Source of the DNA: Acidaminococcaceae bacterium
GTDB lineage: Bacteria > Bacillota > Negativicutes > Acidaminococcales > Acidaminococcaceae
Assembly (NCBI GenBank): GCA_029004715.1
Contig: JAQVYX010000006.1
Location: 1-43,458 of the forward strand
Direction of reading: 5' to 3'
Length of the DNA stretch: 43,458 bases
Part shown: positions 1 to 43,458 of the stretch, piece after piece
How the letters are laid out: every line of letters begins with the position of its first letter
How positions within the stretch are numbered: position 1 is the first letter of the stretch
Program-made: the position numbers and the translations under genes
Notes under the pieces: generated by a model
What the model was told of the DNA's origin: nothing
What the model saw: only the letters and a program-made list of their open reading frames with translations
The model's database searches: none

Positions 1-299
1 GCAATACGCGGTGCGTTACGCATAGGTCTATAAGCAACCCGCTCAATAATAATACCTGCTATGCCAGCCGCAACCATTGCAAAAATCAAGGCCGGTACAA
101 AAGAAAGCCCCAACATTGTCGTGGCCACAAAACCCATGTAGGCACCTAGCATGTAAATATCACCATGAGCAAAATTGATTAATTTGATGATACCATAAAT
201 CATCGTATAGCCTAATGCGATCAAAGCATAAATGCTACCCAAAGATATACCGTTTATTAGTTGCTGGGCAAATTGCTGGGCAAATGATCCCATATCCAT
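1..299 (-). CDS. livH: Branched-chain amino-acid ABC transporter permease LivH (5' part only)
   Basis: This is the N-terminal 99 codons of a LivH-type inner-membrane permease; the rest lies beyond the left edge. Translation on minus gives MDMGSFAQQFAQQLINGISL followed by a stretch reading GSIYALIALGYTMIYGI and INFAHGDIYMLGAY, the conserved first part of the LivH family. The permease would move leucine, isoleucine or valine (or other amino acids) across the membrane with LivM, driven by LivG/LivF ATPases. The start is the ATG at 299, because an AGGAGG lies 11 nt upstream; an ATG six bases further in is too far from it. The two LivK receptor genes lie upstream on the same strand, so this is a livK-livK-livH order. 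The ORF track omits it because it runs off the window. Confidence 0.92.
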   Translation of the reverse strand, partial: MDMGSFAQQFAQQLINGISLGSIYALIALGYTMIYGIIKLINFAHGDIYMLGAYMGFVATTMLGLSFVPALIFAMVAAGIAGIIIERVAYRPMRNAPRI

Positions 300-333
300 A
301 ATAGTAAATTCCTCCTGCCTTAAAAATGAGTAT

Positions 334-359
334 AGTGGGCTGCTTTAATGCAGCCCACT
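334..359 (-). other. Intergenic stem-loop between livK1 and livH
   Basis: A perfect 10-bp inverted repeat (AGTGGGCTGC, six-base loop, GCAGCCCACT) sits between the livK1 stop and the livH ribosome binding site. On the transcribed minus strand it is not followed directly by a U-tract, whereas on plus it is followed by five T. It therefore looks more like an mRNA-stabilising or partial attenuating hairpin than a full terminator. Such hairpins behind a binding-protein gene commonly let the receptor be made in excess over the permease; that role is inferred here. Confidence 0.7.
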
Positions 360-370
360 TTTTAGACTAA

Positions 371-1540
371 TCAAGGATTAATCTTAGTTCTAAATGTTTG
401 TGCGCCCTCTTTGAATTCAATAATAAAGGCACTCTTTACTGGGTTATGTTGATCATCAAAGGTAACACTACCTGCAACACCATTAAATCCAGCAGTTTTA
501 GCCAAAGCATCTTTAATTTTAACAGTATCAGTGGAATTAGCTGTCTTAATAGCATTGACAACCAACATTGCAGAATCATATGCAAGTGCTGCAAACACGT
601 CCGGTTTTTGATTGTATGCTTTTTTATAAGCCGCAACAAAATCCTTATTTAATTTAGAATCATCTTCTGCAGAATACAAGCTCGAGAAGAAGGTGTTATT
701 CAAAGAAGTTTTACCTGCTATTTCAGGAAGTTTAGAACTATCCCAACCATCTCCACCTGCCATAGGAACGGTAATTCCAATGTCGCGTGCCTGTTTTACA
801 ATCATTCCAACTTCTTGATAATAACCGGGAACATAAATCATATCAGGATTGGTTGCTTTGATCTTAGTTAATGTAGCTTTGAAATCAGTATCTTTTTGTA
901 GATAAGATTCTTTTGCTACAATTGTTCCGCCGCCGTTAGCAAAAGCTATTTCAAAAAATTGCGCTAATCCTTTGGAATAATCGGAAGAATTATCAATCAA
1001 AAGTGCTACTTTTTGAGCTTTCAAGGTGTTTTTAGCAAAAGCAGCCATTACCGTACCCTGGAAAGGATCTATAAAACAAGCTCTGAACATAAAGTCTTTA
1101 GTCTTACCATCTTTTCCAACTGTCACTTGAGGATTAGTTCCCATTGGTGAAATAACTAATACCTTGGCTCCTGTGTTGACAGCCGTAGATGCAATAACTG
1201 CTGAAGAAAGATTAGGTCCAATAACTGCCACTACTTTATCTTGAGCTACCAGCTTTTGCATGGCATTAGTTGCTTCAGCAGCTTCAGATTTATTATCAGC
1301 CACCACTAACTCCATTTTTTTGCCAAGAACGCCGCCCTTAGCATTAACCTGATCAAACGCCAATTTAATGGCATTTTGTGCTGATTTGCCATAACTTGCG
1401 CTACCTCCGGTTAATTCAATATCAGCGCCTACTTTAATGGTATCACTTGCTTTTTTACTACTACCGCCACAACCGGCAAAAACACTGGCTGCTAAAAGCC
1501 CGGCACACATCATGGATAAAACTTTTGTCATTCTTTTCAT
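371..1540 (-). CDS. livK: Branched-chain amino-acid ABC transporter substrate-binding lipoprotein (LivK paralogue 1)
   Basis: This is a 389-residue type I periplasmic binding protein of the LivK/Peripla_BP_6 family. Residues 1-23 form a lipoprotein signal peptide ending in the lipobox FAGC with Cys24 as lipidation site, followed by a Ser/Lys-rich linker. The mature part starts IKVGADIELTGGSASYGKSA and contains GYYQEVGMIVKQARDIG and GGDGWDS, all typical of LivK. It should capture a branched-chain or related amino acid outside the membrane and deliver it to LivHMGF. A GAGGGGGA ribosome binding site precedes the ATG. It is a clear paralogue of the gene immediately upstream, and the pair points to gene duplication with possible change of ligand. 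The actual ligand cannot be read from the sequence. Confidence 0.93.
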   Translation of the reverse strand: MKRMTKVLSMMCAGLLAASVFAGCGGSSKKASDTIKVGADIELTGGSASYGKSAQNAIKLAFDQVNAKGGVLGKKMELVVADNKSEAAEATNAMQKLVAQDKVVAVIGPNLSSAVIASTAVNTGAKVLVISPMGTNPQVTVGKDGKTKDFMFRACFIDPFQGTVMAAFAKNTLKAQKVALLIDNSSDYSKGLAQFFEIAFANGGGTIVAKESYLQKDTDFKATLTKIKATNPDMIYVPGYYQEVGMIVKQARDIGITVPMAGGDGWDSSKLPEIAGKTSLNNTFFSSLYSAEDDSKLNKDFVAAYKKAYNQKPDVFAALAYDSAMLVVNAIKTANSTDTVKIKDALAKTAGFNGVAGSVTFDDQHNPVKSAFIIEFKEGAQTFRTKINP

Positions 1541-1596
1541 TTCTGTTCCCCCTCATTTAGCTCCTAATCTTTATTATCAATCACTACTCTCCTGAT

Positions 1597-1625
1597 ATTT
1601 TATCTATAGAGAGTAAAGAGACCAA
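1597..1625 (-). promoter_or_regulatory. Candidate promoter for livK1, overlapped by an inverted repeat
   Basis: On minus, TTGGTC and TAAAAT are separated by 17 bp, a moderate match to a sigma-A promoter. An inverted repeat TACTCTC / GAGAGTA (outer limits 1585-1615, 17-bp centre) encloses the -10 element, which is where a repressor could bind. The operator role is inferred from position only. Confidence 0.45.
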
Positions 1626-1643
1626 CCTATTTTGAACAAAGAA

Positions 1644-1679
1644 AGCGTCAGATTGAAGTTGTACCCTCAACCCGACGCT
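1644..1679 (-). terminator. Stem-loop terminator or attenuator behind livK2
   Basis: AGCGTC pairs with GACGCT around an imperfect inner stem, 22 bp beyond the livK2 stop. On minus the stem is followed by a T-rich run (TTTCTTTG), consistent with a weak intrinsic terminator separating the two livK genes. Confidence 0.5.
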
Positions 1680-1700
1680 GGATTGAATAAAAGATGTTAA

Positions 1701-2876
1701 TTACAAGGTTATTTTTTCCTTAAATGTTTGTACCCCATCTTTTAATTCAATAATAACGGCTCCGGATACCGGATTATGATCAGCATCTACGGTAAATTTA
1801 CCTGTAGCTACCGGGAAGTCCTTAATTCTGGAAAGTTCTTGAGCAATCTTAACTCCATCAGTACTGCCTGCACGTTTTATTGCTTCAATAACAACCAAGG
1901 CAGCATCATAGCCATGAATACTGAAATTGTCCGGTTCTGCCTTGTATTTAGCTTTATAAGCTTTTATAAAGTTTTGCACGCCAGGCTCTTTATCCTGAGC
2001 AGAATAAGCACTGCAGAAATACGTATTATTTAATGCTTCTTTGCCAGCAATTTCTGCTAACTTCGGAGAATCCCAACCATCAGAACCCAAAATCGGACAA
2101 GTAAGTCCTACTTCTCGAGCTTGTTTTATAATTTTGGAAACTTCTTCATAATAAGCTGGAACATAAATAGCTTCCGGATTGCTAGCTTTAATTTTGGTCA
2201 ATGTTGCTTTGAAATCTACGTCTTTCGCCAAGAAAGCTTCCTTATCAACAACTTGACCACCATTAGCTTCTAAGGTTTTAGTAAACACAGCCGTCAAACC
2301 TTTAGAATATTCGCTGGAAGAGTCAAACAAAATAGCAACTTTTTTAACCTTCAATGTTTTTTCAGCAAAAACTGCCATTACCTTACCTTGGAAAGGATCA
2401 ATAAAACAAGCACGGAAAACAAAAGGTTTTACTTTACCATCTTTACCCACGGTAATTCCAGGTGCTGTTGCTACCGGCGCCATTAACGGCACTTTATTAG
2501 CAGTAGCAATAGGTGCACTAGCTGCTACGCAACCACTAGTTGCTGGTCCTATAAGTACAACCGCGTGATCCGCTGTAATTAGCTTAGTAGCAATATTACC
2601 TGCTTCAGCAGGTTCAGACTTATTATCACCTTGCACTAGCTTAATCTTTTTACCCAATACGCCACCCTTAGCATTAGCCTGCTCAATGGCTAATTGTACT
2701 CCATTTAATGTAGATTTACCGTAATTGGCAACACCGCCGGTCAATTCAAAATGTGCTCCTATTACGATTTCATCACTCTTGGCCGCATCTTTCTTTGCTC
2801 CGCCACAGCCTGCAAACATTGTGGTCATTAGCATAGCAGCACATGTACACCCAACTGCTTTCTTCCATGCTTTCAT
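1701..2876 (-). CDS. livK: Branched-chain amino-acid ABC transporter substrate-binding lipoprotein (LivK paralogue 2)
   Basis: This is a second LivK/Peripla_BP_6 receptor, 391 residues from the ATG at 2876. The ORF track starts at an upstream GTG (2885), but that GTG lies inside the AAGGTGA ribosome binding site, so the ATG is preferred. A lipoprotein signal peptide ends in MFAGC; the mature chain contains IVIGAHFELTGGVANYGKS, VPAYYEEVSKIIKQAREVG and GSDGWDSPKLAEIAGKEALN. It shares most conserved blocks with the next gene (for example ACFIDPFQGKVMA against ACFIDPFQGTVMA) but differs in the segments before and after, so it is an intact diverged copy. It is first in the cluster, with its own consensus promoter, and probably supplies a second ligand specificity to one LivHMGF permease. 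Confidence 0.92.
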   Translation of the reverse strand: MKAWKKAVGCTCAAMLMTTMFAGCGGAKKDAAKSDEIVIGAHFELTGGVANYGKSTLNGVQLAIEQANAKGGVLGKKIKLVQGDNKSEPAEAGNIATKLITADHAVVLIGPATSGCVAASAPIATANKVPLMAPVATAPGITVGKDGKVKPFVFRACFIDPFQGKVMAVFAEKTLKVKKVAILFDSSSEYSKGLTAVFTKTLEANGGQVVDKEAFLAKDVDFKATLTKIKASNPEAIYVPAYYEEVSKIIKQAREVGLTCPILGSDGWDSPKLAEIAGKEALNNTYFCSAYSAQDKEPGVQNFIKAYKAKYKAEPDNFSIHGYDAALVVIEAIKRAGSTDGVKIAQELSRIKDFPVATGKFTVDADHNPVSGAVIIELKDGVQTFKEKITL

Positions 2877-2949
2877 TAGAGTCACCTTTTCTTTCCCCTA
2901 TTTTCTTTTTTAGCTACAATATATTTTCATCTTGTAACTTCTGCCTAAC

Positions 2950-2979
2950 ATTATAAGAAACTATTCACACTCTTGTCAA
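2950..2979 (-). promoter_or_regulatory. Sigma-A type promoter for livK2
   Basis: On minus, a perfect TTGACA and a perfect TATAAT are separated by 18 bp, about 70 nt upstream of the livK2 ATG. Confidence 0.75.
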
Positions 2980-3173
2980 TGTTTTTCTCCAATATTTTGA
3001 ACACCTTCCCTCTTTTTTTGTGAAAACTTGCCAACAACCTTCTCACTTCTAAAGTTGTGTGTATTTAAAGCGGACATGTGTACTATATTTATGTACTTAG
3101 CGTTTTGGCTATGTGCTTTTCATTCTAAGCCTTTTAGGTATATAATGTAGTGAGCATTAGACAGGAGGTCCTT

Positions 3174-3572
3174 ATGAAACTATTCCCACTTTTTTTCATC
3201 GTTCTTGAAGTAATCAATATTTTTTTCTATAAACACTACTATTATTATACCCAATGGATGACGGCACTCCTACGCAATCCTCCCAAGGATAAACTTAGAG
3301 TTGTACTCATTAATAAGATAACCTTACTTTTTATTGCTAATTATATACTACACTTCTTCTTTTTAGCTTACTGTATATATCTTATGTTTAGTGGTAACTG
3401 GCAACCAGGATGCATGCTTTTGCTGCTTGCAACTTTGGAAAGTTTCTCTGTGCAAAAAAACATCGACGGCGTAACAGTTAAACAGGAAAATGGTTTTACC
3501 TATCCCAAAGCTCCTTTTAAGTATTTAATTTCTTCCTTAACTATCTTTATTTTAATAAATCTAGCAAAGTAG
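3174..3572 (+). CDS. Small predicted integral membrane protein, function unknown
   Basis: I do not recognise a family. The product from the ATG at 3174 is 132 residues; this start is chosen over the ORF-track start because AGGAGG lies 5 bp upstream of it. It appears to have four hydrophobic segments (about residues 1-18, 45-68, 74-88 and 113-129), with a very aromatic first loop (KHYYYYTQW) and a basic stretch RNPPKDKLRVVLINK. A TATAAT lies at 3141-3146, with only a poor -35. It is the only plus-strand gene left of the origin, and it ends at a bidirectional terminator shared with the convergent CoA-disulfide reductase gene. The layout suggests an independently transcribed gene; no function can be assigned. 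Confidence 0.65.
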   Translation: MKLFPLFFIVLEVINIFFYKHYYYYTQWMTALLRNPPKDKLRVVLINKITLLFIANYILHFFFLAYCIYLMFSGNWQPGCMLLLLATLESFSVQKNIDGVTVKQENGFTYPKAPFKYLISSLTIFILINLAK

Positions 3573-3611
3573 CATCCTTACGATTATCATCTTTCTATGC
3601 CAAGGTTGTTT

Positions 3612-3663
3612 ATAAGCAAATAAGTGGCCTCCCGAAAAATCGGGAGGCCACTTATTTGCTTAT
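3612..3663. terminator. Bidirectional intrinsic terminator
   Basis: A perfect 24-bp stem with an AAAA loop lies between the convergent stop codons of the small membrane protein and the CoA-disulfide reductase gene. A/T-rich stem bases serve as the U-tract in both directions. Confidence 0.9.
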
Positions 3664-3665
3664 TA

Positions 3666-5363
3666 TTAGTTAAAATTATATTCTGTAACGATTTTTTCCC
3701 TTCCTGTTACTTGGTCTTGGTAATATTCGTAATAACAAATTCCTAAATATGACCCAGACATATTTATAACATTATCATATCCTACATTTTGCAAAGCCAT
3801 AACCGCATTATAGCTTCTTTGTCCTGAACGACAGTACAAATATACAGGTTGATCATGAGGTATTTCCTCTAATCTTCCGCGTAACTCGCTAAGAGGAATA
3901 TTAACTGCATTTTTTAGATGTCCTTTAGCAAATTCATTTTTTTCTCTCACATCCACAATGTAAGCATTACTTTCCACTAGTTCTCTAGTCTTTGCCACTG
4001 GAACTTGTCTATATCTGCCATACAAAAGATTTAGGCCTACAAGTGCGGCAAAATTAACCACATCTTTTGCTGTGCCAAACAAGGGTGCATAGCAAAGCTC
4101 AAGTTCTTTCAAATCCTCAAGTGTGCCCCCCATAGTAATTATTGCCGCAATGACGTCTATGCGTTTGTCCACATTGCCCTTGCCTATAGCTTGAGCACCG
4201 AGTATTTTACCTGTAGGATATTCATATACCAACTTAAAGTGCATAGGATTGCTATTGGGCATGAGTCCAACCTTGTCCCCGGGAATTATATAAACAAAGT
4301 CACAACATATCCCTGCTGCCTTGGCCGCCTTTTCGCTGAGTCCTGTACACGCTGCTCCTAAATCAAATATCTGCACTACTGATGACCCTATGACGCCATT
4401 ATTGTTGTGTGGTACCCCGTACATATGATCAGCTGCTGCTCTTGCCTGTTTTTGTGCCGGACCGGCCAAGGCTAGCCTTGAAGGTTTATGTGTTAATTTG
4501 TTATATACCTCTATAGCATCGCCTACTGCGTAAATATTTTTGTCATTGGTAAGATAATTATGATCTACCTGTATAGCCCCAGTAACTCCAACATTCAAAC
4601 CGGCATCTTTGGCAAGGCTTGTTTCCGGTGCCACTCCAATTGCCATTATTACGGCTTTGGCCGGAACTTGTTTACCTGACTGCAATTCTACAAAGTCTTC
4701 TGTAATTTTTTTAACGCCGTCACTTAAGATAAGACTTACACCCTTGTCCAGCATTTCTTTATGCAAAATTTGGGCCATATCATAATCAAAAGGAGCCATT
4801 ATTTGATCAAGTGCTTCGATAAGACTAACATTTTTACCGGCAAGACGTAGATTTTCAGCTACCTCCACACCAATGAAACCTCCACCAACCACGGCAACAT
4901 CATTAATTTCATTATCAACAATATAACTGTTAAGTTTTTTAATGTCTACTACATTTCTTACTGAAAAAACATTAGTTCCTGTTATGCCTTCAATACTTCT
5001 TGGCAATATAGCATTCGCTCCCGGAGACAAAACCAGCTTGTCATAGGCTTCTTCGTATTCTTCCCCGGTTAGTAAATTTTTAACCACAATTTTTTTTGCT
5101 TCTCTTTTTATTTTTATAACTTCACTATTAACTCTAGCCTCAATGTCATATTGTGCCTTAAAACGCTTGGGGTCCATCATTATAAGCTTGTCACTATCGT
5201 CAACAATACCGCTTAGATAAAAAGGTAGGGAACAGTTAGAAAATGACACATCCGGCCCCTTCTCAAACATTATAACTTCTGCAGCCGCATCTATTCTTCT
5301 TACTCTTGCAGCAACCGATGCGCCTCCTGCTACTCCACCTATTATTAGAACCTTTTTACTCAT
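3666..5363 (-). CDS. FAD-dependent CoA-disulfide reductase with C-terminal rhodanese domain
   Basis: The product is a 565-residue fusion from the ATG at 5363; the ORF track's GTG at 5372 falls inside the GAAGGAG ribosome binding region. The N-terminal 440 residues are a pyridine nucleotide-disulfide oxidoreductase: FAD motif GGVAGGASVAARVRR, redox cysteine in FSNCSLPFYLSG (Cys44), NAD(P)H motif VVGGGFIGVEVAENL, second FAD site YAVGDAIEV, and dimerisation motif CYAPLFGTAKDVVNFAA. The last about 95 residues form a rhodanese domain with active-site loop YLYCRSGQRSYNA. Such CoADR-RHD enzymes reduce CoA disulfide, CoA persulfide or polysulfide with NAD(P)H, linking thiol redox balance to sulfane sulfur. 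The gene stands alone between a bidirectional terminator and lysE, and an inverted repeat GTTTTG/CAAAAC at 5420-5439 lies in its promoter region. Confidence 0.88.
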   Translation of the reverse strand: MSKKVLIIGGVAGGASVAARVRRIDAAAEVIMFEKGPDVSFSNCSLPFYLSGIVDDSDKLIMMDPKRFKAQYDIEARVNSEVIKIKREAKKIVVKNLLTGEEYEEAYDKLVLSPGANAILPRSIEGITGTNVFSVRNVVDIKKLNSYIVDNEINDVAVVGGGFIGVEVAENLRLAGKNVSLIEALDQIMAPFDYDMAQILHKEMLDKGVSLILSDGVKKITEDFVELQSGKQVPAKAVIMAIGVAPETSLAKDAGLNVGVTGAIQVDHNYLTNDKNIYAVGDAIEVYNKLTHKPSRLALAGPAQKQARAAADHMYGVPHNNNGVIGSSVVQIFDLGAACTGLSEKAAKAAGICCDFVYIIPGDKVGLMPNSNPMHFKLVYEYPTGKILGAQAIGKGNVDKRIDVIAAIITMGGTLEDLKELELCYAPLFGTAKDVVNFAALVGLNLLYGRYRQVPVAKTRELVESNAYIVDVREKNEFAKGHLKNAVNIPLSELRGRLEEIPHDQPVYLYCRSGQRSYNAVMALQNVGYDNVINMSGSYLGICYYEYYQDQVTGREKIVTEYNFN

Positions 5364-5487
5364 AACAATCACTCCTTCTTTTATTTCACAATTAATTTAA
5401 CTGAACATATTTAGCCATAGTTTTGTTTCATAGCAAAACAACTTACACTCTTTAAAAATTTCGACGTTATTAGCATATTTTCCTGCT

Positions 5488-6099
5488 TCAAGTAGAAGCT
5501 AAGCTAAATATACCAAACCCAACGATTATAAATCCCGAAATTTTATTTACTAATTTCAACCGTCTCTGACTAAAATTGTGACGTAACACACTTAGTATTC
5601 CGCTTAAACTTAGCCACCAAAGCATGGAGCCAATAAATACCCCAACGACTAAGGAAAATGCTGATATATAATTTACTCCTTTCATACTTAATCCCAATCC
5701 CATAAAAATAGCAGCAAAAGACAAAATTGTTAAGGGATTCGTAATAGTTAAAAACAGTGTAGAAGCATAAGCCTTTAGCAACCCTTCATTTTTTGCCTTT
5801 TCCTCTAAATGGTTAGTCCTTGGTGTAGCTTTAAATGTTTTATACCCTATATAGAGCAAATACAGCCCTCCAACAAAGCGAAGATTAGTTTGATAATCTA
5901 ATAAAAGGACTGATACTGCAGAGACACCAAATACAGCAATAAAACCATATACAGCGTCAGCAGTAGCTGCACCTAACCCTGATATTAAACCGCTTAACAT
6001 TCCATGGGTTAATGTGCGCCTAATACAAAGGACACCAATAGGTCCTACTGGTGCGGCAATAGAGAAGCCTAACACTACCCCTTGGATAAAAAAGTCCAT
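5488..6099 (-). CDS. LysE/RhtB family amino-acid exporter
   Basis: This 203-residue inner-membrane protein has about six hydrophobic segments and the LysE signature near its N-terminus (GFSIAAPVGPIGVLCIRRTL, then GLISGLGAATADAVYGF). The family exports amino acids such as lysine, threonine, homoserine, leucine or cysteine by proton exchange. It starts 3 bp after the stop of an Lrp/AsnC regulator on the same strand, with its ribosome binding site (AAAGGAG) inside the regulator's last codons. The two are therefore co-transcribed, and the regulator probably senses the exported amino acid. The substrate is not determinable here. Confidence 0.88.
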   Translation of the reverse strand: MDFFIQGVVLGFSIAAPVGPIGVLCIRRTLTHGMLSGLISGLGAATADAVYGFIAVFGVSAVSVLLLDYQTNLRFVGGLYLLYIGYKTFKATPRTNHLEEKAKNEGLLKAYASTLFLTITNPLTILSFAAIFMGLGLSMKGVNYISAFSLVVGVFIGSMLWWLSLSGILSVLRHNFSQRRLKLVNKISGFIIVGFGIFSLAST

Positions 6100-6102
6100 T
6101 TG

Positions 6103-6561
6103 CTAACTCCTTTTTATCTCTAAAGGTAATATTGGTGTTTCCTTTACAGTTGAAAGAATTACCATAGTCCTAGTTTTTACACCTGGAAAAGCTTTAAGTT
6201 CCATACTAATAAGCCGTTCTAAATCTTTTGTGCTAGTACAACGTGCCTTAAGAATATAATCAACATCGCCTGCCACATGATAACACTCTAAGATTTCAGG
6301 TAGTTCGTCAATTTTTTTTAATATATTTAAACGTTGCTCAGAATCCTCTATTATTACAGATATCAAGGCTGCTAATCCACAACCTACAGCTTCAGGATTA
6401 ATTATAGCAGAATAACCCTTGATAACCCCGGCTTCCTCCAACTTATGCACTCTATCAGCGGCAGAGGGTGCAGACAAATTTAATAGGGCTCCTAATTCAG
6501 CCCAAGTTGAACGACCTTTAGCCATAAGTTGCTTTAAAAGCTTGTAATCGTTACTATCCAT
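6103..6561 (-). CDS. Lrp/AsnC family transcriptional regulator
   Basis: This is a 152-residue feast/famine regulator. Residues 1-60 hold an AsnC-type helix-turn-helix (LLNLSAPSAADRVHKLEEAGVIKGY), and residues 70-145 hold the RAM effector-binding domain (ECYHVAGDVDYILKARC), which binds an amino acid and mediates octamer assembly. It precedes lysE with a 3-bp gap, a common arrangement in which the Lrp protein activates or represses its own exporter. A strong TATAAT and AGGAGG precede the ATG. Confidence 0.9.
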   Translation of the reverse strand: MDSNDYKLLKQLMAKGRSTWAELGALLNLSAPSAADRVHKLEEAGVIKGYSAIINPEAVGCGLAALISVIIEDSEQRLNILKKIDELPEILECYHVAGDVDYILKARCTSTKDLERLISMELKAFPGVKTRTMVILSTVKETPILPLEIKRS

Positions 6562-6595
6562 CTATAATATCCTCCTATTCGTATGTTTTATATAT

Positions 6596-6624
6596 ATTAT
6601 ACCAAGTATTGCAATGTAAGTAAA
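6596..6624 (-). promoter_or_regulatory. Promoter for the lrp-lysE operon
   Basis: On minus, TTTACT and a perfect TATAAT are spaced by 17 bp, about 35 nt upstream of the lrp ATG. The spacer carries TTGCAA, a palindromic half that might belong to an autoregulatory site. Confidence 0.6.
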
Positions 6625-6669
6625 GTTGTCATTTAATTAAAACCATGCTTAAATTACATATGAAGATAA

Positions 6670-6703
6670 AAATCCAGCAAGGCTATATAGCCTTGCTGGA
6701 TTT
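6670..6703 (-). terminator. Intrinsic terminator behind tRNA-Val
   Basis: A perfect 16-bp stem with a two-base centre lies 10 bp beyond the CCA end of the tRNA. On minus it runs into TTTTTATC, and on plus it is followed by ATTTTTT, so it could also stop readthrough the other way. Confidence 0.85.
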
Positions 6704-6713
6704 ATTTTTTATA

Positions 6714-6790
6714 TGGTGGGGTTACGCGGATTCGAACCGTGGACCTATTCGATGTGAACGAAGCGCTCTAACCAACTGAGCTATAACCCC
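6714..6790 (-). tRNA. tRNA-Val, anticodon CAC
   Basis: The minus strand folds as a 77-nt cloverleaf with an encoded CCA. The acceptor GGGGTTA/TAACCCC, D arm GCTC...GAGC, anticodon loop TTCACAT (anticodon CAC, valine GUG) and T loop TTCGAAT are all present. Two stem positions are mismatched: C27-U43 at the top of the anticodon stem and A50-C64 in the T stem. It has its own promoter and terminator, so it is probably expressed, but its folding may be weakened. Confidence 0.93.
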
Positions 6791-6805
6791 TTTAACACGA
6801 AGATA

Positions 6806-6834
6806 ATTATAACTCTTTTCAAGTAAGATGACAA
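6806..6834 (-). promoter_or_regulatory. Promoter for tRNA-Val
   Basis: On minus, TTGTCA and TATAAT are spaced by 17 bp, with the predicted start about 9 nt before the mature tRNA 5' end. It lies just downstream of the DUF554 stop codon. Confidence 0.75.
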
Positions 6835-6859
6835 GAGCAAAGCTTAATACCAAGTATAA

Positions 6860-7567
6860 TCAACCGACAAAAGTTGCTATCAGTCCTGCAATAATAATAG
6901 CAGGCAATAAATTTCCTAGTCTAATTTGCGCTATTTTTAACATATTAATACTAATTGCAACAATTAGCAGCCCTCCTGTAGCCGTTACTTCTGCTGTCAC
7001 CGTCTGAGACATATACGGGCCGAGAAATCCAGCTAAAGCAGTAATTGAGCCTTGATAAATAGCCACAGAAAAAGCAGATAACAAAACTCCTACCCCCATA
7101 TTTACTGTGAAAATAATCGCGGCAATACCATCTAAAGTAGCTTTAGCATATAGCGTCGTATGATTACCTGTAAGTCCATCTTGTAGGCTACCAACTATTG
7201 CCATCGCACCAACGCAAAACACCAAACTGGCAGCGACAAAACCCTCACCTATTGCGGTTATTGCCTTGTCATCACTGTTTTGCTTATTCCTTATTATTTT
7301 ACTTCCTACCCAATTACCAAAAGTATTTAATCTATCTTCAATATCAAAGGCCTCTCCTATTATTCCACCTATAACCATACTGGCAATTACTATCATTATA
7401 TTCTGCGTTTTTAATGCCATTTGCATACCGATAACGCCTACACACAATGCTATTCCATGCATAACAGTATTTTGCCATTTTTCAGGCAAACCTTTTCGTA
7501 ATACTAAGCCCACACAACCACCTGCTAAAATAGCCAAGGTATTGACAACCGTTCCCATTCCAATCAT
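6860..7567 (-). CDS. DUF554 family membrane protein
   Basis: This 235-residue, strongly hydrophobic protein has about six or seven membrane segments. It has the DUF554 (YdfK/YqgA) signature: GTVVNTLAILAGGCVGLVL at the start, DGIAAIIFTVNMGVGVLLSA in the middle and ATGGLLIVAISINML near the end. The family is a predicted transporter of unknown substrate. It lies 30 bp after parB on the same strand and is probably the last gene of the parAB operon; DUF554 genes next to parB are seen in related bacteria. A role in chromosome partitioning is not implied by sequence. The start is the first ATG; a second in-frame ATG three codons later is possible. Confidence 0.85.
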   Translation of the reverse strand: MIGMGTVVNTLAILAGGCVGLVLRKGLPEKWQNTVMHGIALCVGVIGMQMALKTQNIMIVIASMVIGGIIGEAFDIEDRLNTFGNWVGSKIIRNKQNSDDKAITAIGEGFVAASLVFCVGAMAIVGSLQDGLTGNHTTLYAKATLDGIAAIIFTVNMGVGVLLSAFSVAIYQGSITALAGFLGPYMSQTVTAEVTATGGLLIVAISINMLKIAQIRLGNLLPAIIIAGLIATFVG

Positions 7568-7597
7568 GAAATTACCTGACTTTCCTTTTTTTACAGA

Positions 7598-8590
7598 CTA
7601 AACATTAAAACCGCTTTTATGAGTAAATGTAGCTTTTTTAGCTTTATCTTTATTTTGCAACAATTCATATATACGTTCCAAATCATCATGGGAATAGTAT
7701 TCTATTAAAATCTTTCCACCATCAGCCTTACTCTGCAGAACTTTAACTCTTGTGCCTAAATATTCCGTCAAATCGTTTTGAAACGTTTTAGCATAAATAT
7801 CTTGTTCTTTTTTAGTTGTCTTTTTCTCTTTGCCAACTATTTTTTTCTTTTTAGCTCCGTCTAAACCAAGGCTAGTAATTTTTTCTCTAACAACTTTTAC
7901 AGTATTGCCCTCTTTGTATTCGTTAACCACTTCTTCAACAGTACGTGCTGACCAATCATTAGCTACAATTTGCGTTGCCATATCTTCCATGCGCTGTTGA
8001 TCACCAACACCAAGCAAAGGGCGTACCTGCCCCATAGTTAAGTCACCTTTAGCAACAAAGTTGCGGATACTTTCCGGTAAGTTGAGCAGTCTTAAAGAAT
8101 TACTTACCGCCGTTTTGCTCATGCCCATTTTTTTAGCTACTTCCGCTTGCGTTATACCCAATTTATCCATCATACTGCGCAGACCTTCAGCTTCCTCGAG
8201 GGGATTTAAATCACTGCGTTGCATGTTCTCTATTAAAGCCACTTCCATCATAGTTGCATCATCATATTTACGTACAACTACAGGAACAACGTCTAACCCA
8301 ACTTCTTTGGCAGCTCGCCAACGACGCTCACCGGCAACTATTTCGTATTTTTCTCCTACTTTCCTTACAATTAGTGGTTGAATAACCCCACTTTCTTTAA
8401 TCGAACTCACTAATTCTCTTAATTTCCCTGGTTCAAAAGTTTTGCGAGGTTGATAGGGATTAGGAACCAGGTCTTTTATCGCCAGTTCTCCCGTTGTATC
8501 ACCCTTCACAAATGCCTGAACTATATCTTTTTTACCACCAAACACGCTATCGAGTCCCGTTTTACCCAAGCCTCTTGTTTTAGTTGCCAC
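7598..8590 (-). CDS. parB: Chromosome partitioning protein ParB (Spo0J)
   Basis: This 330-residue ParB/Spo0J begins at a GTG, with AAGGAGG 9 bp upstream. It contains the N-terminal CTPase/ParB domain with LVPNPYQPRKTF, then VAGERRWRAAKEVGL and the arginine-rich patch IENMQRSDLNPLEEA. A helix-turn-helix follows (GITQAEVAKKMGMSKTAVSNSLRLLNLP), and then a lysine-rich linker and C-terminal dimerisation segment. It binds parS, loads as a CTP-dependent sliding clamp and recruits SMC. It overlaps the 3' end of parA by 11 bp, so the two are translationally coupled. A parS-like site lies 0.85 kb upstream of its start. Confidence 0.96.
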   Translation of the reverse strand: MATKTRGLGKTGLDSVFGGKKDIVQAFVKGDTTGELAIKDLVPNPYQPRKTFEPGKLRELVSSIKESGVIQPLIVRKVGEKYEIVAGERRWRAAKEVGLDVVPVVVRKYDDATMMEVALIENMQRSDLNPLEEAEGLRSMMDKLGITQAEVAKKMGMSKTAVSNSLRLLNLPESIRNFVAKGDLTMGQVRPLLGVGDQQRMEDMATQIVANDWSARTVEEVVNEYKEGNTVKVVREKITSLGLDGAKKKKIVGKEKKTTKKEQDIYAKTFQNDLTEYLGTRVKVLQSKADGGKILIEYYSHDDLERIYELLQNKDKAKKATFTHKSGFNV

Positions 8591-9344
8591 GTTTTAGTAC
8601 CTCCTTGGCTAATGCTCTATACATTTCAGCGCCTTTAGACTTAGAATCGTATACGTTAATTGGTTGCCCAAAGCTAGGAGCCTCACCTAAACGCACACTA
8701 CGCGGAATTACCGTCTTATATAACAAGGTAGGAAAGTGTTTTTTAACTTCGTTTACTACATCATTAGTCAAATTTGTACGCGTATCAGACATAGTCATAA
8801 GAATACCTTCTAATTCAAGCTCAGGATTTAGCATTTCTTGGATGCGTTCAGCCGTATTCAGCAACTGAGTAACGCCCTCCAAAGCATAAAACTCACACTG
8901 GATAGGAATTAATATGGAATCTGCTGCCGTTAAAGCATTTATAGTTAATAAACTTAAAGATGGAGGGCAATCAATTATTACGTAGTCATAATTTTTTCTG
9001 ACTTCTTCTAACGCACGCTTTAAGCAACATTCCCTATTAAGTTTGTTGACCAAATCTATCTCTGCACCAGCTAAGTTAATAGTTGCAGGCGCTATCCATA
9101 GATTAGTAAAAGCCGTTTCTACTACGACTTTTTCCAGTGGTACATCCTTGATTAGCACATCATAAACGCATTGCTTAAGATTATCTTTCACAATGCCCAA
9201 CCCACTTGTAGCATTTCCTTGTGGATCATTGTCCAGCAAAAGTACTTTTTTCTTCTTTTCTGCTAAACAAGCTGCCAAATTTATGCTAGTGGTAGTCTTT
9301 CCTACGCCACCTTTTTGGTTGGTTACTGCTATTACTTTGCCCAA
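8580..9344 (-). CDS. parA: Chromosome partitioning ATPase ParA (Soj)
   Basis: This 254-residue ParA/MinD-type ATPase has the deviant Walker A motif KGGVGKTTTSINLA, Walker B-like YVIIDCPPSLSLLT and the family ending EMYRALAKEVL. I start it at the TTG at 9344 (MGKVIAVTNQKGG), because GAAGGAG lies 8 bp upstream and this matches the usual Soj N-terminus. The ORF track adds 16 residues from an upstream ATT/ATG-rich stretch without a ribosome binding site. ParA with ParB segregates origins and, in relatives, modulates DnaA. A possible promoter (TTGTTT, 16 bp, TAGAAT) lies between the palindrome and the gene. Confidence 0.95.
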   Translation of the reverse strand: MGKVIAVTNQKGGVGKTTTSINLAACLAEKKKKVLLLDNDPQGNATSGLGIVKDNLKQCVYDVLIKDVPLEKVVVETAFTNLWIAPATINLAGAEIDLVNKLNRECCLKRALEEVRKNYDYVIIDCPPSLSLLTINALTAADSILIPIQCEFYALEGVTQLLNTAERIQEMLNPELELEGILMTMSDTRTNLTNDVVNEVKKHFPTLLYKTVIPRSVRLGEAPSFGQPINVYDSKSKGAEMYRALAKEVLKRGN

Positions 9345-9442
9345 GCTTGTCACTCCTTCATTGTCCCTTATTATAACCCCACTAACAATCATGCTATTAT
9401 TCTAACACAAATAAAGAAAAAAACAATTATTGTATTTTAAAA

Positions 9443-9498
9443 GGTAAAAGTCAAAAGGTCAAGTTTCCACGTGGAAACTTGACCTTTTGACTTTTACC
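9443..9498. repeat. Perfect 56-bp palindrome with parS-like core
   Basis: Two perfect 28-base arms meet without a spacer at CCAC/GTGG. The central 16 bases, GTTTCCACGTGGAAAC, share the CACGTG core and flanking TT/AA of the ParB site (consensus TGTTNCACGTGNAACA) but differ at the outer two bases on each side. It lies between rsmG and parA, 99 bp upstream of the parA start. As RNA it would form a very long hairpin, and on minus it is followed by TTTTAAAA, so it may also terminate the mnmE-mnmG-rsmG transcript. The sequence shows the palindrome; both roles are inferred. Confidence 0.75.
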
Positions 9499-9627
9499 CA
9501 ACGTTGATAAACACTAGCTATTCAGCCTTTTTCTCCTGTTTTAAAACACTAAATAACTGTTCTTTTATCACTTATTAAGTTCTGTTTTTAACAAAATCAA
9601 TTCTTTTTTCTGCAGTTATCACTCCTT

Positions 9628-10341
9628 TTATAAAGGAGTTTTAGATACTATCCCCGCTTTCCTTGGATATTTTGCCGGTGTATTTTTTTGCTTTTGTACA
9701 ACTAAAATTGCTCTTCCATCGTCTAACCCCGGAAGTTTGACTTGTTCGCAACTAATAAGCTTTCCACCTAAAATGCACATGGCCTTTTCTCCCTGAGCGA
9801 GCTCTTCTTTATATTTAGAACCCTTCATAGCATAAAAATACCCATCTTTTTTTACCAAAGGCAGACAATATTCTGCCAATATGGGAAAAGAAGCAACCGC
9901 CCTAGCTATAGCAATATCGTAATGCTCTCTATGCTGCGCTTTATGGCCTGCATCTTCAGCCCTTATATGTTCACAGATAATCTCCTTTAAATCCAGTTCT
10001 GTAATAACAGCCTCTAAAAATTTAAGTCTCTTAGCTAAAGAATCCATAAGTACCATTTTTAAGCTGGGGCAATAAATTTTTAATGGAATACTGGGAAAAC
10101 CTGCTCCTGTTCCTACATCTACCAAGGTTTTATTGGGGAATCGCTTCGCATCATAAACAAGAAGAGAATCAATCATATGCTTAACAGCGACATCTTCCGG
10201 TTCAGTAATTGTCGTTAAATTCATTATTTTATTAGTTTCTACTAGCATTTCATAATATTTATTAAATTTTTCCACTTGTTCTTGTGTAAAGACAAACCCA
10301 GCTTCTTGCCCTTTGCTAGTCAGTGCTTCAATAAAATTCAT
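9628..10341 (-). CDS. rsmG: 16S rRNA (guanine527-N7)-methyltransferase RsmG
   Basis: This 237-residue protein (GidB) methylates G527 of 16S rRNA, using S-adenosylmethionine. The family start NLTTITEPEDVAVKHMIDSL is present, followed by the SAM-binding motif LVDVGTGAGFPSIPLKI and the motif IAIARAVASFPILAEYCLPLV. It overlaps the stop of mnmG by 4 bp (ATGA), so translation is coupled. Loss of this enzyme gives low-level streptomycin resistance in several bacteria. Length is normal. Confidence 0.96.
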   Translation of the reverse strand: MNFIEALTSKGQEAGFVFTQEQVEKFNKYYEMLVETNKIMNLTTITEPEDVAVKHMIDSLLVYDAKRFPNKTLVDVGTGAGFPSIPLKIYCPSLKMVLMDSLAKRLKFLEAVITELDLKEIICEHIRAEDAGHKAQHREHYDIAIARAVASFPILAEYCLPLVKKDGYFYAMKGSKYKEELAQGEKAMCILGGKLISCEQVKLPGLDDGRAILVVQKQKNTPAKYPRKAGIVSKTPL

Positions 10342-12215
10342 ATCCCTTGTCCCTTTCGCCTATTTACTTCTAAATACACCATTAATACCCCTATATCCGC
10401 AGGTGATACCCCTGAAATTCGCGAAGCTTGTCCAATAGAAGTCGGTTTTACTTTTTGCATTTTTTCTGCCGATTCGGCAGAAAGTTCCTTAATTTCTCGA
10501 TAATCTATATTTTCAGGGATTAATTTACTTTCTAACTTTAGTGCTCTCGCTACTTCTAACCGCTGCTTAGCTATATAGCCTTCATACTTTATCTGCACTT
10601 CGATTTGTTCCGCTACCACTTTTGGAAGTGGCGGCAGGTCGAAAGCCTCTGCAAGTTTGACATAAGAAACTTCTTCTCTACGTAAAAGTTCTATAAGACT
10701 TGTGCTAGAGCGCAATGCAACTGTTCCCATATTTAATATTTTCTTTTGATTTTCTTCATTAGGAGCTATATTGATTTTAGCCAAATCCGCCAAAGTTCTT
10801 TCCAAAAGAGAACGTTTATCTACAAAAGCACTATAGCGTTCATCATCTACAAGTCCAACAGCACGTCCTTTTTCTGTCAAACGTAAATCCGCATTATCTT
10901 GACGCAAAAGCAAGCGGTATTCAGCTCTAGAGGTCATCATACGATAAGGCTCATGTGTGCCTTTTGTAACCAAATCATCAATTAAAACGCCAATATAAGC
11001 GTCACTACGTCCTAAAATAAACGGTTTATTTCCATTTATTTTTTGCATAGCATTGATACCTGCCATAAGTCCCTGTGCAGCCGCTTCTTCATAGCCGCTC
11101 GTACCATTGGATTGTCCTGCTGAAAATAGTCCTGAAATGCCCTTATGCTCTAAAGCTGCTGTCAATTGTAGCGGGTCTAGACAATCATACTCGATAGCAT
11201 AGCCGGCTCTCATCATTTTGCATTTTTCTAATCCCGGAATAGTCTGCATAAACTTTAATTGTACTTCAGCCGGTAATGATGAAGACATTCCCTGCACATA
11301 TACTTCATTAGTTCGCAATCCTTCCGGTTCTAAAAAAAGTTGATGTCTGTCTTTATCTGCAAAGCGTACTATTTTTGCCTCTATGGAAGGACAATACCTA
11401 GGGCCCACACCTTCAATATTGCCGTTAAACATAGCAGAACGACTAAGGTTATCCCTGATGATTTTATGTGTTTCATTATTTGTATAAGTCAAAAAACAAG
11501 GAACTTGTTTTCTTGTAGTTATTTTACTAATAAAAGAAAAATTCCTTACCTGTGCATCACCGAACTGTGGCACCATTTTGCTGTAATCAATACTTCTAGC
11601 ATCAATGCGTGCCGGAGTCCCTGTTTTGAACCGCATAAGTTCCAAGCCGCATTCTTGCAACGATTGCGTCAGTTTCATGGACGAGCGCAATCCATTTGGC
11701 CCTGAATTATAACTAACTTCCCCATAAACAATTCTACCTCGTAAATAGGTTCCTGTTGCTAAAATTACGCAGCTGGCAGTAAATATTTCTCCGGTTTCTG
11801 CCTCTACGCCCACAACCTGTCCGTTTTCCACTAGCAGCTTATCTATCATAAGCTGCTTTACATCAAGGTTTTCCTGATTTTCTAAAACCTGTTTCATAAT
11901 TATGTGATAAACCGGCTTATCAGCTTGAGCTCTCAGAGCATGTACAGCGTAGCCTTTTCCTGTATTTAAAAGACGCATTTGTATACAAGCTTCGTCAGCT
12001 GCAAGTCCCATTTGCCCACCTAGAGCATCTATTTCACGCACTAAATGACCTTTAGCACTTCCACCTACAGAAGGATTGCATGGCATAAAAGCAATATTAT
12101 CCATAGACAAGGTCGCTAAAAGGGTTTTTCCACCTAATCTAGCTGTAGCCAATGCTGCCTCTACACCAGCATGTCCTGCTCCGATTACTATAACATCGTA
12201 ATTATCTACTATCAC
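10338..12215 (-). CDS. mnmG: tRNA uridine-5-carboxymethylaminomethyl modification enzyme MnmG
   Basis: This 625-residue MnmG (GidA) is the FAD- and folate-dependent partner of MnmE; the complex modifies U34 in the wobble position of tRNAs reading split codon boxes. The FAD motif VIVIGAGHAGVEAALATARL opens the protein. It also has MPCNPSVGGSAKGHLVREID with a catalytic cysteine and the signature GPRYCPSIEAKIVRF, and ends in the tRNA-binding helical domain (ISGVSPADIGVLMVYL). Length matches the family. It follows mnmE by 13 bp and overlaps rsmG. Confidence 0.97.
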   Translation of the reverse strand: MIVDNYDVIVIGAGHAGVEAALATARLGGKTLLATLSMDNIAFMPCNPSVGGSAKGHLVREIDALGGQMGLAADEACIQMRLLNTGKGYAVHALRAQADKPVYHIIMKQVLENQENLDVKQLMIDKLLVENGQVVGVEAETGEIFTASCVILATGTYLRGRIVYGEVSYNSGPNGLRSSMKLTQSLQECGLELMRFKTGTPARIDARSIDYSKMVPQFGDAQVRNFSFISKITTRKQVPCFLTYTNNETHKIIRDNLSRSAMFNGNIEGVGPRYCPSIEAKIVRFADKDRHQLFLEPEGLRTNEVYVQGMSSSLPAEVQLKFMQTIPGLEKCKMMRAGYAIEYDCLDPLQLTAALEHKGISGLFSAGQSNGTSGYEEAAAQGLMAGINAMQKINGNKPFILGRSDAYIGVLIDDLVTKGTHEPYRMMTSRAEYRLLLRQDNADLRLTEKGRAVGLVDDERYSAFVDKRSLLERTLADLAKINIAPNEENQKKILNMGTVALRSSTSLIELLRREEVSYVKLAEAFDLPPLPKVVAEQIEVQIKYEGYIAKQRLEVARALKLESKLIPENIDYREIKELSAESAEKMQKVKPTSIGQASRISGVSPADIGVLMVYLEVNRRKGQGI

Positions 12216-12228
12216 AATTTTTCCCTCT

Positions 12229-13605
12229 TTATTTTCCTAAACAAAATCTAGCAAAGATCTCGTTAATTATTTCATCTTGAACTGTTTCACCGGTAATTGC
12301 CCCTAAATTATCAATTGCATTGCGTAAATCAATTACTATGCAGTCATAGGGAATTTGCTTTTCAGTTGCATGCAAAGCATCCTTCAAACTTTTTTTAGTT
12401 GCCAATAATAATTGTTCATGTCGAGCATTCTGAACAAATACACCTTTTTCCACTGAACCTTCGGCACCATAAACAAAATTTTTTAACCATTGTACAAACT
12501 CTTCTACACCTTGAGCTGTTTTTACTGATAAGGTCAAGATATTTTGTGGGCCAAATTTAGCTTCTAAGGCCTTCATGTCAACAAGGCACGGTAAATCCCC
12601 TTTGTTAACGATAATAACATGTTCACGGCCCTCTATGGAGCTGAGAATTTCTTTGTCTTCCATTCGCAATTGTTCTGATCCATCTAATACTACAATAGCC
12701 AACTCAGCGTCGGCTAAAATTGCTTTAGTTTTCTCTACACCTATACTTTCGACAAAATCTTCTGTTTTATGAATACCTGCTGTATCTGTTAATATTAAAG
12801 GTACTCCTTCAATAAGCATTTGCTCTTGAATAACATCTCTAGTAGTTCCAGGTACTTCAGAAACAATTGCTCTTTCTTCTTTTAACAAGCAGTTTAAAAG
12901 ACTTGATTTTCCTACATTAGGACGACCCACGATTGCCGTAAGCAAACCTTCCCGCATAATTTTTCCAGTATGTGCCTTTGCCAAAAGGTTATTAACTGCA
13001 TTTAATCCTATAAAAATACAATCCTGCACCTCTTTAAATGTTAACTCTTCTATATCTTCTTCTGGATAATCAATAATTGCCTCTAAATGTACAATGACAT
13101 CTTTTAGTTCACCTCGTATATGGCGTATTTCGTCGGATAATTGGCCCTTTTGTTGCCGCAATGCCAGTTTTAAAGCCTCTTGACTTCTGGCTTTGATAAT
13201 ATTCATAACCGCTTCTGCCTGGGCTAAATCCATACGTCCATTAAGAAAAGCTCTTTTAGTAAATTCACCTGGTTCTGCAGGTCTTGCCCCCATGGCAAAA
13301 GTAAGACGTAAAATAGTTTGTAAAGACTGAATACCGCCATGACATTGGATTTCAACAACATCTTCACCTGTATAAGAATGTGGTCCAGGCATAAAAACAC
13401 CTAATACCTCGTCCACAATATTTTCTTTAATATCTTTAATATTTCCATACACCATATGCCTAGAGCCATATGACCCTAATAAACGTCCCTTAGGTGTTAT
13501 AAATATTTTATCTGCTATTTCCAAACTTCTCGGTCCACTAATACGAATAATTCCTACTGCTCCCTCACCTAAAGCGGTAGCTACTGCACTAATAGTATCT
13601 TCCAT
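12229..13605 (-). CDS. mnmE: tRNA modification GTPase MnmE
   Basis: This 458-residue MnmE (TrmE) has an N-terminal folate-binding domain (TISAVATALGEGAVGIIRISG), a helical domain and an inserted G domain: G1 GRPNVGKSSLLNCLL, G2 GTTRD, G3 DTAG and G4 NKGD. It ends in the invariant C-terminal motif FCLGK, whose cysteine is required for modification. The start is the ATG at 13605 with AGGTG upstream; the ORF-track GTG at 13614 lies within the ribosome binding site. It works with MnmG, encoded next. Confidence 0.96.
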   Translation of the reverse strand: MEDTISAVATALGEGAVGIIRISGPRSLEIADKIFITPKGRLLGSYGSRHMVYGNIKDIKENIVDEVLGVFMPGPHSYTGEDVVEIQCHGGIQSLQTILRLTFAMGARPAEPGEFTKRAFLNGRMDLAQAEAVMNIIKARSQEALKLALRQQKGQLSDEIRHIRGELKDVIVHLEAIIDYPEEDIEELTFKEVQDCIFIGLNAVNNLLAKAHTGKIMREGLLTAIVGRPNVGKSSLLNCLLKEERAIVSEVPGTTRDVIQEQMLIEGVPLILTDTAGIHKTEDFVESIGVEKTKAILADAELAIVVLDGSEQLRMEDKEILSSIEGREHVIIVNKGDLPCLVDMKALEAKFGPQNILTLSVKTAQGVEEFVQWLKNFVYGAEGSVEKGVFVQNARHEQLLLATKKSLKDALHATEKQIPYDCIVIDLRNAIDNLGAITGETVQDEIINEIFARFCLGK

Positions 13606-13658
13606 TTTCAACACCTGCCTAACTTATAGGGCAAAATACCCTGCAAAATAAAAAAAAT

Positions 13659-13689
13659 ATCCCCGGCAATCTATTAAATTACCGGAGAT
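13659..13689 (-). terminator. Intrinsic terminator behind jag
   Basis: A 12-position stem with two mismatches (AAT/ATT inner, CCGG core) lies 30 bp beyond the jag stop. On minus it is followed by ATATTTTTTTT, a good U-tract. It probably separates rpmH-to-jag transcription from mnmE-mnmG-rsmG. Confidence 0.75.
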
Positions 13690-13717
13690 TTCTGTTACCT
13701 TATTAAATGTATGCTTT

Positions 13718-14443
13718 CTACTTTAAATCAATTACTGCCTTACGATAAGGCTCTTCACCTTCGCTATAGGTAGTTACTTTTTCATCGTTTTGCAATGTCA
13801 TATGAATAAGCTTACGTTCATAAGGATTCATAGGCTCCAGTACAACTTTTTCACCTGTACGTTTAACTTTGTCAGCAAGACGTTGCGCCAATCTAACTAG
13901 CGTTTCTTTACGACGTTCCCTATAATCTTCTACGTCAACAATAAAACGGACACGTTCTTGTGAATGTTTATTTGCCACTAGATTAGTTAAATACTGCAAA
14001 GAATCCAATGTTTGTCCATGTTTTCCAATTAAAACGCCCATACCTGGACCATGTAATTTAAAAACAGTAGAATTTTCTTCTTTGTTAAAAAACTTTTCCA
14101 TAACAACATTTATCTTCATTGCAGCAAAGAGTTTTTGTAAAAACTCTTTTGCCGCTAATTCAGCATCTTCTCTGTTTTCGACAACTTTTATCATATCCAA
14201 AGCCGTTTCTTCTTCAGTTTCAGCAACATAATTTGCATTTTTATCATTTGCTATAACTGTTTCAATAACGTCTTTCTTCGTTACCTTTACTTTGGCAAGC
14301 CGACCGCCAAAAATTCCAAATAAAGAATTCTTTGACTCTTCCAAAACTTCTATTTCAACTTGTTCTTTTGTTGCTTGCAATTCATCTAAAGCGGCTGCTA
14401 CAGCATCATTCACTGTTTTTCCAGTTTTTTCAATAGAAATCAT
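13718..14443 (-). CDS. jag: Jag/KhpB RNA-binding protein
   Basis: This 241-residue protein has a Jag_N domain (residues 1-50, ISIEKTGKTVNDAVAAALDEL, with FGIFGGRLAKVKV). A KH domain (GMGVLIGKHGQTLDSLQYLTNL) and a C-terminal R3H domain (ERRKETLVRLAQRLADKV, ending EPYRKAVIDLK) follow. It binds RNA together with KhpA in relatives and affects cell elongation and division. The gene follows yidC, as in most Firmicutes, 18 bp downstream. Confidence 0.95.
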   Translation of the reverse strand: MISIEKTGKTVNDAVAAALDELQATKEQVEIEVLEESKNSLFGIFGGRLAKVKVTKKDVIETVIANDKNANYVAETEEETALDMIKVVENREDAELAAKEFLQKLFAAMKINVVMEKFFNKEENSTVFKLHGPGMGVLIGKHGQTLDSLQYLTNLVANKHSQERVRFIVDVEDYRERRKETLVRLAQRLADKVKRTGEKVVLEPMNPYERKLIHMTLQNDEKVTTYSEGEEPYRKAVIDLK

Positions 14444-14461
14444 AGTATTCCTCCTAGAGCC

Positions 14462-15109
14462 TTATTTACCGGCAGCACTAGTTTTTCTCTCCATCAAAAC
14501 TTGCTGGCCAATTTGCATTAGATTCATAATTACCCAGTAAAGAACTAATCCTGCTGGAAACTTGAAGCTGATATAGCCAATAAAAAATGGCATAAAATAC
14601 AGCATAATTTTATTTTGCGCGCTTGATGTATCCGGCATAGACTGTTTAGACTGAATAAAAGTAGTCAGAGCAGAAAGTACAGGAAGTATGAAAAGAGGAT
14701 CTGGTTGTGAAATGTTTTGCATCCACAAAAAATTTGTAGGTCCTACATAGTTGAAATCTCTAATACCATAGAAAATACCTATCATAATAGGCATTTGCAC
14801 CAAAAGGGGAAGGCAACCGGCAAGAGGATTAATACCTTGTTCTTTATACAATTCTGCTAATTTTTGATTCAAAAGGACTTTATCATTTTTATATTTTTCC
14901 TGAATAGCCTTCATTTTGGGTTGCAATTCCATCATTGACTTAGTAGAAGCAATTTGTTTAGCGGTTAAAGGATATAGTATTAACTTAACAATAATCGTCA
15001 TAATAACAATAGCTAAACCATAGCTAGGAAACCCTATGTTCACCGTCAAAGAATATAAAAATGTTACTACTTGTTGAACAATTGAACTCAACGGACTTAG
15101 AAAACTCAA
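14462..15109 (-). CDS. yidC: Membrane protein insertase YidC
   Basis: This 215-residue YidC/OxaI family insertase helps place proteins in the inner membrane, alone or with SecYEG. The start is taken as the TTG at 15109 (MSFLSPLSSIVQQVV), because AAGGAG lies 7 bp upstream; the longer ORF-track start has no such site. The core has GLAIVIMTIIVKLILYPLTAKQ, the hydrophilic-groove region with basic residues and the coiled hairpin MKAIQEKYKNDKVLLNQKL. It continues with NPLAGCLPLLVQMPIMIGIFYG and ends in the helix FPAGLVLYWVIMNLMQIGQQ. There is no lipobox, unlike Bacillus SpoIIIJ. A length near 215 is typical of the short Gram-positive form. Confidence 0.94.
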   Translation of the reverse strand: MSFLSPLSSIVQQVVTFLYSLTVNIGFPSYGLAIVIMTIIVKLILYPLTAKQIASTKSMMELQPKMKAIQEKYKNDKVLLNQKLAELYKEQGINPLAGCLPLLVQMPIMIGIFYGIRDFNYVGPTNFLWMQNISQPDPLFILPVLSALTTFIQSKQSMPDTSSAQNKIMLYFMPFFIGYISFKFPAGLVLYWVIMNLMQIGQQVLMERKTSAAGK

Positions 15110-15149
15110 AATATCACTCCTTAACTTTCTCAATAGTATAATTAACCCG

Positions 15150-15359
15150 TTATACTACGGGATCATAGCCACCTTTATGGAAGGGATGACACTTAGCAAT
15201 CCTTTTAATTGCCATAATGCCTCCCCGCACAACTCCATACTTTTTCACAGCTTCTAGCGCGTATTGAGAACAAGTAGGATAAAATCTACAGTGAGGAGGA
15301 AAGAGGGGCGAGATAAAAAGTTGATAAAATCTTATCAAACCAATAGCTATTATTTTCAT
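15150..15359 (-). CDS. yidD: Membrane protein insertion efficiency factor YidD
   Basis: This 69-residue protein has the full YidD signature [20 protein letters not shown] with three conserved cysteines (CRFYPTC and CHPF), preceded by an amphipathic helix. It assists YidC-dependent insertion. It is located between rnpA and yidC, as in most bacteria. Confidence 0.95.
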
Positions 15360-15373
15360 ATTTTTTTCCCTTG

Positions 15374-15730
15374 TTAAAGCAATCCGGCACGCTTCACCAG
15401 ACGCAAAAAAACACGCTCATAAATTTTAATGTCAGCAGTTACCAGTCTCTTCCTAGCAACCCAAACAATATTTACATTTTTCTTGATTTCATGTTTTTTA
15501 ACACGAAAAACTTCTCTCATTAATCGCTTAACATGATTTCTTACAACAGCATTTCCAACCTTCTTCCCTACGGCTAAGCCAATTTTTACACTAGTCGTAT
15601 CAGAAGGTAGAATATAAAGAACAGAAAGAGTATCCACCACTGAGTGTCCATTCTTATAAACTGTTTGAAATAACTTTTTAGACTTGATGCGATGGAATTT
15701 TTCCAATTTAAATCTTTTTGAATTTTTCAA
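15374..15730 (-). CDS. rnpA: Ribonuclease P protein component
   Basis: This protein of about 118 residues is the protein subunit of RNase P, which removes tRNA 5' leaders. The RNR motif is present ([18 protein letters not shown]), as are the early [21 protein letters not shown] and [10 protein letters not shown] favour the TTG at 15730, because CAGGTG lies 6 bp upstream; the ORF-track GTG at 15739 lies in that ribosome binding site. Three residues of uncertainty remain. Confidence 0.94.
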
Positions 15731-15755
15731 AGCAAACACCTGCCCGCATGGTAAA

Positions 15756-15779
15756 ATAGGCCGCAGTGAAGCGGCCTAT
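15756..15779 (-). terminator. Stem-loop between rpmH and rnpA
   Basis: A perfect 9-bp stem (ATAGGCCGC, loop of six, GCGGCCTAT) lies 6 bp beyond the rpmH stop and is followed on minus by TTTTACC. It is probably a partial terminator that keeps ribosomal protein L34 expression above that of rnpA. Confidence 0.65.
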
Positions 15780-15785
15780 AAATAA

Positions 15786-15920
15786 TTATGCAGACAATCT
15801 CTTTCTGCCTTTTGCACGTCTTCTCTTCAAAACTTGTTGACCGCCAAGAGTCTTCATTCTTAATCTGAAACCGTGCGTTCTTTTTCTCCTAGTGTTATTA
15901 GGTTGAAAAGTACGTTTCAT
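15786..15920 (-). CDS. rpmH: Ribosomal protein L34
   Basis: This 44-residue gene is too short for the ORF track. Translation reads [20 protein letters not shown] and ends [13 protein letters not shown], the canonical L34. AAGGAGG lies 7 bp before the ATG. It is the first gene of the rpmH-rnpA-yidD-yidC-jag cluster, reading away from the origin. Confidence 0.99.
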
Positions 15921-15987
15921 AATAATACCTCCTTGCCACATGCATAATGCCAAATTCTATCTAATACTTCTTTTGATAGCTATGATG

Positions 15988-16016
15988 ATTATATGATAGG
16001 AGGGTTAACCTGTCAA
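15988..16016 (-). promoter_or_regulatory. Consensus sigma-A promoter for rpmH operon
   Basis: On minus, a perfect TTGACA and a perfect TATAAT are separated by exactly 17 bp, 67 bp upstream of the rpmH ATG. This is the best promoter in the window, fitting the high demand for L34. Confidence 0.9.
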
Positions 16017-16124
16017 TAATAAAACACTATTTTTACAATTTAACCTATCTTTTCTACTTATTATACACCTTTTTACGTTACTATTACTTTATATTATAAA
16101 AGAATAAAATAATTAGAACCCAAC

Positions 16125-16290
16125 TTGTCCACAGAGTTACCAGTAACATTTATCCATAAAGTTATGCACAACTGTTGATAACTTAATATCTTTTTTTTAA
16201 TTGTTGATAACTAGCCCAATAGCTGGTATGATGGGGGAGTAGAGTATTTTTTATCCACTAAGTTATGCACAGCTTTAATAGTTATGCACA
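16125..16290. other. oriC, upstream DnaA-box cluster
   Basis: Between rpmH and dnaA lie TTGTCCACA (16125), TTATCCATA (16150), TTATGCACA (16162), minus-strand TTATCAACA at 16173 and 16202, TTATCCACT (16251), and TTATGCACA at 16263 and 16282. All match the DnaA box TTATNCACA closely. They lie just upstream of the dnaA promoter, so they can act both as the first half of a bipartite origin and in DnaA autoregulation. The rest of the 454-bp gap is AT-rich with no gene. Confidence 0.92.
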
Positions 16291-16335
16291 GCTTCAATCA
16301 CTTTTATTATTTTCGCTTTTTTATAACAAATGATG

Positions 16336-16341
16336 TATAAT
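16336..16341 (+). promoter_or_regulatory. Candidate -10 element of the dnaA promoter
   Basis: A perfect TATAAT lies 39 bp upstream of the dnaA ATG, but the -35 region (TTCGCT at 18 bp) is poor. DnaA boxes end 45 bp upstream, consistent with repression by DnaA. Confidence 0.5.
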
Positions 16342-16374
16342 AAAAACCAGTAATAATTTTACAAAGGACGGTTT

Positions 16375-17760
16375 ATGATGAATAATGCTAACATTTCCGA
16401 TATTTGGGAAGGCTTACTCAACTATGTTGAATCCTGCACGGAAGATCCGGGATATGCACGTTGGGTAAAAGAAGCCATGCCACAAAGTGTAACTGGCAAT
16501 GTCTTTGAAATTGTAGTTGAAAAACAATTTATCAAAGATTGGATTGATAATAAATATAAAGCAAATATGGAAAAAATTCTCAGTTCTTTATGTGGCAGAG
16601 AAATGAAGTTACTTATTACAAATTTAAATACTAAAGATGAGGAAGATCGTAGTAATATTATTGACAGACCAATTGTACCTATAATTCCACAAGCAGAAAA
16701 ACAAATTTCTATTTCTTCCCCATTTAAAAATAGTATTGATGATCATCTTATAGGTAAATATGTGTTTGAGAATTTTGTCATCGGCAATTCAAATCGTTTT
16801 GCCCATGCTGCTGCTCTTGCTGTTGCAGAATCACCAGCAAGAGTTTATAATCCACTATTTTTATATAGCGATGCCGGTTTAGGTAAAACACATTTAATGC
16901 ACGCAATTGGTAATCGTATTAAACAAAATCATCCGGAAATGAAAATTTTATATATTTCCAGTGAAACCTTTACTAATGAAATGATTAACTGTATTCAAAA
17001 AAATGCGATGGAAAATTTTCGTAATAAATATCGTAACATTGATGTTCTATTAATTGATGATATTCAATTTCTGCGCAAAAAAGAAAGTACTCAAGAAGAA
17101 TTTTTTCATACCTTTAATGCTTTACGAGATGCAAATAAACAAATTATTATATCAAGTGACCGCAAGCCTTCCGAATTAGATACTTTGGAAGAACGTTTGC
17201 GTTCTCGTTTTTCTTGGGGACTTTCAACTGATATTCAACCTCCGGATTTAGAAACAAGAATGGCTATTTTACGTAACATGGCAGCTTCCGATAATATCGA
17301 ATTGCCAAATGATGTGGTTTTACTGATGGCAAGTGCCATTGAAACAAATATTAGAGAGCTAGAAGGCGCCTATACTAAAGTAATTGCTTACACAAATTTC
17401 TCTAATACACCAATTTCTTTAGAAAACGCTCAAAAAGCATTAACTGAATTTAATATTGGTAATATTAATAAAATAATATCAATTCAAGAAATTCAGCAAC
17501 TGGTATCTACTACTTTCAAAATAAAAATGGATGATTTTTTGGCTAAAAAACGCACTAGAAATGTAGCTTTTCCCAGACAGATAGCTATGTATCTTTGCAG
17601 AGAACTGACAGATTATTCGCTACCAAGAATTGGAGATTTTTTTGGTGGAAGAGATCATACAACTGTCATTCATGCTTGTGAAAAAATATCTAAAGACATG
17701 AAAAAAGATCCTAATTTAGAAAAATCAATCAAAGATATTATAACTCAATTAAAAAAATAA
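16375..17760 (+). CDS. dnaA: Chromosomal replication initiator protein DnaA
   Basis: This 461-residue DnaA has an N-terminal domain I (WEGLLNYVESC...YARWVKEA), a linker, and an AAA+ domain starting FENFVIGNSNRFAHAAALAV. Walker A is LYSDAGLGKTHLMHAIGN, Walker B VLLIDDIQF and the arginine finger region LRSRFSWGL. Domain IV ends with the DNA-binding signature GGRDHTTVIHACEKI. Two consecutive ATG codons open the gene; AAAGGA precedes. It melts the origin and loads DnaB. It is flanked on both sides by DnaA boxes. Confidence 0.98.
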   Translation: MMNNANISDIWEGLLNYVESCTEDPGYARWVKEAMPQSVTGNVFEIVVEKQFIKDWIDNKYKANMEKILSSLCGREMKLLITNLNTKDEEDRSNIIDRPIVPIIPQAEKQISISSPFKNSIDDHLIGKYVFENFVIGNSNRFAHAAALAVAESPARVYNPLFLYSDAGLGKTHLMHAIGNRIKQNHPEMKILYISSETFTNEMINCIQKNAMENFRNKYRNIDVLLIDDIQFLRKKESTQEEFFHTFNALRDANKQIIISSDRKPSELDTLEERLRSRFSWGLSTDIQPPDLETRMAILRNMAASDNIELPNDVVLLMASAIETNIRELEGAYTKVIAYTNFSNTPISLENAQKALTEFNIGNINKIISIQEIQQLVSTTFKIKMDDFLAKKRTRNVAFPRQIAMYLCRELTDYSLPRIGDFFGGRDHTTVIHACEKISKDMKKDPNLEKSIKDIITQLKK

Positions 17761-17761
17761 G

Positions 17762-17975
17762 TTATCCACAGTCTATGGATAACTCTGTTTATAACTTGTG
17801 TCTAAATTTGTTCATAACTCATTTTTTTCTTATCCCTGTTAGTATGTTAATAACTAACTTGATTTTATAAACAAGTTTTAATTTATTTAAAACCAGTACT
17901 CATCGCAGTGTTAAGTACTTTTCCACATATCAACAAAGCCTACTACTACTGCTACTATATTTATTAAATATATAA
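17762..17975. other. oriC, downstream part: DnaA boxes, DnaA-trio and unwinding element
   Basis: Directly after the dnaA stop lie TTATCCACA (17762) and minus TTATCCATA (17774-17782) as an inverted pair, then a weaker minus box at 17809. Close to dnaN come TTTTCCACA (17919) and an abutting box-like ATATCAACA (17927). These are followed by CTACTACTACTGCTACTATA (17940-17959) and the AT-rich TTTATTAAATATATAAG. Read on the other strand the run is 3'-GAT-GAT-GAT-GAC-GAT-GAT, the DnaA-trio pattern known from Bacillus subtilis, where DnaA grips one strand and opens the duplex. The order box, trio, AT-rich DNA matches that model, so this is the probable site of strand opening. Confidence 0.88.
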
Positions 17976-18002
17976 GTAATAGAATTATAAGGAGGACTAC
18001 CA

Positions 18003-19112
18003 ATGAAGTTCGCATGTGAAACGTCAATTTTAGCCAAAAGTATTCAAATAGTAAAAAAAGCTATTTCTTCTAGTCCCAATGCACCTATTTTTTCAGGAAT
18101 ACATTTAATTTTAAAAGGTAATACATTAGAGTTAGTAGCAATGGATTTAAATTTTTATATGAGTGATACTATAAATGTCAATGGAGAAAAAGATGGAGAT
18201 GTTTTAGTTCCTTCTAAATCTTTTTCTGAATTACTGACTAAATTAGATAATGAGGTTATAAGTCTAGAAAAAAATGATAATGAGACAGAAATAATTATAA
18301 TTTCTAACACCGGTAAATATAGTATACCTCTTATGGAAAAAGATGATTTTCCACCTTTTCCTAATTTTGAAGGCGATAGGGTATTAGTTTTTTCTGAAGA
18401 AAAAATAGGAGAATTAATTAGTAAAACAATATATGCTTGTTCTACTGATGAAACAAGACCTCTTTTTACAGGTATATTGTTAGAAAAAAAGAATAAAGAT
18501 GTTACTTTTGTTGGGACTAATACTCATAGATTAGCTATAAAAACAGTAACTTTGGACGAGAATGATAGTGAATTTTCTATGATTATACCTTCTCGTTTAT
18601 TAAGAGAAATTAATACTAATATCGGTAAAGAAGTACCGGAAGATGTAGAAATAAGTTTAAAAAATAAACAAATACAAGTAAAAATAGGGGAAATAAAAAT
18701 AATATCTAGCCTTATCGAAGGATCTTTTCCGGATTATAAGAGGGTAGTTCCTCCTAAATTTGCTACTACTACTGTTTTTAATGCTAAAGCTATGGAAAAA
18801 GCAGTAAAAAGAGTCGCTTTATTTTCTAAAGATGATTATAGTATCGTTAGATTAAATATAGAAGAAGATAAAATAATTTTAACTTCAGGTATTTCTGATT
18901 TAGGTCAGGGCAAAGAAACTGTTGAGTGTACTACTAAAGGTGATGCTCTAAATATTGCTTTTAATTCTAAATATGTCATGGATATTTTAAAATATGCAGG
19001 TTCAGAAGAGGTTGTTATGGAAATGAATAATTCTTTAAGTCCTGTATGTATAAAACCAGTCAGTGAAGAAAATTATATTTATATCGTTACGCCGGTAAGG
19101 GTAATTTTCTAA
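18003..19112 (+). CDS. dnaN: DNA polymerase III beta sliding clamp
   Basis: This 369-residue beta clamp has the three-repeat fold. MKFACETSILAKSIQIVKKAISS opens it, DETRPLFTGILLE and THRLAIKTV lie in the middle domain, and YIYIVTPVRVIF closes it, close to the usual MPVR ending. AAGGAGG lies 7 bp before the ATG. It follows the origin, and recF starts 4 bp after its stop. Codons are strongly A/T-ending compared with gyrB further on. Confidence 0.97.
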   Translation: MKFACETSILAKSIQIVKKAISSSPNAPIFSGIHLILKGNTLELVAMDLNFYMSDTINVNGEKDGDVLVPSKSFSELLTKLDNEVISLEKNDNETEIIIISNTGKYSIPLMEKDDFPPFPNFEGDRVLVFSEEKIGELISKTIYACSTDETRPLFTGILLEKKNKDVTFVGTNTHRLAIKTVTLDENDSEFSMIIPSRLLREINTNIGKEVPEDVEISLKNKQIQVKIGEIKIISSLIEGSFPDYKRVVPPKFATTTVFNAKAMEKAVKRVALFSKDDYSIVRLNIEEDKIILTSGISDLGQGKETVECTTKGDALNIAFNSKYVMDILKYAGSEEVVMEMNNSLSPVCIKPVSEENYIYIVTPVRVIF

Positions 19113-19116
19113 TAAG

Positions 19117-20250
19117 ATGAAAATTTTAAGTATTAACTTAAAAAATTTCAGAAATTATGCAAGTTTAAATGTTGAATTTAATAGCATAATTAATATTATT
19201 TATGGCAATAATGCTCAAGGTAAGACCAATTTGTTAGAAGCCATTTACTATATGGCGTTTGGCTTTACTTATAGAACTAGAAGTGAAGAAGAATTAATAA
19301 AATTTGGAGCAACAGATTTTAGTACTGATATAAACTTTTCTAATAAATTTTATAAAAATAAAATTATAATAAAAAAATATTTGAAAAATGGTAAGTATAA
19401 AAAAGAATTAACTTTTAATAATAATGTTTTAAAAGCTAAAGAACATTATGGACTATTAAATGTAGTACTTTTTTCTCCTGATGATTTACAAATTGTTAAG
19501 GGAGAACCAGGTTTAAGACGGAAGTTTATAAATCTTGAAATAGCACAAACTGACAAATATTATTATAATTTACTAGTTAAATATAATAAAACTATGCTAC
19601 AAAGAAATAAATTTTTAAAAGATTCTAAAGAAAAGATAAATATTGATTTTACTCAATTATTAGTATGGGATAGTGAATTAGCTAAAATAGCGGCAGAAAT
19701 TATAATAATTAGATTGGAAACTTTAAAGAGAATAAGTGAAATTAGTGCGGATGTTTATAATAAATTGACACTTTCTAAGGAAAATTTAAATTTGTCATAT
19801 ATTTTAAAAACTAGTGATGGTGAAACTTCTAAAATATCTTCTAAAACACAAAAAGAGTGGGAAGAATGGTATTTAAAAGAATTTAAAATGCGCAGAAATT
19901 TAGATGTAATTAGATGTTCAACTAGTATAGGCCCTCATCGTGATGATATTTTAATAAATGTTGATGACAACAATTTACGTGCTTTTGGTTCACAGGGACA
20001 GCAAAGAAGCGCTGCTTTAGCATTAAAATTAGCTGAATTAGAATTTATTAAAGAAGTTAAAGAGGAATATCCTGTACTTTTACTAGATGATGTTATGAGT
20101 GAACTAGATAGTGGAAGACGTAAGCAACTTTTAACTTTTATCGACGGCAAGGTTCAAACTTTTATTACCGTAAATGATAAGGAATTAGTAAAGTACTTGC
20201 CTGATAGTAAATATTTCTATGTGGAAAATGGTAATATGTATGAGGAATAG
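19117..20250 (+). CDS. recF: DNA replication and repair protein RecF
   Basis: This 377-residue SMC-like ATPase helps load RecA at gaps. It has the opening NLKNFRNYASLNVEF, Walker A IYGNNAQGKTNLLEAIYY, signature region FGSQGQQRSAALALKLAELE and Walker B VLLLDDVMSELD. There is no ribosome binding site close to the ATG; it starts 4 bp after dnaN, so coupling is likely. The S4-domain gene yaaA found between dnaN and recF in Bacillus is absent. Confidence 0.96.
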   Translation: MKILSINLKNFRNYASLNVEFNSIINIIYGNNAQGKTNLLEAIYYMAFGFTYRTRSEEELIKFGATDFSTDINFSNKFYKNKIIIKKYLKNGKYKKELTFNNNVLKAKEHYGLLNVVLFSPDDLQIVKGEPGLRRKFINLEIAQTDKYYYNLLVKYNKTMLQRNKFLKDSKEKINIDFTQLLVWDSELAKIAAEIIIIRLETLKRISEISADVYNKLTLSKENLNLSYILKTSDGETSKISSKTQKEWEEWYLKEFKMRRNLDVIRCSTSIGPHRDDILINVDDNNLRAFGSQGQQRSAALALKLAELEFIKEVKEEYPVLLLDDVMSELDSGRRKQLLTFIDGKVQTFITVNDKELVKYLPDSKYFYVENGNMYEE

Positions 20251-20252
20251 CT

Positions 20253-21110
20253 ATGAAAGATTTTAACGGTTTAATTTTAAAGATATTAGGTAATAAGAAG
20301 GCTAAGGAAAATTATATTTTGTATTATTTGATAAAAAAATGGCCGGAAATTTGTGGTAATACTATTGCTAAACATTCACAGCCTAAAAAATTAGAGAATA
20401 ATATTCTTTTTATCAATACAGATAATTCTGCTTGGTCTCATAATTTTTTAATGATGCAACGACAGATAATAAATAAGATAAATAGTGTAATACCGTTAGA
20501 AAAAGATAAAAAAAGAACTTTAAAAATTAAGGAAATGAAATTTTATCATGGAAAAATAGAGAATTTTTTTGTGCAGGAAAAGGAAGATGAACCTAAAAAA
20601 GAAATTGAATTAAATTTAGCTGAGGAAAAAAATATAGAGTTTCAAGTTAATAGATTAAAAAACAATGATTTAAAACCTCTTTTTAAAAAAATAATGAAAA
20701 AAGATAAAAAATACAAAAAGACCTTATATTTTTATGATAAACGTTTATGTCCCAGTTGTGGTATACCTTTATTAAAAGGTGAAGAATATTGTGGGCCCTG
20801 TGGAAGAAAAATAAATGCTAAATTAAGAGATAAAATTAGTGAAATATTACATAGTGCTCCTTGGCTTTCATACAACGAGTGTCTTAATTATGTTATTTGT
20901 GATAAAATACTATTTAGTGACGTTAAAGAACGAATGCAAGAATGGTCAATTTCCGAAGCTTTGAAAGAAACAGCAACGGAAAATGAAAAATATTTTGCTG
21001 TTATGTTGAATAAAGAACTTACTCCGGAAAATATTTCTGACGAAATCGTAAAAAAAGCCATTGCTGGTTATAAAAGGAGAAGAACGCGTGTTTTTACATC
21101 TGGGAAATAA
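20253..21110 (+). CDS. dciA: DciA-like (DUF721) protein with C-terminal zinc ribbon
   Basis: This 285-residue protein has a DUF721/DciA domain in its first 95 residues, recognisable by YLIKKWPEICGNTIAKHSQP and NILFINTDNSAWSHNFLMMQ. DciA is the ancestral factor that helps place DnaB helicase on DNA. A charged linker follows (about 100-160), then a four-cysteine zinc ribbon CPSCG...YCGPCG (Cys166, 169, 180, 183), then a helical tail of about 90 residues. The usual DUF721 protein is much shorter, so the C-terminal half is an extension. It starts 3 bp after recF and overlaps remB by 23 bp. Confidence 0.85.
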   Translation: MKDFNGLILKILGNKKAKENYILYYLIKKWPEICGNTIAKHSQPKKLENNILFINTDNSAWSHNFLMMQRQIINKINSVIPLEKDKKRTLKIKEMKFYHGKIENFFVQEKEDEPKKEIELNLAEEKNIEFQVNRLKNNDLKPLFKKIMKKDKKYKKTLYFYDKRLCPSCGIPLLKGEEYCGPCGRKINAKLRDKISEILHSAPWLSYNECLNYVICDKILFSDVKERMQEWSISEALKETATENEKYFAVMLNKELTPENISDEIVKKAIAGYKRRRTRVFTSGK

Positions 21111-21336
21111 TTATATAATCAAAACTAGTGAAATCATTGGTATTTTCGATATAAGAAAAAAAAGTGCCAATGTATATAAGTTTTTTCTAAAACCTAAGTT
21201 AGAACAAGGAAATGTGGTTAATTTGACTGATAAATATGAACCGGCAAGCTGTATAATTACTAAAGATAAGGTAATATTGTCGGGCATTTCCTCTTTAACT
21301 TTAAAAAACAGACAAGATGATTTTTCTTTGTATTAA
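21088..21336 (+). CDS. remB: RemB-like regulatory protein (DUF370)
   Basis: This is an 82-residue protein of the DUF370 family, which includes YaaB/RemB of Bacillus. The real start is the GTG at 21088 (MFLHLGNNYIIKTSEIIGIFDI), with AAAAGGAG upstream; the ORF track adds nine residues. The gene lies between recF/dciA and gyrB, exactly where yaaB lies in Bacillus. RemA, a relative, is a DNA-binding regulator; the role of RemB is less clear. Confidence 0.88.
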   Translation: MFLHLGNNYIIKTSEIIGIFDIRKKSANVYKFFLKPKLEQGNVVNLTDKYEPASCIITKDKVILSGISSLTLKNRQDDFSLY

Positions 21337-21351
21337 TAAAATGATAAATAA

Positions 21352-23295
<1,944 letters not shown>

Positions 23296-23313
23296 GTTAA
23301 AGGCTGGTATATA

Positions 23314-24018
23314 ATGGATTTTACGGAAATAGAAATGCCTCAGGGAACTTTAAAAATAAGTATGAAGACTAATAATAAAATCTTATTGGTAGCTGGTGGA
23401 CGTAAGCCTGAAAAAGATTGGCTGGAAGCAATAAGACTACAAAAATATGTTTATGCCATAGATAAAGGGCTAGACTATTGTTTAGAGGCTAATTTTTTCC
23501 CTAATGAACTTTATGGTGACAAAGATAGTGCAAAAGCAGAAAATTGGCTAAAGGCTGAATGTAAGAAAATTGCCTGTAGAACTTTTCCTACAGCCAAAGA
23601 TGATACAGATTTGCAGCTGTTATTAAAGGCTTTGCCCGGCGAACAAACTGTAATTGCTACGGGTATTTGGGGCGGTCGTGCAGATCATTTATATGCTAAT
23701 ATTTTTAGTTTATTAGCTTATAAACAAGAAAAAAATGCTCAAGTAATATTAGCAGATCAAAAAGAAATAATGGTTTTAATGGCTCTAGGGCAGCAAGCAA
23801 TGTTTATTTTTAAAAATAAGCCTTTAGCTATTTCGCTTTTGCCTTTAAATGACATCAATGAAGTATCTATTACTGGAGTAAAATGGCCGTTATTAAATGT
23901 TGTTTTGCATAAAAATAAACCCTATGCTATTAGTAATGAGTTGCTGGAAGATATGGTGACAGTTACTTGTCATAGTGGTTGTATAGGATTTTATGTGAAT
24001 TTTGAAAGTGGGGCATAA
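23314..24018 (+). CDS. Thiamine pyrophosphokinase
   Basis: This 234-residue protein has the thiamine diphosphokinase motifs: NKILLVAGGRKP, AIDKGLDYCLE, LYGDKDSAKAE (usually GDfDS), FPTAKDDTDLQLLLKAL and GIWGGRADHLYANIFSL. It should convert thiamine to thiamine diphosphate with ATP; ThDP is the cofactor of the acetolactate synthase encoded further on. The first 20 residues precede the conserved core and may not all be translated; an internal ATG at residue 17 is a possible start. It sits between gyrB and a TSUP permease. A location between the gyrase genes is unusual. Confidence 0.82.
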   Translation: MDFTEIEMPQGTLKISMKTNNKILLVAGGRKPEKDWLEAIRLQKYVYAIDKGLDYCLEANFFPNELYGDKDSAKAENWLKAECKKIACRTFPTAKDDTDLQLLLKALPGEQTVIATGIWGGRADHLYANIFSLLAYKQEKNAQVILADQKEIMVLMALGQQAMFIFKNKPLAISLLPLNDINEVSITGVKWPLLNVVLHKNKPYAISNELLEDMVTVTCHSGCIGFYVNFESGA

Positions 24019-24020
24019 TA

Positions 24021-24788
24021 TTGGAACAGATGGACTTAACTACCTTATTTTTTTTGGTAATTGCTGCTTTTATAGCTTCTTTTATTGATTCTACCGTTGG
24101 TGGTGGTGGTCTAATCTCTACGCCTGCTCTTTTAGCTACAGGTATGCCGGTTGCTTTTGCCTTAGGAACTAATAAAGTAGCGGCCATGATGGGTTCTTTT
24201 ACCAGTGTAGTAACTTTTTGGCGAGCTGGTAAAATAAATAAAAGAATGGTTCTGTTTTTAATGCCCCTATCATTTTTTGGCTCGGCTTTAGGTGCATATG
24301 TAGTTTATATGCTTCCTGCAGCTTTCATGAAAAATGTTATTGTTGTTCTTTTAGTAGTCGTTGCCTTTTATACTTATTTTCGTAAGGACTGGGGAGATGT
24401 TTCTCACGTTAAAAAATTTTCCAAAACTATTTTAGCAGGAACTATATTTATTGCCTTAGTATTAGGTTTCTACGATGGTTTTTTTGGGCCGGGAACAGGA
24501 TCGTTTTTGATTTTCGGTTTTTTGTTCTTAGGATATGATTTTGTAACGGCAGCAGGAAACGCTAAAGCTTTAAACTTTGCCAGTGGTGCCGGGGCATTAG
24601 TTTCTTTTGCTTTAGCAGGCACAGTTTATTGGAGCTATGGCTTAGCTATGGGAATAAGTATGATTTTCGGTGCAATTGTTGGTTCAAAAGTAGCTATTGC
24701 TAAAGGAGCCAGTTATGTAAGGCCTCTATACTTAGTGGTAACAACATTATTGGTTGGCAAACAAGTTTATGAGCTTTTATTTAGATAA
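24021..24788 (+). CDS. TauE/SafE (TSUP) family permease
   Basis: This 255-residue membrane protein has about eight hydrophobic segments and the TSUP signatures: [21 protein letters not shown] near the start and [19 protein letters not shown] in the second half. The family carries sulfite, sulfonates or other organic anions. The start is a TTG, with a GGGGC-like ribosome site 7 bp upstream, 2 bp after the thiamine pyrophosphokinase stop. It precedes gyrA by 32 bp. The substrate is unknown. Confidence 0.88.
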
Positions 24789-24820
24789 ATGAGATTAAAT
24801 ATATAAGGATTGGTGATAGT

Positions 24821-27307
24821 GTGGATGAGAAGCAGATAGCAAGTAAAGTTATACCTGTTTTTGTTGAAGATGAGATGCAAAAATCTTATATTGATTATGC
24901 CATGAGCGTTATCGTGCAGCGTGCGTTGCCTGATGTACGTGATGGTTTAAAACCTGTGCATCGTCGTATTCTGTATGCTATGCAGGAAGCTGGTATGACT
25001 CCTAATAAAGCTTATAAAAAATCGGCACGTATTGTCGGCGATGTTTTAGGTAAATATCATCCTCATGGTGATACTTCTGTTTATGATGCTATTGTACGTT
25101 TAGCTCAGGATTTTTCTACACGTTATCTTTTTGTAGATGGTCATGGCAATTTCGGTTCTGTTGATGGCGACCCTGCGGCTGCTATGCGTTATACAGAAGT
25201 ACGTATGGGAAAAATAGCCGAAGAAATGCTTGAAGATATTGAAAAAGATACAGTAGACTTTGTTCCCAACTATGATGAGTCATTAAAAGAACCAACGGTT
25301 TTACCTGCTAAAGTACCGGCTCTTTTGATTAATGGTTCTTCTGGCATTGCAGTAGGTATGGCAACCAATATACCGCCACATAATTTAGGTGAAGTTATTG
25401 ACGGTCTAATTATGCTTATTGATAATCCTGAAGTAGAAATTGCCGATTTAATGACTGTTATTAAAGGACCGGATTTTCCAACAGGTGCTATGATTTTGGG
25501 CAATGCTGGAATTCAAAGTGCGTATACTACAGGGCGTGGTGTTATTAAGGTTAGGGCACAAGCAACTGTGGAGCCTATGCCCAAAAATAAAAATAAGATT
25601 ATTGTAACTGAGATTCCTTATCAAGTAAATAAATCTCGCTTGATTGAAAATATTGCACATTTGGTTCAGGATAAAGTAATTGAAGGTATAACGGATTTGC
25701 GTGATGAAAGTGATCGTAATGGTATGCGTATCGTTATTGAATTACGTAGTGACGTAGTTCCTGATGTTATTTTGAACCAGCTTTATAAGCATACACAGAT
25801 GCAAGATTCTTTTGGCATTATTATGTTAGCCTTAGTTAATAATCATCCACTTGTTTTAAACTTAAAACAGATTTTGGAATATTATTTAGAACATCAAAAA
25901 GTTGTTATAACTCGTAGAACACGTTATGAATTAGGTAAAGCTCAAGATAGAGTTCATATTTTAGAAGGTTTAAAAATAGCCTTAGATAATTTAGATGCTG
26001 TAATAACAACCATTCGTGCTAGTGCTAATGGTGAAATTGCCAAAGCGGCTTTGATTGAAAAATTCACTTTGAGTCAGAGACAAGCACAAGCTATTTTGGA
26101 TATGCGTCTACAACGCTTAACTGGATTAGAGCGTCAGAAGATTGATGATGAATACAGTGATCTTATGGAAACAATCGCTTATTTGGAGGGCGTATTGGCT
26201 GACGAGGGTAAAGTTTTAAATATTATAAAGGAAGATATGCTGGAAGTTAAGAAACGTTTCGGTGATAAAAGACGTACCGTTTTAGCACGTGATACCAGTG
26301 ATATTGATATGGCAGATTTAATTGCCGAAGAAGATGTGATTATTACAATTAGCCATCAAGGTTATATAAAACGCCAAGCTTTGGCGAATTTCCGCAATCA
26401 AAATAGAGGTGGACGCGGAATTCAAGGTGGAAGTGGTAAGCTTCGAGCTGAAAGTATAAAAACTGTTACTGATGGTGATTTCTCTGAACATTTGTTTATG
26501 GCGACTACTCATCATAATATTTTGTTCTTTACAAATAAGGGCAGAGTATATAGACAAAAGGGTTACGAAATTCCTGAGTCGTCACGTACAGCCAAGGGTT
26601 CTTCCGTTGTTAACTTATTGCCTATTGAGGCTGGCGAGAAAATTACGGCTGTTATAGCGGTAAAAGATATTGATGATGACCACGATAAATTCATGTTTAT
26701 GGCCACTAATAAGGGAACAGTAAAGAAAACAGCTGTAACTGAATTCCATTCAGCTAGACGTACAGGTCTGATTGCTATTAATCTGGACGAAGGCGAAGAA
26801 CTTATCGACGTAAAACTTACCGATGGTAAAAATGATATTATTATAGCTACTCGTAATGGTTTATCAATTCATTTCAGCGAAGAAGATGTTCGGGCTATGG
26901 GAAGAACTGCTCATGGTGTACGTGGCATTACTCTGAAAAAGGACGATTATGTAGTATCTATGGATTGCACCAGTGAAAATGGCGAGGTTTTAACAGCTAC
27001 TGAACAGGGTTTGGGCAAAAAAACTTTGATTAGTGAGTATCGTAAGCAGACACGTGGTGGCAAAGGCGTTATCAACTTGAAGGTTACTAATAAAACAGGA
27101 CTTATTGTCGGTTCTCGTGTTATTGTACCTAATCAGGAAATAATGCTTATTTCTAATGCCGGCGTAATCATTCGCTTGCAAGCTGATGCTATTTCTACTT
27201 TTGGTCGCAATGCCCAAGGCGTAATTTTGATGCATTTGGATAAAGGTGATAAAGTTGCTGCCTTGGCTTTAGTCAATACTGTGGATGAAGAGGAAACAGA
27301 AGAATAA
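24821..27307 (+). CDS. gyrA: DNA gyrase subunit A
   Basis: This 828-residue GyrA opens at a GTG. It has [20 protein letters not shown], the quinolone-determining region [14 protein letters not shown] (Thr85 and Asp89 at the E. coli 83/87 positions), and catalytic Tyr124 in [11 protein letters not shown]. The C-terminal beta-pinwheel contains a GyrA-box-like KQTRGGKG. Thr at the 83 position is wild type in many species. It ends with an acidic tail EEETEE and is followed by a terminator 38 bp later. Confidence 0.97.
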
Positions 27308-27345
27308 AAAAGGAAAAGTAACATAGTTTGCTGTAGAATGAAGGT

Positions 27346-27382
27346 AACCACCAATTGTTAGATAAAATAACGATTGGTGGTT
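27346..27382 (+). terminator. Intrinsic terminator behind gyrA
   Basis: A 15-bp stem with one G-U pair and a seven-base loop is followed by TATTTC. It closes the long dnaN-gyrA run. Confidence 0.8.
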
Positions 27383-27393
27383 TATTTCAAAGT

Positions 27394-27422
27394 ATGACGT
27401 ATGTTTGTTTCTGTGTTATAAT
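27394..27422 (+). promoter_or_regulatory. Promoter for the 39-residue basic protein
   Basis: ATGACG and a perfect TATAAT are spaced by 17 bp. The predicted transcript has an untranslated leader of about 110 nt, with a bulged hairpin (TAGCA...GTTGCTA) near 27427-27451. Confidence 0.6.
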
Positions 27423-27536
27423 GTGTCTAGCAGCCAACAGTGAAAGTTGCTACAAAAGGGAAAGAATTAGAGCTGTCACTTGTGTAAATAATTGGTGTGC
27501 TCTATTTTTACTAACACGGAAAGGAAGTGCATAATC

Positions 27537-27656
27537 ATGGGAGATAAGAATCCTAAGAAGGCCCCAAAGCCAAAGAAAAATGCTAAGCAGGCACATGCAA
27601 ATCATTTACCTGATCCGGAGCCGGAAGTAGTCAAAAAAGAAAAGAAAACTTATTAA
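27537..27656 (+). CDS. Small lysine-rich protein, function unknown
   Basis: This 39-residue gene is too short for the ORF track. It reads MGDKNPKKAPKPKKNAKQAH, then ANHLPDPEPEVVKKEKKTY. A GGAAAGGAAG ribosome site precedes the ATG, and a promoter and a strong terminator bracket the gene, so it is a complete monocistronic unit. The MGDKxPK opening resembles short basic proteins annotated as hypothetical in other bacteria, from memory only. The Lys/Pro-rich first half and acidic DPEPE middle suggest an unstructured, nucleic-acid- or ribosome-associated peptide; that is a guess. Confidence 0.75.
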   Translation: MGDKNPKKAPKPKKNAKQAHANHLPDPEPEVVKKEKKTY

Positions 27657-27664
27657 GATGGAAT

Positions 27665-27697
27665 AAAGAGCACATCCTTTTGTAGGATGTGCTCTTT
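27665..27697 (+). terminator. Intrinsic terminator
   Basis: A perfect 14-bp stem (AAAGAGCACATCCT and complement) with a five-base loop and five T closes the small lysine-rich gene, 8 bp after its stop. Confidence 0.93.
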
Positions 27698-27763
27698 TTA
27701 TGGAAATTATTATATAATTATGCTAAAATTAGCAGATAGATTAATTTTGGGGGCTATAATTTT

Positions 27764-29230
27764 ATGGATTTTATAAGAGATATAGATGTAGTAGTTATCG
27801 GCGGAGGAGTTACAGGTACCGCTATTTTACGTGAGTTGTCAAAATACGCTCTAAAGTGCATGTTGATAGAAAAAGAACCGGATTTAGCATTAGGAACTAC
27901 AAAGGCTAATAGTGCTATTATTCATTCTGGTTTTGATGCACCTTTTGGCACACAAAAAGCACTAACCAATGTTAGAGGAAATAGGCTTTATCATGAATTG
28001 CAAAATCAGCTGGGACTAGACATAAAATGGTTAGGATCATTAGTAGTAGCTGTAAATGATGAAGAAATGTTAACTTTAAAAGATTTATTGGTTCGTGGTA
28101 TAAAAAACGGTGTTAAAAATTTGGAGCTTTTGGATCGTGCGGCTACTTTAGCAAAAGAACCTAATTTGAAGCAGGATATTAAAGGGTCTTTGTGGGCACC
28201 TACTGCAGGTGTTTGTTGGCCGTTTGGTATAGCCTTGGCCTTTGCTCGTTGTGCAGTACAAAATGGAGCTGAAGTGCTAACTAATTGTGCAGCAAAAAAG
28301 ATTTTAACTAAGGACGATACGATAGTAGGTGTTGAGACCTCTTTGGGTAATATTAAGGCAAAATATATAATTAATGCTGCTGGTCTTGCTGCCGATAAAA
28401 TTGCTGCTATGGCAGGAGATACGAGTTTCACTATTCATCCTCGTAAAGGGGAATATATTTTATTTGATAAAACCGCTAGTCCTAGCTTGGTTAATGGGAT
28501 AGTTTTTCCTACTCCTACTAAACAATCCAAGGGTATCTTAATTTGCACAACTGTTCATGGTAATACTTTTATTGGTCCTAATGCTCATGATCAAGAAGAT
28601 GTGGAAGATAAGTCGACAACAAGTGTAGGTATGGATGAAATAATTGCTTCATCGCAAAAACTTATAGATAAAGTTCCTTTAGGGGCTGCCATTACAGAGT
28701 TTAGTGGTTTGCGAGCGGTTTCTAATACGGGAGATTTTATTATTAGAGAAGGTACCGTAAAGGGGCTCATTCATGCCGCAGGTATTCAGTCTCCAGGTTT
28801 GTCAGCTGCCCCAGCTATTGCAGAAGAAGTTGTTGAATTAATAGCAGAGTTTGAACCAGAGTGGAGTTTAAAGCGAAATTTTAAAGCTATTGTAACTAGG
28901 AGAAAAGTCTTTTCTGAATTAAAAATAGAGGAACAAAGTAAATTATGCAATGAAAACAAATTATATGGTCGTATTGTTTGTCGTTGTGAAACAGTTACTG
29001 AAGGAGAAATAGTTGACGCTATTCACGAAACTTGTGGTGCCAGAACATTAGATGGAGTAAAGCGTAGAACTCGTGCAGGAATGGGACGTTGCCAAGGTGG
29101 TTTTTGCGGACCTAAAGTTACCCAGATTTTGGCGAGAGAATTAAACATACCGCTTACAGAAGTATTAAAAGAAGGCTCTGCGTCTAAAATGTTTTTTGAA
29201 AAAAAACTCCCTGGGGAGGACACCAAATAA
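27764..29230 (+). CDS. GlpA-like FAD-dependent oxidoreductase with [2Fe-2S] BFD domain
   Basis: This 488-residue protein has a DAO-type FAD domain (VVVIGGGVTGTAILRELSKY, then NSAIIHSGFDAPFGT, ending in GIQSPGLSAAPAIAEEV). Its C-terminal Fer2_BFD domain has four cysteines: CRCETVT...MGRCQGGFCGP. This architecture belongs to GlpA-like proteins that oxidise glycerol 3-phosphate or a related hydroxyacid. It overlaps the next gene by one base (TAATG), and with the following two genes forms the GlpA/GlpB-like/DUF1667 set found in anaerobic Firmicutes and Thermotoga. No glpK or glpF is in the window, so the substrate is open. Confidence 0.85.
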   Translation: MDFIRDIDVVVIGGGVTGTAILRELSKYALKCMLIEKEPDLALGTTKANSAIIHSGFDAPFGTQKALTNVRGNRLYHELQNQLGLDIKWLGSLVVAVNDEEMLTLKDLLVRGIKNGVKNLELLDRAATLAKEPNLKQDIKGSLWAPTAGVCWPFGIALAFARCAVQNGAEVLTNCAAKKILTKDDTIVGVETSLGNIKAKYIINAAGLAADKIAAMAGDTSFTIHPRKGEYILFDKTASPSLVNGIVFPTPTKQSKGILICTTVHGNTFIGPNAHDQEDVEDKSTTSVGMDEIIASSQKLIDKVPLGAAITEFSGLRAVSNTGDFIIREGTVKGLIHAAGIQSPGLSAAPAIAEEVVELIAEFEPEWSLKRNFKAIVTRRKVFSELKIEEQSKLCNENKLYGRIVCRCETVTEGEIVDAIHETCGARTLDGVKRRTRAGMGRCQGGFCGPKVTQILARELNIPLTEVLKEGSASKMFFEKKLPGEDTK

Positions 29231-30498
29231 TGCAAGAATTAACGTATGATATAGTAATTATTGGTGGTGGTCCAGCTGGTTTGTCGGCAGCTTATAGTGC
29301 TTATAAAAATGGCGCGGATGATATTTTAATTATTGAGCGTGATTTTGAATTAGGTGGTATTTTGCAACAGTGTATTCATAACGGTTTTGGTCTACATCAT
29401 TTTAAAGAAGAACTTACAGGCCCTGGGTATGCTCAACGTTGTTTGGAATTAATCGCTAATAAACCAGAGATTACTACCATGGTTGATACTATGGTTTTAG
29501 ACATCAGTACGGAAAAAAAAGTGCTTGCTGTTAGCCCTAAAGAAGGGTTAATGAAAATAACAGGAAAAACTATTATACTCACTATGGGCTGTAGAGAACG
29601 TACTCGTGGTGCTATTAGAATTCCAGGTGAACGTCCTGCAGGTGTTTTTACTGCTGGAGCAGCACAGCGCATGGTTAATATGGTAGGATACTTACCGGGG
29701 CACAAAATTGTTATCTTGGGTAGCGGTGATATTGGACTTATTATGGCTCGTAGGATGAGTTTAGAAGGATGTCAAGTACAGGCAGTTTTAGAAATATGTC
29801 CTTTTTCTAACGGACTAACCCGTAATATTGTTCAATGTTTGCAAGACTATGATATCCCGTTGTTGTTAGCTCATACAATTACTAAAATTCATGGTAAAGA
29901 TAGGGTAACTGGAATAACGGTAGCCAAAGTTGATGCTAAAATGCAACCTATAGCAGGAACTGAGTTTGATATTGAATGTGATACTTTGTTATTATCAGTA
30001 GGACTAATTCCGGAAAATGAATTGTCCCGAGGTTTACACTTAGAAATGCATCCTTTAACTAATGGTCCTATAGTAGATCAACATCGTACTACTAGCATGT
30101 CGGGTGTTTATGCTGCCGGTAATGTAGTACATGTGCATGACTTAGTAGATTTTGTTTCAGAAGAAGCTGAAATAGCCGGTAAATTTGCCGCCTTGGAAGT
30201 AAAGGGAAAATTGCATAATGATCTGCGTAAAATAAAAGTTAAAACTGGAGAAGGTATCCGTACCTGTGTTCCTCAAATATTAGATATTCCTCCGGAGGGC
30301 GAAGCGGTAAAGTTATTTATGCGCGTAGGGGCTCCTGAACGTAAGGTAAAGCTAGAAATTTTAAGCGCAGGGAAAGTAATACAAAACAAGATTTTACCTG
30401 TAGCCAAACCTAGTGAAATGATTGCGGTAGATATTTCTGCAGAAAACACAAAGCTTATGGGCTCTGAATTAATAGTTCGTTTGAGTAGAGGTGTATAA
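29230..30498 (+). CDS. NAD(P)/FAD-dependent oxidoreductase (GlpB-like partner)
   Basis: This 422-residue pyridine nucleotide-disulfide-type flavoprotein has the FAD site VIIGGGPAGLSAAYSAYKNG, then GGILQQCIHNGFGLHHF. The second nucleotide site is KIVILGSGDIGLIMARRM, and the second FAD site GVYAAGNVVHVHDLVD. It lacks a CxxC redox pair in the usual place. It probably passes electrons from the GlpA-like subunit to NAD(P) or an electron carrier. GGGGAGG lies 11 bp before the ATG, inside the upstream gene; the DUF1667 gene follows after one base. Confidence 0.85.
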   Translation: MQELTYDIVIIGGGPAGLSAAYSAYKNGADDILIIERDFELGGILQQCIHNGFGLHHFKEELTGPGYAQRCLELIANKPEITTMVDTMVLDISTEKKVLAVSPKEGLMKITGKTIILTMGCRERTRGAIRIPGERPAGVFTAGAAQRMVNMVGYLPGHKIVILGSGDIGLIMARRMSLEGCQVQAVLEICPFSNGLTRNIVQCLQDYDIPLLLAHTITKIHGKDRVTGITVAKVDAKMQPIAGTEFDIECDTLLLSVGLIPENELSRGLHLEMHPLTNGPIVDQHRTTSMSGVYAAGNVVHVHDLVDFVSEEAEIAGKFAALEVKGKLHNDLRKIKVKTGEGIRTCVPQILDIPPEGEAVKLFMRVGAPERKVKLEILSAGKVIQNKILPVAKPSEMIAVDISAENTKLMGSELIVRLSRGV

Positions 30499-30499
30499 A

Positions 30500-30883
30500 A
30501 TGACAGTAGAAAAGCGTACAATGAATTGCATAACTTGCCCAATGGGTTGTGAGATGACAGTTACTATTGATGATGGAATTGTAATTAACGTTGAAGGAAA
30601 TAGTTGCCTTCGTGGTAAAAAATATGCGGAAGTAGAGGTAACGGCTCCTAAACGTATGCTAACTTCAACTGTAAAAATAAAGGGTGGTATATTACCATTG
30701 TTACCGGTAGTATCACAGGCTCCCTTGCCTAAGGAAAAAATTTTGGCATGTGCTAGGGAACTTAGAAAAATAAGCGTAGAAGCACCTATTGTTTTAGGTC
30801 AAGTCATTTGCGGTAATATTTTGGGACTTGGAGTAAACGTAATTGCGGCAAGATCCATGAAGCAAGAAGAACAAAAGGTTTAA
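30500..30883 (+). CDS. DUF1667 domain protein
   Basis: This 127-residue protein starts at the ATG at 30500, with GAGGTG six bases upstream; the ORF-track start is the GTG in that site. The DUF1667 pattern is clear: MNCITCPMGCEMTVTIDDG, then GNSCLRGKKYAEVEVTAPKRMLTSTVKI. Four cysteines (CITCPMGC...C) could hold an iron-sulfur cluster. It always travels with the two preceding flavoproteins in known genomes and is presumed to be the third subunit. Confidence 0.87.
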   Translation: MTVEKRTMNCITCPMGCEMTVTIDDGIVINVEGNSCLRGKKYAEVEVTAPKRMLTSTVKIKGGILPLLPVVSQAPLPKEKILACARELRKISVEAPIVLGQVICGNILGLGVNVIAARSMKQEEQKV

Positions 30884-30888
30884 TTTTT

Positions 30889-30910
30889 GCGGAACTTTTA
30901 AAAGTTCCGC
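30889..30910 (+). terminator. Intrinsic terminator behind the oxidoreductase operon
   Basis: A GCGGAAC/GTTCCGC stem with an AT-rich centre, 6 bp after the DUF1667 stop, is followed by TTTATTATT. Confidence 0.75.
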
Positions 30911-30975
30911 TTTATTATTACATAAATTTATAACAAGGCAATAAATTGGTCGGTGGGTGGGGGGAAAATAAAAAT

Positions 30976-31854
30976 ATGAAAAATAAAAATGGTGTTATTT
31001 ACGGTTTGCTCAGCTATTTTTTATGGGGCATATTGCCTATTTACTGGAGCAGCATAAAAGGTGTAGATGCTTTTGAAATTTTAGCTAATCGCATAGTTTG
31101 GGCTTTGATTTTCATGATTATAGTGCTGGTGGTATTAGGAAAATGGGGGGAATTTCTACAAGAGGTTAAAAATATATGCCTCAACCGTAAAAAACTGCTC
31201 ACCGTTATTGGAGCAGGCATTACAATTTTGTTTAATTGGGGAATATTTATTTGGGCAGTTAGCCAAGGACGCATCATTGAAACCAGTATGGGTTATTACA
31301 TAAATCCTTTGGTTAGTGTCTTGTTTGGTGTTGTTTTTTTGGGAGAAAGCTTAGATTTATGGTCAAAAGGAGCTGTAGCTTTAGCAGCCATTGGCGTTGG
31401 TGTTATGATTTTTAATGTAGGAGTTTTCCCTTGGATTTCTTTGAGTTTAGCACTTACCTTTGCTTTTTATGGTCTTCTTAAGAAAACTTTGGTGGTAGAT
31501 ACTAAAACAAGTATTCTTTTGGAAACACTAGTTGTTCTACCGCTGGCCTTGGGATATATTTATTACCTTTCTACTTTTGGTCGTGCGGCTTGGCAGCACT
31601 CGTCTACTACAAACTTGTTGCTTTTGTTTGCATCAGGTCCTGTGACAGCAATACCATTATTACTATTTACAGCTGCGGCTAAACTGTTACCATTAAGTTT
31701 CATAGGATTTTTACAATATCTTGCACCTACTTTAAGTTTGATTATAGGTGTGTTTATATATGGGGAAGCCTTTACTTTTGGTCATTTGCTTTCTTTTGGT
31801 TGGATTTGGGCAGGGCTGCTTGTTTTTACTCTTAACCAATTTCGAAGTAAATAA
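30976..31854 (+). CDS. rarD: RarD protein (EamA/DMT superfamily transporter)
   Basis: This 292-residue membrane protein has about ten hydrophobic segments. It opens MKNKNGVIYGLLSYFLWGIL followed by PIYW and has NWGIFIWAVSQGRIIETSMGYYINPLVSVL, the RarD signature. The ATG at 30976 is preferred to the ORF-track TTG, because the upstream ten residues are glycine-rich and a G-rich ribosome site lies between. RarD proteins are named for chloramphenicol sensitivity in Pseudomonas; their natural substrate is unknown. A DnaA-box cluster begins 45 bp after its stop. Confidence 0.9.
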   Translation: MKNKNGVIYGLLSYFLWGILPIYWSSIKGVDAFEILANRIVWALIFMIIVLVVLGKWGEFLQEVKNICLNRKKLLTVIGAGITILFNWGIFIWAVSQGRIIETSMGYYINPLVSVLFGVVFLGESLDLWSKGAVALAAIGVGVMIFNVGVFPWISLSLALTFAFYGLLKKTLVVDTKTSILLETLVVLPLALGYIYYLSTFGRAAWQHSSTTNLLLLFASGPVTAIPLLLFTAAAKLLPLSFIGFLQYLAPTLSLIIGVFIYGEAFTFGHLLSFGWIWAGLLVFTLNQFRSK

Positions 31855-31898
31855 CTACATTTTGTGGTGGTTGTATATTGTGTATAATGTCCCCAGAC

Positions 31899-32044
31899 TT
31901 ATCCACAGGCAGTATGTTTTGTGCATAACTTTGGTTGATAATCCTTAATAAATGTAAACAATTCGTAAATTAGCAAAAAACTGCGAAAATCATCCCAATG
32001 TTATCCACAGGATTGGGGATAATGTGGATTAAATTTGTGCATAA
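31899..32044. other. Second DnaA-box cluster, outside oriC
   Basis: Within 146 bp lie perfect TTATCCACA on plus at 31899 and 32001, and TTATGCACA on minus at 31920-31928 and 32036-32044. Weaker minus boxes TTATCAACC (31933) and TTATCCCCA (32014) lie between. Each perfect plus box faces a minus box, an arrangement repeated twice. The box types are the same as at oriC. It lies in a non-coding stretch of about 310 bp between rarD and the T-box promoter. No DnaA-trio or second dnaA lies beside it. Confidence 0.85.
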
Positions 32045-32167
32045 CTATTTGAATAGTTATTTTTAAAATACCATATATAGGAATGACACATTTTTTCACT
32101 TGGGTAAAAAGCTATTTGGGGTAAGAAACTTTATAAAGTATAAATATTCTCAAATTCAAGAAAGCAG

Positions 32168-32196
32168 TTGACAAATAGTTACAATTATAGGATAAT
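32168..32196 (+). promoter_or_regulatory. Promoter of the T-box-ilv transcript
   Basis: A perfect TTGACA and GATAAT are spaced by 17 bp, about 30 bp before the first T-box helix. Confidence 0.8.
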
Positions 32197-32224
32197 ACTT
32201 TTAATTTCATAGAAATATTAAAAA

Positions 32225-32469
32225 GTGATGATTGGGACGAAAGACAAAATGTGAACGCACAGAGAGCCGGTGGTTGGTGTAAATCGGTAGGACGCATTTG
32301 TTGAGTAAATCACCCAGGAACTCATCAGCGAAAAGGAATTCCTTAGTAGCATGATGCGTGGCAGACGCGTTAGGTCTGAGCCGATTGTTGGATTGGTGCA
32401 AAGTTATAAAATAGGGTGGTACCGCGTAAACTTTACGCCCCTGTATACGTTATATGTATACAGGGGCGT
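32225..32469 (+). promoter_or_regulatory. T-box riboswitch (probable isoleucine specifier AUC)
   Basis: The leader has the stem I landmarks (AGAGAGCCGGTGGTTGGTG) and the T-box sequence AGGGTGGTACCGCG at 32413-32426. An antiterminator helix (AAAGTT / AACTTT) competes with the terminator at 32435-32469 (ACGCCCCTGTATAC stem followed by a T-run). AAATGTG pairs with CGCATTT in stem I. The specifier is most likely ATC in GTAAATCACCC, followed by A and then CCC that pairs with GGG on the other arm, so it would sense uncharged tRNA-Ile. That codon call is by eye; GTT and TTG nearby are alternatives. Confidence 0.9.
32435..32469 (+). terminator. Regulated terminator of the T-box
   Basis: A perfect 14-bp GC-rich stem is followed by TTTTTATTTATTTTTTT. 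It forms when tRNA is charged and switches off ilv expression. Confidence 0.93.
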
Positions 32470-32508
32470 TTTTATTTATTTTTTTGTTAAAGTAAAGGAG
32501 AGAGCAAA

Positions 32509-32760
32509 ATGTTAGAAACATTATTACTGCAAGGGAAAAATGAAAATACTTTATTACCGAGAGTTTTGCGCATAATAGCACAACAGGGAAAGCAAATAGA
32601 GACACTTACTTGCGAAGTACAAAAAAATCGCCAGCTGATTAATATAGAAATTACACTACAAGATAAAGGTGACTTAGCGTTAACAGCTAAATTGCTACAA
32701 CGTTTAGTGGCTGTAGAGACTGTGGCAAGTGAAAAAGTTAAGCAAACGAGAGCGATGTAA
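32509..32760 (+). CDS. Short acetolactate synthase regulatory subunit (ACT-like, IlvM type)
   Basis: This 83-residue protein resembles one ACT domain: NTLLPRVLRIIAQQGKQIETL, then INIEITLQDKGDLALTAKLLQRLVAVETV. The order and context identify it as the small subunit of acetolactate synthase; it lacks the C-terminal half of full IlvN (about 160 residues) and matches the size of IlvM. AAAGGAGAG precedes the ATG, and ilvB begins 16 bp after its stop. Small before large is the reverse of the common ilvBN order. Valine feedback is probably weak or altered, an inference from length. Confidence 0.75.
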   Translation: MLETLLLQGKNENTLLPRVLRIIAQQGKQIETLTCEVQKNRQLINIEITLQDKGDLALTAKLLQRLVAVETVASEKVKQTRAM

Positions 32761-32776
32761 TTAGGGGGAAGTTATA

Positions 32777-34462
32777 ATGAAATTAAGTGGAGCTCAAGCA
32801 ATAATAAAAATTTTAGAAGAGCATGGCGTAAATACAGTTTTTGGTTATCCTGGAGGACAGGTTATTCCTTTGTATGATGCTTTGTATGATAGTAAGCTAC
32901 ATAATGTTTTAACAGTACATGAACAGGGAGCTGTTCATGCTGCTGATGCTTATGCTAGAGTTAGCGGGCGAACAGGAGTATGTATTGCTACCTCAGGTCC
33001 AGGGGCAACTAATATAGTTACAGGTCTTGCTACAGCATACTTAGATTCAGTACCTTTAGTAGCTATTACAGGACAAGTAGCAGTAAATCAGCTGGGGAGA
33101 GATTCCTTTCAAGAGATTGACATTGTTGGTGTTACAATTCCTATTACTAAGCATAATGTTTTAGTGCGTGAGGCTAAGGAACTTTTGCCGGCACTGCGCA
33201 CTGCTTTTAAAATTGCTTGCAGTGGACGGCCAGGACCGGTATTGGTTGATATTCCCAGTAGTATTCAAACGGAAGAGTTGGAATGGACAGAACCGGAAAA
33301 TGCCAGTGAGGATCATAAAGAAAAAAATACTAATAAACAGCGTCTTGAGAAACTTTTGGAAGCAGCTTCGGTGACTATTAATAATGCACAAAGGCCTGTG
33401 CTTCTAGTTGGAGGCGGAACAGTATTAGGTAATGCAACCGCAGAAGTTATAGAGTTTGCTCGTAAAACAGGAATGCCTGTAGTTAACACTCTTATGGCTA
33501 TAGGTGCGTTCCCAGGTAGTGATTCACAAGCACTCGGGCTTACCGGAATGCATGGTCATGTTGGTGCTAATCTTGCCGTAACTAATGCTGATGTATTGGT
33601 AGTGGCAGGTAGTAGGTTTAGTGAACGTATTACGGGAGACCGTAATAGATATGTGGGCAAGAAAACTATTATTCAACTGGATATAGATCCTTCGGAAGTA
33701 GATAAAAATATAGTGTCGTCTCTGCCTTTAGTAGGGGATATTAAAGAGACGTTAAAGCTTTTAAATCCTCGCGTTAAAAAACTCGATATCAAACCTTGGT
33801 GGGAATCAATTAAGGCTTGGGAAGAGACTGAAGGACACGAATTAGAGAAAGGAGATAAATTAACAGCTCCATGGATAATGAAGGAACTAAATAGACAATT
33901 TAATAGAAAAGAGACTATTTTTGTAACAGATGTTGGCCAAAATCAAATGTGGGCAGCTCAGCATTTGGTGATAGATAATCCACGCCATTTTGTTACTTCG
34001 GGTGGGTGTGGAACCATGGGTTTTGGTGTCCCTGGTGCTTTAGGCGCTAAGCTTGCCAGTCCTGACGCTCAGGTAATACAAATTGGCGGGGATGGCGGGT
34101 TTAAAATGACGGGGATGGAATTACATACTGCCTGTCGGGAAAAAACACCTTTTCTTAGTATCGTAATTAATAATAGTTGTCTAGGGATGGTACGCCAATG
34201 GCAACAGGTTTTTTACAATAAAAGGTATTCTTCCACTTTATTAAGCGAATTTGACTTTATTGCTTTTGCCCAGTCTTGTGGGGCCGAAGGCGTACAAGTA
34301 AAAACCTGCGAGGAATTCAAAGAAGCCTTAATTTTAGCTGGGAAAGTGCAAAAAGCAGGGAAGCCTTTTCTCATTGAAACGGTAATTAGTCAAGCAGATT
34401 TGGTTTTGCCTATGGTTGCTCCTGGATCTGTAATCAATGAGTTTGTGGATCCGGAAAAATAA
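32777..34462 (+). CDS. ilvB: Acetolactate synthase large subunit
   Basis: This 561-residue thiamine diphosphate enzyme makes 2-acetolactate or 2-aceto-2-hydroxybutyrate, the first common step to valine, leucine and isoleucine. It contains GVNTVFGYPGGQVIPLYDAL, the catalytic glutamate in VHEQGAVHAADAYAR (Glu49), SGPGATNIVTGLATAYLDSVP and PVLVDIPS. The ThDP/Mg motif is IGGDGGFKMTGMELHTA...INNSCLGMVRQWQ. No other ilv gene follows; a large hairpin closes the unit. Control is by the T-box upstream. Confidence 0.95.
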   Translation: MKLSGAQAIIKILEEHGVNTVFGYPGGQVIPLYDALYDSKLHNVLTVHEQGAVHAADAYARVSGRTGVCIATSGPGATNIVTGLATAYLDSVPLVAITGQVAVNQLGRDSFQEIDIVGVTIPITKHNVLVREAKELLPALRTAFKIACSGRPGPVLVDIPSSIQTEELEWTEPENASEDHKEKNTNKQRLEKLLEAASVTINNAQRPVLLVGGGTVLGNATAEVIEFARKTGMPVVNTLMAIGAFPGSDSQALGLTGMHGHVGANLAVTNADVLVVAGSRFSERITGDRNRYVGKKTIIQLDIDPSEVDKNIVSSLPLVGDIKETLKLLNPRVKKLDIKPWWESIKAWEETEGHELEKGDKLTAPWIMKELNRQFNRKETIFVTDVGQNQMWAAQHLVIDNPRHFVTSGGCGTMGFGVPGALGAKLASPDAQVIQIGGDGGFKMTGMELHTACREKTPFLSIVINNSCLGMVRQWQQVFYNKRYSSTLLSEFDFIAFAQSCGAEGVQVKTCEEFKEALILAGKVQKAGKPFLIETVISQADLVLPMVAPGSVINEFVDPEK

Positions 34463-34474
34463 AATAGATTAGAG

Positions 34475-34522
34475 GCTAAATGTCCTTTTTGTGGAGCTTT
34501 TTTCACAAAAAGGACATTTAGC
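34475..34522 (+). terminator. Long stem-loop behind ilvB
   Basis: A perfect 19-bp stem with a ten-base loop starts 12 bp after the ilvB stop. No long U-tract follows on plus, but its arms contain T5/A5, so it is probably a terminator or a 3'-end stabiliser. Confidence 0.65.
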
Positions 34523-34533
34523 TTATGTTATAA

Positions 34534-34653
34534 CTTTTCAGGACCAATAATTTAAGAGAAGAAAATAATTGCGATTACAATAATGGTCTGGCCGAAAAAG
34601 TGCCAATTGATGAAGTGAATTTCTTTGTTTTGTCAGAGTTTAAGCATTATTGA
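34534..34653 (+). pseudogene. Possible 3' remnant of a protein gene
   Basis: An open stretch of 39 codons without a start codon ends at a TGA. The translation looks protein-like (NNGLAEKVPIDEVNFFVLSE), but I recognise no family. It lies in a gene-free 445-bp gap between ilvB and the transporter gene and could be the tail of a deleted gene. It could also be chance. Confidence 0.3.
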
Positions 34654-34753
34654 AATTGCGAAATGTGATGTAGTTACATACATTTATTTTAATTTATATA
34701 TAATAAGCCTATGGAAAGGGAAAATTTGTTAATAGATAAAAGGAGTAGAGAAT

Positions 34754-34822
34754 ATGAATGCATTATAATGGGCATACGAGTTCTATCTTTTTAATTTTCG
34801 AGTTTGGTTAATGGGATACTGA
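34754..34822 (+). pseudogene. Possible broken short ORF with strong ribosome binding site
   Basis: AAAAGGAG lies 8 bp before an ATG, but the frame reads MNAL, stop, then WAYEFYLFNFRVWLMGY, stop. A tiny leader peptide or a gene broken by a nonsense change are both possible. A TATAAT lies at 34699-34704. The rest of the gap is AT-rich and shows nothing else. Confidence 0.3.
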
Positions 34823-34907
34823 AAACATATAAATTATGAAAGATTAATCTAATAATATGCTTAGATTTATCCTAATTTTAAAAGTGAAGAGTAGTGAGGT
34901 AAAATAG

Positions 34908-35882
34908 ATGTGGAAAATACTTAATTTTTTTCAGAAGAACTTGATATGGAGTATTCCGGGGTTTATGATTTTGGGGTTGGTATTTGGAAGTGCTTTTTCG
35001 CTTCAATTTCTAAAATTATGGATAATTCCTTTGACCTTTTTTATGGTTTATCCAATGATGGTTTCTATGAATATGAAGGAATTATTCAACAAAGGTGGAA
35101 ACAAGGTTCAGATTGCTACCATAATAATTAACTTTGGAGTTATACCGTTTATAGGATACTTTATTGGGAAATTTATTTTTTCAGACACGCCATTGGCTGC
35201 GGTGGGTTTGTTATTGGCATGTCTGTTACCGACATCAGGAATGACTATTTCATGGACCGGATTTGCGAAAGGGAATGTATCTGAAGCGGTTAAAATGACA
35301 ATAATAGGTTTGATTATTGGAGCCTTAGCTACTCCATTATATTTAAAATTGCTTATGGGTACTGTAATTTCAATTTCATTGAGTAAAATATTTTCACAAA
35401 TAATTTTTATTATATTTATTCCGTTGATAGCTGGATATTTAACCCAATTATTTTTGAAAAACAAGTTTGGGAATGAAATATATGAAAAGAAATATAAGCC
35501 TAGATTTCCATTATTATCTACAGTTGGGGTTTTAGGAGTTGTTTTTGTGTCTATGGCTCTAAAAGCTAAGACTATTTTAGCAGATCCAATGGTTTTATTA
35601 TATTATCTTTTTCCGTTAATTATTTTATACAGTATTAATTTTTTTGTTAGTACCGTAATAGGAAAAATGTTTTTTACTAGAGAGAATGGGATAGCACTTG
35701 TATATGGAACTGTAATGAGAAACCTTTCTATTGCATTAGCAATTGCTATGGGGGTATTTGGTGAACAAGGATCAGAAATTGCACTGATAATTGCTTTAGC
35801 GTATATTATACAAGTACAGTCGGCTGCGTGGTATGTTAAGTTTACGGATCAAATCTTTGGCAAAAGGGAAATTATTGAATAG
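34908..35882 (+). CDS. Bile acid:sodium symporter/ACR3-like transporter
   Basis: This 324-residue, very hydrophobic protein has about ten membrane segments. Features of the SBF/ACR3 superfamily include GLLLACLLPTSGMTISWTGFAKGN in the middle and the late VYGTVMRNLSIALAIAMG. The ACR3 arsenite-efflux cysteine motif is not present, so arsenite export is doubtful; organic anion transport is equally possible. A GAGG site precedes the ATG. The gene is AT-rich and sits between two core operons next to possible gene remnants, so it may be an acquired insert. Confidence 0.75.
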   Translation: MWKILNFFQKNLIWSIPGFMILGLVFGSAFSLQFLKLWIIPLTFFMVYPMMVSMNMKELFNKGGNKVQIATIIINFGVIPFIGYFIGKFIFSDTPLAAVGLLLACLLPTSGMTISWTGFAKGNVSEAVKMTIIGLIIGALATPLYLKLLMGTVISISLSKIFSQIIFIIFIPLIAGYLTQLFLKNKFGNEIYEKKYKPRFPLLSTVGVLGVVFVSMALKAKTILADPMVLLYYLFPLIILYSINFFVSTVIGKMFFTRENGIALVYGTVMRNLSIALAIAMGVFGEQGSEIALIIALAYIIQVQSAAWYVKFTDQIFGKREIIE

Positions 35883-35984
35883 TTTGAAGTTGCCTAATGC
35901 ATATTCTTTCTGTAATAGAACGTTTGAACACATTTGTTACAGAAGGCATATATTGTTTTAGCTATCCCTAAAGATTGGATAAAC

Positions 35985-36013
35985 TTGCAATTTATTAAGT
36001 GAAATGCTATAAT
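35985..36013 (+). promoter_or_regulatory. Promoter of the rpsF-ssb-rpsR operon
   Basis: TTGCAA and a perfect TATAAT are spaced by 17 bp, leaving a leader of about 72 nt before rpsF. The leader has a short hairpin TTCCCAGAGTGGGAG and a near-perfect Shine-Dalgarno AAGGAGGTGAT (36079-36089). An S6:S18 feedback site is known in many rpsF leaders; I cannot confirm its motif here. Confidence 0.75.
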
Positions 36014-36092
36014 AACGAAGCTGTATATATGAGAATATATACTTCTTCTGTTCCCAGAGTGGGAGCCAAAGTCCAAAGAAGGAGGTGATTTC

Positions 36093-36377
36093 GTGCATAC
36101 ATACGAAGTCATGTACATTGTTAAACCAATCGAAGAAGCGGCTTTTGAAGTACTTGTTAAAAAGTTCGATGATTTATTGGCTGCTAATGGTGCTACTGTA
36201 GAAAAAACTGACCGGTGGGGCAAAAAACGCCTAGCCTATGAAATCAAAGATTTTGTAGACGGCATTTATGTTCTCGTAACGTTCCAAGGCGACGGCAAAA
36301 CCGTTAAAGAACTTGACCGTGTTATGAAGATTACAGATGAAATTCTACGCCATATGATTATTAGAAAAGGCGAATAA
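36093..36377 (+). CDS. rpsF: Ribosomal protein S6
   Basis: This 94-residue S6 opens at a GTG: MHTYEVMYIVKPIEEAAFEV, then WGKKRLAYEIKDFVDGIYVL. The ribosome binding site pairs with 16S rRNA over about 11 bases, which explains the use of GTG. It is first in the canonical rpsF-ssb-rpsR operon, and S6 binds S18 in the 30S platform. Confidence 0.97.
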   Translation: MHTYEVMYIVKPIEEAAFEVLVKKFDDLLAANGATVEKTDRWGKKRLAYEIKDFVDGIYVLVTFQGDGKTVKELDRVMKITDEILRHMIIRKGE

Positions 36378-36395
36378 GCTGGGAGGTAACCTAAG

Positions 36396-36812
36396 ATGAA
36401 TAAAATTATTCTGATGGGCCGCCTAACTCGTGATCCTGAAGTACGCGTAACTCCAAGTGAGAAAACCGTGTGTACGTTTACGTTGGCGGTAGATAGACAG
36501 TTTGCTAATCAAAGCGGTGAAAGAGAGGCAGATTTTATCAACATAGTAGTATGGGGTAAAGCTGCTGAATTGTGCGGGAATAGTCTGGCCAAGGGACAAA
36601 GACTCCTTGTTGAAGGTCGTTTGCAGATACGTAATTACGTAGCTAAAGACGGCAATAAACGCTATGTTACTGAAGTAATTGCTAACAGCGTAGAATTCGT
36701 TGAACGCAAAAACACAAGTAATGCTGGTGGTGGACAAGAACATACTACTTCTAATAGTGGTATGGATGGGTTTGGAAAGGCTGTAGCCTTTGACGAGGAA
36801 ATCCCATTTTAA
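36396..36812 (+). CDS. ssb: Single-stranded DNA-binding protein
   Basis: This 138-residue SSB has an OB fold (MNKIILMGRLTRDPEVRVTP, then FINIVVWGKAAELCGNSLAKG and VEGRLQIRNY), a short Gly/Ser/Asn linker, and the acidic C-terminal tip DEEIPF, which recruits partner proteins. It lies between the S6 and S18 genes. Confidence 0.97.
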   Translation: MNKIILMGRLTRDPEVRVTPSEKTVCTFTLAVDRQFANQSGEREADFINIVVWGKAAELCGNSLAKGQRLLVEGRLQIRNYVAKDGNKRYVTEVIANSVEFVERKNTSNAGGGQEHTTSNSGMDGFGKAVAFDEEIPF

Positions 36813-36829
36813 TTTAGGGAGGTTTTGGA

Positions 36830-37063
36830 ATGATTAAACGTGAAAGAGGCAGAAAGCCAAGAAGAAAAGTATGTAGCTTCTGCGTAGATAAAGCTCAAGA
36901 TATCGATTATAAAGAAGTTGGCAAATTACACAAGTTCTTAACTGAACGTGGTAAAATTTTGCCTCGTCGTATTTCCGGTACTTGCGCTAAACACCAAAGA
37001 CAACTTACTATCGCTATTAAACGCGCTAGAAACGTTGCTTTGTTACCATTTACAACTGAGTGA
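36830..37063 (+). CDS. rpsR: Ribosomal protein S18, zinc-binding (C+) form
   Basis: This 77-residue S18 keeps CSFC near the N-terminus and [10 protein letters not shown] later, so it appears to be the C+ form with potential Zn ligands; many genomes carry a cysteine-free form. The core [20 protein letters not shown] and [17 protein letters not shown] are canonical. GGGAGG precedes the ATG. Confidence 0.97.
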
Positions 37064-37070
37064 TAATATT

Positions 37071-37107
37071 AAAAGACTTCCCTGCAGAAATGTCGGGAAG
37101 TCTTTTT
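37071..37107 (+). terminator. Intrinsic terminator behind rpsR
   Basis: A 12-bp stem (AAAAGACTTCCC and complement) with a 12-base loop is followed by T5. It ends the ribosomal operon. Confidence 0.92.
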
Positions 37108-37256
37108 CTTTACTTATGCTTGTACTTGCTGTAAACAGTGCTTAACATGGTAAAAGACTTTTCTTTTTCTCTAATTAAGAGTAAAATAGTAGTACGCATT
37201 TGAAATCTATATAATGAAGCAAGTTGAAGTATAGTTAGTCTTGAGGAGGTTTATTT

Positions 37257-38225
37257 TTGATTATACATAAAACATCGGCTTTAGTAGAGTCGGGTATTTT
37301 AGCTGCCATCGCCACCGTTTTTACTATTATTGGTGCCTATGTTCCTATTTTGAGTCTTATTGCCAATTTTGTTTGGCCTTTGCCTATCATATTGTGTGGA
37401 CGTAGACATGGCTTGAAGTGGAGTTTTTTATGCTTGACGGTAGCCGGTATTCTTGCCACTATTTTAGTTAGCCCTATTCATGCACTGTCTGTAGTAGCAG
37501 TTTTTGGTATCATCGGTCTTACTATGGGAGAATGTATGCGTAGGCAGATGTCTCCGCTGAAATTAATGCTTATAAGTTCTATAGGAGCTTTTATTTCTTT
37601 TATTATTAGCATGCTTATTGGTTATTTAATTATGCATATTAATGTTTTAGAGGTTTTCTTAGACAGTATGAATCAGGGCTTTAGTATGTCCGTAGATTTT
37701 TATAAGCAAATGGGTTATGGTCCCGATCAATTAGCACAAATTACCGTGGAAATGGAAACCATGAAAAAAATGGTTCGTATGATTATACCTGTAGCTTTTA
37801 TTATGGTAGCACCATTTACTGTTTTTGTTAATTATTGGGCTGCTCGTAAGATTTTAAGTAAGATGGGAGACTATTATCCCTGGTTTCCTCCGTTTGCTAA
37901 ATGGAGCATGCCACGTTATACGTTGTTTCCTTATGGTTTATCCCTAATTTTATTGATGCAGTTTAATACTAGACAGGAACATCCCATGTATCAGTTTGCT
38001 TTTAATCTTTTTGTATTTTGTAATGTTTTATTGATTGTGCAAGCTTTAGCTTTAATTTATTGGTATATCGATACTAAAGGTAAGCCTCGTTGGTGGTTTT
38101 CCGCCTGTTTTGCAATTATTTTTATTAGTCAATTCATCTCTCAAATAGCAGTATTATTGGGTGCTTATGATTTGGTTTTTGATTTTCGTCATCGTAAGCC
38201 TAAAACCAAGAATGATATACAGTGA
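37257..38225 (+). CDS. YybS-like DUF2232 membrane protein
   Basis: This 322-residue membrane protein has about eight hydrophobic segments and a DUF2232 pattern: SALVESGILAAIATVFTIIG at the start, WPLPIILCGRRHGLKWS, and PRYTLFPYGLSLILL. It begins at a TTG, with GAGGAGG 7 bp upstream. It lies directly before gdpP, as yybS does in Bacillus and relatives. The function is unknown; the conserved pairing suggests a membrane role linked to cyclic-di-AMP control or envelope homeostasis. Confidence 0.85.
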   Translation: MIIHKTSALVESGILAAIATVFTIIGAYVPILSLIANFVWPLPIILCGRRHGLKWSFLCLTVAGILATILVSPIHALSVVAVFGIIGLTMGECMRRQMSPLKLMLISSIGAFISFIISMLIGYLIMHINVLEVFLDSMNQGFSMSVDFYKQMGYGPDQLAQITVEMETMKKMVRMIIPVAFIMVAPFTVFVNYWAARKILSKMGDYYPWFPPFAKWSMPRYTLFPYGLSLILLMQFNTRQEHPMYQFAFNLFVFCNVLLIVQALALIYWYIDTKGKPRWWFSACFAIIFISQFISQIAVLLGAYDLVFDFRHRKPKTKNDIQ

Positions 38226-38239
38226 AATGAGGATTATTT

Positions 38240-40273
38240 ATGGAGAAGATAAGCAAGAAATTTTGGGATGGCCTACGGGTGGGAATTGGTATTCTAGGCT
38301 CAATCGCTGTACTTTATGGCGTATTTCGGGGAGAACTTGTGTTAGCATTTGGAGGGTTTGCGGTTCTTCTGATAGTATATTATTTTAGCCAAAGGAATTC
38401 ACGTATTAAAGACGCTTGGCTTAACCACTATTTAGACACGGTAGTCCGCAATATTGAGCGAGCAAATAACTATGCCGTACAGAGAATTCCTGTGGGCATT
38501 GCAGTGTTCGACAAGGAAGGACGACTACAGTGGAAAAATGAACTTTTTGCTACTTGGGTTGGTGGAAAAGCTGATGAGGGCGATCCCATGAGTAAAGTTT
38601 TACCGCCTCCGGAAAATAATTTTGACACTATTTCTTTAAAAGATGCTGAAAAACAAATTAAAATTGCGGACAGATCTTTCAATATGTTGGTGCGACGCAT
38701 TCAAACTTCCGATGATGGGGAGCAAGATACCGGCGTAGTAGTTTATTTGATGGATATTACAGATAGAGAACGGCAAAAAAAACGGTATGAGGCGGAAAAA
38801 GTTTGTTTCGCTTATATACAGTTTGATAATTTTAGTGATGTTATGAAGGGTCTAAACGAAAGTATCAGAGCTAATCTAGCAGTAGAAGTTAACAAAGCTA
38901 TAGGAGAATGGGCAGAAGAAATGCAGGGTATCTTCCTGCGATATGCCGATGATTTGTATATGGTTAGTATTAGCAGAAAATCCCTAGAAGAGACGGTTGC
39001 ACGTAAATTCGATGTTTTGGATAGAGTGCGTGAGATAAAGGTTGGCAATAAAATACCTCCGACTATTAGCGTTGGTATGGCCAGTGATGAAAGAGGCTTA
39101 TTAGCCCTTAGTAAAAAGGCTCAATCCGGGTTAGATTTAGCCTTGGGAAGAGGTGGAGATCAAGCAGTAGTTTCTATGGGTGGAGATATGTTGTTTTTTG
39201 GAGCTAAAAGCTCTGTACAGGCTAAAAGTACTAGGGTCAGGGCAAGGGTGGTTTCTCAAGCTATCCATGAACTTATGCTAAATGCGGATAAAGTTTTCGT
39301 TATGGGACATGTTAACGAAGATTATGATGCTATTGGTTCTGCTTTAGGCGTGGCTAAAATGGCCATGTCTCTTAATAAAGAAACCTACATTGTTACTAGT
39401 GGACAAGGAACTTCTCTAGGACGTATGGAAGATATCGCAACAGAGGCTGATCAAGCTTATGAAGCGGTTTTGGTTACAGAAGAAAGGGCTTTAGAACATA
39501 TTACACCTGGCAGTATTTTAATCTTGGTTGATCATCACAGGGCCATGTTGTCGGCGTCGCAAAAAGTTTTAGAGGGAATTGAACGACGGGTTATTATTGA
39601 TCATCATCGTCGTAGTGAAGATGCTATAAAAAATGCCATTTTATTTTACATGGAACCGTCGTCTTCTTCCACTAGTGAATTAGTAACTGAAATGTTACAT
39701 TATTTTGATGATACAATGGAATTTACTAAATTAGAAGCATCTGCGTTATATGCAGGTATTTTAGTAGATACGAAGAATTTTGCTGTACAAACAGGTGAAC
39801 GCACTTTTGAAGCAGCAGCTTTTTTAAGGCGTAGCGGAGCTGACCCTAGGGTGGTATCACAATTGTTTAAAGACGATCAAGCTACTGTCATGCAAAGAGC
39901 AAAATTAATTTCACAAGCCCGTATTCCTTATCCAGGACTGGCAATTTCTATTTATAAGCAGGCACCGGAGGGACAAAATACTTCTGTTATTATTGCACAA
40001 ACTGCTGATGAACTTTTGACTATGGATGATGTTAGTGTTAGCGTAGTTATAAGCGAAGGACTGGATGGTTTGGGTATTAGTGCCCGTAGTGACGGGCATG
40101 TTAACGTGCAAATAATGATGGAAGAATTAGGTGGCGGAGGACATCAAACCGTTGCAGGTGTTAAAGTTCGAGGTATAACGGCAGATGAAATGGAAGTTAA
40201 AATTATAGCTATGGCTAAAGAACAATTAGAGGAGCGCGATACAGATGAAAGTAATATTACTACAGGACGTTAA
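38240..40273 (+). CDS. gdpP: Cyclic-di-AMP phosphodiesterase GdpP
   Basis: This 677-residue protein has two N-terminal membrane helices (about 15-50), a PAS-like domain (80-175, IPVGIAVFDKEGRLQWKNEL) and a degenerate GGDEF domain (190-310, no GGDEF signature). A DHH/DHHA1 phosphodiesterase follows: GHVNEDYDAIGSALG (His357, Asp361, Asp363), then LVDHHR and IDHHRR, with GGGGHQTVAG near the end. It hydrolyses c-di-AMP to pApA at the membrane. Its last 29 bp overlap the start of rplI, so the two are tightly coupled. Confidence 0.94.
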   Translation: MEKISKKFWDGLRVGIGILGSIAVLYGVFRGELVLAFGGFAVLLIVYYFSQRNSRIKDAWLNHYLDTVVRNIERANNYAVQRIPVGIAVFDKEGRLQWKNELFATWVGGKADEGDPMSKVLPPPENNFDTISLKDAEKQIKIADRSFNMLVRRIQTSDDGEQDTGVVVYLMDITDRERQKKRYEAEKVCFAYIQFDNFSDVMKGLNESIRANLAVEVNKAIGEWAEEMQGIFLRYADDLYMVSISRKSLEETVARKFDVLDRVREIKVGNKIPPTISVGMASDERGLLALSKKAQSGLDLALGRGGDQAVVSMGGDMLFFGAKSSVQAKSTRVRARVVSQAIHELMLNADKVFVMGHVNEDYDAIGSALGVAKMAMSLNKETYIVTSGQGTSLGRMEDIATEADQAYEAVLVTEERALEHITPGSILILVDHHRAMLSASQKVLEGIERRVIIDHHRRSEDAIKNAILFYMEPSSSSTSELVTEMLHYFDDTMEFTKLEASALYAGILVDTKNFAVQTGERTFEAAAFLRRSGADPRVVSQLFKDDQATVMQRAKLISQARIPYPGLAISIYKQAPEGQNTSVIIAQTADELLTMDDVSVSVVISEGLDGLGISARSDGHVNVQIMMEELGGGGHQTVAGVKVRGITADEMEVKIIAMAKEQLEERDTDESNITTGR

Positions 40274-40694
40274 AAAATTAGGTAAAAAAGGTGACATTGT
40301 AGAAACAGCAGAGGGTTATGGTCGCAACTATTTGTTACCAAGAGCTTTAGCAAAAGAAGCAAGTGCTGCTAATTTGAATTTGGCTAGACAAAGCCAGGAA
40401 GTTGCAGCCCATAGAGCTGCTCAAAAAAGAGATGAAGCTATAGTTTTAGCTGCACAATTGGAAAAAGTTGTGGTGAAGATGAGCGTTAAAGTTGGCGCTA
40501 ATGGCAAAATGTTTGGTTCAATTGCTTCCAAGGATGTTGCGGAAGCCTTAATTGAACAAACACAGTTAGAAGGCGTGGATAGAAGGAAAATAGAACTTAC
40601 TTCTCCTATTAAAAGTGCGGGACGTTATACGGCTGTTGCTAAATTGCATCCGGAGATTTCCGCAACGTTTGTGGTAGAAGTAGAGGAAGCATAA
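40245..40694 (+). CDS. rplI: Ribosomal protein L9
   Basis: This 149-residue L9 opens MKVILLQDVKKLGKKGDIVE and has GYGRNYLLPRALAKEA, the family signature; the C-terminal domain contains GKMFGSIASKDVAEAL. The start is fixed by the conserved N-terminus, giving a real 29-bp overlap with gdpP; GAGGAG lies inside gdpP. dnaB begins one base after the stop. Confidence 0.97.
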   Translation: MKVILLQDVKKLGKKGDIVETAEGYGRNYLLPRALAKEASAANLNLARQSQEVAAHRAAQKRDEAIVLAAQLEKVVVKMSVKVGANGKMFGSIASKDVAEALIEQTQLEGVDRRKIELTSPIKSAGRYTAVAKLHPEISATFVVEVEEA

Positions 40695-40695
40695 A

Positions 40696-42030
40696 ATGAT
40701 TGATCGTATACCACCTCAAAATATCGAGGCAGAACAAAGTGTTATAGGTGCGATGCTTATTGATAAGGAAGCTATCGCTAAGACCAGTGAGATTTTGCGG
40801 CCGGAAGATTTTTATCGTCAAGATGACAGGGTTATTTATGAAGCTATTTTGGCCCTGTATAATAAAAATGAAGCGGTAGATTTGGTTACGGTTACAGAAC
40901 AGCTAAAAAGTAGCGGTAAATTAGAGGAAATTGGCGGTACGGCCACTATTACTGCTCTTAGTAATGCAGTGCCTACCGCGGCCAATGTTGTGTACCATGC
41001 TAAAATTGTTGAGGAAAAGGCTTTGCGTCGTCAACTTATCAGTGCGGCTACAGAAATAGCTTCTACTGGTTATGAAGATGAAGAAGATATCTCTAATACG
41101 ATTGATGCTGCTGAGCAAAAAATCTTAGCTGTAGCTAACCGCAAGAGTACAGCTGCTTTTATCCCTATTAAAGATGCTGTGACCTCTGCTGTTGGCCGTA
41201 TTGAAATGTTGTACGATTCTAAAGAAGCATTTACGGGTTTGCCTACAGGTTTTACCGATTTTGATAATCTTACATCAGGATTACAAAATTCTGATTTGAT
41301 TATTGTGGCGGCTCGTCCTAGTATGGGTAAATCTACCTTGGTATTAAATATGATGCAAAATATTGCTATTAGAGGCAAAGGGTCAGTAGCCTTTTTTTCC
41401 TTAGAAATGAGTCAGGAACAGTTAACACAAAGAATGCTTTGTGCTGAGGCACATATTGACTCCTCTCGCTTGCGAGTAGGACAGTTAAGTGACAAAGATT
41501 GGCCGGAACTTATGAAGGCTGCTGATCGTCTTAGTCAGGCAAAAATATTTATGGATGACACTCCCGGTATTACCGCTATGGAAATGCGTACCAAGGCCAG
41601 ACGCTTGCAACATGAACATGGATTGGATTTAATCATTGTCGATTATTTGCAGCTGATGCAAGGCAGTGGTAAACGTAGCAGTGATAATAGACAGCAGGAA
41701 ATGTCTGATATTTCCCGCTCTCTGAAAAGTTTGGCCAGAGAGTTAAACGTTCCGGTTATTGCGTTATCACAGCTTAGTCGTAGCGTTGAAAGTCGTACTA
41801 TTAAGCGCCCTATGCTAAGCGATTTGCGTGAATCAGGCGCATTAGAGCAGGATGCAGATATTGTAGCTTTTATTTATCGCGAAGATTATTATAATCCTGA
41901 GACGGAAAAGAAAAATATTACGGAATTTATTATTGCTAAACATCGTAATGGTCCGGTAGGAACTGTGGAACTTTTCTTCCAAAAAGATATTACTTGCTTC
42001 TTGAATTTAAGCAAACATCAAGAAGAATAG
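40696..42030 (+). CDS. dnaB: Replicative DNA helicase DnaB
   Basis: This 444-residue hexameric helicase has an N-terminal primase-binding domain (RIPPQNIEAEQSVIGAMLID) and a RecA-like motor. Walker A is ARPSMGKSTLVLNM, Walker B-like LIIVDYLQLMQG, and the sensor region SQLSRSVESR...SDLRESGALEQDADIV. It probably needs DciA (encoded near dnaN) for loading. GAGGAAG lies in the rplI end. No intein is present. Confidence 0.97.
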   Translation: MIDRIPPQNIEAEQSVIGAMLIDKEAIAKTSEILRPEDFYRQDDRVIYEAILALYNKNEAVDLVTVTEQLKSSGKLEEIGGTATITALSNAVPTAANVVYHAKIVEEKALRRQLISAATEIASTGYEDEEDISNTIDAAEQKILAVANRKSTAAFIPIKDAVTSAVGRIEMLYDSKEAFTGLPTGFTDFDNLTSGLQNSDLIIVAARPSMGKSTLVLNMMQNIAIRGKGSVAFFSLEMSQEQLTQRMLCAEAHIDSSRLRVGQLSDKDWPELMKAADRLSQAKIFMDDTPGITAMEMRTKARRLQHEHGLDLIIVDYLQLMQGSGKRSSDNRQQEMSDISRSLKSLARELNVPVIALSQLSRSVESRTIKRPMLSDLRESGALEQDADIVAFIYREDYYNPETEKKNITEFIIAKHRNGPVGTVELFFQKDITCFLNLSKHQEE

Positions 42031-42036
42031 AACAGA

Positions 42037-42083
42037 AAAGAACATCAACAATGTTAAAGTTAATAACATTGTTGATGTTCTTT
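42037..42083. terminator. Bidirectional terminator between dnaB and the ROK kinase gene
   Basis: A perfect 20-bp stem with a seven-base loop lies between the convergent stops. A/T at the arm ends supplies U-tracts both ways. Confidence 0.92.
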
Positions 42084-42114
42084 ATTGTCACTAACAAACA
42101 TCGAACAAAATTTG

Positions 42115-43032
42115 TTAGTCGTTTGCAGCTAACAAGGCGGCACCATAAACGCCGGCATTATCTCCAAGCTGGGAGAGTTTGATTTGGGTATTATTTGCGA
42201 TGGGCTTAGCACATCTTTCACGAATGCCGGTTTTTATAGCATTAAGGACTTGGGGACCGGCTTTAGCAAGACCGCCTCCGACTACTATGATATCGGGGTC
42301 AAACAGTTCAGCAGCCACGGATAAACAGGCCCCTAGAGAGTGCATGGCATCACGAATGATAAAGCAGGCCTTACTATTGCCATCGGCTGCAGCTTGAAAA
42401 ACATTTTCTGCCGTAATGTTGTTGTCTAAAGAAAATCGCATGTATTCAGCGGCTTTGGCAATGGCGCTACCGGAAGCGTAGAGTTCAGCACAACCATGAT
42501 TGCCGCAGGAGCAGAGCCGTCCATTTTGTTCGATTGTAATATGACCAAGTTCTAGTGCATTGCCTGAGCTGCCCGTAAAAAGTTTGTGGTTAATAATTGC
42601 ACCAGCTCCAATGCCAGTGGAAATTGTTACGAAGAGCATGTTGGTCGAACCTTGTCCCGCGCCTAACATATATTCGCCCCAAGTAGCCGCATTAGCGTCA
42701 TTGGTTGTTATTACCGGTAGCCCATAATGTTTTTCGATATTTTCTACAAAAGGAATATTTTCTAAGGGTAAATTGGAACAATGACAAAGCACTTTTTTCT
42801 TTTTATCCCAGTGTCCTGGTATACCAATACAGATTCGCGTTATTTCTTGGGGAGAAAGACCGGACTGTGCCAGTAATTGTTCTATTAGAAAAAACATTTG
42901 CTTACAAACCCTTTCACTGCCTTCTTGGCTGCACGAGGGGACACAAACATTGGAAAGGGCAGCATGTTTATCATTAAGAATAAGTCCTTTCATATTAGTT
43001 CCACCAATATCTATACCCATGTAGTTTGTCAT
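42115..43032 (-). CDS. ROK family sugar kinase
   Basis: This 305-residue protein has the ATP motif MGIDIGGTNMKGLIL, NDANAATWGEY, STGIGAGAIINHKL, ELGHITIEQNGRLCSCGNHG with the zinc cysteines CSCGNHGC, and DPDIIVVGGGLAK. ROK kinases phosphorylate glucose, N-acetylglucosamine or N-acetylmannosamine. It starts 9 bp after nagA with GAGGTGA upstream, so N-acetylglucosamine or a related amino sugar is the most likely substrate. The pair is transcribed against the fork, unlike its neighbours. Confidence 0.9.
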   Translation of the reverse strand: MTNYMGIDIGGTNMKGLILNDKHAALSNVCVPSCSQEGSERVCKQMFFLIEQLLAQSGLSPQEITRICIGIPGHWDKKKKVLCHCSNLPLENIPFVENIEKHYGLPVITTNDANAATWGEYMLGAGQGSTNMLFVTISTGIGAGAIINHKLFTGSSGNALELGHITIEQNGRLCSCGNHGCAELYASGSAIAKAAEYMRFSLDNNITAENVFQAAADGNSKACFIIRDAMHSLGACLSVAAELFDPDIIVVGGGLAKAGPQVLNAIKTGIRERCAKPIANNTQIKLSQLGDNAGVYGAALLAAND

Positions 43033-43041
43033 AAGTTCACC

Positions 43042-43458
43042 TCATTGTTGGAAGATTTTAACACCTTTGACAAAGGTGTTTTTTATGTTAATGTCGTTAT
43101 CAAAAACGACTAAATCAGCCTGTTTGCCTATAGCAATAGAACCAATATGATCATCAAGCTCCAATTCTTTAGCGGGATTTATGGTAGCCATAGCTATTAC
43201 TTTGTTAAGAGGAGCGTTAGTGTTAGTACGGAAATTAGCTATAGCCTTATCCATTGTTAGCACACTGCCGGCAATAGTACCGTCTGCTAATTTTGCCGCT
43301 TGTCCCCGGACAAAAACCTTTTGTCCTCCTAACTCAGAGCTGCCATCTCCCTGTAGGCAAGCACGCATAGAATCGGTAATAAGGATAATATCTTCGGAAC
43401 TTTTCGTTTTATAAACTAAACGTTGCATGGCAGGGTGTACATGTACGTTATCGGCAAT
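43042..43458 (-). CDS. nagA: N-acetylglucosamine-6-phosphate deacetylase NagA (3' part only)
   Basis: This is the C-terminal 138 codons of NagA; the start lies beyond the right edge. The open frame reads in from the edge (IADNVHVHPAM), then ILITDSMRACLQGDGSSELG, GSVLTMDKAIANF, ATINPAKELELDDHIGSIAIG and KQADLVVFD, typical of the NagA amidohydrolase. It removes acetate from GlcNAc-6-phosphate, feeding NagB and peptidoglycan recycling. It shares an operon with the ROK kinase. Confidence 0.93.
   Translation of the reverse strand: MADNVHVHPAMQRLVYKTKSSEDIILITDSMRACLQGDGSSELGGQKVFVRGQAAKLADGTIAGSVLTMDKAIANFRTNTNAPLNKVIAMATINPAKELELDDHIGSIAIGKQADLVVFDNDINIKNTFVKGVKIFQQ

Follow-up and report, generated by a model that had tools for sequence, protein, structure and literature searches.

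The way in which the exact place of strand opening is marked in different bacteria is still debated, and the locus considered here raises this question twice: does the gap between dnaA and dnaN of an Acidaminococcaceae bacterium harbor the unwinding element of its origin, and in which code is such an element written here and in related genomes? A middle adenine is what defines a DnaA-trio in the published search (PMC8287927), and NAN is the form that a 2026 review continues to give (PMC13220808). In the main genome survey, the middle-adenine mark was not found in 15% of origins (PMC8287927). The survey authors suspected the existence of trios lacking the middle adenine and, at a later time, the ability of cytosine to serve in its place (PMC8287927, PMC10721633).

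The window is the whole stretch of DNA that was analyzed, 43,458 nucleotides of contig JAQVYX010000006.1 (assembly GCA_029004715.1, 2.0 Mb in 198 contigs). Judging by sequence comparison, its dnaA–dnaN gap would be the unwinding half of oriC, a B. subtilis-type Basal Unwinding System (BUS) where a DnaA oligomer on six trios opens the strands (rough probability 0.87). Taken as such, the window copy is an ordinary BUS; what is new is the cytosine-centered code of its relatives.

Setting and Architecture of the Origin

The window displays the usual gene order of an origin, i.e., rnpA, dnaA (16375–17760, plus strand; TIGR00362, E 5e-166), dnaN encoding the sliding clamp (18003–19112, plus strand; TIGR00663, E 1.9e-83), a recF-like gene, the DciA gene (20253–21110), gyrB, and gyrA. 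The GC-skew minimum, proposed as a check in the earlier note, falls at dnaA/dnaN: the cumulative skew, computed on the window only, reaches its minimum in 16001–18000 and rises afterwards.

The dnaA–dnaN gap is 242 bases long. Directly past the dnaA stop, it holds a perfect DnaA box, TTATCCACA (17762–17770, plus strand), and an inverted box with one mismatch, TTATCCATA (17774–17782, minus strand). The gap ends, as had been described before, with a DnaA box and a box-like sequence followed by AT-rich DNA. The distal box TTTTCCACA (17919–17927, plus strand), which has one mismatch to TTATCCACA, is the counterpart of B. subtilis box 6, and the proximal box ATATCAACA (17927–17935, plus strand), with two mismatches, that of box 7; the two share one base (17927). 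Next come the 4-nt spacer AAGC (17936–17939), of the same length as the GC-rich spacer of the B. subtilis BUS and with G+C making up half of it (GSCC-like in most relatives), and six DnaA-trios on the minus strand (17940–17957). The AT-rich stretch past the trios (17958–17989), running up to the dnaN ribosome site in a layout matching that of relatives, is predicted from its sequence to open next.

Such an arrangement is hardly a matter of chance. Three boxes with at most one mismatch are found in 17761–18002, a number reached in 1 of 2000 shuffles. CTACTACTACTGCTACTATA (17940–17959) is the sole site of the window where five of six successive triplets read CTA; the best sites of 40 first-order Markov windows of equal length contained two to four CTA triplets, never five, and 3000 simulated 242-base gaps never gave more than three.

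The published search rule demands three or more 3'-NAN-5' trios no farther than 16 bp from a DnaA box with at most two mismatches (PMC8287927). Here, the box at 17919–17927 (one mismatch) lies 12 bp from trio 1 of six NAN trios, and a tandem co-oriented second box, ATATCAACA, is present where relatives possess a box as well. The earlier note was right in reading six trios on the opposite strand with one GAC among them: the run is 3'-GAT GAT GAT GAC GAT GAT-5' (top strand CTA CTA CTA CTG CTA CTA). It treated this GAC as a deviation from the trio rule; the published rule, however, fixes the middle A only. A 3'-GAC-5' trio is also a part of a working unwinding run in H. pylori (PMC8235120).

Conservation of the Layout in Relatives

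The gap before dnaN was compared in 152 genomes, including 52 of the family and 100 others of the class (Negativicutes), the latter being the best-scoring listed of 288 genomes with dnaN rather than a random draw. In the family, 6 of 59 genomes gave no dnaN match, and one (G039) had no gap on its contig. The register was fixed from the tandem boxes alone, the triplets not being looked at. In the sole other genus member sampled (G020), a contig end truncates dnaA, and dnaN gave no match; hence, the run was compared only outside the genus.

Of the 152 gaps, 149 kept the limits on box score and position, the exceptions being G104, G078, and G179. In-register gaps numbered 141, including 51 of the 52 family gaps. 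The 141 include G041 and G069, although they look like wrong calls. A register call required three or more of the six triplets to end in A, which left eight gaps off register, those of G027, G149, G120, G259, G090, G107, G065, and G262. Inspection by eye suggests that the trios are displaced by one to a few bases in most of them; G107 and G090 look all-adenine, and cytosine centers are seen in G027, G149, G120, and G065.

The 141 in-register origins share the order of box, box (starts 8 or 9 bp apart), four bases, six triplets, and AT-rich DNA. The 4-nt spacer remains constant whether the box starts differ by 8 or 9 bp. Since the triplets thus stay in step with the second box as the box spacing changes, the weak ATATCAACA of the window is a real part of the element. 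According to the earlier note, a lack of conservation of the run in relatives would speak against its reading; what was found is that the run is conserved, together with the boxes anchoring it, the spacing, and the DnaA contact residues.

Upstream Boxes and the Bipartite Origin

The first half of the putative bipartite origin is a cluster of eight boxes with at most one mismatch (16125–16290). The shuffle mean for the region 16101–16374, which contains these eight boxes, is 0.09, and none of 2000 shuffles reached the observed number. Together with the three boxes of the gap, the cluster places boxes on either side of dnaA. Within 450 bp upstream of dnaA, the eight nearby genomes read hold three to six boxes at like spacing (G020, 5; G029, 5; G030, 6; G042, 3; G021, 5; G006, 6; G003, 5; G002, 6), so the near genera, counting the window (8), show three to eight boxes in all nine genomes read. 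Elsewhere in the family, the number is zero to three in 28 of 28 genomes read. Eight of these were read at 450 bp (none in G031, G014, G018, and G019; 2 in G025 and G057; 3 in G036; 1 in G026) and 20 at 400 bp; in the latter, the gap itself holds three to nine boxes. The count leaves out G001, G004, G005, and G009, where the stretch missed the dnaA start. Hence, the bipartite origin claimed previously stands for this genome and the near genera but does not extend to the rest of the family: the upstream part is a local feature, and the BUS is the constant one.

These counts bear on the view that the strands open upstream of dnaA, the gap being merely an accessory DnaA site. It draws on the prevalence of upstream boxes in the window (eight vs. 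three in the gap), but much of the family lacks the upstream cluster and nonetheless retains the BUS, and the best CTA run of the window is in the gap; we consider this view very improbable. About as improbable is a run that is a part of the dnaN leader, arisen by chance or as a transcriptional repeat with no origin function: it does lie 46–63 bases upstream of the dnaN start, immediately in front of the ribosome site, but its register is tied to the boxes and kept in 27 families while the surrounding leader changes, and chance is excluded by the simulations.

A third dense DnaA-box cluster (31879–32044; seven boxes, two of them perfect; 0 of 2000 shuffles) is situated 14 kb from oriC, between a rarD-like gene and a T-box leader. 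Most of its boxes are in place in G020 (81% identity) and G030 (70%), and its exact four-box core was found in 3 of 379 class genomes, i.e., in these two and the window. This cluster may serve as a reservoir of DnaA or as a DnaA-reloading site. The T-box leader (32219–32445; RF00230, 100.7 bits) precedes the gene of the acetolactate synthase large subunit (32777–34462).

DnaA Contacts and Proposed Working of the Origin

A 2023 cryo-EM paper on B. subtilis DnaA, where six trios are held by seven DnaA molecules, named the residues contacting the trios and the backbone (PMC10721633). In the alignment with this protein (PDB 8btg), the window DnaA is identical at nine of nine such residues (E183, N187, I190, I193, N196, R202, K222, E223, and E228 in B. 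subtilis numbering). Since the layout is kept as well, the element of the window can be regarded as a BUS which would operate as in B. subtilis (PMC10721633).

Two DnaA molecules would bind the tandem boxes at 17919–17935, and a DnaA-ATP oligomer would extend from them along the minus strand across the six trios (17940–17957). Each adjacent DnaA pair would capture two bases per trio, keeping the strand off its partner, and the opening would spread into the AT-rich DNA as far as about 17989. DnaA most likely comes to the site from the boxes located upstream of dnaA and at 17762–17782. While binding, capture, and melting are all inferred here from sequence, strand opening may soundly be placed at about 17940–17975.

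Residue 202 varies within the family. In the 11 genomes with Q202, the first trio base on the minus strand is A in 34 of 66 trios; in the 31 genomes with R202, it is A in 33 of 186. This link is a lead only, confounded with descent (mainly two genera).

The Middle Base of the Trios in Negativicutes

The canonical code turned out to be rare in the class. All six trios obey 3'-NAN-5' in 4 of the 141 origins (the window, i.e., G000, as well as G030, G265, and G199), as compared with 116 having a complete six-trio run under N(A/C)N, and at least one cytosine-centered trio is present in 125. Across the 846 trios (141 × 6), the central base on the trio strand is A in 610, C in 201, T in 28, and G in 7. 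Middle-base changes are mostly to C, with 7 transitions and 229 transversions, whereas the changes at the first (139/40) and third (56/21) trio positions are mainly transitions. The corresponding Fisher p is 3e-71 for the raw counts and 2.5e-44 for the 90 distinct runs, both values ignoring descent. When one genome per family was drawn, C exceeded T and G together in 1000 of 1000 draws over 27 families, and 25 of the 27 contain at least one cytosine-centered genome. In three families read apart (f7, f27, and f34), dnaN was present in 47 of the 49 genomes searched; of the 22 origins in register, 16 displayed a cytosine center.

The place of the cytosine is also conserved. It is most often central at trios 5 and 4 (81 and 70 genomes, respectively), less often at trios 2 (20), 3 (17), and 6 (10), and at trio 1 in three genomes only. 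In the 48 genomes outside the two best-sampled families (f1 and f14), the center of trio 5 is C in 46, G in 2, and A in none; trio 6 keeps a central A in 47 of them, so the cytosine lies inside the run and not at its end. In f14, a C center occurs at trio 4 in 34 of 42 genomes and at trio 5 in 19 of 42; in f1, it occurs at trio 4 in 34 of 51. The third base of trio 5 is variable, too (top strand A in 99 and G in 39 of 141); hence, this triplet could be a spacer with another function instead of a captured trio.

Outside the class, 21 in-register Bacilli (of 23 taken from the genome_contigs sample) yielded 126 trios with middle A in 117, T in 5, C in 4, and G in none, three of the four C centers being at trio 6. 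The 41 in-register origins outside the class gave A 218, C 17, T 7, and G 4, a count which leaves out five loci taken as class members (for L053, this assignment is a guess). Therefore, cytosine is a widely favored substitute, but among the genomes sampled, this class alone has it often and at a set position.

The window is one substitution away from this pattern: its trio 4 reads CTG vs. CGG in the neighboring G021 and G042, i.e., 3'-GAC-5' vs. 3'-GCC-5'. Thus, the GAC is best read as a formerly cytosine-centered trio where the middle base turned to A and the third base was left behind. The direction from C to A is inferred from the wide occurrence of C at trio 4 rather than reconstructed.

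CpG or methylation was considered as a cause of the central C and rejected: 36 of the 201 such trios read TG or AG on top, not CG.

In 6 of 6 genomes of one genus (code g6), the trio strand has T at the center of an odd triplet, the top strand reading TAA or CAA, which the restriction to A or C does not explain. This triplet is at trio 3 or 4 (G014–G019; e.g., L093, region 1361–1500), and the DnaA of the genus carries the changes I190V, N196R, R202K, and K222R. A matched change of the trio code and the DnaA reading it is possible there, as far as the sequences indicate.

Origins with Only Cytosine-Centered Trios

Three genomes of one genus (code g17; G049, G051, and G053, loci L126, L128, and L125) have all six trios centered on cytosine. 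In the DnaN tree, these genomes group as a single clade with a support of 100. After the boxes and the 4-nt spacer, the top strand reads TGA TGA TGA TGA CGA TGA in G049, TGA six times over in G051, and TGA TGA CGA TGA TGA TGA in G053. Their DnaA keeps E183, N187, I190, I193, K222, and E228 and differs at positions 196 (G/A), 202 (Q), and 223 (I/T).

A register shift (CTG ATG ATG...) restoring the middle A in these genomes was tried and rejected. It cuts the fixed 4-nt spacer to three bases and turns the differences in trio 5 of G049 and trio 3 of G053 into A to G at the essential middle base. With the box-anchored register, the two A-to-G differences fall at the first base instead, a position at which A and G are both common.

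A search for the all-cytosine pattern in 380 class genomes gave a match in six. Counting them as six origins was rejected: only G049, G051, and G053 are shown to have it before dnaN, the matches in G072 and G292 are on contigs other than those carrying their dnaN, and the position relative to dnaN of the match in G369 was outside the count.

Possible Reasons for a Central Cytosine

In B. subtilis, an engineered central C supports strand separation in vitro about as well as A and, in vivo, gives better growth than G or T (PMC10721633). N187 is said to read the amino group common to A and C (PMC10721633). Judging from the aligned runs, the rule for the middle trio base in the class would be adenine or cytosine, i.e., the two bases with the amino group read by the pocket. 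No report of natural cytosine-centered trios as a conserved state was found in the DnaA-trio and Negativicutes oriC literature consulted.

In B. subtilis, DnaD recognizes TnnT repeats located across from the trios, on the complementary strand (PMC10201434); such recognition would hold the central top-strand T in place. The DnaD-type domain PF07261 gave no match in the window genome, in a search whose control finds the B. subtilis DnaD, and none in 52 of 60 class genomes, so this hold may be gone. At the same time, five of the eight class genomes with a match (G003, G058, G066, G068, and G089) have cytosine-centered trios nonetheless. Two forces might operate jointly: a pocket accepting either A or C and the loss of the DnaD hold on the middle T. 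On this basis, we suggest, as an evenly balanced proposal, that the Negativicutes code is 3'-purine, A or C, any base-5' rather than NAN; that the cytosine-centered trio 4 or 5 belongs to the conserved working parts of the origin, with one lineage being all-cytosine; that this is allowed by the absence of a DnaD reading the opposite-strand T; and that the window became all-adenine probably by return.

Alternatively, the G:C pair at trio 4 or 5 of the relatives could, as a stable pair within the region that opens, act as a brake only, the strand carrying the C being irrelevant. Its fixed place (trio 5 in 46 of the 48 genomes outside f1 and f14) is what one would expect of a brake, as is the presence of one or more G or C bases at trio positions 2 or 3 in 132 of the 141 origins. 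Yet a trio-strand G would suit a brake no less than C, while the counts are 201 C vs. 7 G, and it does not alone account for the three genomes with six of six cytosine centers. We regard this explanation as rather unlikely, and it is a guess that a brake on opening makes C favor trio 4 or 5; the two readings may also be mixed, the brake being one that capture tolerates. A poorer candidate is the top-strand G being read by another protein, e.g., a helicase loader: the TnnT reading by DnaD offers a precedent (PMC10201434), but PF07261 is scarce in the class, and the G shifts between trios 4 and 5 among families with varying neighbors, unlike a fixed protein site.

If cytosine indeed shares the reading pocket with adenine, as we propose, the trio code read by DnaA is looser than the textbook one, with C replacing A at a fixed place in the relatives. 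Natural origins with a cytosine-centered trio in a set position number more than 100, and in three of them all the trios are of this kind; these origins make the suspicion of the survey authors testable and indicate how the trio search rule can be mended.

Comparison with Known Systems

The element of the window resembles the B. subtilis BUS in its two co-oriented boxes, 4-nt spacer, six trios on the matching strand, AT-rich DNA, location in the dnaA–dnaN gap, and identical DnaA contact residues. It differs in the boxes overlapping by one base, the GAC at trio 4, and a genome where no DnaD-type loader domain was found; moreover, its relatives use cytosine-centered trios. With oriC2 of H. pylori, it shares the trio run after a box, the single 3'-GAC-5' trio, and the bipartite origin (PMC8235120). 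The unwinding of the H. pylori origin has been shown by experiment; this origin has another DnaA-box consensus, and the part of that paper drawn upon here reports no cytosine centers (PMC8235120).

The closest parallel to the relatives of the window is engineered: in the A-to-C trio mutants of B. subtilis, the base change and its place in the trio match those found in nature (PMC10721633). The two differ in the trios concerned, since the engineered change was made at trio 1 in vitro and at trios 1–3 in vivo (PMC10721633), whereas the natural one is found mostly at trios 4–5 or, in one clade, at all six.
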